From contig NZ_CP047954.1 of the NCBI RefSeq assembly GCF_014279895.1, forward strand, positions 1,116,001 through 1,180,000: 64,000 nt of DNA, read 5' to 3'. This stretch comes from Synechococcus sp. M16.1. Its GTDB lineage: Bacteria; Cyanobacteriota; Cyanobacteriia; PCC-6307; Cyanobiaceae. The stretch's first letter is position 1. The number at the start of each line of letters is the position of its first letter. Below are positions 1 to 64,000 of the stretch, piece by piece. A program made the position numbers and the translations under genes. The notes beneath the pieces were generated by a model, which searched no databases, was not told the DNA's origin, and saw only the letters and a list, made by a program, of their open reading frames with translations.

Positions 1-724
1 TGAACTGAAGCCGCACCTCCTGGCCAGCCACCTCCATCGCCATCTGCTCGATCTCAGACGTGTGGCGATGGCCGATCACGCCGTAGGGCGCGATGGATTC
101 CGAGGCCTCCGCCAGCAGCATGGCCTCCTTCGGCACGCGCCCTCCGCCGGAGGTGCCCGTCTTGGCATCAATGATGATGCCGCTGGTCTCGATCAGGCCC
201 TGCTTGAGGAACGGCAGCAGGGGCAGCAGGCTGGCGGTGGGGAAGCAACCCGGAGCAGCAACAAGCTTCGCGTCAGCGATGGCAGGGCCGTTCCATTCCG
301 GCAGGCCGTAGACGGCCCTGCTGCAGAGTTCAGCATCCTGACGGTTGAGGGAGCCGGCCTCCTTGGCATACACCTGCAACCACTGCTCCAGGGAGCGGTA
401 GCGGAAGTCGGCGGAGAGGTCCACCACCCGCACACCCCGCTCCAGCAGTTGCGGTGCCAACTGACAGGCAAGGCCGTTGGGGAGGCTCAGAACAGCAAAA
501 TCGGAACAGGCCGCAATCCGATCCGGATCCGCTGATTCCACCGATGGGTCATCCGGCAGGGGCAGGAAGGAGCAGACGGAGCTCCAGCGTTGGCCAGCAC
601 TACGTTCACCGCCAAGAAAACTCACAGACAGGCCGGGGTGGCCCTGGAGCAGACGGATGGTCTGCAGGCCGCCGTAGCCGGAGGCGCCGATCACAGCAAC
701 CCGTCCGCCCTTCACCGTTGCCAT
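1..724 (-). CDS. argC: N-acetyl-gamma-glutamyl-phosphate reductase (partial)
   Basis: Third step of arginine biosynthesis: NADPH-dependent reduction of N-acetylglutamyl phosphate to the semialdehyde, in the cytosol. The N-terminal 241 residues are in the window and the 3' end lies beyond base 1. The start is ATG at 724, followed after about ten residues by the Rossmann motif GASGYGG. The active-site cysteine sits in the segment AAPGCFPT at about residue 160, and an LSADFR segment typical of ArgC precedes it. The gene is divergent from ribBA. Seen: both motifs and an open frame. The family assignment is secure. Confidence 0.95.
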   Translation of the reverse strand, partial: MATVKGGRVAVIGASGYGGLQTIRLLQGHPGLSVSFLGGERSAGQRWSSVCSFLPLPDDPSVESADPDRIAACSDFAVLSLPNGLACQLAPQLLERGVRVVDLSADFRYRSLEQWLQVYAKEAGSLNRQDAELCSRAVYGLPEWNGPAIADAKLVAAPGCFPTASLLPLLPFLKQGLIETSGIIIDAKTGTSGGGRVPKEAMLLAEASESIAPYGVIGHRHTSEIEQMAMEVAGQEVRLQF

Positions 725-825
725 CGCTTCAACCGCCGACGTTGTCCTGCCTGCCATTGAACCAACCAGCCAACGGTCGATCGTACAGAGATCAATAATG
801 AAGTCATCTCCCGGCGACCAGGCTC

Positions 826-2457
826 CTGAACCCCAGTTCCCTTGACCCCGCGAACGAACCGATCGCGTTTGATGCCATCAGCGACGCCCTGGCGGCGATC
901 CGCAATGGGGAATGCGTTGTCGTGGTGGACGACGAGCAACGGGAGAACGAAGGCGATCTGATCTGCGCGGCCCAGTTCGCCACCCCGGAAGCGATCAACT
1001 TCATGGCCACCGAGGCACGGGGCCTGATCTGTCTGGCCATGGAGGGGCAGAGGCTGGACGAACTGGATCTGCCGCTGATGGTGGACCGCAACACCGATGC
1101 CAACGAAACGGCCTTCACCGTGAGCATCGATGCCGGCATCGAACATGGGGTGACCACCGGCATCTCCGCCGAAGACCGCGCCGCCACGATTCAGGTGGCC
1201 CTCAACCCAGCCACACGGCCAGCGGAACTGCGCCGCCCTGGGCACATCTTTCCCCTGCGCGCCCGTCCCGGCGGCGTGCTCAAACGGGCCGGTCACACCG
1301 AAGCCGCCGTGGATCTGGCTCAGCTGTCGGGCCTAAGCCCCTCCGGAGTGATCTGTGAAATCCAGAACAGCGATGGCTCGATGGCCCGCTTGCCCGAGCT
1401 GCGCAGCTACGCCGATCGCTGGGGGCTGAAGCTAATCAGCATTGCTGACCTGATCCGCTACCGGCTGGAGAACGAGCGCTTCGTTCGCCGCATGGCCCAG
1501 GCCCAGATGCCCAGCCGCTTCGGCAGCTTTCAGGCGGTGGGCTACCGCAACGAACTGGATGGCTCAGAACACGTGGCCCTGATCAAGGGTGAGCCCAATG
1601 CCCTGAGCGAACCCGTGCTGGTGCGCATGCATTCCGAATGCCTCACCGGCGATGCCTTCGGCTCACTGCGCTGCGACTGCCGTCCCCAGCTGGAGGCGGC
1701 CCTGCGTCAGATCGAAGCGGAGGGCGAGGGTGTGGTCGTTTATCTGCGCCAGGAAGGGCGGGGCATCGGCCTGATCAATAAATTGAAGGCCTACAGCCTC
1801 CAGGAAGCCGGGCTCGACACCGTTGAAGCCAACGAGCGGCTTGGCTTCCCGGCGGATCTGCGCAACTACGGCGTTGGCGCACAGATCCTCTCCGACCTCG
1901 GCATCCATCGGCTGCGGTTGCTTACCAACAACCCCCGCAAGATTGCCGGCCTTGGCGGCTATGGCCTGCAGGTGGAGGAGCGGGTACCTCTGGTGATGGA
2001 CCCCGGTGCCCACAACGCCGACTACCTGGCGGCCAAGCGGGAGAAGCTCGGGCATCTTTTCGAATCTGAGAGTCCCTGCGTGGTGCTGGCTCTGGCGGTG
2101 AACGTGGGCCCCGAAAGCTGGCCCACCATTCGAAAGGAAGTGGAAGCCATCGCCCAGCGCCATGGCTTCAGCCTTGAGGCCCTGCATGAACCCCGCTTGT
2201 TAGCGCTGTGGGATCGACCGCAATTCGTCTGGAAACTGATTCCCGACGGCGCCGATGCAGCCCCCCTGCTCAAGAGCCTGGCGGCCCTGGCGGCCACCGA
2301 GCGGGTGGGTCTGATGCGCGTTCCCACGGAGCGGATGGCATTGCACCCGCCCCAGACCCTGGAACGGGTGGAACATCAACTCAATGAGTTGATCAACCTG
2401 GGCAGTGACGAACTGCTCGAAAACGGCCCGTCACTGCTGCATTGGACCCGGAACTGA
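826..2457 (+). CDS. ribBA: Bifunctional DHBP synthase / GTP cyclohydrolase II
   Basis: Supplies both precursors of riboflavin: 3,4-dihydroxy-2-butanone 4-phosphate from ribulose 5-phosphate (RibB half) and the pyrimidine from GTP (RibA half). The RibB half shows [10 protein letters not shown] and a threonine/histidine-rich core. The RibA half has the zinc motif [14 protein letters not shown] and the RQEGRGIGL segment. About 100 residues follow the GTP cyclohydrolase core and resemble nothing I recognise. The start is a problem: the conserved N-terminus ([14 protein letters not shown]) lies upstream of GTG 922, but the in-frame stretch back to the stop at 799-801 holds no ATG, GTG or TTG. I place the start at CTG 826 as the best guess. 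An ATG at 798 is in another frame and closes after 15 codons. Confidence 0.93.
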
Positions 2458-2901
2458 TCAGCCTTCCTGGATCGTCACTTTGTTGATCTTGGAGCCGTTG
2501 GCCAGCTTCAGCACCACATCCATGTTGCCGGTGTGGCCGAACACGGTGTGCACCCCATCGAGGTGAGGCTGGGCCTCATGGCAGATGTAGAACTGCGAGC
2601 CGCCGGTGTTGCGACCAGCATGGGCCATAGCCAGGGTGCCGGCCTGGTGCTTCTGCTGGTTGATCTCGCAATCGATCTGGTAGCCGGGGCCGCCGGTACC
2701 GGCCATGCCGCGGGCGCCTTCACGGCTGTTGGGGCATCCCCCCTGGGCCATGAAGCCGGGGATGACGCGGTGAAAGGCCAGACCGTCGTAGAAGCCATCC
2801 TTGGCCAGCTTCACGAAGTTGGCGACGGTGTTAGGGGCATCGGCTTCGAACAGCTCGAGCTCGATCAGGCCTGCTTCAGTGTCCATCAAGGCCTTGGTCA
2901 T
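2458..2901 (-). CDS. Cyclophilin-type peptidyl-prolyl cis-trans isomerase
   Basis: Catalyses proline cis-trans isomerisation during protein folding. No signal peptide is seen, so probably cytosolic. A single cyclophilin domain fills the 147-residue protein: [13 protein letters not shown] near residue 45, then [16 protein letters not shown] and LDGVHTVFG, the classic active-site segments. I chose ATG 2901 ([11 protein letters not shown]) because it sits at the usual distance from the first strand. An upstream ATG at 2943 adds 14 residues without cyclophilin character and overlaps the mtnP start. The stop codon abuts the ribBA stop exactly (TGATCA at 2455-2460). Confidence 0.92.
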
Positions 2902-2941
2902 GGTGGCGCGAGCAAAATTGGAGTGTAAAGAGACGCCGACC

Positions 2942-3850
2942 ATGCCCGACCTCTCCCAAGCCCGCGTCGGTGTGATCGGCGGCAGCGGCCTCTATTCGAT
3001 CCCTGGCTTGCGGCAGGTGGAGGAACGCACGGTCGACACACCCTTCGGGGCACCATCCGATCAACTGCGCCTTGGAGAGCTCGAGGGCGTCGAAACCGTC
3101 TTCCTGGCCCGCCACGGCCGCCATCACCATCTGCTTCCCAGTGAAGTGCCCTACCGGGCCAACATCTGGGCGATGCGTTCCCTGGGGGTGCGCTGGCTGA
3201 TCTCGCTCTCGGCGGTGGGGTCGCTGCAGGAGCATCTGCAGCCGCGCGACATGGTCGTGCCCGATCAGTTCATCGACCGCACCCGTGACCGGCCCGCCAG
3301 TTTCTTCGGCAACGGCTGCGTGGCCCACGTCAGCCTTGCGGACCCCTTCTGCCCCAATTTGAGTGCCCTGTTGGCCGATGCCGCCGAACAGGGGTTGCCG
3401 GAGGGTCGACGGCTGCACCGCGGTGGCACCTATCTCTGCATGGAGGGTCCCGCCTTCTCCACCCGGGCCGAAAGCAAGCTCTACCGCTCCTGGGATTGTT
3501 CGGTGATCGGGATGACCAATCACACCGAAGCCCGTCTGGCCCGGGAAGCCGAACTGGCCTATGCCTCCCTGAGCATGGTCACCGACTTCGACTGCTGGCA
3601 TGAGGATCACGACGCTGTCTCGGTGGAGATGGTGATCGGCAACCTTCAGGCCAATGCCTCAGCCACCGAACCGATCCTGAGTGGATTGATGCAGCGGCTC
3701 AAACAGGAGCCTCCCGCCTCGCCGGCCCACACAGCCCTCGCCAACGCCCTGATCACCCCCAAAGATCAAGTCCCGGAACAGACCCGGTCCAACCTTGATC
3801 TGTTCACCGCCCCCTACTGGGGACCGTTCGATCAGGCTTCCGCCAGCTGA
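2942..3850 (+). CDS. mtnP: S-methyl-5'-thioadenosine phosphorylase
   Basis: Phosphorolysis of methylthioadenosine, the by-product of polyamine synthesis, to adenine and methylthioribose 1-phosphate, in the methionine salvage pathway. The 302-residue protein opens with [10 protein letters not shown], carries the phosphate-binding ARHGRHHH and the nucleoside-binding [11 protein letters not shown] and GMTNHTEA segments of the PNP/MTAP family 2. The start is ATG 2942, whose CATG also gives an antisense ATG. The 3' end overlaps the convergent murQ by 19 bp. A related nucleoside phosphorylase specificity cannot be excluded from sequence alone. Confidence 0.9.
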
Positions 3851-4782
3851 GCGCCGCAGGCGGCCAAGGCAGGCCGCAGCTGTTGGTTGTGCTGCTGCAG
3901 AAGAGCCTTGGCCTGGTCCACCGACAAGGCTGCAGCGGCCATCAACAGGGCGAGTTTCACCGATCCGCCGGCCTCCTCCAGCAGCGTCAGCCCCCGCTCC
4001 CGCTCCACACCGGCAAGATCCCGCAGGATCCGCAGGGACCGGTCCACCAGCTTGCTGTTGCTGGCGGCCACATCCACCATGCGGTTGCCATAGACCTTGC
4101 CCAGCTTCACCATCACGGCGGTGGAGAGGGTGTTCAAGGCCAGTTTTGTAGCGGTTCCAGCCTTCATTCGGGTGGATCCCGTCAGCAGCTCAGGGCCCGT
4201 GAGCAGGCGGATATCGATCTCGCAGGGCAGGGGCGACTGCTCCGTTGGAACGCAGGCCATGGCGATGGCGAGGGCTCCGATGCTTTTGGCGAACGCCAGC
4301 CCACCGCGCACGTAGGGGGTGGTGCCGCCTGCGGCGATGCCCACCAGGCAATCCTTGGCGCAGAAGCCCCGCTCCTCGAGATCGGCACGTCCGGCAACCT
4401 CAATGTCCTCAAGCCCTTCCGAGCTGCGCAGCAACGCGGCGGAGCCACCGGCAAGAACCCCTTGCACCTGCTGAGGATCACTGCAGAAGGTGGGCGGACA
4501 TTCAGCGGCATCCAACACCCCCAGCCGTCCGGAGGTGCCAGCACCCAGATAGAAGAGCCGGCCTCCGGCACGGAGGCGCTCAGCAACGGCATCGATCGCC
4601 TGTGCCAGGGCCGGGGCGACTGCGGCGACGGCTTCCTGGGGGCGACGATCCTCGTCGGCAAACAACTCCACCAGCGCCAGGGTGTCGAGCTGATCCAGGC
4701 GTGAACTGCGCCGGTTGCTCTGCTCGGTGAGCAGGTGGCCGCGGTCGCTGGAGGGCTGCAAATCAGGGTCGAACACGGCCAT
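3832..4782 (-). CDS. murQ: N-acetylmuramic acid 6-phosphate etherase
   Basis: Cleaves the lactyl ether of MurNAc-6-phosphate to GlcNAc-6-phosphate, a peptidoglycan recycling step. SIS-domain protein of 316 residues, the usual family length. Visible landmarks are the LGAGTSGRLGVLDAAECPPT segment around residue 80, the GIAAGGTTPYVRGG loop and GSTRMKAGTATKLALN. It ends in a small helical C-terminal domain. It lies 3 bp downstream of the DUF3110 gene in the same direction, so the two are probably co-transcribed. Confidence 0.94.
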   Translation of the reverse strand: MAVFDPDLQPSSDRGHLLTEQSNRRSSRLDQLDTLALVELFADEDRRPQEAVAAVAPALAQAIDAVAERLRAGGRLFYLGAGTSGRLGVLDAAECPPTFCSDPQQVQGVLAGGSAALLRSSEGLEDIEVAGRADLEERGFCAKDCLVGIAAGGTTPYVRGGLAFAKSIGALAIAMACVPTEQSPLPCEIDIRLLTGPELLTGSTRMKAGTATKLALNTLSTAVMVKLGKVYGNRMVDVAASNSKLVDRSLRILRDLAGVERERGLTLLEEAGGSVKLALLMAAAALSVDQAKALLQQHNQQLRPALAACGAQLAEA

Positions 4783-4785
4783 GGC

Positions 4786-5244
4786 TCAGAGCAGACCCTC
4801 CAGGCGCCGACGCAGCTCATCCAGTTCAGGATTCGATTCCGGTTCGGTCTCCAATCCCTGGCGCGCGGGCTCAACGCCCTGCTGCTCTGCCACACCGTCA
4901 TTCGAAACCGGGTCGTTCGAAAGCGCGTCGTCCTTCCAGTTGCTCACATCGCGGTTGCTCTGGGGCGGCGCCATGAACAGACGCTCCTCGTCATTGCTGG
5001 GCACAAAGCCCGACTCGATCAGCCGAGCCTCGTAGCCGGCCTCACGGCAGAACAGATCCACATCTTCCCGATCGAGGGCCTCCACCGTCGGAACCGGAAA
5101 GTCCTGGGCCTCCAGAAGACCGGCATAACGCTCGGCATCGTCGGGGTTCTCAAACAGCAGAACCACGGTTCGTCCGGCGATTTCAAGCGAGTGGATGCCT
5201 TCGCTATCCGTACCGGCATCAAAGAGCAGGACGTGGACGCGCAT
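4786..5244 (-). CDS. DUF3110 family protein
   Basis: Protein of 152 residues matching the cyanobacterial DUF3110 pattern: MRVHVLLFDAGTDSEGIHSL, then VVLLFENPDDAERYAGLLEAQDFP, then an FCREAGYE segment. The last 50 residues are acidic and low-complexity, with a predicted disordered character. No catalytic motif is visible and the function is unknown. It sits between dnaJ and murQ on the same strand, with 43 bp to dnaJ and 3 bp to murQ. The family is largely restricted to cyanobacteria and plastids, which supports the taxonomic call. Confidence 0.85.
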   Translation of the reverse strand: MRVHVLLFDAGTDSEGIHSLEIAGRTVVLLFENPDDAERYAGLLEAQDFPVPTVEALDREDVDLFCREAGYEARLIESGFVPSNDEERLFMAPPQSNRDVSNWKDDALSNDPVSNDGVAEQQGVEPARQGLETEPESNPELDELRRRLEGLL

Positions 5245-5287
5245 CGGGAAAACCGTCAGATCAACCGGACCGGAGTCTCACCCATCG

Positions 5288-6235
5288 TCAACCACCCTGC
5301 TCGGATTCGCTCGCCAGTTCCTGAAGACGTCGGTAGAGGGCCCGTTCCGCATCACCCAGATCCGACGGAATCACCACAACGATCTCCACCAACTGGTCAC
5401 CCCGCTCGTCATCCAGCTGCAGCCCGCGCCCCCGCAGCCGCAGCAAACGTCCACTGGATGAGCCTGGAGGAACCTGCAGCGTCACAGGACCATCCAGGGT
5501 CGGCACATCCACAGCGCAACCGAGGGCTGCATCCGGTGGGAACAGCATCAGCTTGTAGAGCACCCGCAGACCATCAATCCGCAGCCCGTCGTCGGTCACG
5601 ACCCGGAGCTGAAGGAAATGATCACGGCCGCCGGGGGCAACGCCCTCAAGCCGCAGACGCCAGCCATCCCCAGCAAAGGGGGGCGTGTTCAGCTCGATCA
5701 CCGTGCCGTCATCGAGCGTCAGTTCCACAACGGTTCCCTGGAGAGCCTGATCCGGAGTGAGATGAACCACCGACTCGAGATCTTCCACGGCACGCACCGG
5801 CGGCGGCGGCGGCGGTGCCGACACCGGAGGTTCATGGCCTCTGGTTTCCCGGCTGGCGTCATCACCACTGGCGTCATCACCGCGGAAGGGAGGATCGGGC
5901 TCGTCATCAACCTCAACGGAGGAACGTCCTGTTCCACCGCCGAAGATCACATCGAGGTAATCCTCAAAATCAGGGAAGCCCTGGGCAAAGGGATCGGCAA
6001 CATCCGCACGGGAACCACCCCCTCTCTGCCAGGCCTCCCGCCGGCGGGGATCGCTGAGCACCGCATAGGCCTCATTCACCAGCTTGAAGCGCTCTTCAGC
6101 AACGGGATCGTTGCTGTTGAGATCAGGGTGCCAGCGGCGCGCCTCCCGGCGAAAGGCCCGTTTCAGTTGCTGATCCGTGCAGTCGGAATCAACCCCCAGC
6201 AGAGACCAGTAATCAGGCTCAGCGGTAGATGTCAT
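5288..6235 (-). CDS. DnaJ-type co-chaperone (J domain plus C-terminal substrate domain)
   Basis: J-domain protein of 315 residues that should stimulate the ATPase of the DnaK encoded just upstream. The N-terminus carries YWSLLGVDSDCTDQQLKRAF and the invariant HPD in RRWHPDLN. A Gly/Phe- and acid-rich linker with a PPPPP tract follows, then the two-lobe C-terminal domain (VHLTPDQALQG, VPPGSSSGRLLRLRGRG). There is no CxxCxGxG zinc region, so it is a type II (CbpA/DnaJB-like) protein. Start ATG 6235 is preferred; ATG 6256 adds seven residues. The start overlaps the dnaK 3' end by 17 bp, which suggests translational coupling. Confidence 0.92.
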   Translation of the reverse strand: MTSTAEPDYWSLLGVDSDCTDQQLKRAFRREARRWHPDLNSNDPVAEERFKLVNEAYAVLSDPRRREAWQRGGGSRADVADPFAQGFPDFEDYLDVIFGGGTGRSSVEVDDEPDPPFRGDDASGDDASRETRGHEPPVSAPPPPPPVRAVEDLESVVHLTPDQALQGTVVELTLDDGTVIELNTPPFAGDGWRLRLEGVAPGGRDHFLQLRVVTDDGLRIDGLRVLYKLMLFPPDAALGCAVDVPTLDGPVTLQVPPGSSSGRLLRLRGRGLQLDDERGDQLVEIVVVIPSDLGDAERALYRRLQELASESEQGG

Positions 6236-8210
6236 CGTCCCAAGGTGCAGGTTCACGCCGGCTTAAACCACGGCCACGGTCACCCGGACGGCTGGGGGGA
6301 CCCCAGGGGTCGTCGTCCCAGTCATCGGCAAACAGCTCATCCTTGAGGGAGCCCAGGGTGTTGCGGATTCCCTGAAGCGGGCTGCCATCGGCCTGACGTT
6401 CCGCCGACAGCCGGCGGTTCAGCCCGAACAACGCCTCCTCGAGACCACTCACGCAGAGATCAAGCTCCTGGAGGTCGTCATTGGCGAGGCAGTCCTGCAC
6501 GTCCCGCATGGCCATTTCAACGGCGCGTTGCTGCCGTTCAGCGCCATAAGGCCCCAGCTCGAGTGAGGCATCCCGCAGCCGCCGTTCCGCCTGGGCAAGC
6601 AAGGTCTGAGCCCGGTTGCGGCGCTCGATCTGGTTGCGTTTGCGCCTGTCCTCATCAGCCCTCGCCTCCGCTTCCGCCAGCAGAGCGGTCACATCCTCCT
6701 CATTGAGGTTCGAGCCGCCCTGAATCGACACCGACTGCTTGCGGCCGGTGGTGCGATCGGTGGCACTGACCTGCAGCAGGCCATTGGCATCGATGTCGAA
6801 GGCTACCTGCACCTGCGGCACCCCCCGCGGAGCCGGTGGAATCCCGGAGAGCCGGAAACGTCCGAGGGATTTGTTATCCGTCGCCATCTGGCGCTCCCCT
6901 TGCCAGACATGGATTTCCACGGACGACTGATTGGCTTCCGAGGTGCTGAACACATCGGACTGACGCACGGGGATCGGTGTGTTGCGGGGAATCAGCACCT
7001 TCATCAATCCGCCGATGGTCTCCAGTCCCAGTGACAGGGGGGTGACGTCGTTGAGCAGAAGATCCCTGAGTTCACCGGTGAGGATTCCGGCCTGTACAGC
7101 AGCACCGATGGACACCACCTCATCGGGATTCACCGATTGGCAGGGATCGATCGGCACGAGGGTGCGCACCAATTGCTGAACCATCGGCATCCGCGTGGAA
7201 CCACCCACCAAAACGACGTCATCGATTTCGTCAGCCGACCAGCCTGAGTCGCGCAGCGCTGCCTGGACAGGACTCAGCAGACGATCCAGCAGATCGGGGC
7301 AGAGCCCTTCGAAGGTGGCCCGGTCCAGGCGGGTTTCGATGTGCAGCGGACCATCGCTGCCCGTGGCAATGAAGGGAAGCGAAATCGGGGTGCTCAGCAC
7401 GCCAGAGAGTTCCTGCTTCGCCTTCTCAGCCGCTTCCGTCAACCGCTGTAGGGCCTGGCGATCGCGGCGCAGATCAACCTTGTGCTCCTCTTCAAAGGCA
7501 TCGGCAAGCCAGTTGACGATGCGTTGATCGAAATCGTTGCCGCCGAGTTGCGTGTCGCCGTTCGTGGCCTTGACGTCAAAAACGCCGTTGGCGATGCGCA
7601 GCAGCGACACGTCAAAGGTGCCGCCACCAAGGTCGAAGACCAGGACCCGTTTGACGGCGCTGCGGTCAAAGCCATAGGCCAGAGCAGCTGCAGTGGGCTC
7701 ATTGAGGATGCGCTCCACCGAGATGCCCGCCAGCCGTCCGGCGTCGCGGGTGGCCTGGCGCTGTGCGTCGTTGAAGTAAGCGGGGACGGTCACCACCGCC
7801 GCTTCCACCGGTTCACCCAGATAGGTGGATGCGTCATCGACAAGCTTGCGAATGATGCTGGCCACCAGTTCTTCGGGCGCGTATTCCCGCTCGGTCACCG
7901 GACAGGGCACCCGAACCTGCCCCTGATCGTTGGCACGCACCGTGTAAGGAACCGACAGGCTGCTGTCCTCCAATTCGTCCCAGTCCCGGCCGACGAACCG
8001 CTTCAGGTTCGAGAAGGTGTTGCGGGGGCTGAGCACCAGCTGGCGCCTTGCCAGCTGACCGACCAACAGTTCCTGATCCTTGGTGTATCCGACAACGGAT
8101 GGGGTGGTTCGGCCGCCCTCGGCATTGGCGATCACGTGGGGGCGACCTGCCTCCAGCACAGCGACAACCGAATTGGTGGTCCCCAGATCGATTCCGACGA
8201 TCCGCCCCAT
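6219..8210 (-). CDS. dnaK: Hsp70 chaperone DnaK
   Basis: ATP-dependent folding chaperone of 663 residues. Visible are the N-terminal phosphate loop GIDLGTTNSVVAV, the VPAYFNDAQRQAT and LNEPTAAALAYGFD motifs, DLGGGTFDVSLL, and VGGSTRMPMVQ. The substrate domain has LSLGLETIGGLMKVLIPRN. The C-terminal tail is charged and Trp-rich rather than ending in the EEVD-like DnaK tail. Marine picocyanobacteria carry several dnaK copies; this one, paired with a zinc-finger-less dnaJ, is likely one of the specialised (DnaK3-like) copies, but that is inference. The operon reads dnaK-dnaJ-DUF3110-murQ. No CIRCE element is seen upstream. Confidence 0.95.
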   Translation of the reverse strand: MGRIVGIDLGTTNSVVAVLEAGRPHVIANAEGGRTTPSVVGYTKDQELLVGQLARRQLVLSPRNTFSNLKRFVGRDWDELEDSSLSVPYTVRANDQGQVRVPCPVTEREYAPEELVASIIRKLVDDASTYLGEPVEAAVVTVPAYFNDAQRQATRDAGRLAGISVERILNEPTAAALAYGFDRSAVKRVLVFDLGGGTFDVSLLRIANGVFDVKATNGDTQLGGNDFDQRIVNWLADAFEEEHKVDLRRDRQALQRLTEAAEKAKQELSGVLSTPISLPFIATGSDGPLHIETRLDRATFEGLCPDLLDRLLSPVQAALRDSGWSADEIDDVVLVGGSTRMPMVQQLVRTLVPIDPCQSVNPDEVVSIGAAVQAGILTGELRDLLLNDVTPLSLGLETIGGLMKVLIPRNTPIPVRQSDVFSTSEANQSSVEIHVWQGERQMATDNKSLGRFRLSGIPPAPRGVPQVQVAFDIDANGLLQVSATDRTTGRKQSVSIQGGSNLNEEDVTALLAEAEARADEDRRKRNQIERRNRAQTLLAQAERRLRDASLELGPYGAERQQRAVEMAMRDVQDCLANDDLQELDLCVSGLEEALFGLNRRLSAERQADGSPLQGIRNTLGSLKDELFADDWDDDPWGPPSRPGDRGRGLSRREPAPWDDDIYR

Positions 8211-8268
8211 ATCCCTGAAAACTTGATCCCCACGCTAACGGCAGGTTCAAACCGGCTCCAGTCCCTCC

Positions 8269-8287
8269 CTTAAGCGGTTGTTAATGC
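8269..8287 (+). promoter_or_regulatory. Candidate Pho box ahead of pstCAB
   Basis: Two TTAA-centred half sites, CTTAAGCG from 8269 and GTTAATGC from 8280, lie exactly 11 bp apart, about 50 bp before the pstC start. Cyanobacterial PhoB/SphR boxes are 8-bp TTAA-type repeats spaced by 3 bp, which gives the same 11-bp period. Only two repeats are visible where three are typical, so this is a partial match. The position in front of a phosphate transporter strengthens it. Confidence 0.5.
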
Positions 8288-8334
8288 CCCCAAACGGTTC
8301 GGGTCATACGTTGTAAGGGCGCGCCATTGGATGC

Positions 8335-9282
8335 ATGTCCGACCCGGACAGTCGTTACTTGCTCCGAAGCCGTCCACCAGCGGAAAAGCTGGTGGACATC
8401 AGTTTCAGAAATCTCGCCATCGCCATGGCCTCCGTTGTGGCGATCGTTCTGTTCTCAATCCTTGTGGTGGTTTTCCAGGGGAGCCTGGTTTCCATGGCCC
8501 GCTACGGATGGCAATTTCTGGTCACCTCAGACTGGAATCCCGTGGACGATCAGTACGGGGCCGGAGCCGCGATCTACGGCACCTTGATCACATCACTGCT
8601 GGCGTTGATGATCGCGGTGCCCCTCGGTGTTGGCACAGCCATTTTCATCACCGAAAACATCATTCCCAAGGGGATCAGGGACGTGATCGGCCTGATGGTG
8701 GAACTGCTCGCGGCGATTCCATCGGTGGTGCTTGGCCTCTGGGCCATTTTTGTGATGGAACCGTTCATCAGGCCTGGGCTGGAACTTCTTTATCAGCTGT
8801 TCAATTGGTTCCCCCTGTTCAGCACCCCACCGATGGGTCCTGGCACCATTCCCGCAGTGTTGATCCTGGTGGTGATGATCCTGCCGATCATCACGGCGAT
8901 CTCCCGTGATTGCCTGAATCAGGTTCCGCCGCAACTGCGCCAGGCGGCCTATGGGGTGGGCACAACCCGCTGGGGAGCGATCATCAATGTGATTCTCCCT
9001 GCAGCGATTTCCGGAATCATTGGTGGTGTGATGTTGGCCTTGGGCCGGGCCATGGGCGAAACCATGGCCGTGACCATGATCATCGGAAATTCCAACAACT
9101 TCAGCGTTTCGCTGCTGGCCCCTGGCAACACCATCGCAGCGATGCTGGCCAATCAATTTGGTGAGGCGGATGGCTCCCAGGTGTCATCACTGATGTACGC
9201 AGCGTTCGTGCTGATTGTTCTCACCCTGTGCGTGAATATTTTTGCCCAGTGGATCGTGAAGCGTTTGAGCCTGAAGTACTGA
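8335..9282 (+). CDS. pstC: Phosphate ABC transporter permease PstC
   Basis: Inner-membrane subunit of the high-affinity phosphate importer. The 315-residue protein has an N-terminal cytoplasmic stretch, about six membrane segments and the permease-coupling segment IPSVVLGLWAIFV plus the EAA-like region AAYGVGTTRWGAI. The start is ATG 8335; another ATG at 8331 is out of frame. It is the first gene of pstC-pstA-pstB, with one base before pstA. The binding protein PstS is not in this neighbourhood and must be encoded elsewhere. Confidence 0.94.
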   Translation: MSDPDSRYLLRSRPPAEKLVDISFRNLAIAMASVVAIVLFSILVVVFQGSLVSMARYGWQFLVTSDWNPVDDQYGAGAAIYGTLITSLLALMIAVPLGVGTAIFITENIIPKGIRDVIGLMVELLAAIPSVVLGLWAIFVMEPFIRPGLELLYQLFNWFPLFSTPPMGPGTIPAVLILVVMILPIITAISRDCLNQVPPQLRQAAYGVGTTRWGAIINVILPAAISGIIGGVMLALGRAMGETMAVTMIIGNSNNFSVSLLAPGNTIAAMLANQFGEADGSQVSSLMYAAFVLIVLTLCVNIFAQWIVKRLSLKY

Positions 9283-9283
9283 C

Positions 9284-10201
9284 ATGACACAGACGCTCAC
9301 CCACAACAAAGCCGAGTCAGCTTCTGACCTCAGATACCAACCCTTTCAACGCAGAAACATCAGCAGCGGGGCGCTCTCGTTTCTGGCAGCCCTGTTTGCC
9401 GCGATTGCTGTTCTGCCCCTGATCCTTGTGCTGGGCTACGTGCTCGTGCAGGGGGGCAGCAAGATCAGCCTGGCCCTGCTGACGCAACTTCCACCACCGC
9501 CAGGCCTCGAAGACGGCGGCATCGCCAATGCGATCGTTGGAACGCTGGTGGTGACGGCCATCGCTGCACTGATCGCCGTTCCGGTGGGCGTCGGTGGCGG
9601 CATTTTTCTGGCTGAATACTCCCGTTCGGGATGGTTCGCCCAGTTCATCCGCTTCGGCACCAATGTGCTGGCCGGGGTGCCATCGATCATTGCCGGCGTT
9701 TTCATCTACGGCACGATCGTCACCAGTCGAATCCTGTTCGGAAACGCCTACAGCGCCGTGGCCGGCGGCATGGCACTGGCGGTGCTGATGCTTCCCACAG
9801 TGATCAAAACCACCGATGAAGGTCTGAAGCTGGTGCCCGACGATCTCCGGCGTGGCGCCCTCGGCGTGGGGGCATCCCGGTTCGTCACCGTTGTTCGCAT
9901 CACCCTGCCTGCCGCATTAACCCCGATAGCCACAGGTGTTGTTCTTGGCATCGCCCGAGCAGCAGGGGAAACAGCTCCCTTGATCTTCACCGCTCTGTTC
10001 TCACCGTTCTGGTCGGATCTGCTTACGCCCGAAGGGATCTTCGCTCCAATCGCGACCCTCTCGGTGATGATCTACAACTTCGCGATCATGCCCTACGAAT
10101 TTCACAACGAGCTGGCGTGGGCCGCATCGTTTGTGCTCGTGGTGATGATCCTGGCCCTGAACCTGTTCTCTCGCTGGCTGGCGCGATTTGCTGCCAAATA
10201 A
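9284..10201 (+). CDS. pstA: Phosphate ABC transporter permease PstA
   Basis: Second membrane subunit of the Pst importer, 305 residues with about six hydrophobic segments. The [13 protein letters not shown] and [20 protein letters not shown] segments are typical of PstA, the latter being the loop that docks on PstB. It follows pstC after a single base and precedes pstB by 20 bp, consistent with one transcript. Confidence 0.94.
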
Positions 10202-10221
10202 ACCTTTTTCTGCATAAAACA

Positions 10222-11043
10222 ATGACGACTCTTCAACAGCCCCAAGCCACCGAGTCCCACAACGCAGACGTCGCCCTTTCCCTGCAGAACGTCACGATCA
10301 GCTACGGCAATTTCGAAGCCGTCAAAAACGTCTACTGCGAGATTCCCCGCGGCAAGGTGACAGCCTTCATTGGCCCATCCGGATGTGGAAAGTCCACGGT
10401 GCTTCGTTCATTGAATCGGATGAACGATCTGATCGAAGGCTGCTCACTGAAGGGAAGCATCCTGTTTGGAGGTGTAGACCTCTACGGGCCCAGGATTGAT
10501 CCCGTGGAGGTGCGTCGCCGGATCGGAATGGTGTTCCAACAACCCAACCCATTCCCGAAAAGCATCTACGAAAACATCGCCTTCGGCGCTCGCATCAATG
10601 GCTACACCGGAGACATGGATGAGCTTGTTGAGCGTTCCCTCCGCCAGGCGGCGGTTTGGGATGAGTGCAAAGACAAGCTGAATGAAAGCGGGTATTCGCT
10701 CTCCGGCGGCCAGCAACAGCGCCTGTGCATCGCGCGCACGATCGCGATTCAGCCAGAGGTCATCCTCATGGATGAGCCTTGCTCAGCCCTTGATCCCATC
10801 TCAACGTTGAAGATCGAGGAGACGATGCATGAGCTCAAGAAGAGCTTCACCATCGTGATCGTCACCCACAACATGCAGCAGGCCGTTCGCGTCAGCGACA
10901 TGACCGCCTTCTACAACGCAGAGGCCGTTGAAGGCGGAACCGGAAAGGTGGGTTACCTCGTGGAATTCAACGAGACCGACAAGATCTTCAACGCCCCCCA
11001 ACAGCAGGCCACCCAGGACTACGTCTCCGGTCGTTTCGGCTGA
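10222..11043 (+). CDS. pstB: Phosphate ABC transporter ATP-binding protein PstB
   Basis: ATPase that powers phosphate import. The 273-residue protein has Walker A GPSGCGKS at about residue 51, the Q-loop [14 protein letters not shown] typical of PstB, signature [16 protein letters not shown], Walker [14 protein letters not shown] and the switch His in IVIVTHNM. The start is ATG 10222 rather than the longer open frame from 10117, which would run back into pstA. Last gene of the pst operon. Confidence 0.96.
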
Positions 11044-11099
11044 TCGCCGAGCCGGCCCCAGGCAAGGCCGTGATTGGGCCTTTAAGCACCGAAATGGGC

Positions 11100-11126
11100 A
11101 AAAAAAATCCGGTCCTGAAGGACCGG
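11100..11126 (-). terminator. Rho-independent terminator of tRNA-Ser
   Basis: On the minus strand a perfect 7-bp GC-rich stem (CCGGTCC/GGACCGG) with a four-base loop is followed by eight consecutive T. It begins about 6 bp after the tRNA-Ser 3' end, so it most likely terminates that transcript. It may also help separate the convergent pstB transcript. Confidence 0.85.
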
Positions 11127-11131
11127 AGAAG

Positions 11132-11218
11132 CGGAGAGCGAGGGATTCGAACCCTCGATAGAGTTGCCCCTATACAGCATTTCCAGTGCTGCGCCTTCGA
11201 CCACTCGGCCAGCTCTCC
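11132..11218 (-). tRNA. tRNA-Ser (anticodon GGA)
   Basis: An 87-nt cloverleaf reads on the minus strand: acceptor GGAGAGC paired with GCTCTCC plus discriminator G, a D arm with GGCCGAGTGGTCGAAGGC, anticodon loop CTGGAAA (anticodon GGA, reading UCC/UCU), a long variable arm typical of class II tRNA-Ser, and a T arm with GGTTCGAATCC. The CCA end is not encoded. Confidence 0.97.
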
Positions 11219-11271
11219 ACCGGCTAAATGGGGCAGGTGAGAATGTAGCAGGGCACTGCCAGCAGACCTTC

Positions 11272-11640
11272 ATGCGTCCCAGCCACAGGATCACGATTCA
11301 CTGGCGCCAAGAAGGTCGCACCATCACCCACGACGTCCCTGAGGGGGACTACATCCTTCACAGCTTCGAAGAGCAGGGTGACCCACTTCCTTTCTCCTGC
11401 AGAAACGGATGCTGCACGGAGTGCGCCGTTCGCGTGCAGAGCGGCAACCTCGACCAGCGCGAAGCCATGGGTCTGTCGAGGGAGCTGAGGGACAAGGGCT
11501 ACGGCCTGCTCTGCGTGGCCCGCGCCATCGGGCCCCTGGAGGCTGAAACCCAGGATGAGGATGAGGTGTACGAGCTCCAGTTCGGTCGCCACTTCGGCAA
11601 AGGGCGCGTCACTGCTCGCATCCCCCTCGAGGAGGAGTGA
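11272..11640 (+). CDS. Plant-type [2Fe-2S] ferredoxin
   Basis: Small electron carrier of 122 residues. The iron-sulphur ligands are visible as C43-x4-C48-x2-C51-x29-C81 in the segments SCRNGCCTECAV and GLLCVA, the plant-type ferredoxin pattern. It extends about 25 residues beyond the last cysteine with an acidic then basic tail, longer than photosynthetic PetF (about 97 residues), so it is probably a specialised ferredoxin. The start is ATG 11272; upstream in-frame codons run into the tRNA. It is followed 2 bp later by the inositol-phosphatase-family gene. Confidence 0.9.
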   Translation: MRPSHRITIHWRQEGRTITHDVPEGDYILHSFEEQGDPLPFSCRNGCCTECAVRVQSGNLDQREAMGLSRELRDKGYGLLCVARAIGPLEAETQDEDEVYELQFGRHFGKGRVTARIPLEEE

Positions 11641-11642
11641 AC

Positions 11643-12530
11643 ATGCCGGAATCGATCTGCACCCGTGCCGCCCACAAAGCCGGTCTCACCCCAAGCGATC
11701 TGGAGCGTCTTGTCGGCGTGGCCAGCTCAGCGGCCGATGCCGGTGGCCAGGAACTGATGCGCCACTACGGGCGCCTGTCGTCCATCGAAAGCAAAGGCCG
11801 CATCGGCGACCTGGTCACCAATGCCGACCTTGCTGCCGAACGCATCGTCTTGGATCTGCTGGCGGAGCAAACCCCTGAGATTGCCGTACTGGCGGAGGAA
11901 AGCGGGGCAGCCGGTCAGCAGGACGGCCTGAGGTGGTGTATTGACCCCCTCGATGGGACCACAAACTTCGCCCACGGCTACCCCTTTTTTGCCACCTCGA
12001 TCGGACTCACCCTGGGCCAGCAGCCCATCCTCGGGGCCATCGCTGTGCCCTTTCTGAAGGAGATGTACTGGGGGGCACCGGGGGTCGGAGCGTTCTGCAA
12101 CGACAGACCACTGCAGGTGAGCAGTTGTGATCGGCTCGAAGACTCCCTACTGGTCACCGGGTTCGCCTACGACCGGCACACCCGACTCGACAACAACTAC
12201 GCCGAGTTCTGCTGGTTCACCCATCGCACCCACGGCGTGCGCCGGGGCGGTGCTGCAGCGGTGGACCTGGCCTTCGTGGCCGCTGGCCGCCAGGACGGCT
12301 ATTGGGAACGGGGCCTGTCTCCCTGGGATCTGGCCGCTGGCGTGGCGTTGGTGGATCTGGCCGGTGGAACCGTCACCGGCTATGGCAATCGACCCTTCGA
12401 TCTCTCCAGTGGCCGGGTCGTTGCCGCTGGCGCCAGCCTGCATGCGGCGATCACCGAGGGGCTGTCTCAGGTGCAACCACTGCCTGGAGCCGCCTTCGGA
12501 GCGCCCGAGGTCACGGCCATGGGATCCTGA
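11643..12530 (+). CDS. Inositol monophosphatase family protein
   Basis: Mg-dependent sugar/inositol phosphate phosphatase of 295 residues. The metal and substrate motifs are all present: [15 protein letters not shown] (Glu ligand), [15 protein letters not shown] and the C-terminal [13 protein letters not shown]. Substrate could be inositol phosphate, histidinol phosphate or another sugar phosphate; position 22 bp before hisZ makes a histidinol-phosphatase role worth considering, but this is inference. Start ATG 11643 lies 2 bp after the ferredoxin stop. Confidence 0.9.
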
Positions 12531-12552
12531 GGCGTGGCCGAGAGGACGTGAG

Positions 12553-13731
12553 ATGGCGCTGCAACCTGCAGCTGGCGCAAAGGATCTGAATCCACGTCAG
12601 GTGGAGACCAACCGACAGCTGACGGAACGTCTGGCGTCGGTTTACCGCGTCTGGGGCTACGACGAGGTCTCGCCACCCCGGGTGGAACGCCTGGCCACCC
12701 TGATGGCCGGCGGTGCCATCGACAGCTCAGACATTGTTCGTCTGGTGGCTGATGACCCCCTCGGGCTGCGCCCGGAGATGACGGCATCCATCGCCAGAGC
12801 CGCCTGCACACGATTTGCAGATCGCCAGAGACCGCTGCGGCTCTGGGCCTCTGGCACGGTGTTTCGCACCCGTTCGGCCGATGAGGGTGGTCAGTGCATT
12901 GAAGAAAACCTTCAGAGCGGCGTTGAACTGTTCGGCGTCAGTGGCAGCGAAGCGGAGATGGAGCTGCTCAGCCTGCTGATGGCCTCCATTCAGACCCTGG
13001 GGCTGCAAGCCAGCCAGAAACCAAGGCTGTTGCTGGGGCACACCGCTCTGATGGATCTGGTGCTCCGTCCGTTCAGCGGTGCGTTGCGTGATCAGATCCG
13101 TACGGCATTGATCAATTTCGACCGGTTGGCCATCGAGGGCTTCGATCTGGCCGACGCTGAGAAGACCAGGCTGCTCTCCTTGTTGGACTGCCGTGGCACC
13201 CCCGACCAGGTGCTGACGCAGCTCGGCAGTCTCTGCGGGGAACAGCCGGTCTTCGATGAGCTGCGGCGCCTCTGTGCCCATCTCGCCTCGGCAGCTCAGG
13301 CTCAGGCGGTGACGATCCAGCTGGATCCAACCTTTCAACCCCATTTCGAGCTCTACACCGGCCTAGTGTTCCAGCTGGTCTGTGATGGCCGCAGTTCACC
13401 GGTGGTGATTGCCCGCGGTGGCCGCTACGACGATCTGGTGCGCCGTTGCGGCGCAACGGATGATCAGGCTTTTGGCGCAGGGTTCAGCCTCGCGATCGAT
13501 CCGATCCGCGAACTGATTTCAGACCTGGATGCTGCCGAACAGGAGCAGTCCGATGTTCTCGTTGCTTTTTCAACGGCCTCGAATCTGGAATCTGCCATGG
13601 AGCGTCAGCGCGGCTGGCACGAGCAGGGACGCACCGCTGTGATGGCCCTGGAGCCCCTGGCGTCCAAGCAGGAGGCTGAGCAGCGGGCGAAGGCCCAGGG
13701 TGGTCTGCAGCTGGATTGGGTCGATCCTTAG
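12553..13731 (+). CDS. hisZ: ATP phosphoribosyltransferase regulatory subunit
   Basis: Histidyl-tRNA-synthetase paralogue that partners the short-form HisG in the first step of histidine biosynthesis. It has class II synthetase motif 2 character ([18 protein letters not shown]), an [10 protein letters not shown] segment and the ARGGRYDDL loop, but at 392 residues it lacks the anticodon-binding domain of HisRS. ATG 12553 is chosen because the longer frame from 12127 runs antiphase through the preceding phosphatase gene. It precedes a small ferredoxin gene by 25 bp. Confidence 0.92.
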
Positions 13732-13756
13732 GATCCCGCTGTGCAGCAGGACCTCC

Positions 13757-13981
13757 ATGGCTCATTCCATCGTCACTGACGTTTGCGAGGGGATCGCTGA
13801 TTGTGTTGATGCCTGCCCTGTGGCCTGTATCGACCAAGGCAAAGGAAAGAACAAGAAGGGCACTGACTTCTACTGGATCAATTTCGACACCTGCATCGAT
13901 TGCGGTATCTGCCTGCAGGTATGTCCCGTTGAGGGGGCCATCGTTGCTGAAGAGCGCCCTGACCTGCAGAAGACGCCCTGA
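13757..13981 (+). CDS. Bacterial-type 4Fe-4S ferredoxin
   Basis: 74-residue two-cluster ferredoxin. The second cluster is canonical: C46-x2-C49-x2-C52-x3-C56-P. The first has C10, C16 and C20-P with C24, suggesting a 7Fe or 8Fe protein. A Lys-rich loop (KGKGKNKKG) separates them. Cytosolic low-potential electron carrier; its redox partner is not evident from context. Start ATG 13757. Confidence 0.92.
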   Translation: MAHSIVTDVCEGIADCVDACPVACIDQGKGKNKKGTDFYWINFDTCIDCGICLQVCPVEGAIVAEERPDLQKTP

Positions 13982-14085
13982 TCTGTGCCAAGGGACGTAG
14001 GCACGAAGGTACGGGGAACCCCCTGAAACAGCCGTTGAGCCCGGGTAAAACCTGTCTCTAGTGTCTGGTTTTTCACAGCAAAGAA

Positions 14086-15990
14086 ATGGCGGTGCTGGAG
14101 GAACAGGGTCAGATTCAGATCCACACCGAAAACATTTTCCCGATCATCAAGAAGGCCGTTTATTCCGGCCATGAGGTGTTTCTGCGGGAGCTGGTGAGCA
14201 ATGGCGTCGACGCCATCAGCAAGCGCCGCATGGCGGCGATGGCCGGCGACTGCAGTGAAGGGGATGACGGGGCCATTCGGATCAGTGTGGATCGCGAAGC
14301 CAAAACGCTCACCATCAGCGACAACGGCATCGGCATGACCGCCGATGAGGTGAAGCGCTACATCAACCAGGTGGCCTTCTCCAGCGCCGAGGATTTCCTG
14401 GAGAAGTACAAGCAGGAAAACGACGCCATCATTGGCCACTTCGGCCTGGGCTTCTATTCCAGCTTCATGGTGGCCGAGCGGGTTGAGCTGCTGACCCGTT
14501 CAGCCCGGCCCGAGGCTGAGGCCGTGCGCTGGAGCTGTGATGGCTCCCCGAACTTCAGCCTCACTGCCGCCGAGAAAGACCAGCCCGGCACGGACGTGAT
14601 CCTTCATCTGATGGAGGACGAGCTCGAATATCTCGAACCGGCTCGGATCCGCACCCTGATCAACACCTACTGCGACTTCATGGCAGTACCGGTGCAGCTG
14701 GAAGGGGAAACCATCAACAAGATGGATGCCCCCTGGCGCAAAAGCGCCAGAGACCTGAGTGATCAGGACTACATCGACCTGTACCACTACCTCTATCCCT
14801 TCCAGGGCGATCCCCTGCTCTGGGTTCACCTCAATACCGACTATCCCTACAACCTCCAGGGCATTCTTTTCTTCCCCAAGCAGACCGGACGTGCCGACTG
14901 GGAGAAGGGGGAAATCAAGCTGTACTGCAACCAGGTGTTCGTCAGCGATTCGATCAAGGAGGTCGTTCCGCGCTACCTGTTGCCCCTGCGGGGGGTGATC
15001 GATTCACCCGACATCCCCCTGAACGTGAGCCGCAGTGCTCTGCAAACCGACCGACGCGTTCGCTCCATCGGCAACTTCGTCGCCAAGAAAGTCTCCGACC
15101 GGCTGCGGAACCTGAAAAAGGAGGATCCCAAGGGTTACGCCGAAGCCTGGGATGCCCTGGCACCCTTCGTGAAGATCGGCGCCATGGAGGACGAGAAGTT
15201 CGCCGAACAGGTGTCTGAACTGATCCTGTTCGCCACCACTGCTGCAGCAGGGGAAGGGGACGACGCTGACCCGATCGCCTGCGATGGCCGTGCCTTCACC
15301 ACCCTGGAGGGGTACCGCAGCCGACTGGCCGCGGATCAAAACAAGCGTGTGCTCTACAGCACCGATGACGTTGCCCAGGCCGGTGCGCTCAACCTCTGGA
15401 CCTCCCAGGGCGCGGAAGTGCTGAAGCTGGAGACGGTGATCGACACCCAGTTCATCCCCTGGCTGGAACATCGCCATGAGGAACTCACCTTCCAGCGCGT
15501 CGACTCGGAACTGGACGAAAGCCTGAAGGACAACGATGCCGAAATCACCGATCAGGACGGCACCACCGAGTCAGACCGACTGCGTGATCTGATCAAAGCG
15601 GCCCTGGCCAACGACAAGGTGACCGTTCAGGTGCAGGCCCTGAAAGCCGAGGGGGCACCGCCGGCCATGATTCTTCTGCCGGAACAGATGCGCCGGCTGA
15701 ACGACATGGGCGCCTTGATGGAACAACGCCTGCCGGGCCTTCCCGAGCATCACGTGCTGCTGGTGAACCGGCGCCACCCCCTTGTGGAGGGGATGCTGAA
15801 GTTACGTGCCGGTGGCGTGCTGGTGGGAGCGGCGGACACATCGCCGACCGCAAGCCTGTCCGAGGATGTGGCCCGCCATCTGTATGACATGGCGCGCCTG
15901 GGCGTCGGGGGGCTGGAGCCCAATGAGCTGGCCGGTTTCCAGACCCGCAGCGCTGAGTTGATGGGTGCCTTGATGCAGAGAGGGCTTTGA
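14086..15990 (+). CDS. htpG: Molecular chaperone HtpG (Hsp90)
   Basis: ATP-dependent chaperone of 634 residues. The GHKL ATPase domain carries LRELVSNGVDAISKRR, SDNGIGMTADEV and GHFGLGFYSSFMVA. The middle domain has PLRGVIDSPDIPLNVSRS, and the C-terminal dimerisation domain is present with no EEVD tail, as in bacteria. Start ATG 14086. A 104-bp gap separates it from the ferredoxin gene, so it likely has its own promoter. Confidence 0.97.
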   Translation: MAVLEEQGQIQIHTENIFPIIKKAVYSGHEVFLRELVSNGVDAISKRRMAAMAGDCSEGDDGAIRISVDREAKTLTISDNGIGMTADEVKRYINQVAFSSAEDFLEKYKQENDAIIGHFGLGFYSSFMVAERVELLTRSARPEAEAVRWSCDGSPNFSLTAAEKDQPGTDVILHLMEDELEYLEPARIRTLINTYCDFMAVPVQLEGETINKMDAPWRKSARDLSDQDYIDLYHYLYPFQGDPLLWVHLNTDYPYNLQGILFFPKQTGRADWEKGEIKLYCNQVFVSDSIKEVVPRYLLPLRGVIDSPDIPLNVSRSALQTDRRVRSIGNFVAKKVSDRLRNLKKEDPKGYAEAWDALAPFVKIGAMEDEKFAEQVSELILFATTAAAGEGDDADPIACDGRAFTTLEGYRSRLAADQNKRVLYSTDDVAQAGALNLWTSQGAEVLKLETVIDTQFIPWLEHRHEELTFQRVDSELDESLKDNDAEITDQDGTTESDRLRDLIKAALANDKVTVQVQALKAEGAPPAMILLPEQMRRLNDMGALMEQRLPGLPEHHVLLVNRRHPLVEGMLKLRAGGVLVGAADTSPTASLSEDVARHLYDMARLGVGGLEPNELAGFQTRSAELMGALMQRGL

Positions 15991-16011
15991 CCTGAACACC
16001 TTTTGCTAAAT

Positions 16012-16048
16012 AGGTTGTTTGGAACTGATTTTTCAGCTCCAACAACCT
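16012..16048 (+). promoter_or_regulatory. Long hairpin in the htpG-rpmB intergenic region
   Basis: An imperfect inverted repeat of about 16 bp per arm (AGGTTGTT...AACAACCT with inner CTGA/TCAG and a TTTT loop) lies 20 bp before the rpmB start. One bulged T and one mismatch interrupt it. No T-run follows, so it is not a standard terminator; it could be an htpG 3'-end processing structure or an rpmB leader element. Confidence 0.5.
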
Positions 16049-16068
16049 CTCAGTAGAAGGACATCGTC

Positions 16069-16305
16069 ATGTCACGGGTGTGTCAGCTCACCGGTACTCG
16101 CGCCAACAACGGCATGGCCGTGAGCCATTCCCACATCCGCACCAAGAAGCTGCAGCAGGCCAACCTGCAGCAGCGTCGTCTCTGGTGGGCGGAAGGCAAC
16201 CGCTGGGTGAAGCTGCGTGTCACCACCCGCGCCCTCAAAACCATCCAGAAGAAAGGTCTGGGCGCCTACGCCAAGTCTCTGGGCATTAACCTGGCCAAGA
16301 TCTGA
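16069..16305 (+). CDS. rpmB: 50S ribosomal protein L28
   Basis: 78-residue basic ribosomal protein. It begins [20 protein letters not shown] and contains [19 protein letters not shown] and a Lys-rich C-terminus, all characteristic of bacterial L28. The start is ATG 16069 with AGAAGGA about 8 bp upstream. The length matches cyanobacterial L28. Confidence 0.98.
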
Positions 16306-16317
16306 GATCTTGAACGG

Positions 16318-16878
16318 GTGAATCGGCGGGAATTACTAGTCAAGTCCGGCCTTTTCCTCGCAGCTCTGACGCTCACACCCTCGCGGGCCTCGGCCCTCGG
16401 GGGTGTTGTTCTGGAAACGGGTACAACCGTGCCTGATTTCGATCTGCCCGGATCCAGCCAGTCCGAACCCGATCGGAAGCAATGGAGCAGCCGTGATCTG
16501 CGCGGCCGCTGGGTCGCGGTTTACTTCTATCCAAGGGATTTCACCGGCGGATGCACGATCGAAGCCAGGGGCTTCGAAAGCCTTCACAACGACTTCCTTC
16601 AGGCCGGTGCGGAAGTCATCGGCATCAGCGCCGACAGCGTTGACGACCATGAATCCTTCTGTGAGAGCGAGGGATTGAGCTTCCCCCTGCTGTCCGATCC
16701 CGACGGGACCGTGAGCAAGGCCTACGGATCGTGGATGGCGCCGTACTCGCTGCGCCACACCTTTCTGATCGATCCGGACGGGGTCCTGCGTCAACGCTGG
16801 GTGGCGGTTCGACCCAACGGTCACGCCCGCGAGGTGCTGGATTCGTTGGTGTCTTTTCAGACCAAAGCCGCCGTTTGA
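16318..16878 (+). CDS. PrxQ/BCP-type peroxiredoxin with export-like N-terminus
   Basis: Thiol peroxidase of 186 residues. The N-terminus (GTG start at 16318) has MNRRELLVKSG followed by a hydrophobic stretch and an ASA site, resembling a Tat or Sec signal, so it may act in the thylakoid lumen or periplasm. The catalytic motif is FYPRDFTGGCTIEARGFE: the peroxidatic Cys is present, but the resolving Cys five residues on in classical PrxQ is an Arg. Another Cys in SFCESEG about 45 residues later may take that role. It lies 12 bp after rpmB. Confidence 0.88.
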   Translation: MNRRELLVKSGLFLAALTLTPSRASALGGVVLETGTTVPDFDLPGSSQSEPDRKQWSSRDLRGRWVAVYFYPRDFTGGCTIEARGFESLHNDFLQAGAEVIGISADSVDDHESFCESEGLSFPLLSDPDGTVSKAYGSWMAPYSLRHTFLIDPDGVLRQRWVAVRPNGHAREVLDSLVSFQTKAAV

Positions 16879-16930
16879 CAAAAGAGGGCTTTTGCTGAAT
16901 GGTGGACCGAACGAAGCGTTGATCGAATAA

Positions 16931-18421
16931 ATGGGTGCGGGTCAGAGTTCATTTGTAATCCTCTATCACCGCACGCCGTTTGACGAATCAAAAGACAAGA
17001 ACGGGAAAAGAATATGGGTCGATCAGAAAAGCCCTAACGGAATTATTCCAACCCTTCGCAACCTCTTCCGTAGCTGCGAAAAAGGCACTTGGATTGCCTG
17101 GAGACGGGTCGACGATCAGTCGAATAAGGGCACAGAACGGTTTGAGATGGAACACCCTTCGCCGTTCACTCTCTGCAGAATTCCCCTGGAAGACGAACAG
17201 ATTTCCAGTTTTTATCACATCACTTCCAAAGAATGCTTCTGGCCAATTCTTCATACGTTTCCAACCTATTTCAATGTCAACAACGCGAACTGGAAGATCT
17301 TTGAAGAGGTCAACAAACGTTTCGCCAAGGCGGCATGCGCCGAAGCCGCCGAGGGTGCAACGGTGTGGGTGCATGACTACAACCTTTGGTTGGCTCCCGG
17401 TTACATCCGAGCCGAACGTCCAGACCTGAAGATTGCCTTTTTCCATCACACTCCTTTCCCGGGGAATGATGTTTTCGCCATCCTTCCCTGGCGTGAGCAG
17501 ATCCTGGAAAGTTTGCTCTGTTGTGATGTCGTTGGCTTCCATATCCCCCGCTACACCGAAAACTTTGCCCGTGCCGCCACAACCCTGGTGGGGGCCAAAC
17601 GTGGGCCCAAACTGCCGGTGGACAAGAAATTCATTGAGGTCGGAACCGCCCTTTCGGAAGGCACGGTCACCAGTCACCTCGAGCACAACGGTCGCACCAT
17701 TCAGCTGCTCAGCTCTCCGGTGGGCACCTCACCGGATCTGATTCAGGAATTGTGCTGGACCCCGTCGGTTGAAAGCCATGGCGAATTGATCGTTCAAGAC
17801 ACCAAAAAAGGCCGAAAACTGATCCTCTCTGCCAGTCGTGTGGATTACACCAAGGGCAACGAAGAGTTGCTGCTGGCATTTGAACGGCTGTTGGAACGAC
17901 GCAAGGATCTGCACGGCCAGGTGGTGCTGATGCTGGCCTGTGTGGCCGCTGCCAGTGGAATGAAGATCTACGAAGACACCCAACGCTCAATCGAGGAGAT
18001 GGCCGGACGCATCAACGGCCGCTTCAGCCAGATCGATTGGGTGCCCATCCGCTTTTCCACCCGCCGAATCCCCTACGACGAAATGATCGCCTGGTTCTGC
18101 CATGCCGATGTCTGCTGGATCACACCGCTGCGGGATGGCCTGAATCTTGTGGCCAAGGAGTACGCCGCTGCTCGACGCAACCGTGGCGGCGTTCTTGTGC
18201 TCTCGGAATTCACCGGAGCCTCGGTTGTGCTGGATGGCGCCGTGCTCACCAATCCCTATTCCAACCGCCGCATGGATGAGGCCATCGAATCGGCACTGGA
18301 AATGGATGAAGACGAGCAGCGCGACCGCATGAGCCGCATGACCGATGCCGTGGAGAACTACACGGTGAGTGACTGGGCCGAGGAACAGATGTCTGGCCTG
18401 TCGCCCTCCACCCCGCAATGA
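16931..18421 (+). CDS. ggpS: Glucosylglycerol-phosphate synthase
   Basis: GT20-family transferase that joins ADP-glucose to glycerol 3-phosphate, the committed step to the compatible solute glucosylglycerol. The 496-residue protein shows WVHDYNLWLAPGYIR, FFHHTPFPGNDVFAILPWR, SRVDYTKGNEELL and the LRDGLNLVAKEY nucleotide-sugar segment. Glucosylglycerol rather than trehalose-6-phosphate synthesis is inferred from the overall sequence and from the downstream transporter genes. Its stop overlaps ggtB by 4 bp (ATGA). The first 400 bp look AT-richer than the rest. The phosphatase GgpP is not nearby. Confidence 0.93.
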   Translation: MGAGQSSFVILYHRTPFDESKDKNGKRIWVDQKSPNGIIPTLRNLFRSCEKGTWIAWRRVDDQSNKGTERFEMEHPSPFTLCRIPLEDEQISSFYHITSKECFWPILHTFPTYFNVNNANWKIFEEVNKRFAKAACAEAAEGATVWVHDYNLWLAPGYIRAERPDLKIAFFHHTPFPGNDVFAILPWREQILESLLCCDVVGFHIPRYTENFARAATTLVGAKRGPKLPVDKKFIEVGTALSEGTVTSHLEHNGRTIQLLSSPVGTSPDLIQELCWTPSVESHGELIVQDTKKGRKLILSASRVDYTKGNEELLLAFERLLERRKDLHGQVVLMLACVAAASGMKIYEDTQRSIEEMAGRINGRFSQIDWVPIRFSTRRIPYDEMIAWFCHADVCWITPLRDGLNLVAKEYAAARRNRGGVLVLSEFTGASVVLDGAVLTNPYSNRRMDEAIESALEMDEDEQRDRMSRMTDAVENYTVSDWAEEQMSGLSPSTPQ

Positions 18422-19683
18422 AACTGCGCCGCTGGCTCGTGGGCGGTGCCTTGGCGCTGGTGATGGCCCTGGGTGTTCTGGTTGGATCAGCCTCCTCGCG
18501 CGCGGAGGAGGTGAGCATCCTGATGCCGTCGTCCTTCACCGATGCCAGTGCCGATCTGGTGAAAGCCTTCAACCGCGAGCATCGCGGCCGGATTCATCTC
18601 AAGTTGATGCGAGGTCCGTTGAACACGGAATCGATTTCAGACCTGGCGATCAGCAGTCTTCTGCTCGGTGATGCGCCGTTCGATGCGCTGTTGATGGATG
18701 TCACCTGGTTGCCGAAATATGCCGCCGCCGGCTGGCTGGAAGCCCTGGATCCCTGGTTTGGTCAGGGCGACCAGGAGCAGCTGGTGCAAGGGGCACGGCT
18801 GGGCAATGACTACGACGGCCATCTCTACCGCTGGCCGCTGGTGGCCGATGTGGGACTGCTCTACTGGCGCACGGATCTGATGGAGCTGCCACCAACAACG
18901 CCCGATGCGCTGGTGGAGGTTGCCGGACGCCTCGTTGAAAGCCAGGCCGTTGCCAACGGTTTTGTCTGGCAGGGGCGTCAGTACGAAGGATTGAGCTGCG
19001 ACTTCCTTGAAGTGCTGCAGGGCTTCGGCGGTGACTGGATGGACACCACCACCAACGCCATGGAGCTCGATTCGCCTGAGGCAACGGCCGCAGCAGCCTG
19101 GTTGAACGGTCTGATCAGCGAAGGCGTCAGCCCCTACGCCGTGACCAATTACGCCGAGGCGGAGTCGCTTCAGGCCTTCAAGGCCGGTGATGCCGCTCTG
19201 ATGCGCAACTGGCCCTACGCCTGGGCTGAACTCCAGAAGGACGACAGCGCGGTGAAGGGCAACGTCGGCATCAGCCTGATGGTGGCGCAACCGGGTGAAC
19301 GCCCCGGAGCCACCCTCGGCAGCTGGGGGCTGAGCCTGATGCGCCAATCGCAGCACAAGGAAGCAGCGGTGGAAGCGATTCGCTACCTCACCAGCGAAGA
19401 AGCCCAACGGCAGCGCTTTCTCAACAACGGCTACACCCCCATCCAGGCGGATCTGTTCAACGACCCGGAGATGCTGAAGGCCTCTCCCGTGCTGCCGGAT
19501 CTGCTGGTGGCCTTGAACCATGCTGTGGTTCGTCCGCCTACCCCGCTGTATGCCCAGCTGAGCGATGTGGTGCAGCGGGAACTCAACGGCTTGTTCACCG
19601 CTGGCGGATCCGCCGACGAGGCCATGGCCACCAGTCAGCAGCGGAGCCAGACTCTGCTGCGCGCTGCGGGAGCCACGCCATGA
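18418..19683 (+). CDS. ggtB: Glucosylglycerol ABC transporter substrate-binding protein
   Basis: Extracytoplasmic sugar-binding protein of 421 residues. Signal peptide: MKLRR then a hydrophobic core to SASSRAEE. The mature part follows the family 1 solute-binding fold (DASADLVKAFNREHRG, ALLMDVTWLPKYAAAGWLE, AALMRNWPYAW). Assigned to glucosylglycerol uptake because it is translationally coupled to ggpS upstream (ATGA at 18418-18421) and to two permeases and an ATPase downstream. Related sugars such as sucrose or trehalose may also be bound. Confidence 0.88.
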   Translation: MKLRRWLVGGALALVMALGVLVGSASSRAEEVSILMPSSFTDASADLVKAFNREHRGRIHLKLMRGPLNTESISDLAISSLLLGDAPFDALLMDVTWLPKYAAAGWLEALDPWFGQGDQEQLVQGARLGNDYDGHLYRWPLVADVGLLYWRTDLMELPPTTPDALVEVAGRLVESQAVANGFVWQGRQYEGLSCDFLEVLQGFGGDWMDTTTNAMELDSPEATAAAAWLNGLISEGVSPYAVTNYAEAESLQAFKAGDAALMRNWPYAWAELQKDDSAVKGNVGISLMVAQPGERPGATLGSWGLSLMRQSQHKEAAVEAIRYLTSEEAQRQRFLNNGYTPIQADLFNDPEMLKASPVLPDLLVALNHAVVRPPTPLYAQLSDVVQRELNGLFTAGGSADEAMATSQQRSQTLLRAAGATP

Positions 19684-20546
19684 CGATGCTCCTGGCTGCA
19701 CCTGCGCTGCTGTTGATCGCGGTGGTGTTCGGCTGGCCGATGCTTCGCTACGCCTGGCTGAGCTTCCACGCTGATTCCGTTCTCACCGGCCTTGAACCGG
19801 TGGCCAACGGCGGTGCTAATTGGTGGCGACTGGCGGCTGATCAGCGCTTCTGGCTGGATGCCGGACAAACCGCGCGATTCGCCCTGATCTCAGTGGGTTT
19901 GGAGTTGCTGTTGGCCCTGGCCATTGCGCTGCTGCTGCATCAACGCTGGCGCGGCAGGGGAGCTGTTCGCGCCCTGACCCTGCTGCCCTGGGCCCTGCCC
20001 ACAACAATGATGGCCCTGGGCTGGCGCTGGATCTTCAACACCCCCTACGGCCCGATTGAGGTGCTGGCACGAAGCCTTGGCCTCAACTCCCTGGATCTGC
20101 TGTCCACCCCATCGATCACCTGGCTGGTGACCGTGTTTGCGGATGTCTGGAAAACAACCCCCTTCATCACCCTGATTCTTCTGGCGGGACTCCAGAGCAT
20201 TCCCGACGACCTCTACAGCGCCTTTCGCCTGGAAGGGGGAACGCCCCTTCAGGCGCTTCGCAGGGTCACCCTGCCGCTGCTGCTCCCCTACATCCTGCTG
20301 AGCCTCCTGTTCCGCCTGGCCCAGGCTTTCGGGGTGTTTGATCTGGTGCAGGTGCTTACCGGTGGTGGTCCCGCCGGCAGCACCGAAAGCATCGCCCTCT
20401 ATGCCTACCTCAACGGCATGCGCTTCCTCGATTTCGGCTACAGCGCCACGGTGATGCTCGCGGGATTCCTGCTGCTCACCGCGCTGATTCTTGCGGGCAC
20501 GTTGCTGCTGAGGAGCTTCGGTCTGTTGAGGTCCCTCGACCGATGA
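19680..20546 (+). CDS. ggtC: Glucosylglycerol ABC transporter permease GgtC
   Basis: Membrane subunit of 288 residues in the MalF/UgpA family with about six membrane helices. The EAA motif FRLEGGTPLQALRRVTLPLL contacts the ATPase. Start ATG 19680 overlaps the ggtB stop by 4 bp. It pairs with GgtD, encoded next. Confidence 0.88.
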   Translation: MTMLLAAPALLLIAVVFGWPMLRYAWLSFHADSVLTGLEPVANGGANWWRLAADQRFWLDAGQTARFALISVGLELLLALAIALLLHQRWRGRGAVRALTLLPWALPTTMMALGWRWIFNTPYGPIEVLARSLGLNSLDLLSTPSITWLVTVFADVWKTTPFITLILLAGLQSIPDDLYSAFRLEGGTPLQALRRVTLPLLLPYILLSLLFRLAQAFGVFDLVQVLTGGGPAGSTESIALYAYLNGMRFLDFGYSATVMLAGFLLLTALILAGTLLLRSFGLLRSLDR

Positions 20547-21388
20547 CCCATGGATCGATGACAAGTGGACTGATAACACGACGTTCCCTCTGGATTGCAC
20601 TGCTGCTGGTCTGGTCCCTCGCTCCGATGCTGTGGCAGCTGCTGAGTTCCTTCACCACCGCAGATGCTCTGGTCAAAGAGCAACTGAGCTTCTGGAGCCG
20701 TTGGACGCTGAACAACTACCGGGATCTGCTCAGCACCGATCCGCCCTTCTGGCGTTACCTGCTCAACAGCAGCTTGGTGGCTTCCCTCACCACACTGCTC
20801 ACCTTGATGCTGGCCATCCCCGCCGCCTACGGACTGGCAAAGCTGCCTCAGCGGTTGCAAGGAATCCTCCGCACTGCCGTGGTGGGCGCCGCTCTGTTCC
20901 CTTATGTGCTGCTGTTTCTGGCGCTGCTCGAACTGGCCCGCACCTTTTCCCTCGGCAACAACCTGATCGCCATCGCCATTCCCTACAGCGCTTTGTCGAT
21001 GCCTCTGGCCCTGCTGCTGCTCACAGCGGCCTTTGAAGCACTGCCCAACGACCTCGAAGACGCAGCAAAGCTGGAGGGATTGTCGTTGTGGCAGCGGCTG
21101 CGCTGGGTGCTGCTCCCCTTGATTGCCCCGGCCTCCGCCAGCACAGCAATCCTGGTGTTCCTGTTCGCCTGGAACGAATATCCCGTGGCGCTCACCTGGC
21201 TGAGCCGCAGCGATCTGCTCACATTGCCGGTGGCGATGGCCCGAATTGCGGGATCATCCACCTATTCCGTCCCGTACGGCACCTACGCGGCAGCCACCGT
21301 GCTCGGTGCCATTCCTCTTCTGGTGCTGGTGCTGGTGTTTCAGCGCCAGATCGTCAGTGGACTCACCAACGGAGCCATCAAGGGATGA
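20543..21388 (+). CDS. ggtD: Glucosylglycerol ABC transporter permease GgtD
   Basis: MalG/UgpE-type permease of 281 residues with about six membrane helices. The EAA segment is DAAKLEGLSLWQRLRWVLLP. The start overlaps the ggtC stop by 4 bp and its stop overlaps ggtA by 4 bp, continuing the coupled operon. Confidence 0.88.
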   Translation: MTHGSMTSGLITRRSLWIALLLVWSLAPMLWQLLSSFTTADALVKEQLSFWSRWTLNNYRDLLSTDPPFWRYLLNSSLVASLTTLLTLMLAIPAAYGLAKLPQRLQGILRTAVVGAALFPYVLLFLALLELARTFSLGNNLIAIAIPYSALSMPLALLLLTAAFEALPNDLEDAAKLEGLSLWQRLRWVLLPLIAPASASTAILVFLFAWNEYPVALTWLSRSDLLTLPVAMARIAGSSTYSVPYGTYAAATVLGAIPLLVLVLVFQRQIVSGLTNGAIKG

Positions 21389-22377
21389 CACTGCAACTTC
21401 GGGCCATCAACAAGCGCTTCGGCGAACGACAGGTTCTTTACGAGCTCGACCTCGATGTGGCCAACGGCGAATGCGTCGCTCTGCTTGGAGCCAGCGGCTG
21501 TGGGAAAAGCACGGCCCTGCGTCTGATCGCCGGGCTCGATCACCCCGATCAAGGGTCGATTCGCATCAATGGTGCGGAGATGGTCGACGTGCCCGCTGAA
21601 CGTCGCCGGGTGGGGATGGTGTTTCAAAGCTATGCCCTGTTCCCGCATCTGAATGTGTGGGACAACCTCGAACTTGGGCTGCGCATGCGGGGCGGCAGCG
21701 CCGCCGCCCGCGATGAACGAATCCGCGGCGTCCTGGAGGTGTTGCAACTCAGCGGGCAAGCCCGGCAACGACCCTCACAACTGTCCGGCGGCCAGCGCCA
21801 GCGCGTCGCCCTGGCCCGAGCCCTGTTGCGGGACCCCCTCGTTTACCTGCTCGATGAGCCGATGAGCAATCTGGATGCCCAGTTGCGTGAGGACCTGCGG
21901 CCTCAATTGCGCCGCCTGATGATCGGCGGTGAGCAACCTGTGGTTTACGTCACCCATGACCAGCAGGAGGCGATGGCGCTGGCGGATCGCATCGCTGTGA
22001 TGCGCGAGGGAAGGATTGAACAGATCGGAACACCCCGCGAGCTGTACCTGCAACCGGCCAGCACCTACGTCGCCCAGTTCATCGGCCGCCCGCAGATGAA
22101 TCTCTTGCCAGCCAGAGACGGAGTGATCACGGGCATCCGACCGGACGATCTAAGGCTCGATCCCGCGGGCTCACCCTGCACGATCCTCAGCCGTGAATGG
22201 TTCGGAGCCAACCAGATGCTTCTGGTGCGCTGCGATCGCGGCGACCTGCGGCTGGTCTGCCCCGGAGAAACAGCGATCGAGGCTGAGCCACGCATCAGTT
22301 GGCCCAGCGCTTGTGAGCATCGCTTCGATGCCGTCAGCGGCCGTCGTCTGCCGTCAAATCGGCTGCCATCCGATTGA
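21385..22377 (+). CDS. ggtA: Glucosylglycerol ABC transporter ATP-binding protein
   Basis: MalK/UgpC-type ATPase of 330 residues: Walker A GASGCGKS around residue 35, Q-loop FQSYALFPHL, signature LSGGQRQRVALARAL, Walker B YLLDEPMSNLD and switch VTHDQ. The C-terminal part is an OB-like regulatory domain (ITGIRPDDLRL). ATG 21385 is chosen; the frame open from 21088 lies within ggtD. Last gene of the ggpS-ggtBCDA operon. Its 3' end overlaps the convergent pyruvyl-transferase gene by 44 bp. Confidence 0.9.
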   Translation: MTLQLRAINKRFGERQVLYELDLDVANGECVALLGASGCGKSTALRLIAGLDHPDQGSIRINGAEMVDVPAERRRVGMVFQSYALFPHLNVWDNLELGLRMRGGSAAARDERIRGVLEVLQLSGQARQRPSQLSGGQRQRVALARALLRDPLVYLLDEPMSNLDAQLREDLRPQLRRLMIGGEQPVVYVTHDQQEAMALADRIAVMREGRIEQIGTPRELYLQPASTYVAQFIGRPQMNLLPARDGVITGIRPDDLRLDPAGSPCTILSREWFGANQMLLVRCDRGDLRLVCPGETAIEAEPRISWPSACEHRFDAVSGRRLPSNRLPSD

Positions 22378-23443
22378 GAAGCTCGCTGTGCGCTGACGCC
22401 TGGCGGCGCAGGGCTTCGGTCTGATCAGGATCGGCTGGACGGTCCACCTCGGACCGCCAAAGCCTCAGCAGATCATCCACAGAGGGAAGCGAGCGCAAGG
22501 GGATGCATGGCACCGTGGCCATGGCCGCTGCAGCCTCCACCTTCGGGTCGTAGCTGAGGGCAGCCATGGGGCTGTTGGCCAGTCGGGCCAGGATCAGGGC
22601 ATGCAACCGCATCGGCAGCACCAGACGCGTCCGCTGCACCAGATCGGACACAGCCTCCAGGGACTGGGGCACCAGGGTTGAGCTGCGTGCTTTCAATCGC
22701 GCCGGCAGCAGACCTTGATCACTCAGGTGCTGCAACAGGGGAGCGTCCTGATGGTGATGGAAGGCCAGCCAGATCACCGGCGCATCCAAGTCGGCACTGA
22801 GCCGATCCAAAGCCTCCGTCAAGCAACGCCAGCCTGCGGAATCCAGCAAAGGTGTGGGACGCCAGCTGAGCACGATCGCGTCGCCACCAAGCCAAGGGCG
22901 CGCCGGCATCTGCCAGACCGGATCGGCGGCCAGCACCATCGGCAGCTTGGGGGCCCAACGCTGGGCCAAATCAAAGGAGCGCTGATCCCTCCAACTCGCT
23001 GCCTTGCAAAGGGGCAACACCGTGCGAACCAACAGGCGACTGATCCGACGCCGCAAGGGTCCAAGGCCCTGCCCCCAGAGAACCACCTCGGCGCCACCGA
23101 GGCGGGCAACCGTCATCAGCAGCAGGTAATAAACGAGGCTGCTGAAGCTGGTGCTGTCCTGCAGCAGGCTCCCGCCACCAAGCACCAGAACATCAGCCCT
23201 CAGGGCCGCACGTAGACAGCGCCGCAGGGAACGGCGGTTCACCGTCTGCGCCGACGGAGCCAAGGCCAGAACGGGGGCTGGATCGCGGGCTGTGATCAAC
23301 AGCTGCTGCGGCTCGGGAAGAGACGACACCAGCACCTGCAGCAGGGCATCGTCGCCGAGGTTGTGCTCTCCGTAGTAGCCGCAAAGCAGCAATACAGGCG
23401 CAGTGGGGCGGACCACGGGCAGCAGCCTGTTCACTCCGGGCAT
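22334..23443 (-). CDS. csaB: CsaB-like polysaccharide pyruvyl transferase
   Basis: 369-residue enzyme of the polysaccharide pyruvyl transferase family, which adds pyruvate ketals to cell-surface glycans. Landmarks: GYYGEHNLGDDALLQ near the N-terminus, VLVLGGGSLLQDSTS, VVLWGQGLGPLR, and the LVLPMRLHALILARL segment late in the protein. The start is ATG 23443; the much longer open frame to 23779 is antisense to the DUF2499 gene and low-complexity. Divergent from the DUF2499 gene. Confidence 0.86.
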   Translation of the reverse strand: MPGVNRLLPVVRPTAPVLLLCGYYGEHNLGDDALLQVLVSSLPEPQQLLITARDPAPVLALAPSAQTVNRRSLRRCLRAALRADVLVLGGGSLLQDSTSFSSLVYYLLLMTVARLGGAEVVLWGQGLGPLRRRISRLLVRTVLPLCKAASWRDQRSFDLAQRWAPKLPMVLAADPVWQMPARPWLGGDAIVLSWRPTPLLDSAGWRCLTEALDRLSADLDAPVIWLAFHHHQDAPLLQHLSDQGLLPARLKARSSTLVPQSLEAVSDLVQRTRLVLPMRLHALILARLANSPMAALSYDPKVEAAAAMATVPCIPLRSLPSVDDLLRLWRSEVDRPADPDQTEALRRQASAHSELLNRMAADLTADDGR

Positions 23444-23470
23444 TATCAACCGATTCCTAGGATTCAGGGC

Positions 23471-23764
23471 ATGCACGCGTTGTCGCTCGGAACCTGGTGG
23501 ATCCATGTCGCCTCCGTGGTGGAGTGGTGCGTGGCGATCGTGTTGATGCATCGGCGTGGGCTGCAGGGCCTGGCCTGGGCCATGCTTCCGGCCCTGGTCA
23601 GTGCCATGGCTGCCTGCACCTGGCATCTGTTTGACAACATCGAAGCGCTGCGGGGGCTGGTCACCCTTCAGGCCCTGTTCACCGTGATCGGCAACTGCAC
23701 CCTGGCCTTGGCGGCCTGGCAGCTCCAACGTCGCCGGCAGGTGGACGGAGTCAGTGCTCCATGA
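23471..23764 (+). CDS. DUF2499 (Ycf49-like) membrane protein
   Basis: 97 residues with about three hydrophobic segments, starting MHALSLGTWWIHVASVVEW. The pattern matches DUF2499, a family of cyanobacteria and plastids of unknown function. The stop overlaps the DUF3593 start by 4 bp, so the two are co-translated; the two families are commonly neighbours in cyanobacteria. Confidence 0.85.
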   Translation: MHALSLGTWWIHVASVVEWCVAIVLMHRRGLQGLAWAMLPALVSAMAACTWHLFDNIEALRGLVTLQALFTVIGNCTLALAAWQLQRRRQVDGVSAP

Positions 23765-24048
23765 ACTTCGATCCCGCACCGCTGTTCGCCGCCTCGCTGA
23801 TCCCCTATCTCCTCTTTCTGCACTGGCTGCGGAAAAGTGAGGCGCTTCCGCTGATGGCGGAGCGGGGATTTCAGCTCACCCTGCTGTTTGTGGCCGTCAC
23901 GATTGGTGCTGCCATTGCCGCCCTGCGCTGCTGCTCAGCGGAACTGGTGGAGATTGACTGGTTGCACGGTGGGGCAGAAGCCTTTCTCACCCTCAGCAAC
24001 ACGGTTTTGGTGATCGGTTTGTTGTTACCAACCCCCAAAAAAGGGTGA
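23761..24048 (+). CDS. DUF3593 membrane protein
   Basis: 95 residues, about three hydrophobic segments (LFAASLIPYLLFLHWL, LLFVAVTIGAAIAAL, TLSNTVLVIGLLLP). It matches the cyanobacterial DUF3593 family, function unknown. Coupled to the preceding DUF2499 gene through ATGA overlap. psaK follows after about 70 bp. Confidence 0.85.
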   Translation: MNFDPAPLFAASLIPYLLFLHWLRKSEALPLMAERGFQLTLLFVAVTIGAAIAALRCCSAELVEIDWLHGGAEAFLTLSNTVLVIGLLLPTPKKG

Positions 24049-24116
24049 ACAACTCTTAAGAGAGTCAGGCAAGGCGTCGCTAGCGCCGGAAGATGAGGTG
24101 TCGCTCATTGGCTCGA

Positions 24117-24374
24117 ATGCTGACCCACCTTTTCGCGATCGCTCCCGCCTCCGTGTCCTGGTCTCCCAAGGTCGCCCTGGTGATGATCCTCTGCAATGTG
24201 GTTGCCATCATGGTCGGCAAGGCCACGATCAAGCACCCCAACGTTGGAGCCGCACTCCCCAACGCTTCCTTCTTCGGCGGCATGGGTCATGCAGCCCTGC
24301 TCGGCACCACCAGCCTCGGCCACATCATTGGCATCGGCGCCATCCAGGGTCTGGCCGCCCGCGGCGTGCTCTGA
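24117..24374 (+). CDS. psaK: Photosystem I subunit PsaK
   Basis: Peripheral two-helix subunit of PSI. 85 residues: first helix around VALVMILCNVVAIMVGK, the connecting loop with Lys-x-x-Lys and ATIKHPNVG, and the conserved GGMGHAALLGTTSLGHIIG helix near the C-terminus. Start ATG 24117 gives the usual length. A GC-rich hairpin follows at 24388. Confidence 0.92.
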   Translation: MLTHLFAIAPASVSWSPKVALVMILCNVVAIMVGKATIKHPNVGAALPNASFFGGMGHAALLGTTSLGHIIGIGAIQGLAARGVL

Positions 24375-24387
24375 AGCACATCTCTTG

Positions 24388-24410
24388 AGGGAGGAGCCCG
24401 TCTCCTCCCT
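24388..24410. terminator. Hairpin between psaK and the convergent flavoprotein gene
   Basis: A perfect 9-bp stem (AGGGAGGAG/CTCCTCCCT) with a 5-base loop lies between the two convergent stop codons. There is no long T-run on either side, so if it terminates transcription it is a weak or bidirectional terminator. Confidence 0.6.
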
Positions 24411-24425
24411 GAAACAACCCTTGGC

Positions 24426-25613
24426 TTAGAGCAGATACGGCAACAGACGCAGGCCGTAACGCTCGAAGTTGTAGTTGAACAACAGCTCTGAGAGAGCGGT
24501 GGCTTCTGCGGTCGCAGACAGCCCATGGATCAAACGTTCCAGACGTCGGTCCGCCCTTGGATTGTCGAGGCCCCACCAGGTGCGCCGCGCCAGCCGGCCC
24601 GACACCAACCAACGCCAACTCCGTTGGGCCTTGAGTTGCTCTTGGTAGCGAAGGGCAATGGCCGTGGAGTCCCCAGACATCCCTTCAGCGATCAGCAGTT
24701 CGGCCAGTTGATCCGCGCTGTCCATCGCATGGCGGATCCCTTCTCCCCCAAGCAGATTGGCGGAACTGGCCGCATCCCCCACCGCCAGCAGGGCACCGGC
24801 CACCAAAGGTTCTGAGCGGGCGATGCTGCTGGACACCGGCCCGCCATGGCGATCCAGCACCGGGCAGGCGCTCAAGCCGCAGCGTTCAATCAAACGCCGA
24901 AGGGGTCCAGCCAGGCTGCCTGGACTCGGACGATCCGCCGGTGGGAGGTGACAGACCCCCACCTTCAGCCGTTGCCCCTGCATGGGAAAGATCCAGCCGT
25001 ATCCATGGGGGATCCAGTCGGTGCCCAGAAAGAAACTGATCCGATCCCGCCAGGCAGCCGCCTGACGGTCATCGGCCTGCAGCAACCACTCAACGCCGAT
25101 CCCCTGCAGCAGAGGATCCTCGGGATTGGGGCTGAGGCCGGCCTGCTGCAGCAGATCTCGGCGTGCACCGGTGGCATCAATCAGCCAGCGCGCTGAGCGC
25201 AATGACGTACGCCCATCACGTGTTTGCAACCGCACGCTGGCTTGATCGGCCGTGAGCGTGCTCAGCGCAGCCCGGCAGCCCTGGATCAACTCGACCCCAT
25301 GGCGGCGCGCTTCCTCCCAGAGCCAGGACCGAAGCCAGCCGAAGTCGAGCACCACCCCCAGATCGCCGGACGACCACCACTGATGAACCAGACCCGAGGG
25401 ATCGTGCAGCTGCCAGCCCTGCCAGGTGGCGGCAATGGCGTCATCCGGAAGACCCAAGCGACGAACAGCCTCCAGAGGCAGGGCTCCACTGGAATAGGCA
25501 TGGCGATGGGGATCAGCCAGGCGATCCACCAGGGTCACCTCAGCACCCGCCCGCGCCAGTTGAATCGCCAGACGGGCACCGGACGGTCCCGCGCCAACGA
25601 TCAGAACGGACAC
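24426..25613 (-). CDS. Geranylgeranyl-reductase-like FAD-dependent oxidoreductase
   Basis: 395-residue flavoprotein. N-terminal dinucleotide-binding motif VLIVGAGPSGARLAIQLARAG and the second FAD motif AVGDAASSANLLGGEGIRHAM near residue 275. This matches the group containing ChlP and lycopene cyclases/halogenase-like enzymes; it is not ChlP itself. The substrate is unknown, possibly an isoprenoid given that dxs is the upstream operon partner, 13 bp away. Start GTG 25613 is chosen because upstream frame lies inside dxs. Confidence 0.8.
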   Translation of the reverse strand: MSVLIVGAGPSGARLAIQLARAGAEVTLVDRLADPHRHAYSSGALPLEAVRRLGLPDDAIAATWQGWQLHDPSGLVHQWWSSGDLGVVLDFGWLRSWLWEEARRHGVELIQGCRAALSTLTADQASVRLQTRDGRTSLRSARWLIDATGARRDLLQQAGLSPNPEDPLLQGIGVEWLLQADDRQAAAWRDRISFFLGTDWIPHGYGWIFPMQGQRLKVGVCHLPPADRPSPGSLAGPLRRLIERCGLSACPVLDRHGGPVSSSIARSEPLVAGALLAVGDAASSANLLGGEGIRHAMDSADQLAELLIAEGMSGDSTAIALRYQEQLKAQRSWRWLVSGRLARRTWWGLDNPRADRRLERLIHGLSATAEATALSELLFNYNFERYGLRLLPYLL

Positions 25614-25626
25614 CGATCCCTCAGCT

Positions 25627-27558
25627 TCAGGCCTGGAGGGCCTTGATCGAAGCGGTGGCTGGCAGATCACCAGAGGTGTTGCTGAAGCGCTCAAGGATGC
25701 GTTCAGCCATCTGCGCAGGAGTAAGGCCAAGGGCTTCCTTGCTCTGCTGCGGCGTGGCGTGATCAACCAGCTGGTCGGGGATACCGATGCGCAACATCGA
25801 CACGTTGATGTCCTGATCGATCAACGACTCCAGAACCGCTGCGCCAAAACCACCGGGCAGGGCTCCCTCTTCCATGGTGACCACGCGGGGAATGCGACGT
25901 GCCAGGGGATGGATCAGCGCCTGATCCAGGGGCCTCAGGAAGCGGGCGTTGATCACGGTGGTGGAGAGACCGGCTTCCTCCAGAAGCGTTGCTGTGGCGA
26001 GGGCCGGAGCCACCATCGAGCCGTAGGCCACGATCATCAGATCGTCGCCTTCCCGCAGCAGTTCACCGCGGCCGATCGGCAGAGACTCCCAACCCTCTTC
26101 CATCAAGGGCACGCCTTCCCCGGAGCCCCGCGGAATCCGCAGCGCCGTGGGCCCGTCGTGCTGCAGGCAGGTCACCAGCATGCGCTGAAGCTCAGCCTCA
26201 TCCTTCGGTGCCATCACCGTGAAGTTGGGAATGGCCCGCATGTAGCTGATGTCGTACTGACCCTGGTGGGTCGGCCCGTCGGCACCAACAATGCCGGCAC
26301 GATCGAGCACGAAGGTGACCGGCAGCTTCTGGATGCCCACGTCGTGGATCAACTGGTCGTAGGCGCGCTGAAGGAAGGTGCTGTAGATGGCAACGACAGG
26401 ACGCAACCCCTCGCAGGCCATACCTGCCGCCAGGGTGACGGCATGTTGCTCAGCGATGCCCACGTCCACGTACTGGTCAGGAACGGCCTTCTGAAGCAGA
26501 TCGAGACCGGTACCAGTGGCCATGGCCGCAGTGATGCCGATCACCCGACTGTTCTGCTCACACAGCTTGACCAGGGTCTGCCCAAACACCTTGCTGTAGC
26601 TGGGGGGCTTGGGCTTGGACGACGGAATCGCCTTGCCGGTGCCGAGATCAAAAGCTGATTGGGCGTGGTAGCCCACCTGATCGGCCTCGGCGTAGGGATA
26701 GCCCTTGCCCTTTTTGGTGACCACATGCACCAGCACAGGGCCACCCTCACGGTGAGCTGCCTGGAAGGTGCGCACCATTTCACCGATGTCGTGGCCGTCG
26801 ATCGGCCCCATGTAGGTGAAGCCAAGTTCCTCGAACACCGCACCCACCTTGGGAACCGCGAGGCGACGCATGCTGCCCTTGAGGCGGTTGAGTTCCGCAG
26901 GAATCTCACCACCCATGAAGGGCAGATGCCGAACGCTTTCCTCAACACTCCCTGAGAGGAACTGCATCGGTGGGCTGAGCCGCGCACGGTTCAGCACGTT
27001 CGAGAGCGCACCAACCGGCGGAGAGATCGACATGTCGTTGTCGTTCAGCACCACAAGGAGCGGCGTGTTGGGAAGGTGTCCGGCGTGGTTGATGGCCTCC
27101 AGAGCCATGCCGCCTGTCAGGGCTCCATCACCGATGACGGCAACGCATTTGAACGACTCGCCCCGGTTGTCCCGCGCCATGGCCATGCCCAGCGCCGCTG
27201 AGATGGAGGTGCTGGCATGACCCGCTCCGAAGTGGTCGAAATCGCTCTCTGTGCGCTTGAGGTAACCCGCCACCCCGTGCTGCTGGCGCAGGGAGTCGAA
27301 ATCGTTGAACCGGCCGGTGATCAATTTGTGAGGGTAGGCCTGATGGCCCACATCCCAGATCACACGGTCATGGTCGAGATCCAGCGTCTGGTAAAGCGCC
27401 AGGGTCAGCTCCACAACCCCCAGGCCAGGCCCCAGGTGGCCACCGCTGGTGGACACCACCTGCAGATGCCGCTCACGAATCTGCCGAGCCACGTCCTCAA
27501 GCTGGGCCGGGCTGAGTCCGTGCAGTTCATTCGGATGCTTCAGATCTCCGAGATGCAT
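25627..27558 (-). CDS. dxs: 1-deoxy-D-xylulose-5-phosphate synthase
   Basis: First enzyme of the MEP isoprenoid pathway, joining pyruvate and glyceraldehyde 3-phosphate with thiamine diphosphate. 643 residues. Landmarks: [29 protein letters not shown], the ThDP/Mg motif [15 protein letters not shown]... DNDMSISP, and [18 protein letters not shown] 27558 (MHLGDLKHP) is the usual start; the longer frame to 27714 runs over the divergent ilvA. Feeds chlorophyll phytol, carotenoids and quinones. Confidence 0.97.
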
Positions 27559-27638
27559 GCACTGCCAACTCCAATACGTGCAATCTACGGGAACCAACCC
27601 GGATCCTGTCTGGATCGAACCCTTGGAAGAATGGTGAG

Positions 27639-29168
27639 ATGACCGACTACCTTCAGCGGATCCTGCGTGCCCGCGTCTACGACGTGGCGCGGGAAACCCC
27701 TTTGGATCCCGCACCCAATCTGAGCCGCCGGCTGAACAACACGGTCTGGCTAAAGCGTGAGGATCTCCAGCCGGTGTTCTCGTTCAAGCTGCGCGGCGCC
27801 TACAACCGCATGGCGCAGCTCAGCAGAGACGAGCTCAAGCGCGGTGTGATTGCCTCCAGTGCCGGGAACCATGCCCAGGGCGTCGCCCTGAGTGCCCAGC
27901 GCCTTGGCTGTCGGGCCGTGATCGTGATGCCAAGCACCACACCCGAGGTGAAAGTGCGGGCCGTGCGGGCCCTGGGTGGTGACGTGGTCCTCCATGGCGA
28001 GACCTACGACGAGTGCTCCGCGGAAGCGCAGCGACGCTGCAAGGCCGAGGGGCTCACCTTCATTCACCCCTTCGACGATCCGGAAGTCATCGCAGGCCAG
28101 GGAACGATTGGCATGGAGATCATGCGCCAGGCCGAGCAGCCACCCAATGCGATCTATGTGGCCGTGGGTGGCGGTGGCCTGATCGCGGGCATCGCCGCCT
28201 ACGTGAAACGGCTGTGGCCGGAAACGGAGGTGATCGGCGTGGAGCCGGTGGATGCCGATGCCCTGAGTCGCTCCCTCGAGCGAGGGCAGCGGGTGGAACT
28301 GGAACAGGTGGGGCTGTTTGCCGATGGTGTCGCCGTGAGAAAGGTGGGGGAACACACCTTTGCGCTGGCCCAGCAGTTCGTCGATCGGATGGTGAGGGTC
28401 GACACCGATGCCATCTGTGCCGCGATCAAGGACGTTTTTGAAGACACCCGTTCGATCCTTGAGCCCGCGGGTGCTCTGGCGGTGGCAGGACTCAAACAGG
28501 ACGTGGCCGAGCGCCAGCTGGCGGGGCGCAAGCTGGTGGCGGTGGCCTGCGGGGCCAACATGAATTTCGACAGGCTGCGCTTCATCGCCGAACGGGCTGA
28601 GCTCGGGGAAGAGCGCGAAGCAATGCTGGCCGTGGAGATTCCCGAATCACCCGGCAGCCTGAGGCGGCTTTGCGAACTGCTGCGGGAGCGAAGCCTCACG
28701 GAATTCAGCTACCGCATGACTGATGGCGCCTCGGCGCAGATCTTCATCGGTGTGCAGGTGAGCGATGACAACGACCGTGCATCCCTGCTGGGCCAGCTGG
28801 AGCGTGGCGGCTTCCCCTGCCTCGATCTCAGCGACAACGAATTTGCCAAGGTTCACCTGCGCCACATGGTGGGCGGCCGTCTGCCGGCTTCAGCCCGCAC
28901 GGCCTGTGCCGGCGAATGCAAAGAGCTGCTGTATCGCTTCGAATTTCCCGAACGCCCGGGTGCCTTGATGAGCTTCGTGGATGCTCTCCACCCCGGCTGG
29001 AGCATCAGCATCTTCCACTACAGAAACCATGGCGCTGACGTTGGGCGCATCGTTGTTGGCGTGCTGGTGCCGGAACAGGACATGCGGGGCTGGACCGAAT
29101 TCCTCAATGCCCTGGGCTATCGCCACTGGGATGAAACCAACAACCCGGCCTATGGCCTGTTCCTCTGA
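27639..29168 (+). CDS. ilvA: Threonine ammonia-lyase (biosynthetic)
   Basis: PLP enzyme that deaminates threonine to 2-oxobutanoate, the entry to isoleucine synthesis. 509 residues. The PLP lysine lies in [13 protein letters not shown], the phosphate-binding loop is VGGGGLIAG, and two ACT-like regulatory domains fill the C-terminus ([31 protein letters not shown]), implying isoleucine feedback control. Start ATG 27639; divergent from dxs. Confidence 0.96.
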
Positions 29169-29207
29169 GTTTCAGGGCGGTAACTTGAGTGCTCTCGAGG
29201 GGTTGTG

Positions 29208-29705
29208 ATGACGTCTCCATCCCTGCCCACCCGGCTCGAGGCGATTCTTTATCTCAAGGGTCGGCCCGTCAGCATCGGTGAACTGGCCGAGCTAGCCGAC
29301 GCCGACCGACGAAGCGTTGAAGAAGCCCTCGTCGCCCTGACGGCCTCCTACGCCCAGCGGGACAGTGCCCTGGAGGTCGTTGAACAGAGCGGTCGCTACG
29401 GGCTGCAGCTGCGCCCGGGCATGGGCGATCTGGTCAAAGACCTGCTGCCGGTGAACCTCTCCACAGCAACCCTTCGAACCCTCGCCACCATTGCCCTGAA
29501 GAAACGCATTCTTCAATCGGATCTTGTGGATCTGCGGGGCTCGGGGGCCTACGACCACATCAAGGAACTGCTGGCGCAGGACTTCATCGAACGGCGTCGT
29601 CAAAGCGAGGGGCGGTCCTATTGGCTCACCCTCACCGAAAAATTTCACCGCACCTTCTCCGTGCTTCCTGATCTTGGGGCAACCGATCTGACGGAAGCTG
29701 CATAA
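29208..29705 (+). CDS. scpB: Segregation and condensation protein B
   Basis: 165-residue winged-helix partner of SMC-ScpA in chromosome condensation. The family opening RLEAILYLKGRPVSIGELAEL and the later TLRTLATIALKKRILQSDLVDLRG are visible, the latter a variant of the usual EtLAiIAYkQPITr segment. ATG 29208 preferred over GTG 29205. No scpA nearby. Confidence 0.88.
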   Translation: MTSPSLPTRLEAILYLKGRPVSIGELAELADADRRSVEEALVALTASYAQRDSALEVVEQSGRYGLQLRPGMGDLVKDLLPVNLSTATLRTLATIALKKRILQSDLVDLRGSGAYDHIKELLAQDFIERRRQSEGRSYWLTLTEKFHRTFSVLPDLGATDLTEAA

Positions 29706-29729
29706 AGTCAGAGCAGATCAGCTCCCGTC

Positions 29730-30026
29730 ATGGAATCTCTACCCGTCACCTTGCTGCAGGTGCTGTCCCAGACCCTGCAGATCTATTCCTTGGTGCTGAT
29801 CGTGCGGGTTCTGCTGAGCTGGTTCCCAAATCTCGACTGGGGCAATCCGGTGCTCAGCAGCGTGAGTGCGATCACCGACCCTTACCTGAACGCCTTCAGG
29901 GGTTTGATCCCACCGCTGGGGGGCATTGACCTCTCCGCCATCCTGGCCTTCCTGGCCCTGAACCTGTTGCAGAGCCTGGTGGGGCAGTCGATCAGCGCCT
30001 TCTACATGTCGGGCTCCAGCTGGTGA
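29730..30026 (+). CDS. YggT family membrane protein
   Basis: 98 residues with two hydrophobic segments flanking SWFPNLDWGNPVLSSVSAITDPYLNAFR, the hallmark of YggT/YlmG. In cyanobacteria and plastids these affect nucleoid partitioning and thylakoid protein assembly; this role is taken from the family. It follows scpB by 24 bp. Confidence 0.88.
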   Translation: MESLPVTLLQVLSQTLQIYSLVLIVRVLLSWFPNLDWGNPVLSSVSAITDPYLNAFRGLIPPLGGIDLSAILAFLALNLLQSLVGQSISAFYMSGSSW

Positions 30027-30044
30027 TCACGTCTGGGTGATCAC
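30023..30044. repeat. Palindromic hairpin at convergent gene ends
   Basis: Two copies of the self-complementary octamer GTGATCAC flank a 6-base spacer. The copies can pair as an 8-bp stem and overlap the stop codons of the YggT gene and of the convergent secreted-protein gene. Possibly a bidirectional 3'-end structure; no T-run is seen. Confidence 0.5.
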
Positions 30045-30514
30045 TGCTGGTTAATGCCCCGTTCCAACGGCAGCAAGTCATCCTCGTCAACATCAACGCG
30101 GCTGCGGACTGGAGCATTGAATCCACGGGCACGGGGATTTTTGATCACAAACGGCCCTGGGGTTCCGGCCGGCACTGAGATTCGCAGGGCGAACGGGGAG
30201 TGACCAGGGTTCACATCCCCGATGGATCCCACCCGGGTTCTGTTGGGAAGAACCGGTTCACCACTGGCATCCAGGATCCGTGCATACACATCGGTGTCGA
30301 TGACGCTGTTCTTGCTGCGGTTCTCAACGTCTCCCGTCAGCACATAACAGCTGGCACCAACCGGGCGGCTTAATTCAGGTTGATTGCCGGCATCCAGCTC
30401 TCCGCAGGGATCCAGGCGAACCTCACTGAGCTGCAGTTCAGCGGCGTCACAGGGGAGCGCCAGCCCCAGCAGCAGGGGCAGGCAGAACAACACGGGAACA
30501 AGTCGACGGAGCAT
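30041..30514 (-). CDS. Secreted hypothetical protein
   Basis: 157 residues. Signal peptide MLRRLVPV with a Leu-rich core ending at ALPCDAAE. The mature part has DVENRSKNSVIDTDVYARILDASGEP, reminiscent of FxLYD-like or other small beta-sandwich domains in extracytoplasmic proteins, and an acidic C-terminus. Function unknown. The start ATG 30514 puts the signal peptide at the N-terminus; the frame open to 30604 lies in the MazG gene. Follows the MazG gene by 7 bp. Confidence 0.75.
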   Translation of the reverse strand: MLRRLVPVLFCLPLLLGLALPCDAAELQLSEVRLDPCGELDAGNQPELSRPVGASCYVLTGDVENRSKNSVIDTDVYARILDASGEPVLPNRTRVGSIGDVNPGHSPFALRISVPAGTPGPFVIKNPRARGFNAPVRSRVDVDEDDLLPLERGINQQ

Positions 30515-30521
30515 CAGGAGA

Positions 30522-30851
30522 TCAACGTTGGTCACCACTGCCTCCGATGCGCCCACGGGCAGCCCGGCTCGACAGTTTCTGCAGGTTGGCGTCAGCCACC
30601 TCATTCAGGTCATAACCCAGTTCGCTGGCCAGCTGAGCCACGTACCAGAGCACATCTCCCAGCTCCAACTTGATCGCTTCGCGGGTGTCGGCATCAAACA
30701 CACCGCCACGGTCGCGAATCACCTTTTTCACCTTGTCGGCCACCTCGCCGGCTTCACCGGTCAAACCGAGGGTCGGATAGATGGGATTACGGCCCACATC
30801 CGGGTAGGCAGCCGTCTTTCGGGCGGCGTCCTGATAGGAATTCATCTCCAT
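30522..30851 (-). CDS. MazG-like nucleotide pyrophosphohydrolase
   Basis: 109-residue all-alpha NTP pyrophosphatase. The metal-binding pattern is visible as LTGEAGEVADKVKK and KLELGDVLWYVAQLASE (ExxE...ExxD). It should hydrolyse (d)NTPs to monophosphates, a house-cleaning role. Start ATG 30851 (MEMNSYQ) or 30845. Divergent from pyk. Confidence 0.87.
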   Translation of the reverse strand: MEMNSYQDAARKTAAYPDVGRNPIYPTLGLTGEAGEVADKVKKVIRDRGGVFDADTREAIKLELGDVLWYVAQLASELGYDLNEVADANLQKLSSRAARGRIGGSGDQR

Positions 30852-30907
30852 GGGTCCGGTTGGGAAACGCCCGGATGGTAGTTTCCGCAAGGATTTTCAG
30901 CCGCGAT

Positions 30908-32359
30908 ATGGGCCAGTTCGACCTGAACCGACGGACCAAGATCGTGGCCACCATCGGCCCTGCCACCGAGAGCCCGGAGCGGATCAAGGAGCTGGTGAAG
31001 GCTGGTGCCACCACTTTCAGGCTGAACTTTTCCCACGGGGACCACAGCGAACACGCCGCTCGCATCGCCACGATTCGTCAGGTGTCTGAGGAATTGGGGC
31101 AGACCATCGGCATCCTCCAGGACCTTCAGGGCCCGAAGATCCGGCTCGGGCGGTTTGCTGAGGGGCCGATCACTCTGGCTAACGGTGATCCGTTCACGCT
31201 CACCTCAAGGCCGGTGAGCTGCGACAAGACGATCGCAACAGTCACCTACGACAAGCTGGCGGACGAAGTCACCGCAGGAAGCCGGATCCTGCTCGACGAC
31301 GGCCGCGTTGAAATGAAGGTCGACACCGTCGACAAAGCGCTGCAGACCCTGCATTGCACCGTCACCGTGGGCGGTGTTCTCTCCAACAACAAGGGCGTCA
31401 ACTTCCCGGACGTTCAGTTGTCCGTTCGCGCCCTCACGGACAAGGACAAGACCGACTTGGCCTTCGGACTCAGCCAGGGCGTGGACTGGGTGGCCCTCAG
31501 CTTCGTCCGCAATCCCTCCGACATGGAGGAGATCCGCGGACTGATCCGCGAACAGGGCCACGAGACCCCTGTGGTGGCGAAGATCGAAAAGTTTGAGGCC
31601 ATCGATCAGATCGATTCGATCCTGCCGCTCTGTGACGGCGTGATGGTGGCCCGCGGTGACCTTGGCGTGGAGATGCCGGCCGAGGAAGTGCCGTTGCTGC
31701 AGAAGGAACTGATCCGCAAGGCCAACAGCCTGGGCATCCCGATCATCACGGCCACCCAGATGCTGGATTCCATGGCCTCCAGCCCCCGGCCCACCCGAGC
31801 CGAAGTCAGCGACGTGGCCAACGCCATCCTGGATGGAACCGACGCTGTGATGCTCTCCAACGAGACCGCGGTGGGGGATTTCCCCGTGGAGGCCGTTCAA
31901 ACCATGGCCACCATTGCTCGCAGGATCGAGAAGGACTACCCCCAACGCTCGATCGACAGCCACCTGCCCAGCACCATCCCCAATGCCTTGAGCGGTGCGG
32001 TCAGCACCATCGCCAGCCAGCTCAATGCCTCCGCGATTCTTCCCCTCACGCGAAGCGGGGCCACAGCTCGCAACGTGAGCAAGTTCCGGCCTGCGGCACC
32101 GATCCTTGCCATCACTCCTGATCGCACGGTTGCCTGTCGTCTGCAACTGGTTTGGGGCGTGACACCGCTGGTGATTCCCCAGGGCGAACGCACCACGCAG
32201 ACCTTCCAGGCGGCGATGGTTAAAGCCAAGGAGCTCGATCTTCTGAAGGAGGGTGATCTCGTGGTGCAGTCCGCAGGCACGCATACCGGCGTTTCCGGAT
32301 CCACAGATCTGGTCAAGGTGAGCATCGTCGGCAACGAAGCTGAAGCGACACTGATCTGA
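30908..32359 (+). CDS. pyk: Pyruvate kinase
   Basis: Last glycolytic step, phosphoenolpyruvate to pyruvate with ATP formation. 483 residues. It begins DLNRRTKIVATIGPATES, has RLNFSHGDHSEH, LQDLQGPKIRLG, the Lys/Glu active site VVAKIEKFEAI and MVARGDLGVEMPAEEVP, ITATQMLDSM, and a C-terminal allosteric domain. ATG 30908 aligns with the family start; ATG 30860 would add 16 residues overlapping the MazG upstream region. Confidence 0.96.
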   Translation: MGQFDLNRRTKIVATIGPATESPERIKELVKAGATTFRLNFSHGDHSEHAARIATIRQVSEELGQTIGILQDLQGPKIRLGRFAEGPITLANGDPFTLTSRPVSCDKTIATVTYDKLADEVTAGSRILLDDGRVEMKVDTVDKALQTLHCTVTVGGVLSNNKGVNFPDVQLSVRALTDKDKTDLAFGLSQGVDWVALSFVRNPSDMEEIRGLIREQGHETPVVAKIEKFEAIDQIDSILPLCDGVMVARGDLGVEMPAEEVPLLQKELIRKANSLGIPIITATQMLDSMASSPRPTRAEVSDVANAILDGTDAVMLSNETAVGDFPVEAVQTMATIARRIEKDYPQRSIDSHLPSTIPNALSGAVSTIASQLNASAILPLTRSGATARNVSKFRPAAPILAITPDRTVACRLQLVWGVTPLVIPQGERTTQTFQAAMVKAKELDLLKEGDLVVQSAGTHTGVSGSTDLVKVSIVGNEAEATLI

Positions 32360-32372
32360 GCGACGCCACACC

Positions 32373-33602
32373 ATGAAACGGCGCATGCCCGCAACGGAAA
32401 CGGTGCGGATGGCCCTGTCCACCCTGCGCAGCAACCGCCTGCGCAGCCTGCTCACGATGGTGGGCATCGTGATCGGCAACGCCTCGGTGATCACCCTTGT
32501 TGGGGTTGGACGGGGAGCGCAATTGCTGGCTGAAGGCCAGTTGAACAACCTCGGCGCCAATGTGTTGTTTGTGGTTCCGGGCAACACAAACGCCAGACGC
32601 CAAGGGGTTGCGCGACCGAAAACGCTCGTGCTGGAAGATGCCGAAGCCATCGCCACCCAGGTTCCCAGCGTCAAGCGCGTGGCGCCCGTGATCAACACCA
32701 ATCAGGTGGTGCAGGCCGGAGCCCGCAGCTCCACGGGGGCGGTCTTCGGCGCGACATCGGAGTTCCCCCCCGTGCGCGGATTCGACGTGGCCAAGGGCCG
32801 TTTCATCAACGCAAAGGACGTGGCCGGTGCGAAAGCCATCGCCGTGCTCGGCTCGGATCTACGCACCAAGTTGTTTCCCACTGGCTCAGCGATTGGCCAG
32901 CAGGTGCGCATCGGCAATCAAAGCTTTGAGGTGGTCGGTGTGATGGCCCCAAAAGGGGCAGTGTTCGGCAGCAACCAGGACGAAAACACCTATATCCCCA
33001 TCACCACGATGGTGAACCGGATCACCGGTCGGGATCCGATTTATGGCGTCAGCCTCAACTCCATCAGTGTTGAAGCCAGGGATGAAAACAGCATCAACGC
33101 AGCCAGCTTTCAGATCAACAACCTGCTGAGGCAGCGGCACCGGATTCTCCGGGACGACGATTTCGTGGTGCGATCCCAGAAAGACGCTCTCACCATCGTG
33201 GGCACCATCACCGGAGGACTCACCCTGATGCTCGGGGCCATTGGTGGGATCTCCCTGCTGGTGGGAGGCATCGGGATCATGAACATCATGTTGGTGTCCG
33301 TCAGCGAACGCACCGAGGAGATCGGTCTGCGCAAAGCCCTGGGGGCCCGCAGCGCTGATGTTCTGCAGCAGTTTCTGGTGGAATCCCTTGTGCTTGCCAG
33401 CCTTGGCGGCGCCATCGGCACGCTGGCGGGTCTTGGAACAGTGAGCCTCGTGGCGGCGGTCACGCCCCTGCCAGCGACGATCGGCGCAACGATGGTGGTT
33501 GTCACCGTTGGACTCTCAGGATCCATCGGGCTGTTCTTTGGAGTTGTTCCAGCCCGACGCGCCGCAAAGCTCGACCCGATTGTTGCCCTGAGAAGCCTTT
33601 GA
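32373..33602 (+). CDS. MacB/FtsX-type ABC transporter permease
   Basis: 409-residue membrane protein with one N-terminal helix, a large extracytoplasmic MacB core domain (residues about 60-270) and three C-terminal helices (GGIGIMNIMLVSVSERTEEIGLRKALGAR is the FtsX signature). Such permeases act with a separate ATPase as mechanotransducers or peptide/lipid exporters. No ATPase or periplasmic adaptor gene is adjacent. It follows pyk by 13 bp. Confidence 0.88.
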   Translation: MKRRMPATETVRMALSTLRSNRLRSLLTMVGIVIGNASVITLVGVGRGAQLLAEGQLNNLGANVLFVVPGNTNARRQGVARPKTLVLEDAEAIATQVPSVKRVAPVINTNQVVQAGARSSTGAVFGATSEFPPVRGFDVAKGRFINAKDVAGAKAIAVLGSDLRTKLFPTGSAIGQQVRIGNQSFEVVGVMAPKGAVFGSNQDENTYIPITTMVNRITGRDPIYGVSLNSISVEARDENSINAASFQINNLLRQRHRILRDDDFVVRSQKDALTIVGTITGGLTLMLGAIGGISLLVGGIGIMNIMLVSVSERTEEIGLRKALGARSADVLQQFLVESLVLASLGGAIGTLAGLGTVSLVAAVTPLPATIGATMVVVTVGLSGSIGLFFGVVPARRAAKLDPIVALRSL

Positions 33603-33659
33603 TCAGGCCTCAGAAATCAGTCCAACTCCTTTACACTCGTTAACGAATTTCTTCAGCTC

Positions 33660-35579
33660 ATGAATCAGCGCTGGCGCCTTCTTGCCCTCTGGCTGTTGCC
33701 AATCGGCGTCGTGTTGCTGATTGGCTGGCAGGTGGTGAGCAACGGGGGCATCAACGGCCTCAGCCAGGACAGCAATGGCACCACCGTCGCTCCCCGCAAT
33801 GCTGCGGTGGCACGGATGAGCTACGGCCGCTTCCTCGATTACGTCGAGGCCGGTCGCGTGACAGCCGTTGATATCTACGACGGTGGCCGCAACGCTGTGA
33901 TCGAAGCCGTCGATCCCGACCTCGACAACCGCGTTCAACGCCTGCGCGTTGACCTTCCTGGTCTGGCCCCTGAGCTGATCAACACGCTGAAGACCGAAGG
34001 CATCAGCTTTGATATTCATCCGCCCCGCACAGCACCTCCGGCCCTCGGCGTGCTGGGCAATCTGGCCTTTCCTCTGCTGCTGATCGGTGCCCTGATCTTC
34101 CTGGCCCGCCGCAACAGCAACATGCCTGGCGGCCCTGGTCAGGCCATGCAGTTCGGCAAGAGCAAAGCCCGCTTCATGATGGAAGCGGAGACCGGCGTCA
34201 TGTTTGATGACGTGGCCGGCGTCACCGAGGCCAAGCAGGAACTCCAGGAGGTGGTCACCTTCCTGAAGCAGCCCGAGCGATTCACCTCAGTGGGTGCTCA
34301 GATTCCCCGCGGCCTTCTGCTGGTCGGCCCTCCCGGCACCGGCAAAACCCTTCTGGCCAAGGCCATTGCCGGCGAAGCGGGCGTTCCCTTCTTCTCCCTT
34401 TCTGGTTCTGAGTTCGTTGAGATGTTCGTTGGCGTGGGTGCCAGCCGCGTCCGCGATCTGTTCAAGAAGGCCAAGGAAAATAGCCCTTGCTTGATCTTCA
34501 TCGACGAAATTGATGCCGTCGGCCGCCAGCGCGGTGCCGGCATCGGTGGAGGCAACGACGAACGCGAACAGACGCTCAACCAGCTCCTGACGGAGATGGA
34601 TGGCTTCGAAGGCAACAGCGGCATCATCATCATTGCCGCCACCAACCGCCCCGACGTTCTGGACTCAGCTCTGATGCGTCCCGGCCGTTTTGACCGTCAG
34701 GTCACCGTGGACGCCCCCGACATCAAGGGTCGCCTGGCCATCCTCGATGTGCACTGCCGCAACAAGAAGCTCGAAGAAGAGCTGTCCCTCGAAAGCATCG
34801 CCCGCCGCACACCTGGTTTCACCGGTGCAGACCTGGCCAACCTGATGAACGAGGCGGCAATCCTCACCGCCCGCCGCCGCAAGGAAGCCATCGGCTTGAG
34901 CGAGATCGACGACGCTGTGGATCGGATCATCGCCGGCATGGAGGGTCGTCCCCTCACAGACGGTCGCAGCAAGCGTCTGATCGCCTATCACGAAGTCGGT
35001 CATGCCCTGATCGGCACATTGGTCAAAGACCACGACCCTGTTCAGAAGGTCACCTTGATTCCCCGTGGCCAGGCCCAAGGCCTGACCTGGTTCTCCCCTG
35101 ATGAGGAGCAAACCCTGGTCACCCGTGCCCAGCTCAAGGCACGCATCATGGGAGCCCTGGGTGGTCGTGCCGCAGAGGACGTGGTGTTCGGACACCAGGA
35201 AGTCACCACCGGAGCCGGTGGCGACATCCAACAGGTGGCGTCGATGGCCCGCAACATGGTGACCCGACTCGGCATGAGTGATCTCGGCCCTGTAGCCCTC
35301 GAGGGCGGCAGTCAGGAAGTGTTCCTGGGGCGCGACCTGATGTCACGCAGTGACGTGTCGGAATCGATCTCCCAACAGATCGATGTTCAAGTGCGCAACA
35401 TGGTGAAGCGCTGTTATGACGAGACCGTCGAGATCGTGGCTGCCAACCGCGAAGCCATGGATCGCCTGGTGGAACTGCTGATCGAAAAGGAAACCATGGA
35501 TGGTGATGAGTTCAAGGCTGTGCTGGCTGAATTCACCGCTGTTCCTGAGAAAGACCGTACCGTCGTCACCCTCGACTGA
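33660..35579 (+). CDS. ftsH: ATP-dependent zinc metalloprotease FtsH
   Basis: Membrane AAA+ protease of 639 residues. Two membrane helices flank a lumenal/periplasmic domain (residues about 35-135). Walker A GPPGTGKT at about residue 223, [12 protein letters not shown], the second region of homology in [18 protein letters not shown], and the zinc site HEVGH near 444. Cyanobacterial FtsH complexes degrade damaged D1 in PSII repair; this copy's position near thf1 and clpP fits protein quality control in thylakoids, but which paralogue it is cannot be fixed here. Confidence 0.97.
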
Positions 35580-35601
35580 TTCTGGGTCGAGCAATAAAGA
35601 A

Positions 35602-35632
35602 CCCCCGCCTTGTTCAGACGGGGGCTTTTTTT
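35602..35632 (+). terminator. Rho-independent terminator of ftsH
   Basis: CCCCCG/CGGGGG stem with an 11-base loop followed after one C by seven T, 23 bp after the ftsH stop. The T-run overlaps the stop codon of the convergent DUF2256 gene by two bases. Confidence 0.9.
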
Positions 35633-35786
35633 ATGGATTGGATTTGTTCTTGCGTCGTCGACAACGCTCGGAGCAGTACACAACTTCATCCCAGCAATTT
35701 CTCCAGGCTTTGCGCCACTCAAAGGGGCGCTCGCAGACCGGACAGATCTTGCTGGGACGGTTGTTGTTAGAGCTTCCCTTCTTCAA
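35631..35786 (-). CDS. DUF2256 small zinc-ribbon-like protein
   Basis: 51-residue basic protein with TTG start at 35786. The pattern [15 protein letters not shown] followed by [15 protein letters not shown] matches DUF2256, with two CxxC/CxxxC-type pairs likely to bind zinc. Function unknown; the family is widespread in cyanobacteria and bacteria. The start codon overlaps the clpP stop (TTGA), so it is probably translated by coupling to clpP. Confidence 0.85.
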
Positions 35787-36439
35787 GCAACAGCCTGAAC
35801 GGGACGCTTGTCGATCACCGAATCAATCAAGCCGTAGTTCACCGCTTCGGTGGGTGACATGAAGAAGTCACGGTCGGTGTCCTGCTGGATCCGATCAAGG
35901 GGTTGGCCGGTGCGATCAGACAGTTCCTTGTTGAGGCGATCCTTGAGGAAGAGGATTTCGTCCGCCTGAATGCGGATGTCGCTGGCTTGGCCCTGGGCAC
36001 CACCCAAGGGCTGGTGAATCATGATCCGGGAGTGCTGCAGGCTGCTGCGCTTGCCCTTGGTGCCGGCACAGAGCAGGAAAGCTCCCATGCTTGCGGCAAG
36101 GCCGACACACACCGTGTGCACATCCGGTTTGATGTGCTGCATCGTGTCGAAGATGCCGAGGCCGTCGTAAACCGAGCCGCCGGGAGAGTTGATGTAGAGG
36201 TAGATATCTTTCTCGGGATCCTCAGCTTCGAGGAACAACATCTGGGCCACGATCCGGTTGGCGGAGTCACTGGTGACAGCCTCACCAAGGAAGATGATTC
36301 GCTCGCGCAGAAGCCGGGAATAAATGTCAAAGGCCCTTTCTCCCCGGCCGGACTCCTCAATCACAATGGGGATCATCTGAGCATCAGCAGGGTCGCGCAA
36401 TCCTAACGGCGATGTCTGCGGCGCTAGGGTTCCGGCCAT
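35783..36439 (-). CDS. clpP: ATP-dependent Clp protease proteolytic subunit
   Basis: Serine protease of 218 residues. Catalytic segments: [14 protein letters not shown] (nucleophile Ser) and [14 protein letters not shown] (His), with the Asp in [11 protein letters not shown]. The first 21 residues (to ADAQMIPIV) are probably not conserved, and ATG 36376 ([16 protein letters not shown]) is an alternative start giving 197 residues. Only 18 bp separate it from the divergent thf1 start if 36439 is used, which makes the shorter form attractive. Several clpP paralogues exist in cyanobacteria. Confidence 0.96.
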
Positions 36440-36457
36440 TCATTCCTGGACTGCACG

Positions 36458-37105
36458 TTGGCCGCAAGTCAGACCATCGCCGACAGCAAACGCGCGTTTC
36501 ATCAGGCCTTTCCCCACGTCATTGCGCCGCTTTACCGCCGCCTTGCTGATGAGCTGCTGGTGGAGCTGCATCTGCTGAGCCATCAAAGTCGGTTTGAAGC
36601 CAACGGGCTGTTCAGCGTTGGGCTCTGCACAGTGTTCGACACCTTCACCAAGGGCTATCGGCCTGAAGCGCAAACCGAGGCACTGTTCAGTGCCCTATGC
36701 AGCAGCAATGGCTTCGATGCAGCGAAGCTGCGCAAAACCAACGCCTCTCTGGTGGACCAGGCCAAGGGAAAGGATCTCGAGAGCCTCAAAAGCTTGCTGT
36801 CATCCCACAGCCTCAAGGAGGGCAGCCACTACTCGCGTTTGATGGCCGTTGGACTGATGAGCCTGCTCAAGGCGGCTGCAGCGGATGCCACCGGTACGGA
36901 CTCCGAGGCCATCGTCAAACAGAGCAAGGAACTGGCTGAGGGACTCGGTTTGCCCACCGATCGCGTTGAGAAGGATCTAACGCTGTTTGGCTCCAACAGT
37001 GAACGGATGGATCAGGCCGTTGAACTGGTGGAAGAGACCATCGCTGCCGAGAAGCGCAAGAAGGAACGTCGCTTGGAAGAGCAGGCTCAACGCACGTCCA
37101 GCTGA
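36458..37105 (+). CDS. thf1: Photosystem II biogenesis protein Psb29/Thf1
   Basis: 215-residue protein needed for thylakoid formation and PSII repair, known to stabilise FtsH complexes. Conserved opening TIADSKRAFHQAFPHVIAPLYRRL and DELLVELHLLSHQSRF are seen, with a coiled-coil, Lys/Glu-rich C-terminus (EKRKKERRLEEQ). Start TTG 36458. Its closeness to ftsH agrees with the known Thf1-FtsH link. The 3' end overlaps the convergent unknown gene by 19 bp. Confidence 0.93.
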   Translation: MAASQTIADSKRAFHQAFPHVIAPLYRRLADELLVELHLLSHQSRFEANGLFSVGLCTVFDTFTKGYRPEAQTEALFSALCSSNGFDAAKLRKTNASLVDQAKGKDLESLKSLLSSHSLKEGSHYSRLMAVGLMSLLKAAAADATGTDSEAIVKQSKELAEGLGLPTDRVEKDLTLFGSNSERMDQAVELVEETIAAEKRKKERRLEEQAQRTSS

Positions 37106-38445
37106 AGCCGAAGCCATCCGGGCTGGAGCTGCTTCGGCAGTGCCGTCATCTCAAGCTCCAGTTGAGGTGCCTTGCCAAGCACCCGCGGCCAGCCCGGTCC
37201 GAGCCACCCCAACCGAGTCAGTTGATCCGGTCGTGCGCGAAGGCGAAGCCGCTGTTGGCCCATTCGTTTCAGCGGATCGCCGTAGAGGCTCGGGGCATCC
37301 CCCAGGGCCAGCAGCAACTCCACCTGACCTCGGAGTGCAGGACCCAGTGACCATCCACCTTGGGGATGCCCCTGTGGATCCAACCAAACAACGGCCAGAT
37401 GGTTTGAGGGCCGACCATCGGGAGACAACAGGGGACGTTCAACCCGTTGAAACCCGCCCTTCAACAAAGCGGTGGCAACGGCATCAAGACTTCTCTTGGT
37501 CATGGCGATTTCACCAGCAGCCAGCATCAACCTGGCTTGAATCGCAGCCTGGAAACGACCACCCTCCAGCGCATCCAACCTCACAAGGACAGGTGCCTTG
37601 AGCAGAACGTCGCGCAACTGCTTCGGCAATCCATAGAGGCTGTCGAGTTGTTGGGCGAACAGTGAATTGTTGAACAAGGATCCCAGCAGCTGCCACAGGG
37701 AAACGCTGTTGAGCTCCAGGTAAGCCGACGGCGGATCGAAGCGAACGAAGTTGGCTTGGTGTTCCGGGTGGTGAGCCTGCAGGGACGCGAAGGGGCTGGA
37801 GGCCACAGGCCCTTCAGCCATCAGACGATCGCCCTGAAGCGCAACACCCAGACAACCATGCGACACGCTCGCCAAGGCGGGAAAAAGGGAACCGCTGATC
37901 GAAGCCAAGCCTGAGGGTTGCCACTGAACGGCCGATCCGCTGGTCAGCAGCCGCAAGCAGTGCTGTTCCAGAGCCGAGGGCTCCCGTCGCTGAAGCGACG
38001 GGAGTTGATCAAAACTGCTGCGGTGCAGTTCATCAGCGAACAGCAGATCCAGAGCAGACGAATGCGGTGCTGACGGAAGAGCCAGAAGGGGTTCACCGTC
38101 GTCCAGCCAGATCAGCCACCAGGTGCCGCGACCATGACGGGCCCAGCGATCAGGAGCTTCCGAAGAACCAAGCCGCTGCTGCCAGAGCTTCGGCACCGGT
38201 GCGGCGGGGTCCGCCTCAAAACTCTGAACCAACCGTGCCCGCCGACTGATCTCAAACAGCTCTGCTGTTCCACGGCGATTCAGGGAAGGCGTTTTCAGGC
38301 TGGAGGTGCCCAGCAGCAGGGCGGGCAAAAAAAAGCACAACCCAAGGAGAAGGGCTGTGCAGGGATGAAGTCCAAGTTGACGTCGGACGGACGCAATCAG
38401 GACGACGACTTGGTTGAACCTTGACGGCGTCGACGGTCTCTCCAT
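37087..38445 (-). CDS. Membrane-anchored protein of unknown function
   Basis: 452 residues. One N-terminal helix (TALLLGLCFFLPALLLG, about residues 30-46), then a large presumably extracytoplasmic region with few Cys and many Leu-rich stretches, ending in ELEMTALPKQLQPGWLRLQL. I do not recognise a domain; it has the look of DUF3352-type cyanobacterial envelope proteins but that is a guess. Its start lies inside the 49-residue ORF upstream (overlap 49 bp), so it is possibly co-expressed with petN. Confidence 0.75.
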   Translation of the reverse strand: MERPSTPSRFNQVVVLIASVRRQLGLHPCTALLLGLCFFLPALLLGTSSLKTPSLNRRGTAELFEISRRARLVQSFEADPAAPVPKLWQQRLGSSEAPDRWARHGRGTWWLIWLDDGEPLLALPSAPHSSALDLLFADELHRSSFDQLPSLQRREPSALEQHCLRLLTSGSAVQWQPSGLASISGSLFPALASVSHGCLGVALQGDRLMAEGPVASSPFASLQAHHPEHQANFVRFDPPSAYLELNSVSLWQLLGSLFNNSLFAQQLDSLYGLPKQLRDVLLKAPVLVRLDALEGGRFQAAIQARLMLAAGEIAMTKRSLDAVATALLKGGFQRVERPLLSPDGRPSNHLAVVWLDPQGHPQGGWSLGPALRGQVELLLALGDAPSLYGDPLKRMGQQRLRLRARPDQLTRLGWLGPGWPRVLGKAPQLELEMTALPKQLQPGWLRLQLDVR

Positions 38446-38546
38446 TCGATCGTTGAGAGATAGATCACGGCAACGCTGACGAAGACAAGAAGCACAGCTG
38501 CCGTGACCGCCAGGGTCTGGCTAAGAAGGGGTGCGTCTTGAAGCAC
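38397..38546 (-). CDS. Small single-helix membrane protein next to petN
   Basis: 49 residues from GTG 38546. A single hydrophobic helix (TLAVTAAVLLVFVSVAVIYL) is followed by a basic tail (EWRDRRRRQ), so the C-terminus should be cytoplasmic or stromal. It sits 8 bp after petN and its 3' end overlaps the next gene by 49 bp. No family is recognised. Small photosynthetic-complex subunits have this architecture, but assignment would be guesswork. Confidence 0.65.
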   Translation of the reverse strand: MLQDAPLLSQTLAVTAAVLLVFVSVAVIYLSTIEWRDRRRRQGSTKSSS

Positions 38547-38554
38547 AGATTCGA

Positions 38555-38656
38555 TCAGAAGTTCAGGGTGCCGTCACCATTGCGTCCCCAGACGACCATG
38601 GCGATGGAGAAACTGAACATGGCGGCCAAGGACGCCCAACCCAGAGTGAACAACAT
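38555..38656 (-). CDS. petN: Cytochrome b6f complex subunit PetN
   Basis: 33-residue single-helix subunit required for assembly of cytochrome b6f. The sequence starts [14 protein letters not shown], continues through [13 protein letters not shown] and ends DGTLNF, an almost invariant cyanobacterial PetN. Start ATG 38656. Too short for ordinary gene calls. Confidence 0.95.
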
Positions 38657-38728
38657 GCGCTTGACCACTTGACTGCCGGGATCCTACCTAGGGTTCAGCA
38701 CCTTTTCGTCCGCCCGAAGGCATCTGTC

Positions 38729-39025
38729 ATGACCAGCTCCAGCCCAGGTTCATCAGCAGTGCTGGAGCGTCAGGGAACAACACAGCGCTACCCCCAGGCT
38801 CGCGTGATCGTTCTGGACGACGATGTGAACACCTTCCAGCACGTGGTGGATTGCCTACGCAAGATCATTCCCGGCATGAGTGAGGACAAGGCCTGGAACC
38901 TCGCCAACAGGATTGATGGTCAGGGTGCGGCCGAAGTTTGGTGCGGCCCCCTGGAGCAGGCCGAGCTGTACCACCAGCAGCTTCAGGCCGAGGGGTTAAC
39001 GATGGCCCCTCTGGAACGCTGCTGA
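38729..39025 (+). CDS. clpS: Clp protease adaptor ClpS
   Basis: 98 residues. N-degron adaptor delivering substrates to ClpA/ClpC. The core RVIVLDDDVNTFQHVVDCL is the ClpS signature (usually V-L-x-N-D-D/x-T), with a GxGxAEVW... segment near the end. Cyanobacteria commonly have two ClpS proteins; here the ND of the classical VILLNDD is DD. Start ATG 38729. Divergent from petN by 72 bp. Confidence 0.92.
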   Translation: MTSSSPGSSAVLERQGTTQRYPQARVIVLDDDVNTFQHVVDCLRKIIPGMSEDKAWNLANRIDGQGAAEVWCGPLEQAELYHQQLQAEGLTMAPLERC

Positions 39026-39026
39026 G

Positions 39027-39254
39027 TCAGGCCGCCGGCTTACGGCTGGCTTTGGTGAGGCGCAGCAGATCAGCCACCTGCAAACGCTGCATCTGCTCGT
39101 CCATCACGAAACGCACCACACGGCCAGGGCACAAGGCCAGGCCCCGAACCTCCGTTCCGTGCACCTCAGCGGTGAGCATGCGGGCCTGGGGGCCGCAGGC
39201 ATCTTGCAGCGGTCCGCTGATCACGTGGCGGAGAGCGTCTACTGATTTCAGCAT
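39027..39254 (-). CDS. Conserved hypothetical small protein
   Basis: 75 residues, starting MLKSVDALRHVISGPLQDAC, ending in a basic stretch. No domain recognised; predicted alpha/beta with one Cys pair. The stop lies 1 bp beyond the convergent clpS stop. ATG 39254 preferred to GTG 39257. Confidence 0.6.
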   Translation of the reverse strand: MLKSVDALRHVISGPLQDACGPQARMLTAEVHGTEVRGLALCPGRVVRFVMDEQMQRLQVADLLRLTKASRKPAA

Positions 39255-39289
39255 CACAGCCCCGGAGCGCTCTCTCTGGCATAGCCAAA

Positions 39290-39604
39290 GTGGCTAACTT
39301 TCACCAGTTCTCGGGTTTTCGTTCAGCTTTGGGCCGGGTCGTCATCACCCACAGCACCTATGTGGACGGCTTGATCCCATGGCTGAAGGCCCTGTCCCAC
39401 GAGACGGAGATCCAGACGATCACCCCTGCCGTGATCAGCCGCGTTCGTGGCCGCTGTCCCGAACTACAGCTGCGGGTGTCCACACCGATCCAAGGGGGTT
39501 TCAAGCTGGTGGCTCGCAAAGGCACTTCAGCCCAAGAGGTCTTTGTCGTGACATCGATGCGTCGGCCAGACCTAGAACAGGCCGTCCTGCATCACCGCCC
39601 CTGA
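39290..39604 (+). CDS. DUF2103 family protein
   Basis: 104 residues from GTG 39290. It reads GRVVITHSTYVDGLIPWLKAL and ISRVRGRCPELQLRVSTPIQGGFKLVARKGTSAQEVFVV, matching the cyanobacterial DUF2103 family, described as predicted metal-binding. Function unknown. Confidence 0.8.
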   Translation: MANFHQFSGFRSALGRVVITHSTYVDGLIPWLKALSHETEIQTITPAVISRVRGRCPELQLRVSTPIQGGFKLVARKGTSAQEVFVVTSMRRPDLEQAVLHHRP

Positions 39605-39852
39605 AGGCGATTGCCTGACTCAAATCCAGCAGCACGACAGGCCTGAGGATGACCATCGGCAACGCTGGGATCACGGGCACAGAGTTCAGCCCAATCAGAT
39701 CGGCGGAAACATTGGGGAAGGATGGCCCGGCATGCGATTTCAGCGTCATCCGGCAAAAAGGTGACAGCGTCAGCCGCGGGGCTGCCGAAACAACCCACAA
39801 GCAGTGCGCTTGCCAGCAGGCCGAAGACGGATGAGAAGAAAGAAACCAGCAC
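39592..39852 (-). CDS. Small exported protein, possible lipoprotein
   Basis: 86 residues from GTG 39852. Hydrophobic leader LVSFFSSVFGLLASALLVGC with a lipobox-like LVGC, then a short Cys-containing domain (ACRAILPQC, LCARDP, ACRAAGF). Six cysteines in total suggest disulphides. Overlaps the DUF2103 3' end by 13 bp in convergent orientation. No family recognised. Confidence 0.5.
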   Translation of the reverse strand: MLVSFFSSVFGLLASALLVGCFGSPAADAVTFLPDDAEIACRAILPQCFRRSDWAELCARDPSVADGHPQACRAAGFESGNRLQGR

Positions 39853-39955
39853 GGAGGGATGAACAGTGAAGCGATGCGGAAAAGTGATTCTCAACAACAC
39901 CGACAGCCAACCAACTCAATAGGAGAACGAAATGGGTTCCCTCAATCCATGCACA

Positions 39956-40007
39956 GTGGCATCAAGAAGTGGCATCAACAAGTGACATCAACCAGCGGCA
40001 TCAATCC
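39956..40007. repeat. 13-bp tandem repeat, four copies
   Basis: Four consecutive 13-bp units starting at 39956, 39969, 39982 and 39995 share the core G(T/C)G(G/A)CATCAA. Units 1 and 2 differ at one base, units 3 and 4 are more diverged. The array overlaps the stop codon of the 50-residue gene on the minus strand. Confidence 0.75.
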
Positions 40008-40153
40008 TTGGAGTCAGATGCAGGAATCTTGAATTCCATAAACAGCGCTTCCGCATCAGCATAATCTTTCTTTTCGCGCAAATAAAAGACCTGAGCTTTC
40101 CACCAATCCCAGGTTTCCATTTGGATCAGTTCGTCCAGGCGTGGATCACGCAT
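40001..40153 (-). CDS. Small acidic protein, 50 aa
   Basis: MRDPRLDELIQMETWDWWKA opening, then FYLREKKDYADAEALFMEF and a short acidic tail. Helical, Trp-rich, no membrane segment. It resembles in size and composition the 49-residue ORF at 60477-60626. Function unknown. Stop codon falls inside the 13-bp repeat. Confidence 0.55.
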   Translation of the reverse strand: MRDPRLDELIQMETWDWWKAQVFYLREKKDYADAEALFMEFKIPASDSKD

Positions 40154-40280
40154 CTCAGCACTGCAACCAAACAAACGCTAAGTACAGGAAAAGCGCTGAC
40201 AAGCTTTGTTCACACAGCCGTAAGCATCATCGACTACACAACAGCACAGGGGTAGCCTTGATGGCTGCAGCGATCGATCC

Positions 40281-40493
40281 ATGCCCCTCGAAATTGCCGT
40301 CAAACAAGGGCAACAAACGATGGAGAGCATGGGCAGTTTCGACGACCTCGAAGACGCTTTGACCGAATTCAACGAATTGATCAACCGTCGGAACTGGCAT
40401 CAGAGCGTAACCACCATCTCGCTGACCGACACCGATAAAGACAAATGCCTCGCCCAGTACGCGCTCCAGGAGTTCAACCACTCCGAAAACTAG
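40281..40493 (+). CDS. Small hypothetical protein, 70 aa
   Basis: Acidic helical protein beginning MPLEIAVKQGQQTMESMGSF with DDLEDALTEFNELINRRNW. No recognised family. Start ATG 40281. It is isolated in a low-coding-density stretch. Confidence 0.5.
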   Translation: MPLEIAVKQGQQTMESMGSFDDLEDALTEFNELINRRNWHQSVTTISLTDTDKDKCLAQYALQEFNHSEN

Positions 40494-40562
40494 CTCCACC
40501 AAGAATCTCCACTCCAACCCAGACGAACGCATCTAGAGTGCAATAAAAGAAAAAATCTCAGC

Positions 40563-40655
40563 ATGAATGGGAAACTACTGGTGATCGGCATCGGCTCATT
40601 CTTTCTTCTGTTTTTTGTGGCCGAGTCTTGGTTGATGAGAAGCCTGCCTCACTAA
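40563..40655 (+). CDS. Tiny single-helix membrane peptide, 30 aa
   Basis: MNGKLLVIGIGSFFLLFFVA followed by ESWLMRSLPH and stop. One hydrophobic helix. No database family known to me; support is the clean helix and start only. Confidence 0.35.
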   Translation: MNGKLLVIGIGSFFLLFFVAESWLMRSLPH

Positions 40656-40840
40656 CAAAGCTGAGACATTTTAAAGCAGAACCTAGAGAGAATACAAAAA
40701 AATTATCCGGTAAATCAAGTCCAAAAAACAAACTTTCAGAATATTGACGCAGAAACTTGGAGATATTGGTTTTGTGATGGCTTGGCGAAGTCCAAGGCAC
40801 CCACCACATTGATCAAGCGAAGGGGGTGAACCGCCATGCC
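40656..40840. other. AT-rich intergenic stretch
   Basis: About 185 bp clearly AT-richer than the surroundings, lying beyond the 3' end of the probable 6S RNA. I see no convincing gene, terminator or repeat in it. Confidence 0.5.
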
Positions 40841-41032
40841 GTGCGAGCCCCAGTGGTCGACCTGGAAGAACCAGAAGGGGCGACAAAGTGGGGTTTCGTT
40901 TCCGGCTGCATGGCCGGTCTACGTCACCGTCACGACAGTCTCCCCAAGTCGAAAGAGAGTCAGATCAGAGCACTAGAAAAAGGCCGTCACCAACACAGCA
41001 GTTCGCTACCAACCCTAGTCCTGACTCTCGCT
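40841..41032 (-). ncRNA. ssrS: Probable 6S RNA
   Basis: About 190 nt on the minus strand immediately 3' of the purK stop. The two ends can pair (GCGAG at 41031-41027 with CTCGC at 40847-40843) as the closing stem. Internally CCGGC/GCCGG and ACUGUC/GACGGU helices and a GGGG/CCCC stem give a long irregular rod. Cyanobacterial 6S RNA (Yfr7/SsaA) is known to lie next to purK; the length also fits. Called from position, size and fold, without a covariance search. Confidence 0.68.
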
Positions 41033-42175
41033 CTAGAGGGGCCAGATCCGGCGAATGGCGGCAAGTGCTGACTCAGCCTCATCGCGCCGCTTGAGGAGTG
41101 TGTCACCCTCAAGCAGCAGCGTCACGTGCCCCAACTTGCGGCCCGGTGTTTCCGGTGACTTGCCGTACCAGTGCAGGTGAAGCCCCGGCACGGCCTCCAG
41201 GGACTCAAGCCGCTGATCCAAAGGAGGATGACGCTCGGGGTCGAGGCCGAGCAGGTTGACCATCAAGGCACCACGGCTTTTGAGCTCGGGATCAGGCACG
41301 GGAAGACCAGCCGCGATGCAGAGCTGCTGATCGAACTGACTGCTGGTGCAGGCCTCGATCGAGAAATGCCCGGAATTGTGGGTGCGTGGAGCAATTTCAT
41401 TCACCTGCAGGCCAGCGGGCCCATAGAAAAACTCCAGAGCCAGCACCCCCACATAGCCGAGCTTCGTCATCAGAGAGGCCGCCACGTTGTAAGCCAGCGC
41501 AGCCACCGAAGGATCCACGGGAGCAGGGGCCAGAACCCAGTCGCAGACTTGTTGATGTTGGTGGGTTTGCACCAGCGGAAAATGGCGGATGCGGCCGCGC
41601 TGATCGCGGCTGACCACGAGAGCCAACTCCAGCTCGTAGTCCACCCAGGATTCCAACAGCCAGTCGTCGGCAGGGACCGCCCGCAACAACTGCGCCAGGC
41701 CATCGATGTCGCGCAACACCACCGTGCCCTTGCCGTCGTAACCACCACGGGAGGCCTTGGCCATCACCGGAAAGGTCCAGCCCTGAGGAAGCGCGGGATG
41801 GGCCGGTGAAATCAAACTGAGCGGACACCAGGGCGGGCTCGGGATCGCCAGATCGTCGAGCAGCTGGCGCTGCGACAACTTGTCGACCAAGGGCGAAAGC
41901 GCAGCAAGCGAGGGCTGGAAACGAACCCCCTGCTGCTCCAGCGGCAGAAGGGCATCGATATTGACCCACTCGTTCTCGAAGGTGATGCCGTCACAACCCA
42001 CCACCAGCTCCCGGGTTCCTGCCACATCCCGGGGATCCGCTGCCACGAGGCGCGAGGCCAAACCAGCCGCGGGATCCGCTGCATCGGACGTTTGAACAGC
42101 GATGGGAACATCGCGTTGCGCAGCAGCCTGCACAAGCATCCGTGCCAGCTGACCACCTCCCACAACGCCGATCAT
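41033..42175 (-). CDS. purK: N5-carboxyaminoimidazole ribonucleotide synthase
   Basis: ATP-grasp enzyme of purine synthesis, carboxylating AIR with bicarbonate. 380 residues: N-terminal GVVGGGQLARMLVQAAA, FENEWVNIDAL, ATP-grasp PVMAKASRGGYDGKGTVVLR, and EIAPRTHNSGHFSIEAC near the metal site. No purE adjacent. The start is ATG 42175. Confidence 0.96.
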   Translation of the reverse strand: MIGVVGGGQLARMLVQAAAQRDVPIAVQTSDAADPAAGLASRLVAADPRDVAGTRELVVGCDGITFENEWVNIDALLPLEQQGVRFQPSLAALSPLVDKLSQRQLLDDLAIPSPPWCPLSLISPAHPALPQGWTFPVMAKASRGGYDGKGTVVLRDIDGLAQLLRAVPADDWLLESWVDYELELALVVSRDQRGRIRHFPLVQTHQHQQVCDWVLAPAPVDPSVAALAYNVAASLMTKLGYVGVLALEFFYGPAGLQVNEIAPRTHNSGHFSIEACTSSQFDQQLCIAAGLPVPDPELKSRGALMVNLLGLDPERHPPLDQRLESLEAVPGLHLHWYGKSPETPGRKLGHVTLLLEGDTLLKRRDEAESALAAIRRIWPL

Positions 42176-42227
42176 CGTGTCCGAGCTGATCTCCGCAGCT
42201 TGCCAGTTTGCAGGGTCGATGACAGCG

Positions 42228-43163
42228 TCAGATCAGGGGGCGATCGCCGGCAAAGGCCAACCGGATCATGGTGAACAGCAACACCAACAGGAACAGCGCC
42301 AGGCCCAGGGTGCAGGCGTAGCTGATCTCCAACTCGGCAAAGGCCTGGTCGTACACGTAATAAACGATGGTTCGCGTGGCATCCGCAGGACCTCCCTGGG
42401 TCATCAGGAACACTTCCTCGAACACCTTCGTGGCCGCGATCGACGACACCACGGCGACCAGGGTCACGTAGGGACTCATCAAGGGCAGGGTGATGTCGAG
42501 ATGCTTTCTCCAGCCCTCGCTGCCATCCAGCTCCGCTGCCTCATAGAGCTCCTGGGGAATGCCCTGCAGACCCGCCAGAAAAATCACCATGTAATAACCA
42601 AGTCCCTTCCAGAGGGTCACCAACATCACGGCGGGCAGGGCCAGCTGCGGCGTGGTGAGAAAACCAATCGGGCTGAAGGCATCACCAAGCAGGGCGCTCA
42701 ACCATCCATTGATCAGACCGTTCTCGGCATACAGCCAGCGAAAGGCGATGGCTGCAACAACGATCGACACCAGAACCGGGGTGTAGAAAGCGCCCCGCAG
42801 AAAAGACCGACCGGGCAGCCCCTGGTTCACCAGCACCGCCAGCGCCAGCGCCCCAAGAACGATGGGAGGCACCACACCAACTAGATAGAGAAAGGTGGTG
42901 ACCAGCACCTGCCGCGCCATCGGATCCGACAGCAGGCGCTCCAGGTTGGCCAAACCGACAAAACGCAGGGGTTCACTGACGTCCAGCCCTGTGGCGGTGA
43001 AACTCATCACCAGAGCCATCAGGGCCGGCACCAGCACCGACAAACTGATCAGCACCACCGCCGGCAACAGGAACGCCCAGGCCGAAAGGGAGTTGCGCAC
43101 TGATCTTTCGCGCACAGGACCAGCGACACTGTTGCGAGAGTAGGTGGGTTCCAACGGTTTCAT
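42228..43163 (-). CDS. Sugar-type ABC transporter permease (orphan)
   Basis: 311-residue MalF/UgpA-family permease, about six membrane helices and EAA motif [22 protein letters not shown]. No binding protein, second permease or ATPase is adjacent; the partner genes must be elsewhere. It is distinct from ggtC (19680-20546). Start ATG 43163; its CATG overlaps the aroB start on the other strand by two bases. Confidence 0.87.
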
Positions 43164-44277
43164 GACCACAATCACCCCGTTGCATCACATCCGCGTTGCG
43201 CTGGAGCGCAACCCCTACGACGTGGTGATTGGAGACGGCGGCCTGGCCAGGCTTGGTCAGCAGATGCTGGACGCTGGAGTGCAGGCGGGTCGGCGTGTGC
43301 TGGTGGTCAGCAATCCGGATGTGGCCAGCCCCTATGGCGACGCCTGCCTGAACAGCCTCAGAGCGGCAGGTTTCAGCGTGGAGTTGTTGGTGATTGACGC
43401 CGGCGAAACCCAGAAGACACCCGCCACGGTGGCGGAGATCCACGATGCGGCTTACAACGCCAAGCTCGAACGCAGCTCCTTGATGGTGGCCCTCGGCGGC
43501 GGCGTTGTGGGAGACATGACCGGCTTTGCGGCAGCCACCTGGCTGCGGGGCATCCAGGTGGTGCAGGTGCCCACAACCCTGCTGGCCATGGTTGACGCGT
43601 CGATCGGTGGCAAGACCGGGGTCAACCATCCCCGCGGCAAAAATCTGATCGGCGCCTTTCACCAGCCGCGGCTGGTGTTGATCGATCCATCCACCCTGAA
43701 CACCCTGCCCGAACGCGAGTTCCGGGCCGGCATGGCTGAGGTGATCAAATACGGAATCCTCGGTGACACGGCGCTGTTCGAGGAACTGGAGGCCTGCCCC
43801 GACCCGAGCACGCCCGCTGGGCTTGGATCGGAACGCCTGAGCTCGATCCTGCAACGATCGGCCGCGGCCAAGGCCCGGGTGGTGGCCGCCGACGAAAAGG
43901 AAGGAGGCTTACGAGCGATCCTCAACTACGGCCATACCTTCGGCCATGTGGTGGAGACCCTCTGCGGCTATGGCACCTGGCTGCATGGCGAGGCGGTTGC
44001 CATTGGCATGGTGGCCGTGGGTGAACTCGCCGTGCTGCGGGGCAGCTGGAGTCGCGAGGATGCCGAGCGCCAACGCCGGCTGATCGACAGCGCCGGACTG
44101 CCCACCGCCTGGCCCGATCTTGCCGCCGATGCAGTTCTGGACAGCTTGCAGGGGGACAAAAAGGTGCGCGACGGTCGCCTGCGCTTCGTGATGCCCACCA
44201 GCATCGGAACCATTGAGATTCGCGATGACGTCAGTCGCGACGAGATCCTCAGCTGCCTTGAGCGCCTGAAAGGCTGA
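43162..44277 (+). CDS. aroB: 3-dehydroquinate synthase
   Basis: Second shikimate-pathway step, NAD- and metal-dependent cyclisation of DAHP. 371 residues. Landmarks: [22 protein letters not shown] (seen as [14 protein letters not shown]), [21 protein letters not shown], and the metal ligands in [12 protein letters not shown] and [13 protein letters not shown] 43162 preferred to 43144. The 3' end overlaps the convergent methyltransferase by 29 bp. Confidence 0.97.
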
Positions 44278-45463
44278 AGCCGTCTTCCGGCAACCCGCGC
44301 CGGTAGGTGAGCCAGCGGAACGCACCGAGCCCCGCAGGGTCCACCAGGCGAAGCAGGGCTTCACGCCGTTGCAGGGCTTCTGCCAGCTGATGGCCCGGTA
44401 GCTGCTGCAGTCCATGCAGACGCTCTGCAAGCCCCAAGGCCAGCAGGGCCTCGCCCTGCTTCGCCTGATCACCCACCATCCAACCGTTGCGCTGAGCCGC
44501 TTCATCCACGACTTCGATACAGAGGTGGGCCGTGAGGTCCTGCTCGCCGGGCTGATCCAAGGGCGACAGCCCCGCCTGCTGAGCGCAAACAGCCATCAAG
44601 GTGCCGTCGGAGCGCCGGGCTGTGAAATAACGCTGGGCCTCCAGGGCGTAATCGATCACCAGCAGCACGCCGGCATCCACGGCAGCCGCCGCCGCAGCGA
44701 ACCAGTCGGGCAATGCAGTGTTCCACTCGGTGGTCCACCCCTCTTCGGCATCGGGTGGCGGCAACTGAATGCCGCCTTGGCTGCACACACGCCTGATCTC
44801 CTGCTGCAAACCATCGGGGAGAGGACGATGCGTTGTTCGCAGGCCACCGTTTTGGTTGAGCTCCACCCACTGCTGCCGGAAGGATCCCTCCCGCCAGATC
44901 AAGCGCTCCACCGGGAGGGCATCAAGCAACTCATGGGCAATCACCACCCCATGAACCGGAGCGCTGCCCAACTCCTCCAGGGAACACCAGCGCAGCGGCA
45001 GATCATCCGCCTCCTGCAGCAGAGCCTGTTGCCGCCGCCGCATGCCGGGATTGGCCTCCACCAACACCAATTCGATCCGAGCCAACAGCTCTGGATCAGC
45101 ACCAAGCAATGCAGTAACGAGATCCCGGGCCAGATGGCCCTCGCCAGGGCCGATTTCCACGATCGACAGACGTTGATCCGGATCACTTCGGGACATCGAC
45201 GTCAGCCAGGCCAGGATCTGAGGAGCCAGAAGGGCTGCGAAATCACTGCCCAGCGAGGGGGAGGTGACGAAATCACCCTGGGCTCCGATGCGTGCGCGGC
45301 CTGAGCCGTAATACCCGTGCTCCGGCTCATTCAGAGCCAGATCCATGAACCGGGAAAACGGAACGGCACCCCCCGCCTGATGCAGATGCGTTGCCAACCA
45401 GTCGGGACAGGACGCAGCCATCGGTTCCATTGGAGAGAATGCCGGTCGCTGCAGCAGTTCCAT
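44249..45463 (-). CDS. SAM-dependent methyltransferase, MidA/NDUFAF7 family
   Basis: 404 residues. The family opening [35 protein letters not shown], the SAM motif [15 protein letters not shown] and [12 protein letters not shown] are all visible. Homologues methylate arginine in respiratory complex I; in cyanobacteria the NDH-1 complex is a plausible but unproven target. Start ATG 45463; ATG 45421 is an alternative that would leave 40 bp to the divergent TPM gene. Confidence 0.88.
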
Positions 45464-46271
45464 GGGAACACATCACATCCGACATCTGTGGAGCCTCGTC
45501 GTGGTGGCTCTGGTCAGCCTGGGTGTTCTGGTGACCCCGGCTGAGGCCTACGACAACCCGGAGCTGCTGCCGGATCACCCCACCCCGGTGATCGACCTGG
45601 CCAAGGTGTTCAATGACACCCAGCGGGCCCAGCTGGAAGCATCCCTGGCGGATGTGGAGGAACGCACCGGCTGGAAGATGCGGGTGTTGACCCAGTACGA
45701 ACGCACACCAGGTCTGGCCATTCGCGAGTTCTGGGGGCTGGATGAAAGCAGCCTGCTGCTGGTGGCCGACCCCCGCGGCGGGAACCTGCTGAACTTCAAC
45801 GTTGGCGATGCCTACTTCGCGATGATGCCGCGCACTTACTGGGTGGAGCTGCAGACCCGCTACGGCAACCAGTACTACGTGAAGGATCACGGCGAAGACG
45901 GAGCCGTGCTGGATGCCCTCAATGCGGTGGAAATCTGTCTGGACCGTGGTGGCTGTCAGGTGGTTCCTGGTCTTCCCCAGGAACAGTGGCTTTGGACGCT
46001 GACCACCTCAATCTTTGGCGGCTTGATTGCTGGCTTTGCGGCCTATCCCCGCAAGGAGGGCGAAACCATCGCCTGGGCCTGGTTGCTGCTGCTCTCACCG
46101 CTGTGGGTGATGCTTTTCGGCGTCTTCGGCGTTGCCCCTGTGATCACACGCACGTCTGAAGTGATGCCCCTGCTGCGCAATGGAGTCGGCTTCCTGGCGG
46201 GAGGCATCGCCGCCTATCTGATCGCCCAGGCCACGGTTGGTCGAAAGCTTCAGAACGACGCCGAAGGCTGA
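45462..46271 (+). CDS. TPM-domain protein, Psb32-like
   Basis: 269 residues. Signal peptide to TPAEAYD, TPM domain (VIDLAKVFNDTQRAQLEASLADVEERTGW, residues about 40-160) and two or three C-terminal membrane helices. Psb32/TPM proteins in cyanobacteria and plants protect PSII during photodamage repair. Start ATG 45462 shares CATG with the divergent methyltransferase gene. Confidence 0.83.
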   Translation: MGTHHIRHLWSLVVVALVSLGVLVTPAEAYDNPELLPDHPTPVIDLAKVFNDTQRAQLEASLADVEERTGWKMRVLTQYERTPGLAIREFWGLDESSLLLVADPRGGNLLNFNVGDAYFAMMPRTYWVELQTRYGNQYYVKDHGEDGAVLDALNAVEICLDRGGCQVVPGLPQEQWLWTLTTSIFGGLIAGFAAYPRKEGETIAWAWLLLLSPLWVMLFGVFGVAPVITRTSEVMPLLRNGVGFLAGGIAAYLIAQATVGRKLQNDAEG

Positions 46272-46296
46272 GGAACGTCGAGAAACGTGAATGCCG

Positions 46297-47016
46297 TCAG
46301 AGCCGGGTGGCGCATTCAATGCGCGACCCGGTGCAAAGGGCCGGAGGGGGAGTGACGAGCGCCTGGCGCTTGACGTCACGCAGACGCCGCAACTCCGCGA
46401 GGTTCACGTCATAGAAAGAACGCAGTCGTGCGTATTTCTTGACGGGTTGGCCGTAGTAGCTGCGACCGGCGAGGGTTGGAAACGACGCCCATTCCGGAGC
46501 CAGCATGGCGGCGAGCAGCGGGCTGAGAACGCCGGTGTCGGTCAGACCCAGGGCTTTGCGCCGCTGAATCAGAAACAACGCGCCCTGGTCCTGAGCCTCA
46601 GGGCCGAAACCGCGCACGCCGATGCTGCGCTGTACCAGATTCCAGGTGAAGGGCATGAACTGGTAAGCCCCCGCAGCTGCACTGGCGTAGCGGGAGCTGT
46701 AGATCACCCGGTTGGGATGCCGGTCGAGCGAAGGCATCAAGCCACCGCCGAACATCACCCGATAGCCCACATCCAGACCACCTTTCCAGGTGCCTTCCGC
46801 AAAACGGATCGTGTTGAGCATCGCCCGACGTTCGGGCGTAATTACATAGGGAATGGCCCGGCTGGGCTGGAAGTCAGAGGTATGGATCAGCTGCGCCCGA
46901 GAGGCGGGGGGGAGCAGGCTCGCCTGGGCAGGAAGAAGGGAACTGAGGGCAGGCAGAACTCCGACGATCACGGCCGCATGAAGCGTCTGACGACCGATGA
47001 ATGCAGAGATAGCCAT
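46297..47016 (-). CDS. Secreted lysozyme-like muramidase
   Basis: 239 residues. Hydrophobic leader (TLHAAVIVGVLPALSSLLPAQA) then a glycosidase-like domain: the Glu in NTIRFAEGTWKGGLDVGYRVMFGG and SSRYASAAAGAYQFMPFTW resemble lambda-endolysin/GH104-type muramidases, which cleave peptidoglycan. C-terminal pair of Cys. Likely acts in the periplasm in cell-wall turnover; catalytic activity untested. Confidence 0.78.
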   Translation of the reverse strand: MAISAFIGRQTLHAAVIVGVLPALSSLLPAQASLLPPASRAQLIHTSDFQPSRAIPYVITPERRAMLNTIRFAEGTWKGGLDVGYRVMFGGGLMPSLDRHPNRVIYSSRYASAAAGAYQFMPFTWNLVQRSIGVRGFGPEAQDQGALFLIQRRKALGLTDTGVLSPLLAAMLAPEWASFPTLAGRSYYGQPVKKYARLRSFYDVNLAELRRLRDVKRQALVTPPPALCTGSRIECATRL

Positions 47017-47224
47017 AAAGAGCGTTCAAGGAGCATGCCCTCGAAAGAGGACGATGAGCAGATCAGAAGCGGATGAAATGCTCGAGCGGAAAAAAATTTC
47101 CACACGCTGTGACTTTCTCGAATTAAAGGCTCAAATCAATAGGTATATATGCCAGTCAAATAATCGGCCAGACCACTAACAGGCAGGCAAATCGGCTCAA
47201 AAAGGTGATGAAAAAGACCAAAAA
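47017..47224. other. AT-rich intergenic region
   Basis: About 208 bp, AT-rich, between the muramidase start and the glycosyltransferase stop. It probably holds the muramidase promoter. No small ORF, terminator or RNA gene stands out. Confidence 0.5.
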
Positions 47225-48310
47225 TTAAAAACGACTTGCAACCCAACCCACCAGTGCCAGAGCGGCTTCTTCAGCCCCTGATGCAGAAAGAGGGGCTTCG
47301 CTTGGCGCCAGTAACGGCTGGTCCAGCTGCCATGCGCCGGTGTCCAGCTCCTGACGGCTGAGGCAGCGATGCTGGCCGTGGCGACGCAAACCATCCATCA
47401 GCGCCGAAGCTTCGGCAAATCCGCTGCGCTCCACGACGTGCATCCCAACCCCTTGGGCCATCGCCTCGCAGAAGCTGCTGAAACCCGGCTTGCCCAGAAA
47501 ACGGGAGCAACGGCCGAGCACATCGACGGGGCGCAGCCCATCCGGCAGAAACGTGAGGTTGGGGAGCGCCGCCAACTCAGGCGCTTGCGAGGCATCTGCT
47601 GACGCCGGCAGCAGGAAATGGTGGTTGGGCCAGAGCTGAAACAGATCCCGCGAAAGGGACAAGCCCAGGCCTCCAAACCCCACCAACACCAGGGGAGCAT
47701 CCTGGGCATCAAGGCAAGCCTCAAGATCCGCCGGAATGGGCCGCGGGCTGGCGCAAACCAAACCGAGCCTCTGTTCAGGCAACCCCCAGTGCATGGCGAG
47801 GTCAAACGGGCAGCGCAGCAACAGATCACCGCAGCGGTAGGCCTCAGCAGCAGCATCGGCCCAGCCTTGGAAGGCAGAGCCCAAGGGGCGATAGATGTCA
47901 TCCCACCCGAAATTGCTCATCCACACCAGAGGTGCATCGAGGCGCTGGGCCAGGGCGGCTGCGGCCGGGGGAATGTCCCCGATGATCAACACCGGCTGCC
48001 CCTGCGACGCAATCCAGAGAGCCTCAGCCTCGATCATGGCCGGCAGCCGTTGCTCCAGCTCATCCAGGGCCCTGAGGGTGGTGGCGCAATCCACACCGAG
48101 CGCGTCGGCCTGCACCATGCCCACATCCCATTGACAAGACCGCTGCTCAATCGCTGCATCCCCCAACAGCAGGTTGAGTACGGGGGAGGGCAGACCCGAG
48201 CTCATCACCAAGGTCCATTCAGGACGCAAGCGACGCAGTTGGTGGAGCACCGCAGCATCGCGAGCCGCATGGCCGAAGCCATGGCTGCTGCTGCAGAAAT
48301 AGATCAGCAC
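47225..48310 (-). CDS. GT28/MurG-like glycosyltransferase
   Basis: 361 residues. N-terminal YFCSSSHGFGHAARDAAVLHQL resembles the GHxxR glycine-rich loop of GT-B enzymes; the C-terminal donor domain has VLVGFGGLG and LGKPGFSSFCEAMAQGVGM. Substrates unknown. Cytosolic, no membrane segment. It overlaps the metallophosphoesterase gene by 7 bp, so the two are co-transcribed. Confidence 0.8.
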   Translation of the reverse strand: MLIYFCSSSHGFGHAARDAAVLHQLRRLRPEWTLVMSSGLPSPVLNLLLGDAAIEQRSCQWDVGMVQADALGVDCATTLRALDELEQRLPAMIEAEALWIASQGQPVLIIGDIPPAAAALAQRLDAPLVWMSNFGWDDIYRPLGSAFQGWADAAAEAYRCGDLLLRCPFDLAMHWGLPEQRLGLVCASPRPIPADLEACLDAQDAPLVLVGFGGLGLSLSRDLFQLWPNHHFLLPASADASQAPELAALPNLTFLPDGLRPVDVLGRCSRFLGKPGFSSFCEAMAQGVGMHVVERSGFAEASALMDGLRRHGQHRCLSRQELDTGAWQLDQPLLAPSEAPLSASGAEEAALALVGWVASRF

Positions 48311-49152
48311 GGCAACGGAGCATCGATCGGCAACTGCTCCTGATGGATCAACTCAGCATCGGGGGTATACCAGCGATGGGCGAGCTGCGTGAGGCGGGCC
48401 CCCTGGAATTCAGCCCAGGAGAGATGCAGCAGCGTTCGACCTTGCCCATCCACACCTGAACGGGGCACACAGGCGGCATTGATCAGCGCGGTTCCATGGC
48501 GATGACGCAACAGGGTCTGGCGGAAACCAGAGCCGCGCTTGAGGGCATGGTGCATGTGGCCAAAGATCACCAGATCGGCAGGTCGGTCTTTGGCCATGCG
48601 GTCCAGGGCAAGGGCCAAATCCTGATCCCCCCAGTCCACTGCCGGCGTCTTCCAGTCGCGTCCGCAGGGACTGGCGGCCTCGGATCCCAAGCCTGAGGGA
48701 CCGCAGTGGGCCATGACGATCAGGGGCTGATCAGCGGGCACATCAGCGGCGGCCTGCACAATCCGCTCGGCTGAAGCTTCAAGCGACACCGGGCCGTACA
48801 CCGCCTCCACCGCTTTCGATAGGTGAAAACCTCCACCAGCACTGCATGGACGCGCACCCACAACCGTCAACGGGAGCTCCGGCCATTGGATTGAGCACCA
48901 AGCGCAATGGAGATCGCCGAGCACAGCGCGTTGTTGCTCGAGGATGCCGCCACTGCGATCACGCCCGCGGTCGTGGTTCCCCAGGATCACGGCCACGGGG
49001 AAGGGAAGCCGCGTGATCCGGCGCGTCAGACGCAGATCCCCATCAGCAAGATCACCAACGAAAAGAACAGCGTCGGGCTTGAGCTGCTGCAGCAGCTGCT
49101 CATCCGCGTCGCCCCAGGCGCCGTGGAGATCACCGGCAATGGCAAGTCGCAG
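48304..49152 (-). CDS. Metallophosphoesterase, TIGR04168-like
   Basis: About 282 residues from CTG 49152, where the conserved N-terminus ([20 protein letters not shown]) begins. Metal ligands are visible in [35 protein letters not shown] and FGHMHHALK. No ATG, GTG or TTG exists in frame between this and an upstream TAG at 49171-49173; the only ATG in frame (49185) is followed four codons later by that TAG. The start at GTG 48996 would delete the first two metal motifs. Either a CTG start is used or the gene has lost its start. Confidence 0.8.
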
Positions 49153-49205
49153 GTGCTTCAGAGCGAATGCCTAGGCTGTGGCCATCCTGCCCCGAACCGG
49201 TCCTG

Positions 49206-50138
49206 ATGAGCGCTGACACCGCCCTTGTTGCGGCGATCAACCGGCTTCGCCAGGACCGCAATGCCGTGATCCTGGCGCACTACTACCAGGAGCCTGAGAT
49301 TCAGGACATCGCCGATTTCGTTGGTGACTCCCTGGAGCTGTCGCGCAAGGCCGCCAGCACCGATGCAGACGTGATCGTGTTCTGCGGCGTGCACTTCATG
49401 GCGGAGACCGCCAAGATTCTTAGTCCGGAAAAGACGGTGGTGCTGCCGGATCTAGAGGCCGGATGCTCCCTGGCGGACGACTGCCCCGCCGATGAGTTCG
49501 CCCGCTTCCGGGCAGAGCACCCCGACCACGTCGTGGTGAGCTACATCAACTGCACGGCCGCAGTGAAGGCGCAAAGCGATCTGATCTGCACCAGCAGCAA
49601 TGCCGTTGATCTGGTGAACCAACTGCCTGCCGATCAGCCCGTTCTGTTCGCCCCCGATCAGAACCTGGGGCGCTGGGTTCAGCAACAGAGCGGTCGCGAG
49701 CTGACCCTCTGGCCGGGACGCTGCATCGTTCACGAGACCTTCAGCGAAGAAGCCGTGCTGGCCCTCAAGCACGAACATCCCGGGGCTGAAGTGATCGCCC
49801 ACCCCGAGTGCCAGCAGAATCTGCTGGACCTGGCGGATTTCATTGGATCCACCAGCAAGCTGTTGAATTACGCCGAACAAAGCTCCTGCAACAGCTTCAT
49901 CGTTCTGACGGAACCGGGGATCTTGCATCAGATGCAGCAGCGGGTTCCTGAAAAAACCCTGCTCGACGTTCCAGGGATCGATGGATGCAGCTGCAATGCC
50001 TGCCCCTACATGCGGCTCAACACCCTTGAAAAACTGAAGGCATGCCTGGAGACCCTCACGCCTGCAATCGAGATGGATGAATCGATGCGACTGAAGGCCA
50101 TAAAACCCATGCAGCGCATGCTCGAAATGAGCCGGTGA
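49206..50138 (+). CDS. nadA: Quinolinate synthase A
   Basis: [4Fe-4S] enzyme forming quinolinate from iminoaspartate and DHAP in NAD biosynthesis. 310 residues: [22 protein letters not shown], the Cys ligands in [10 protein letters not shown] (FCGVHF), and C-terminal [17 protein letters not shown] with the remaining cluster cysteines. ATG 49206 preferred over the frame from 49167. Confidence 0.95.
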
Positions 50139-50205
50139 CGCGCCAACAGATCAAAGAACGACGCGGTACGCGAATAAATTTTCGATAATCCAGTCCCTGC
50201 GATTA

Positions 50206-50637
50206 ATGGCCCGCGTCATCCAGCCCCAGGGCATCAGGGTTCTGACCTTGACGGCAGCGTTGGCGGGGACGTTGTGCACCGCAGCGACTGCACAACCGTG
50301 GAACCAACCGATTCCTGAACCCGCAACGGAGTCCACAGCACAAACGATCAAGTTGGCCGAGCAACTCAACACGGTGGGCGCCAGGTTTTTTGGAGCCCAT
50401 TGGTGCCCCGCCTGCAAAGAACAGATGAAGCTCTTCGGCAAACAGGCCGGAGCCAACCTGAACTACGTGGAATGCGGTCTGCCCGAAAAGTACCCCGATC
50501 AGCTCAGGCAGTGCAGGGATAAAAACATTCGATCCATCCCCACCTGGACACGGCCGGGATCAACGCGACTCCAGGGTGTTCAATCGATCAACACCCTGGA
50601 GCGCTGGAGTGGCCTAAGGCCTGAGCCACTGAATTGA
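50206..50637 (+). CDS. Thioredoxin-fold protein, exported
   Basis: 143 residues. Leader with a hydrophobic core (VLTLTAALAGTLCTAATA) then a thioredoxin-like domain with active-site WCPAC in FFGAHWCPACKEQMKLFG and a cis-Pro segment IRSIPTWTR. Similar to the thioredoxin domain fused to VKOR in cyanobacteria, so a role in disulphide formation in periplasm or lumen is likely; inference. Confidence 0.85.
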   Translation: MARVIQPQGIRVLTLTAALAGTLCTAATAQPWNQPIPEPATESTAQTIKLAEQLNTVGARFFGAHWCPACKEQMKLFGKQAGANLNYVECGLPEKYPDQLRQCRDKNIRSIPTWTRPGSTRLQGVQSINTLERWSGLRPEPLN

Positions 50638-50871
50638 TTACTTCTTACGGCAATAGCCAGCGCCAACATTCATCCAGCCGGAGGGGCAGGCTTCACCGTT
50701 GGTGGGCTTCATCTCGTAATAGATCGGAGACACACAAGTGGTGCCAAGGGTGTTGACGTAACCCAGGGGTCATTGGTTGTGGCCTTGGGCCTTGGGAATT
50801 TTTTTCTGAGCCAAAGCGGAGCTGGGCACAGCCAGGGCTGAAACAAACAGAGCGGCAGCGAGCAGCTTCAT
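50638..50871 (-). pseudogene. Small secreted Cys-rich protein with in-frame UGA
   Basis: Starts at ATG 50871 with a signal peptide (MKLLAAALFVSALAVPSSA), runs 33 codons to a TGA (50770-50772), then stays open in the same frame for 43 more codons to TAA. The region after the TGA carries PLGYVNTLGTTC, VSPIYYEMKP, GEACPSGWMNVGAGYC and RKK. The TGA directly precedes PLGY just as Cys precedes PSGW, so it sits where a Cys would complete an even Cys set. It may be a TGC/TGT to TGA nonsense mutation, a sequencing error or a recoded codon. Function unknown. Confidence 0.75.
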
Positions 50872-50938
50872 GGCAAGCGGGTCGAACGCGCTCAAGGTAT
50901 GGGCCTTTCAGACTGTCTGCAGCGATCGGCAGCGGAGC

Positions 50939-51925
50939 TTGATCGAACGCACACCGGAAGGGTTGTATTGCCGTGCCGCAAAGGCCTGGGTCGATCCGTG
51001 GCGTCCGGTTCCCCGGGCCCTGATCACCCACGCCCATGCCGACCACGCCCGCCCCGGATGCGGGGAGTACTGGGCCGTGGCCTCCAGTGAAGGGGTTCTG
51101 CGCCAGAGGCTCGGCAAAGACATCACCCTTCACCCGGTGGCCTACGGCGAAGAACACTGGCTAGGGCAGTGCAAGGTGTCGTTTCACAGCGCCGGGCACG
51201 TGCTTGGTTCAGCGCAGATCCGCCTGGAATCGGAGGGTGAGGTGTGGGTGGTCAGTGGGGATTACAAACGGGATGACGATCCCAGCTGTGACCCCTTCGA
51301 ACCAGTGCGCTGCGATGTGTTGATCACCGAAGCCACCTTCGGAATGCCGATCTATAGCTGGCAAAGCGGTGAGCAGGTGGCCAAGGAGATCCATGCCTGG
51401 TGGAGCCGTGATCGCAGCAGGCCATCTCTGCTGTTCTGCTACGCCTTCGGCAAAGCCCAACGCTTGCTGGCTGAACTGAAGGCCATCGGCGTGGAGGAGG
51501 AAGTGCTGCTGCACGGCGCCGTTGAAACCGTGACCCGCCACTACCGCGAGGCAGGGGTTCCGATGACCCCCAGTCGTTCCGTCAGTGAACTGCCCCGCAA
51601 GGATCCGCTCGAGGGACGATTGATCCTGGCGCCACCGTCGGCCCATCGCTCCAGCTGGATGCGCCGCTTCAAGTCACCCCAAACCGCCTTTGCCTCCGGC
51701 TGGATGGCCGTGCGCGGAGCCCGTCGACGGCGGGGCTACGAGCGGGGATTCGTGCTCAGTGATCATGCCGACTGGCCTGGACTGATCCAGACCGTTCGCG
51801 ACAGCGGCGCCCGCAAGGTGTACGTCACCCATGGACAGAGTGACGTTCTGGCCCGTTACCTGCGGGAGGTGGAGGGTGTGGATGCGGAGCCGCTGGACAC
51901 CCTGTTCGAAGGGGAGTCGGACTAG
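50939..51925 (+). CDS. Ligase-associated MBL-fold DNA exonuclease
   Basis: 328 residues from TTG 50939. Metallo-beta-lactamase/beta-CASP-type nuclease: ITHAHADHARPG (zinc motif), FHSAGHVLGSAQIRLE, SGDYKRDDDPSC, and C-terminal LSDHADWPGLIQ and VYVTHGQ. It matches the exonuclease found with bacterial ATP-dependent ligases. The frame is open back to ATG 50870, which would add 23 residues and overlap the divergent gene start; the TTG gives the usual length. First gene of the repair cassette. Confidence 0.88.
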   Translation: MIERTPEGLYCRAAKAWVDPWRPVPRALITHAHADHARPGCGEYWAVASSEGVLRQRLGKDITLHPVAYGEEHWLGQCKVSFHSAGHVLGSAQIRLESEGEVWVVSGDYKRDDDPSCDPFEPVRCDVLITEATFGMPIYSWQSGEQVAKEIHAWWSRDRSRPSLLFCYAFGKAQRLLAELKAIGVEEEVLLHGAVETVTRHYREAGVPMTPSRSVSELPRKDPLEGRLILAPPSAHRSSWMRRFKSPQTAFASGWMAVRGARRRRGYERGFVLSDHADWPGLIQTVRDSGARKVYVTHGQSDVLARYLREVEGVDAEPLDTLFEGESD

Positions 51926-52182
51926 AACTTGGCGATGCCGTCCGGCAGCTCGGGGAGGTTGAGGTTTGCTTCGCGACCTTCGATCGCGGCTGTGAGCGAT
52001 TCGATCATCATGGCGTTGCCGCTGTCTTTCACGGCCTCAAGTGCCTTCTGAAGACGACGACGACGGTCGGATGGATCATCCGATGTGCCGGAGCCAGCCA
52101 CGGGGGTGACGACGGCCGTGGCTGAGGCGGTAGCGCGCACGCTGCTGAGTTGTTGCGCGAGGTTGTCCCAGAGGAGTGCCAT
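51922..52182 (-). CDS. Conserved hypothetical protein, 86 aa
   Basis: 86 residues, start MALLWDNLAQQLSSVRATA, a disordered Ala/Thr/Ser linker, basic DRRRRLQKALEAVKDSG and a C-terminal ANLNLPELPDGIAKF. No family recognised. It lies antisense between exonuclease and ligase genes, overlapping the former by 4 bp in convergent orientation. Confidence 0.65.
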   Translation of the reverse strand: MALLWDNLAQQLSSVRATASATAVVTPVAGSGTSDDPSDRRRRLQKALEAVKDSGNAMMIESLTAAIEGREANLNLPELPDGIAKF

Positions 52183-52301
52183 CCGGCTGATTCAGGAATC
52201 TGTGGCTCAGATCAACACAGGTCTCCGCCGGATTTCCAGCACTGCTCACAAAATGTCTTGTCAGGATGGCGGGGCTTTCCATCCATCCCGTTCCAGCGCG
52301 C

Positions 52302-53957
52302 ATGCGTGCCTTTCAGAACCTGTTCAATCAGTTGGATCAGGTCACGGGCACCAAGGCCAAGGTGCAAGCGCTGGTGGATCACTTTCAGGGGGTCGAACCA
52401 GGGGAGGCGGCCTGGGCGTTGACGCTGCTGCTGGGCAAGCGCCGCAGGCGCCTGATCACCGGTCGCCGACTTCGCGACATCCTGCGGGACCGCGGTGGTC
52501 TTCCGGATTGGCTGATCGACGACTGCTACGGCCAGGTGGGCGACTCAGCTGAAACCATCAGCCTGCTCTGGCCCGCCGTGCAAGAGCGCGTCGAAGCAAG
52601 CGATCCGGATCTGCCCAGCGGTGATGGAGACATGCCCCTGAGCTGGTGGATGGACACCCTGCTGCCGGCCATCAGCACCAGAAGCGACGACGATCAAGCC
52701 AATGCCGTGATCTGGCTCTGGCACCGAACCCCGCTCGACCAGCACTTCATCGTCAACAAGTTGCTCACGGGGGGATTCCGTGTCGGCGTGTCGACAGGCC
52801 TGATCAGCCGGGCCATCGCCGAAGCGTTTGATCTCGAGGAAAACCTTGTGGTGCAACGGCTGATGGGCGGCTTTGAGCCCTCCGCAGAGCGCTTCAGGCA
52901 ACTCACCGCCTGCGCGACGGCGGATGAACACCATTCCAGCGGCACCGCCTACCCCTTCTATCTCGCCAGTCCCCTGGAACCCGACCGACTGCTGGAGACA
53001 TCGGCAAGCGATTGGCAACTGGAGTGGAAATGGGATGGAATCCGCGGTCAGCTGATTCATCGCGGCTCCGGCGTCTACCTCTGGAGCCGTGGAGAAGAGC
53101 TGGTCAACGAGAGCTTCCCTGAGCTTGTGGAGGTGGCCAAGGCCTTGCCATCCGGAAGCGTTCTGGACGGCGAGCTGATCTGCTGGCAACAGGACGCCGC
53201 CGCGCCGCTTGGCTTTGATCAGCTGCAACGACGGCTGGGCCGCAAAAGCGTTGGAGCAACGTTGAAACGGGATTGCCCGATGCGGTTCATCGCCTACGAC
53301 CTGCTGGAACATCAAGGCGTGGACATTCGCCAGCAGGGATTACGGCAGCGCCAGCAGCAGCTGGCTGCGCTGCTGGGCAGCATCGAGCATCCAGAGTCGT
53401 GGCGGCTGAAGCAGAGCCCGTCCTGGTCGATCGACTCCTGGGAGGAACTGGAGACACAGCGCAACCAGGCCCATCAGCACAACGCCGAAGGGTTAATGCT
53501 CAAACAGGCGGAATCGCCCTATCTGAGCGGCCGCAAACGGGGCAACTGGTGGAAACACAAGCTGGAGCCGATGACCCTCGATGCGGTGCTCCTCTATGCC
53601 CAGGCCGGCAGTGGGCGTCGCGCCAACCTCTTCACCGACTACACCTTCGGCCTCTGGACCAACGCTGAAGAGCCGCAGTTGGTGACCTTCGCCAAGGCCT
53701 ATTCCGGCCTCAATGATGCCGAAATCCTCGAGCTGGACCGCTGGATCCGACGCAACACCCTGCAGCGTTTCGGGCCGGCACGGTCCCTGAAAACCGAGCT
53801 GGTGTTTGAAATCGGCTTTGAAGGCATCCACCCCTCAAAACGCCATAAATCCGGCATCGCCGTGCGTTTCCCGCGGATCCTGCGCTGGCGACGCGACAAA
53901 CCCGCCGATGAAGCGGATTCACTCCAGACCGCGATGGCATTGATCGAGAACCGCTGA
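52302..53957 (+). CDS. ATP-dependent DNA ligase
   Basis: 551 residues. N-terminal helical domain (residues about 1-190), adenylation domain with the nucleotidyl-acceptor Lys in WQLEWKWDGIRGQLIH, LDGELICWQ, and C-terminal OB domain motif KTELVFEIGFEGI. It joins DNA nicks and belongs to the bacterial Lhr-associated ligase group. ATG 52302 preferred to 52266. Its stop overlaps the helicase start (TGATG at 53955-53959). Confidence 0.93.
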   Translation: MRAFQNLFNQLDQVTGTKAKVQALVDHFQGVEPGEAAWALTLLLGKRRRRLITGRRLRDILRDRGGLPDWLIDDCYGQVGDSAETISLLWPAVQERVEASDPDLPSGDGDMPLSWWMDTLLPAISTRSDDDQANAVIWLWHRTPLDQHFIVNKLLTGGFRVGVSTGLISRAIAEAFDLEENLVVQRLMGGFEPSAERFRQLTACATADEHHSSGTAYPFYLASPLEPDRLLETSASDWQLEWKWDGIRGQLIHRGSGVYLWSRGEELVNESFPELVEVAKALPSGSVLDGELICWQQDAAAPLGFDQLQRRLGRKSVGATLKRDCPMRFIAYDLLEHQGVDIRQQGLRQRQQQLAALLGSIEHPESWRLKQSPSWSIDSWEELETQRNQAHQHNAEGLMLKQAESPYLSGRKRGNWWKHKLEPMTLDAVLLYAQAGSGRRANLFTDYTFGLWTNAEEPQLVTFAKAYSGLNDAEILELDRWIRRNTLQRFGPARSLKTELVFEIGFEGIHPSKRHKSGIAVRFPRILRWRRDKPADEADSLQTAMALIENR

Positions 53958-56458
53958 TGGCAGCTTCAGAAAAGAAGGCAAAAGCGAAGGCGAGGCCAAA
54001 GCCAACAACCAACGACCCTCGCTTGGAGCCGATTCATGCCTGGTTCGCGCAAAGGAACTGGACGCCGCTGCCGTTTCAGCAGCAGACCTGGAGCGCCTAT
54101 CTGGCGGGGCGGAATGGCTTGATCCAAGTGCCCACAGGGTCCGGCAAAACCTTCGCCGCCGTGATGGGACCGATCGCGCGGATGTTGGCGGAGGAGGAGC
54201 CGTTGAAGGGAATACGACTGCTCTACATCACGCCCTTGCGGGCCCTCAGTCGCGACTTGTCGCTGGCGATCCGCGAACCGATCGAGGCGATGGGCTGGCC
54301 GATTCGGGTGGGCATCCGCAATGGCGACAGCAGCAGCAGCGAACGCACCAAACAGCTCAAGGCACCACCACAGATTCTGGTGACGACTCCAGAGTCCCTC
54401 GCCCTGCTGCTGAGCAATGCCAAGGCCGAAGAGCTGTTTGGCCAACTCGAGACGGTGATCCTCGATGAATGGCACGAGTTGATGGGCAGCAAACGGGGCA
54501 GTCAGACGGAGCTGTGCCTGAGCTGGTTGCGCCAGCTGCGCCCCCAGCTCCAGACCTGGGCCATCAGTGCCACCATCGGCAACCTCGAGCAGGCAGCGCG
54601 CCATGCCCTGGGAACGGCAAGTGAGCCACAGCTGATCGGGGGCGCTCCTGCCCGCAGCACGGAGATTCAGAGCATCCTTCCGGAGACGATCGATGGCTTC
54701 CCCTGGGCCGGACACCTCGGGTTGCGGATGTACGAGGAGCTGGTGGCACGTCTCAATCCCGGCATCAGCACCTTGCTGTTCACCAACACCCGCAATCAGT
54801 CGGAGCGTTGGCACCAGTGTCTGCGCTTCGCCTGCCCGGAAATGGAAGAGGGATTGGCCCTCCACCACAGCGCCATTGATCGCAGCGAGCGGGAAGCGAT
54901 CGAAGCCTCCGTGAAGGCCGGCGGCATTCGTTGGGTGGTCTGCACCAGCTCCCTGGACCTCGGGGTGGACTTCCAACCCGTGGAACAGGTGGTGCAGATC
55001 GGAAGCCCGAAGAATCTGGCGCGGCTGCTGCAGCGGGCGGGGCGGTCAGCGCACTTGCCCGGCGGAACATCCCAGGTGCTGTTCATGCCCACCAATGCGC
55101 TCGAGCTGCTCGAACTCAGTGCTGTGCGTCGGGGACTGGCGGAGGGGCTGGTGGAACAACGCAAGCCGCCGAAAGCCCCTCTGGATGTGCTGCTGCAGCA
55201 CCTCACGGGATTGGCCTGCGGCCCTGGCTTCCATCCGGAGCAGACCTTGCAGGCCGTGCGCAGCTGTGCCGCCTACGCCGAGCTGAGCCAGGAGGATTGG
55301 GACTGGTGCATGCTGTTTCTGGAGCAGGGCGGAGAGTGCCTCGGTGCCTACCCCCGCTACCGCAAGCTCGAGTGGGAGGAGACAAGCCAGCGCTACCGGG
55401 TTCGCGAGAAGGCCATCGCCCGGCTGCACCGTCTCAACGTTGGAACGATCACGGCCGCACCAGCGATCACCGTGCGCTTTATTCGTGGTGCCGTGCTCGG
55501 ACATGTAGAGGAGAGCTTCATCAGCCAGCTGAAGCCGAAGGATGTGTTCTTCTTCTCCGGCCGCCAGCTGGAATTCGTGCGGCTGCGCGACATGACCGCC
55601 TACGTGAAGGTGAGCACCAAGAAAACGCGCGCGGTGCCTGCCTGGGCTGGGGGGCAGATGGCTCTCTCCGATCTGCTGACCCATCACCTGCGTCTTGAGG
55701 TGGACCGCGCCAGCCGTGGTGATCTCGACAACGCTGAACTTCAGGCTCTGAAGCCCCTGTTTGATCGGCAACAGGACATCTCGGTGTTGCCATCAGTGGG
55801 GCAGCTGCTGATTGAGACCTGTCGCACCCGGGAAGGCACACACCTGTTTGCCTTCCCCTTTGAAGGGCGGTTCGTGCATGAGGGCATCGGCTTCCTCTGG
55901 GCATCGCGGCTCACCCGTCTGGAGCGGGGCACGATCACGGTGTCGGTGAACGACTACGGCTTTGAGCTGTTGGCACCGAAGAGCTACCCCATGGCGGAGT
56001 TGCTGGAAGACCACATCGATCTGCTGCTCGATCGTCAAAAGCTGGAGCGGGATCTGAAGAACGCACTGAATCTTTCCGAGCTGCAACGGCGACGCTTCCG
56101 CGCCATCGCCCAGATCGCAGGCCTGATGAACCGGGGATTCCCGGGATCGAGCAAAAGCACCGGTCAGCTTCAGATCAGTGCATCGCTGCTGTTCGATGTG
56201 TTCAACCGCCATGAGCCGAACAACCGCTTGCTGCTGCAGGCGCAGCAGGAGGTGCTCGATGACCAGTTGGAGATCTCACGCCTGGAGGCGGCCTTGGAAC
56301 GCGCTGCAAGCCAGGAATGGCTGCACGTTGAAACTCCGCGGCCCAGCCCATTGGCCTTCCCACTGCTGGTGGAACGGCTGAACAACAGGATGAGCAATGA
56401 ATCCGTTTTGGAGCGGGTTCAGCGGATGAAAGAAGAGGCGATCAGGCGCGAGGGGTAG
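53957..56458 (+). CDS. Lhr-type ligase-associated DEXH helicase
   Basis: 833-residue superfamily 2 helicase. Lys-rich N-terminus, Q-motif FQQQTWSAYLAG, Walker A VPTGSGKTF, DExH box VILDEWHELMGS, motif III WAISATIG, motif VI LQRAGRSAHLPGG, then the Lhr-specific winged-helix and C-terminal domains. Translationally coupled to the ligase. Predicted 3'-5' translocase in DNA repair; the fourth usual component, a metallophosphoesterase nuclease of this cassette, is not adjacent. Confidence 0.92.
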   Translation: MAASEKKAKAKARPKPTTNDPRLEPIHAWFAQRNWTPLPFQQQTWSAYLAGRNGLIQVPTGSGKTFAAVMGPIARMLAEEEPLKGIRLLYITPLRALSRDLSLAIREPIEAMGWPIRVGIRNGDSSSSERTKQLKAPPQILVTTPESLALLLSNAKAEELFGQLETVILDEWHELMGSKRGSQTELCLSWLRQLRPQLQTWAISATIGNLEQAARHALGTASEPQLIGGAPARSTEIQSILPETIDGFPWAGHLGLRMYEELVARLNPGISTLLFTNTRNQSERWHQCLRFACPEMEEGLALHHSAIDRSEREAIEASVKAGGIRWVVCTSSLDLGVDFQPVEQVVQIGSPKNLARLLQRAGRSAHLPGGTSQVLFMPTNALELLELSAVRRGLAEGLVEQRKPPKAPLDVLLQHLTGLACGPGFHPEQTLQAVRSCAAYAELSQEDWDWCMLFLEQGGECLGAYPRYRKLEWEETSQRYRVREKAIARLHRLNVGTITAAPAITVRFIRGAVLGHVEESFISQLKPKDVFFFSGRQLEFVRLRDMTAYVKVSTKKTRAVPAWAGGQMALSDLLTHHLRLEVDRASRGDLDNAELQALKPLFDRQQDISVLPSVGQLLIETCRTREGTHLFAFPFEGRFVHEGIGFLWASRLTRLERGTITVSVNDYGFELLAPKSYPMAELLEDHIDLLLDRQKLERDLKNALNLSELQRRRFRAIAQIAGLMNRGFPGSSKSTGQLQISASLLFDVFNRHEPNNRLLLQAQQEVLDDQLEISRLEAALERAASQEWLHVETPRPSPLAFPLLVERLNNRMSNESVLERVQRMKEEAIRREG

Positions 56459-56576
56459 CGATCACTGCAAGACCCACCGAGAGCGGCGGCACTTAGGCCT
56501 TAGATACCTAGGCGAGGAGACCGGAAACCCTGACGTCGATCTGATCAGAAGCTGAGTGTGTTGGCCTCAACCCGCC

Positions 56577-56873
56577 TCAGTTCTGTTGACGAGATTGCTT
56601 CACTGCGAGCCCAGCCTCTACTGCTGTTCCAGCTGCGAGAGCAACGAGCCCAAGCAAGCCAATCCATTGGTTTTGGATTTCTTCAGCAGCCTCAGCCCCC
56701 TGTCCCAGCACTCCACCCAGGACAAACCAGGTCGTCGCAATAGCAGATGTAATCCAGTACGCCTTCCAGCGGCGCTGGTAGAGGTAGCCAGCACCCAAGC
56801 CCGGAACCACGTTCAACGTGACGGCAACCCAGCCTGCCGATGCGGCAAGGATCTCTCTTTTGGTGGGCGCCAT
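56577..56873 (-). CDS. Small membrane protein of unknown function
   Basis: 98 residues with about three hydrophobic segments (LAASAGWVAVTLNVVPGLGAGYLY, SAIATTWFVLGGVLG, GLLGLVALAAGTAVEAG). The PGLGAGYLYQRRWKAYW segment recalls TM2-type membrane proteins, but I would not assign it. Start ATG 56873. Confidence 0.7.
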   Translation of the reverse strand: MAPTKREILAASAGWVAVTLNVVPGLGAGYLYQRRWKAYWITSAIATTWFVLGGVLGQGAEAAEEIQNQWIGLLGLVALAAGTAVEAGLAVKQSRQQN

Positions 56874-56933
56874 AACAACAGATGTTTCAGTCCATTTTTG
56901 TCGATATCGAGAGCCATCGCGCGTGGCGGCCCC

Positions 56934-57788
56934 TTATCCATAGGGCCCAAATCGCGTCGCACAGGCGGCACCACACTGGGCACCCAAAGCGATGGCCTTC
57001 GCCAGGGGCCAGCGCGCCGCAAGACCCGTGACCACGCCTGCCGCAAAGCTGTCACCGCAGCCATAACTCTCGACCAAGGGCCCCGGAAGGGGTGATGGGT
57101 CATAGCGGCCGCCTGGATAACTAACACCGCCTGCGGCACCTTCCGTGCGAATCACTGTGTGGGGAGCTGGGTTCAACTGCCCCGACTCCACCCGTTCACC
57201 TGGATCAAGGCCACTGCCAATCAAGGCATCGAGGGGCACACCGGCCTGCTGAAGCACGGGCAAACGAACGCGCGGGGTCGCCGCCAAAACTGCAGCAGAA
57301 CGGCAGGCTTTCAACAAAGGAGCATCAGCGGCCGTGACGAACAGGCCGTCGCATTCGCCAAGGGCGTTCCAGGGAAGGTCGTCATCCAGTGATGGGGTCA
57401 GCCGCTCGCCGATCACCGTGATCGCCCGATCCCCCTCACCATCAACCATGCTCACGCCCCGACGGGTTGGCACCTCCCTCCAGGCGACATGAACCTCAAG
57501 GCCCAGATCCTCGAGTCGCTTGACGCAGGCTTCTCCAACCGAATCGCGACCTAGAGCCGTAAAGAACTGGACGGGTTGCTGCTGCAACCGTGCCATCTGC
57601 ACCGCAACGACGGCTCCACCGCCAGCAGGCTCCTGCAGGGTCTTCAAGGCATGGCCAATGGCTCCGGGACGGGGCAACTGATCCACCGCCAGAAATTCCA
57701 CCCATTCGACGTGACCCACAACGGCCAGGCGTAGAGGCGGCAGAGCTGAGGCGGAAGACAAGGGCCGTTCAAAACAGCTGGACCCCAT
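56934..57788 (-). CDS. PfkB-family carbohydrate kinase
   Basis: 284 residues. Ribokinase fold: GGGAVVAVQMARLQ (substrate side), FTALGRDSVGEAC, and the C-terminal anion-hole signature ESYGCGDSFAAGVVTGLAA with the catalytic Asp. Substrate unknown (sugar, nucleoside or other). The first 18 residues are not conserved-looking, so a start nearer RLAVVGHVEW is possible. Confidence 0.85.
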   Translation of the reverse strand: MGSSCFERPLSSASALPPLRLAVVGHVEWVEFLAVDQLPRPGAIGHALKTLQEPAGGGAVVAVQMARLQQQPVQFFTALGRDSVGEACVKRLEDLGLEVHVAWREVPTRRGVSMVDGEGDRAITVIGERLTPSLDDDLPWNALGECDGLFVTAADAPLLKACRSAAVLAATPRVRLPVLQQAGVPLDALIGSGLDPGERVESGQLNPAPHTVIRTEGAAGGVSYPGGRYDPSPLPGPLVESYGCGDSFAAGVVTGLAARWPLAKAIALGAQCGAACATRFGPYG

Positions 57789-58014
57789 CCTCTCTGCAGA
57801 AACGGCTCAGCAACAGGATGGGCGCGGATGAAGGACGAGGCCATCCGCGAAGTGGGGAGAGATCGCTGTCCACTGCGGTGCCCTTAAGGTTCAACAGCGG
57901 AAGGTATGAACAACGTTGGCCAAGCTCGGGGAGATCAAGCTCAAACAGATTCCGCAACTGAACACGGCCAACAGCTCGCCATTGATTCGGAAACACAAAG
58001 AGGTTCTGAATCTG

Positions 58015-58116
58015 ATGATGAGAACGCTTTTCCTCGATACCTACGGCCTCACCTGGGCCCAGTTCATCAAGGGGTTTGGTTGCGGTGCTTTGGCCGTTTG
58101 GCTGCTCATGCGCTGA
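58015..58116 (+). CDS. Tiny membrane peptide, 33 aa
   Basis: MMRTLFLDTYGLTWAQFIKG followed by FGCGALAVWLLMR. One short C-terminal hydrophobic segment. The frame is open back to TTG 57916 (66 residues) but the added part is compositionally ordinary. Convergent with the next small gene. Confidence 0.4.
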   Translation: MMRTLFLDTYGLTWAQFIKGFGCGALAVWLLMR

Positions 58117-58118
58117 GC

Positions 58119-58277
58119 TCAGCCATGACGCACGGGCCTTCCACCCCGTCGCAGCGACTCCAACATTCCCTTTTCCAAGGCCGTCAGTTTTGGTGCCGGC
58201 TCGTTTAATGCAGCTTCCGCCCGTGTCTTGGCTGCGGCAATGAAGCGATCTGTTTTATCTCCAGAATCAAAAGCCAC
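58119..58277 (-). CDS. Small basic protein, 52 aa
   Basis: GTG start 58277. Reads AFDSGDKTDRFIAAAKTRAE, then LTALEKGMLESLRRGG and a short basic end. Helical, no membrane segment. Function unknown. Confidence 0.5.
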   Translation of the reverse strand: MAFDSGDKTDRFIAAAKTRAEAALNEPAPKLTALEKGMLESLRRGGRPVRHG

Positions 58278-58435
58278 GGTTCCTCAGCAAGAATCACCAA
58301 AGGTATGGATCAGCACCTGTTGAGGCTCAGGACTTAAGAAAGATGCCTGAACTCAACAGATGTGGGGGTGAGCTCCCCGCAGCCATCCCCTCGATCGCAA
58401 AATCGTTGCTATCGGTTGGAGGTTGCAGCAACCCG

Positions 58436-58636
58436 ATGAGCCGTTACCCCGTCTTCTATTGCGCTCCAGCGGCCGTTGACGCTGGCTTCAAGCCTGTTGA
58501 AGCGGCGGATGCCTACGAGGCTGAGCAGATCGTGCAGCGCGAGCACCCCGGCGCAGTCACGGCATCTCTGAGCGAACGGGTGACCAACGAAGAGGAAATC
58601 CGCCGGTTGTTCTTGGCCTGGCTCGAAAAAGTCTGA
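58436..58636 (+). CDS. Small conserved hypothetical protein, 66 aa
   Basis: MSRYPVFYCAPAAVDAGFKP with AYEAEQIVQREHPGA and a C-terminal RLFLAWLEKV. Start ATG 58436 with a GC-rich upstream; the longer frame from 58343 is less likely. Soluble alpha/beta protein of unknown role. Confidence 0.6.
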   Translation: MSRYPVFYCAPAAVDAGFKPVEAADAYEAEQIVQREHPGAVTASLSERVTNEEEIRRLFLAWLEKV

Positions 58637-58661
58637 ACACCTGGAGCCACCAAAGGGGTGC

Positions 58662-59060
58662 ATGGAACGCAATCCGTTGTCGGTCACGCCCCCTAGCTGG
58701 CTGGACATCGACCCCGACAGCTACAAGCGGCTGCTGAACCGCACGGCTTTGACGATCACCAAGCGCGCCAGGAAGCGAGGGGCGACGTATCAGGTGAGGG
58801 AAGCCATCGATACCATCCATGCAGCCTTCCTTCGTTGTGACGGCACCGATCCCTACGACGGACTGCCGCTGGACAAACGCCTTCATGATGGAGGCCGCAG
58901 TCCGACCGTCTCCCCGGTGAGCAGCAGCACCACCGCAACCTTTGAGATTCTCAGCCTGCAGACCAAGGAAGCCAAAGGGGAGAGGAACGGCGAGGAGTTC
59001 ATCGCCCACTGCCGTGCGGTCGTCGCCCATGCCGACGCGTCATCACAGGGCCAGCGATGA
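58662..59060 (+). CDS. HNH-like protein lacking the catalytic DH
   Basis: 132 residues. The segments DPYDGLPLD, SPTVSP, FEILSLQTKEAKGE and EEFIAHCRAVVAH line up in order with a group of small HNH-type proteins whose pattern is DPYTGxPLDW, LPTVDH, F.I.SWRTNDAK and EF...C..VV.H. Here the PTVDH motif reads PTVSP, so the metal/general-base residues are lost. Identity is by remembered pattern, not a search. Stop overlaps the next start (ATGA at 59057-59060). Confidence 0.55.
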   Translation: MERNPLSVTPPSWLDIDPDSYKRLLNRTALTITKRARKRGATYQVREAIDTIHAAFLRCDGTDPYDGLPLDKRLHDGGRSPTVSPVSSSTTATFEILSLQTKEAKGERNGEEFIAHCRAVVAHADASSQGQR

Positions 59061-59602
59061 GCAGCGCCAAGAAGCTGTTCCTGGTGGTGCTGGGGGGCCG
59101 TTGCAAGGGCTGCCATGTGGAGCAGCACGATGTGCGCTGGGTCGTGGGCGAGACCATCGACGCAACGCTGCCGGCGCTGCGGCAGGAATGGATCGGCCTC
59201 CGCCGTGGCTTGCACATCGACAGCTACCGCTGCATCGACCATGTCGATGGCTATCGCGTTGAGGTTGTTGAGCGAGCGCAGGATCCATCCAGTACTGACG
59301 GTCCGCAGCTGTGGTTCGTCAACCTTGGCGCCTATGACCCCACCTCGATGGCAGAACAGCATGCCTTCGGGGTGATCGTGGCCCGGTCTTCAGCCTCCGC
59401 CAAGGCGCGGGCACGGCAGCGTTGGCTGAACGGACAAGAGCAGGTGCACAAGGACGATCTTCACCCTGTCGAAATGGACAGCGCGCTCGATGATCTGCTG
59501 CCGATTCACGGCAATGGCCAGTGGGACTTGAAACTGATCGCGGATGGCCAAGTTGACGACGGCCCAGCCCATCCCGATTGGTACGGCTACTGGAAGATCT
59601 GA
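59057..59602 (+). CDS. DUF1543 family protein
   Basis: 181 residues. Opening LFLVVLGGRCKGCHVEQHDVRWVVGE matches DUF1543 with a second copy of the fold in the C-terminal half (FGVIVARSSASAKARARQRWL). The function is unknown; the family often binds no known cofactor. Coupled by 4-bp overlap to the HNH-like gene. Confidence 0.82.
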   Translation: MSSAKKLFLVVLGGRCKGCHVEQHDVRWVVGETIDATLPALRQEWIGLRRGLHIDSYRCIDHVDGYRVEVVERAQDPSSTDGPQLWFVNLGAYDPTSMAEQHAFGVIVARSSASAKARARQRWLNGQEQVHKDDLHPVEMDSALDDLLPIHGNGQWDLKLIADGQVDDGPAHPDWYGYWKI

Positions 59603-59655
59603 CCACAGAACCAACACGGCTCAGCTACAACAAACCACCACGTTGTGGATGTGTC

Positions 59656-59748
59656 GTGCTGATCTTGATACTCCTCGTGCTGACGGGCTCCTACGCCGGA
59701 CTGTGGGCCCTGCGTTTCGTGCTCGAACAACGCACAGACACCGAGTAG
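59656..59748 (+). CDS. Tiny single-helix membrane peptide, 30 aa
   Basis: GTG start 59656: LILILLVLTGSYAGLWAL then RFVLEQRTDTE and stop. One hydrophobic helix and a charged C-terminal tail. No family recognised; the helix is the only support. Confidence 0.4.
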   Translation: MLILILLVLTGSYAGLWALRFVLEQRTDTE

Positions 59749-59849
59749 GGAATCACGCCCTCAAGACGCATCCAGTCACATCTGGCCGAGATGCTGTCAC
59801 GTTCACCAGGCAAAGCCGAAATACGTTTTCCTCAGTCCACCGACGCCCC

Positions 59850-60203
59850 TTGTCGCTTGTTCAACGTCTTGGCATCGCTGCGTTCGTGGTGGTCATCACT
59901 GGTGTCGGCCTGAGCCCTGCGGTGGGAGCCCATAGTGCTCATCACCACCATCACCACCACTCCCGCAAAAACAAAAAAAAGAAGGCCTACAACAGGGGCT
60001 ACAAGCATGGCTACGGAAGGGCCATCGAAAACAGCTACCGCCCCCACTACCGAAGGCACTACCGCAGCTATTCCCCGCTGTACGGCCCCATGGTTTCACC
60101 AATGCCCCGGCGCGTCATCGTCACCCCAACGCCCTGGATGGTTCCGGTTCACCTGCATCACCACGGCACCCGCGTCCATGTTGGGCACGGGTTCCATCTC
60201 TAA
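59850..60203 (+). CDS. Secreted histidine-rich protein
   Basis: 117 residues from TTG 59850. Signal peptide LSLVQRLGIAAFVVVITGVG to AVGAHSA, then seven consecutive His, a Lys run (KNKKKK) and a Tyr/Arg/His-rich repeat-like tail (YRPHYRRHYRSYSPLYG), ending VHVGHGFHL. Probably a periplasmic metal- or polyanion-binding protein; the composition shows no enzyme motif. The start is uncertain because the frame is open further upstream. Confidence 0.65.
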   Translation: MSLVQRLGIAAFVVVITGVGLSPAVGAHSAHHHHHHHSRKNKKKKAYNRGYKHGYGRAIENSYRPHYRRHYRSYSPLYGPMVSPMPRRVIVTPTPWMVPVHLHHHGTRVHVGHGFHL

Positions 60204-60220
60204 ACACCGCGTCATCCACC

Positions 60221-60475
60221 ATGTCTGATCGAATCAGCAAAGACGCCAGCGAGGCCTGGCGCGACCATGTGCTGAAGCAGGTGGTGGATTACCTGGAAAA
60301 AAATCGCGATGAAATCATCGATGGCTTCGAAGCAGAGAACGCTCACAACTTGAAGCGTGAAGACATCGAACAATCCGATCTTCTCGATTTCGATGTTTCA
60401 GTTACGCTGCATCGCGATCAATCCTCATCCTTTGGCCTTGGATTCGGTTTTTTCAAGGCCAACATGATTCGCTGA
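60221..60475 (+). CDS. Small acidic hypothetical protein, 84 aa
   Basis: MSDRISKDASEAWRDHVLKQ, acidic helical, with LEKNRDEIIDGFEAENAHNL and a Phe/Gly end (FGLGFGFFKANMIR). No family recognised. Start ATG 60221, 17 bp after the His-rich gene. Confidence 0.65.
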   Translation: MSDRISKDASEAWRDHVLKQVVDYLEKNRDEIIDGFEAENAHNLKREDIEQSDLLDFDVSVTLHRDQSSSFGLGFGFFKANMIR

Positions 60476-60476
60476 A

Positions 60477-60626
60477 TCAACCTTCAGGCTTCCAGAGCAC
60501 CTCGGCATCCTGGCGTTGGAGTGTCTGTTCAGCCAGCTTGAGGTAATAAAAATAGCTCTGTCTGTCTTCCGATTCAGCAGCTTTGTTCATCAAGTGCAGA
60601 TAACTGAGACGCTGATCGCTGTTCAT
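60477..60626 (-). CDS. Small hypothetical protein, 49 aa
   Basis: MNSDQRLSYLHLMNKAAESE then SYFYYLKLAEQTLQRQDAE and a short end. Helical, soluble. Similar in size and aromatic content to the 50-residue ORF at 40001-40153. Convergent with the preceding gene by 1 bp. Confidence 0.55.
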   Translation of the reverse strand: MNSDQRLSYLHLMNKAAESEDRQSYFYYLKLAEQTLQRQDAEVLWKPEG

Positions 60627-60777
60627 GCATGGGCTGGAAGAGAAGCAAACAATCACCTCAGCTGGCCTTCAACTTCGGTATCGGAGCGAACAACCGAAAC
60701 AATTCTGGGTATCGATTGAGCACTTTTTTATCTTTTCTTTTGAAACTCTGGCCATAAAACCCGTCCTCACGATGCAA

Positions 60778-61029
60778 TCAACAGGGCTGGAAATTCGTCG
60801 TGACAGGCGGACCACCTCCAGGAGGAACAACACAGCTTGGATCGGATGAGCCTGTGTTCTGCTCGGGCAACGCAGGAGATTGGCCAGGCCCTCCCGGCGA
60901 TGCCGGGCCCAAGTCAATCTTGCCGGGCCGGATCAGTTGGGACGTGACGTTGAACGCCAACCCGCCGAGCAAGCCAAGCCCCATCGAGGCCGAAAAAGCA
61001 ACAAGAATTTGACGCTGACGGTTGTTCAT
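60778..61029 (-). CDS. Small membrane-anchored Pro/Gly-rich protein
   Basis: 83 residues. N-terminal helix (ILVAFSASMGLGLLGGLAFNV) then a Pro/Gly-rich tail with two Cys (DPSCVVPPGGGPP... QPC). Start ATG 61029 preferred over the longer frame to 61161. Divergent from the next gene by 17 bp. Confidence 0.6.
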   Translation of the reverse strand: MNNRQRQILVAFSASMGLGLLGGLAFNVTSQLIRPGKIDLGPASPGGPGQSPALPEQNTGSSDPSCVVPPGGGPPVTTNFQPC

Positions 61030-61046
61030 CCCACTGCTCGATCCCG

Positions 61047-61241
61047 ATGAAGGTTGATTGGCCGCGAGCTCTGGCCTCAATCTCAGTGAATAACGGAGAT
61101 TTGACAGATCAAAACAGACCGCCGGATGATCCGCTTGCTGCAACCGGAACGATCGAAACACAGTCTTTGCTGACGCTGCTCACACCCTTCCTCGTGTTCG
61201 GGGCCTTGTTTGTGGTGCTCCTGCTGGTCTGGGACCGATGA
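61047..61241 (+). CDS. Small membrane protein, 64 aa
   Basis: Starts ATG 61047 and ends in a single helix TLLTPFLVFGALFVVLLLVWD. The first half is polar and may be partly non-coding. Its stop overlaps the next start (ATGA at 61238-61241). Confidence 0.5.
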   Translation: MKVDWPRALASISVNNGDLTDQNRPPDDPLAATGTIETQSLLTLLTPFLVFGALFVVLLLVWDR

Positions 61242-61360
61242 CAGCCCCGGTTGCGGGACTGTTCTGGACGCCATACGCCGATTGGATCTACACCGTGGTA
61301 AGCCTGAGTGGCTTGATGCTGATCACCTGGCTGGTGCTGGGCCGCAGCAGCGGCAGCTGA
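61238..61360 (+). CDS. Small membrane protein, 40 aa
   Basis: MTAPVAGLFWTPYADWIYTV, then SLSGLMLITWLVLGRSSGS. One hydrophobic helix. Translationally coupled to the preceding 64-residue gene, which argues that both are real. No family recognised. Confidence 0.5.
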   Translation: MTAPVAGLFWTPYADWIYTVVSLSGLMLITWLVLGRSSGS

Positions 61361-61385
61361 ACCACTTGGACGCACGTCAAGGTCG

Positions 61386-61730
61386 TCAGGCAGCAAGCAT
61401 CTCCATCTCGGGCTCAAGCAGCACATCGCGGGCGGTGTTGAACCGTGTCATCACCTCAGGGTCGCCCCCTTTATCGGGATGGTGTTGAACAGCCAGAAGC
61501 TTGTGTGCCCGCTTCACCTGGGCAACAGTTAACCGCCCAGTGAGCGGCAGGCCGAGGCACTGTCTGGCCTGAATCGCCTCGAGGCCGGGGTCGCGCCCCA
61601 TTGGGCATTGATCACGGCGATGGTTTGACGTTCCCGGCTTGCGCTTCTTGCTGGATTTGCGTTTGGCCGACGTGGCCTGACCCCCAAACCCTTTCGTTTC
61701 CTGCACAAGCTGATCGCCGAAGCAGGCCAC
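61386..61730 (-). CDS. Short J-domain protein
   Basis: 114 residues. Basic Lys/Arg-rich N-terminus, then a partial J domain: LTVAQVKRAHKLLAVQHHPDKGGDPEVMTRFN with the invariant HPD. A co-chaperone candidate for one of the DnaK proteins; target unknown. Confidence 0.82.
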   Translation of the reverse strand: MACFGDQLVQETKGFGGQATSAKRKSSKKRKPGTSNHRRDQCPMGRDPGLEAIQARQCLGLPLTGRLTVAQVKRAHKLLAVQHHPDKGGDPEVMTRFNTARDVLLEPEMEMLAA

Positions 61731-61748
61731 AATGCCTGATCGCCTGGT

Positions 61749-62471
61749 TCAGTCTCCGAGCTGCGACCACCAACGCTCGATGCGATCGGTGGAGCCGTAC
61801 CAGCTTTGGCCGAACAATCCGCCGTGGGCCGTATCAGCCAGCTCAATCGACCGGGCATCCCGCAGCAGGGCTGATGGAAGGGGAACCAGACCGTCCCCCT
61901 GCAGATCCGGGTCGCCCATGATCTGGCGATAGCTGCTGGCAGCGCTGCGGCGCGAAAAATTGGATGCATTCGCTCCCAGCGGATCAAGCCGACCCGCAAC
62001 CGCGACGTAGTCCACCCGATCGGCTTCAGGGCAACCCGGAAACTCACGATCCACACGAGCCCGCAATCGTGTGGAACGCAGAGCCTGATGGGGACTGCCG
62101 AGCGTGATCAGGCGATTGCATCGGGCTGCACCGTTGAAACGGCGTCCCAGAAAGGTCTGATCAGCCAGATAGGGCCGCAACATCACCCCGCCGGAGCTGT
62201 GACCAATCAACGTGACGCGCCCTGTGGGCGACTGGCTTTGAAGCTCACGCACAGCGGCATCAACGCGATCAAGCAGGCGACGCCAACCGAAGCCCCAGCT
62301 GGTGGCCAGCCAATCCAATTTGGACGCAAGCACGATGCGCACCGCAGCGCCGGTTGCCTGATCAATCCAATCAGCGAGGGGGCGATAGGCCTCCTGCGTG
62401 ATCAGAAAGCCACCGAAGATGACGACGGGCTGGGTGAGGCGAGACGTGTTGCTCACCGAATCAACGCACAT
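61749..62471 (-). CDS. Alpha/beta hydrolase, lipase-like
   Basis: 240 residues. Opening VVIFGGFLITQEAYRPLADWI, nucleophile elbow LIGHSSGGVM (Ser), TLGSPHQAL, and a C-terminal His in TAHGGLFG. Probable esterase/lipase acting in the cytosol; no signal peptide. Substrate unknown. Confidence 0.83.
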   Translation of the reverse strand: MCVDSVSNTSRLTQPVVIFGGFLITQEAYRPLADWIDQATGAAVRIVLASKLDWLATSWGFGWRRLLDRVDAAVRELQSQSPTGRVTLIGHSSGGVMLRPYLADQTFLGRRFNGAARCNRLITLGSPHQALRSTRLRARVDREFPGCPEADRVDYVAVAGRLDPLGANASNFSRRSAASSYRQIMGDPDLQGDGLVPLPSALLRDARSIELADTAHGGLFGQSWYGSTDRIERWWSQLGD

Positions 62472-62635
62472 TGCGGAGCCTTGATCAGGTCGTAGCCACG
62501 CCGAATGCGACTTCCACCAGGTTCAAGAACCGTGCTCAGCTGTTGATCCTCAGACGAAGCCTCAAGAACCACCTGCTGACCGATCAACACGATCCTGAAG
62601 CGCCAGGGGAGAAGACCCGGAAGGGTAAAGCTCAT
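62453..62635 (-). CDS. Small hypothetical protein, 60 aa
   Basis: MSFTLPGLLPWRFRIVLIGQ, then VVLEASSEDQQLSTVLEPGG and a basic end. No family recognised. Overlaps the hydrolase start by 19 bp, possibly coupled. Start ATG 62635 preferred over 62698. Confidence 0.5.
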   Translation of the reverse strand: MSFTLPGLLPWRFRIVLIGQQVVLEASSEDQQLSTVLEPGGSRIRRGYDLIKAPQCALIR

Positions 62636-62713
62636 GCAGATCCTGGTTCTCGCCTCACGCTGCCGCAATTCAGAACAACGTCCATCCCTGCAAGGCAAAG
62701 GAAAGTCGAGGAA

Positions 62714-63370
62714 TCAGTAGAGAGGTTTCTCGGCCACGACGGCAAAGAAAGGATCTCCCTTGCCACCGAACAAGCCCATCACACCCTCGGCGCGGGTGTC
62801 TTCGGCAACGATCTCCGGCTGGGGCCAGCCCTGGGCCATCAACACCTCAGCGACGTAACGCAGGTGATCACCGTCATCACCGTCGGTCCAGACCTGGGGA
62901 GCCTTGGTGAAGAACATTCGATTGGAAAACGCCACGATCACCTGGCCCCGGGGGCGGGTGATCCGCCACAGCTCAGCGGCGATCGGCTCGGGCTGTTGCA
63001 GGTATTGCCAACCGGCAACGATCAAGGTGGCATCGATCGATGCATCCTCAACCGGGAGGGTTTGGTCGCTGTTGAGGTTCTGAACCCAGTGCCGATCCAA
63101 TCGGGGGTTGGCACTCAGCTCCTCAGCATTGAGGCCATGGCCGATGACGTTGTCGTAACTGACATCGTCCGGCAGGTGGCTCACCCAACTGCTCATCAGA
63201 TCCAGCACCTGGGCACAGGGAGGAATGCGCTCGCGGTAGAGGGCCGCCAGCCGAGCACGAAAACCCGCATCCAGATGGTGAACGAAACGCGGCTCGCTGT
63301 AGAAGATCGCGTCGTCGGTGGCATCCAACTTGAAGCGTTGGGAGTCCTTCAGAACAGGAACAACCGTCAT
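62714..63370 (-). CDS. SAM-dependent methyltransferase
   Basis: 218 residues, class I fold though with an atypical first motif (AQVLDLMSSWVSHLPDDV). Later WRITRPRGQVIVAFSNRMF is the usual strand-4/5 region. Substrate unknown. It lies 3 bp after the Hli gene in the same direction. Confidence 0.82.
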   Translation of the reverse strand: MTVVPVLKDSQRFKLDATDDAIFYSEPRFVHHLDAGFRARLAALYRERIPPCAQVLDLMSSWVSHLPDDVSYDNVIGHGLNAEELSANPRLDRHWVQNLNSDQTLPVEDASIDATLIVAGWQYLQQPEPIAAELWRITRPRGQVIVAFSNRMFFTKAPQVWTDGDDGDHLRYVAEVLMAQGWPQPEIVAEDTRAEGVMGLFGGKGDPFFAVVAEKPLY

Positions 63371-63373
63371 CAA

Positions 63374-63595
63374 TCAACCCAGCTGCAGGTACCAGCGCAG
63401 AGCTGCACCAAGCTGACCCGCGATTCCCAAGCCCGTGGCTTTTTCAAGCACCACGGCAGCCAAGAAACCGAGCATGGCCACCCGGCCATTGAGCCGCTCC
63501 ACATCGGTCAGGGCAGACCGGTTCCAGGGGCGTGCTGTGGTGAGCGACTCGCCGAAGCGTTCCGGTTCCTCGTAACGAAAAGCAGGCCGACTCAT
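63374..63595 (-). CDS. hli: High-light-inducible protein (Hli)
   Basis: 73 residues. Chlorophyll-binding motif ERLNGRVAMLGFLAAVVLEK with the Asn/Arg/Met ligand pattern of the LHC-like family; a single helix. It protects photosystems under high light. Its start overlaps the upstream gene's stop by 4 bp. Confidence 0.93.
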   Translation of the reverse strand: MSRPAFRYEEPERFGESLTTARPWNRSALTDVERLNGRVAMLGFLAAVVLEKATGLGIAGQLGAALRWYLQLG

Positions 63596-64000
63596 CGCAA
63601 TGCGCAGATCCAGCGGACCTTAACCACGGTTCCATCGCGACCGGGGTACACGGTCCAGGCACCATCGGGCTGGCGTTGCTCCAGCTGACCTTTGGCACAG
63701 TTGGCACGCATCGGCAGAACCCGTTGGGTCCACCGGTCCTGGCCAGCGCGCTGAATCAGCAGGCCTGCTTCCACCTCAACGGAACCGTCCACGCTCTGGG
63801 GAGCCCGGATGTATTCAGCCGCCTTGATCGCGGGGGTGTCGAGGGCTTCCATGAAGATCCAGCCGTCGCCGGGAAGCAGATCGCCGCGACGGGATTGCCA
63901 AACCGCCGGCTCCTGCATCGGCTGCCATTCCGCCTGAACAGGCCCTGCGATCAGGGACAGGAGTGAAGCGAGAGCAACGTTGAAGGCCAGAGCAGGGGAG
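63592..64000 (-). CDS. Exported hypothetical protein (5' end outside window)
   Basis: At least 136 residues; the start lies beyond base 64000. Signal peptide region (SPALAFNVALASLLSLIAGP VQAE) followed by EWQPMQEPAVWQSRRGDLLPGDGW and RVLPMRANC... PDGAWTVYPGRDGTVVK. No recognised domain. Coupled to the hli gene by ATGA overlap, so it may respond to the same light signal; inference. Confidence 0.7.
   Translation of the reverse strand, partial: SPALAFNVALASLLSLIAGPVQAEWQPMQEPAVWQSRRGDLLPGDGWIFMEALDTPAIKAAEYIRAPQSVDGSVEVEAGLLIQRAGQDRWTQRVLPMRANCAKGQLEQRQPDGAWTVYPGRDGTVVKVRWICALR

Follow-up and report, generated by a model that had tools for sequence, protein, structure and literature searches.

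Translation of the minus strand of the window, that is, the whole 64,000-nucleotide stretch of the Synechococcus sp. M16.1 genome analyzed here, revealed a 78-codon frame that runs from an ATG (50871) to a TAA (ending at 50638) and is broken by a single internal stop: 33 residues from the ATG are followed by a TGA at codon 34 (50772-50770), 43 further codons and the TAA. The initial annotation had described this frame, with TGA as its only interruption and 43 clean codons downstream, and both statements were confirmed on the minus strand, the strand having been left unstated; the plus strand of 50638-50871 translates to unrelated residues. Judged by eye, the N-terminus of the encoded protein (residues 1-21) looks like a signal peptide. 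The start of the gene overlaps that of a divergent exonuclease gene by two bases, and its 3' end adjoins a convergent gene for a small CPAC-motif protein, whose family matches were all sub-threshold (AhpC-TSA, 14.7 bits with a cut-off of 26; redoxin_TUGYCR, 14.2 bits with a cut-off of 100). No promoter-like and no terminator-like sites were found near the four-Cys gene, and a comparison of 50600-50900 with Rfam gave nothing at E 1 or better.

Table 1. Features of the four-Cys locus, the wider window and the genome (positions are those of the window, except where a contig is given)
Feature	Position	Strand	Basis
Interrupted gene for a small, probably exported four-Cys protein	50638..50871	-	Read-through translation and homologues
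TGA at codon 34, where homologues conserve a Cys codon (nearest relative, TGC)	50770..50772	-	Translation and homologues
Codons 1-21, signal-peptide-like	50809..50871	-	Judged by eye
Small CPAC-motif protein, perhaps thioredoxin-like, with a signal-like N-terminus; convergent neighbour	50206..50637	+	ORF; sub-threshold family matches
Ligase-associated DNA damage response exonuclease; divergent neighbour	50870..51925	+	TIGR04122, 472.3 bits, cut-off 325
nadA, on the same side of the four-Cys gene as the CPAC-motif gene	49167-50138		
6S RNA	40824-41007	-	98 bits, gathering score 46.4
selD (693-residue frame)	G000:C1:179214-180137	-	
Selenouridine synthase gene	G000:C1:950594-951496	-	

A broken frame this long is by itself weak proof of a gene, because a mechanical count of start-led frames of at least 33 codons that meet a stop and continue with at least 43 open codons retrieved 214 comparable places in the window, 173 of them at TGA. 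It is homology that argues for a real gene here, since related genomes encode the same protein without the stop. With the read-through protein as query, we recovered 53 loci among genome contigs, all but one with cyanobacterial titles. The exception (L041), titled Bifidobacterium breve, carries a member of the four-Cys family and is probably a mislabelled (metagenome) bin. Codon 34 is covered at 56 places in these 53 loci and reads TGC at 35 and TGT at 19, the remaining two being pieces of one frameshifted copy (L037). A search of the genus returned a match to the family in 28 of 34 whole genomes, that of M16.1 included, and 31 loci from the genus searches read TGC (27), TGT (2), TGA (1, the window gene) and TCC (1, the decayed copy L100) at this codon; the two sets overlap, and their counts are not additive. 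The window gene is thus alone in carrying TGA at codon 34 among the loci read there. Genus matches from which no locus was extracted lie outside these counts; most of them report no stop, and two weak ones hold TGA codons (G013:C1, E 3e-4; G030:C8, E 7e-4).

The claim of the initial annotation that the UGA stands for a fourth Cys was borne out by this alignment: homologues do not end at codon 33 but run through it with a Cys conserved as TGC or TGT. Indeed, all members of a chosen set of 32 copies keep C34, C46, C62 and C74; decayed copies were left out of this set, and the window protein was entered into it with Cys at 34 by construction. Beyond this set, L028 has Ser at 46 and L082 has Phe at 62. 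As judged from sequence, the family is a small, probably exported four-Cys protein of Synechococcus-type cyanobacteria, with two copies in the M16.1 genome, and the four Cys residues suggest two disulphides in the exported protein.

The nearest relative found, L009, aligns with the window without gaps and at 97.5% identity over all 6231 bases around the gene. Within the gene itself there are only six differences, namely TGC in L009 versus TGA in the window at codon 34 and five synonymous changes (codons 17, 24, 38, 42 and 45). Intact homologues therefore have a sense codon one base away from TGA: the nearest relative has TGC, and the remaining copies read, decayed ones aside, have either TGC or TGT. 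Among the explanations offered by the initial annotation (nonsense mutation, sequence error or recoding), a nonsense mutation from TGC fits best, and we consider a recent event of this kind, in one copy of a two-copy family, to account for the interrupted gene with a probability of about 0.8. A C-to-A change on the coding strand would have turned the Cys codon TGC at position 34 into TGA; as the protein otherwise matches that of L009 in every residue, this probably happened recently. Translation should then end after 33 residues, roughly the signal peptide plus 12 residues, and the stop should remove the whole mature domain. Since translation should halt there, the window copy is probably non-functional, the full protein most likely not being made. 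A 31-codon GTG frame after the stop (50733-50638), taken from the mechanical ORF list, is a candidate for a restart, which we regard as unlikely; this frame is without a signal-like start.

The M16.1 genome also carries an intact paralogue (C1:1340456-1340680), 71% identical to the window protein and with TGC at codon 34, which may make loss of the window copy tolerable; we infer that it compensates. Family copies of other genomes bear lesions of their own: TGA at position 52 along with other losses in L099 (L039 reads the same), TGA at 66 in L100, frameshifts in L037 and L040, and one TAA or one TAG in two of the genus-search matches. Lesions so scattered and of several kinds favour gene decay, whereas with recoding one and the same TGA should be retained across relatives. 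The window gene accordingly resembles recent nonsense pseudogenes of small multi-copy families: a single substitution to a stop is seen in no other locus read, the genome retains an intact paralogue, and copies elsewhere carry lesions unrelated to this one. We found no sequence feature in which it differs from them, and the case looks ordinary.

The main rival to a nonsense mutation is that the deposited genome is wrong at this base, through base calling or consensus building, and that the organism itself has TGC and an intact gene; this we regard as unlikely but well ahead of any form of recoding. That a single base is concerned, with no other amino-acid difference from L009, is what such an error would leave. 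The assembly, on the other hand, is one contig of 2,112,236 bases, listed as 99.99% complete, and the surroundings do not look error-rich, though a single wrong base at codon 34 is possible. Of 40 ORFs of at least 100 codons drawn from 35 kb of a relative, of which about 28 kb was compared, 30 had a counterpart at 60% identity or better in the window, where six of these 30 contain stops. Inspected by eye, these six comprise one early gene end (by six codons), one stop upstream of the start of a listed ligase-like ORF, three in apparent shadow or intergenic frames, and one in o_10394. The early end belongs to a gene at 41033-42175 (minus strand), which we take to be purK-like and whose counterpart in the relative G033 is six codons longer, probably a harmless length variation. 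We infer that the stop at codon 34 is in the organism rather than in the assembly.

Some read-through of a genuine stop, whether regulated or due to near-cognate tRNA-Trp or tRNA-Cys, could still yield a useful amount of full-length protein; recoding of this sort would be unusual for a cyanobacterium. We hold such read-through to be very improbable, and slightly more so its specific form, in which a leaky but functional site would place Cys or Trp where the exported protein probably has a disulphide, the frame after the stop being still under selection in this species. The frame is indeed clean after the stop, where its three differences from L009 are all synonymous (neutral chance about 0.013), and the all-synonymous differences outside codon 34 would also fit continued selection. 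This pattern is nevertheless poor evidence for selection after the stop, because the branch of the relative is intact and selected, as was that of the window before the stop arose. A recent mutation explains the clean frame. Part of the synonymous change probably did occur on the branch of the window, since its codon forms are rare or absent among 13 orthologues: that at codon 17 is found nowhere else, that at codon 24 in two others, and those at codons 42 and 45 in one other.

Several further observations argue against read-through. TGA at codon 34 is kept by no relative read there, and the intact paralogue is present in the same genome. A suppressor tRNA with a UCA anticodon was also considered and rejected, as this anticodon occurs at none of the 43 tRNA places found in the M16.1 genome with the RF00005 model, which a tRNA too odd for that model would escape (anticodons were read at 30 + 9 + 4 places, the last four being Tyr, Leu, Ser and Leu). 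Nor is the RNA at the UGA unusual: three stretches folded no better than their shuffles (z of +1.00, +1.23 and +0.05), contrary to the stem-loop just 3' of the UGA that had been proposed as a thing to look for. Read-through in general is left with no positive evidence; the initial annotation had called recoding unproven.

That the UGA at codon 34 encodes selenocysteine is the least probable reading by a wide margin, and we rejected it, selA being missing, and selB and tRNA-Sec below cut-off, in the searches made, and the RNA adopting no special fold. As in bacterial selenoproteins with Cys homologues, a TGA stands where homologues have a conserved Cys, which is equally expected from a TGC-to-TGA mutation, and the genome carries selD (188.5 bits, cut-off 125). 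Unlike in those systems, the search for Sec genes suggested by the initial annotation yielded only selD above the cut-off. No selA match was detected in the M16.1 genome or in any of 34 genomes of the genus; in the control for this search, four of 14 genomes matched, E. coli among them, and one exceeded the cut-off. None of seven selB matches passed the cut-off, and the best of them (193.2 versus 242.25 bits), in a 401-residue frame, covers positions 1-263 of 581 and is presumably EF-Tu, as expected from this partial coverage. All 11 tRNA-Sec matches likewise fell short. The best, at 46.5 bits just under the gathering score of 47, proved to be a tRNA-Ser with anticodon TGA, and the other ten lie on Leu, Ser, Gly, Tyr, Trp, His and Arg tRNAs. 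The window gene further differs from bacterial selenoproteins in showing no SECIS-like fold and in having no second locus with TGA at codon 34 among those read.

The presence of selD is instead accounted for by the tRNA selenouridine synthase gene of the same genome (368 bits, cut-off 219.75). This pairing fits passages of PMC1273633 in which Prochlorococcus and Synechococcus are described as carrying ybbB along with a selD that is extended by an NADH dehydrogenase-like part. A passage of PMC1794560 gives the Sec trait as undetected among Cyanobacteria, and on these portions of the two papers the cyanobacteria examined there stand outside the trait. Some Prochlorococcus records are listed in PMC5029168 as having an orphan selD, which would allow selD further roles among cyanobacteria. 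The window gene illustrates clearly how a TGA at a Cys position can look like a selenoprotein candidate, here in a genome where selD serves another purpose, and yet be, as the relatives indicate, most probably a one-base nonsense change. As things stand, the case is of little consequence.

With regard to the family itself, a single structure model built from the intact L009 protein and 28 others had a mean pLDDT of 82 (about 90 from residue 21 on) and a pTM of 0.62. This L009 model, whose listed secondary-structure elements are strands, is confident in the predicted mature part. Foldseek returned 15 matches to it at E 10 or better and none at 0.001, none of 68 chains reached a Z of 2 in VIA-align, and PDB sequences provided no match at E 1; PHROGs yielded no family and phage records no match. 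The family shows some similarity to the CPW-WPC domain (PF09717, TIGR01492), whose name comes from Plasmodium. Each of the 32 members scanned matches Pfam PF09717 with an E of 0.1 or lower, 4e-05 at best. The window protein falls just below threshold (22.3 bits, cut-off 23), its match at residues 32-54 holding the first CPxGY and the next Cys and spanning 23 of 59 profile positions, and the intact L009 relative scores 16.6 bits against the NCBIfam CPW-WPC model (cut-off 35.6). Membership was not assigned, these scores being under the curated Pfam and NCBIfam cut-offs. A CPW-WPC search of 121 genomes matched in none, but it is uninformative, its controls likewise matching nowhere. PMC4501334 names both CPW-WPC and cyanobacteria, its one CPW-WPC passage concerning chromerids. 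CPW-WPC scores near but under the Pfam threshold are seen for the gene at 50638-50871 and for its homologues in L009-L061, L063 and L101.
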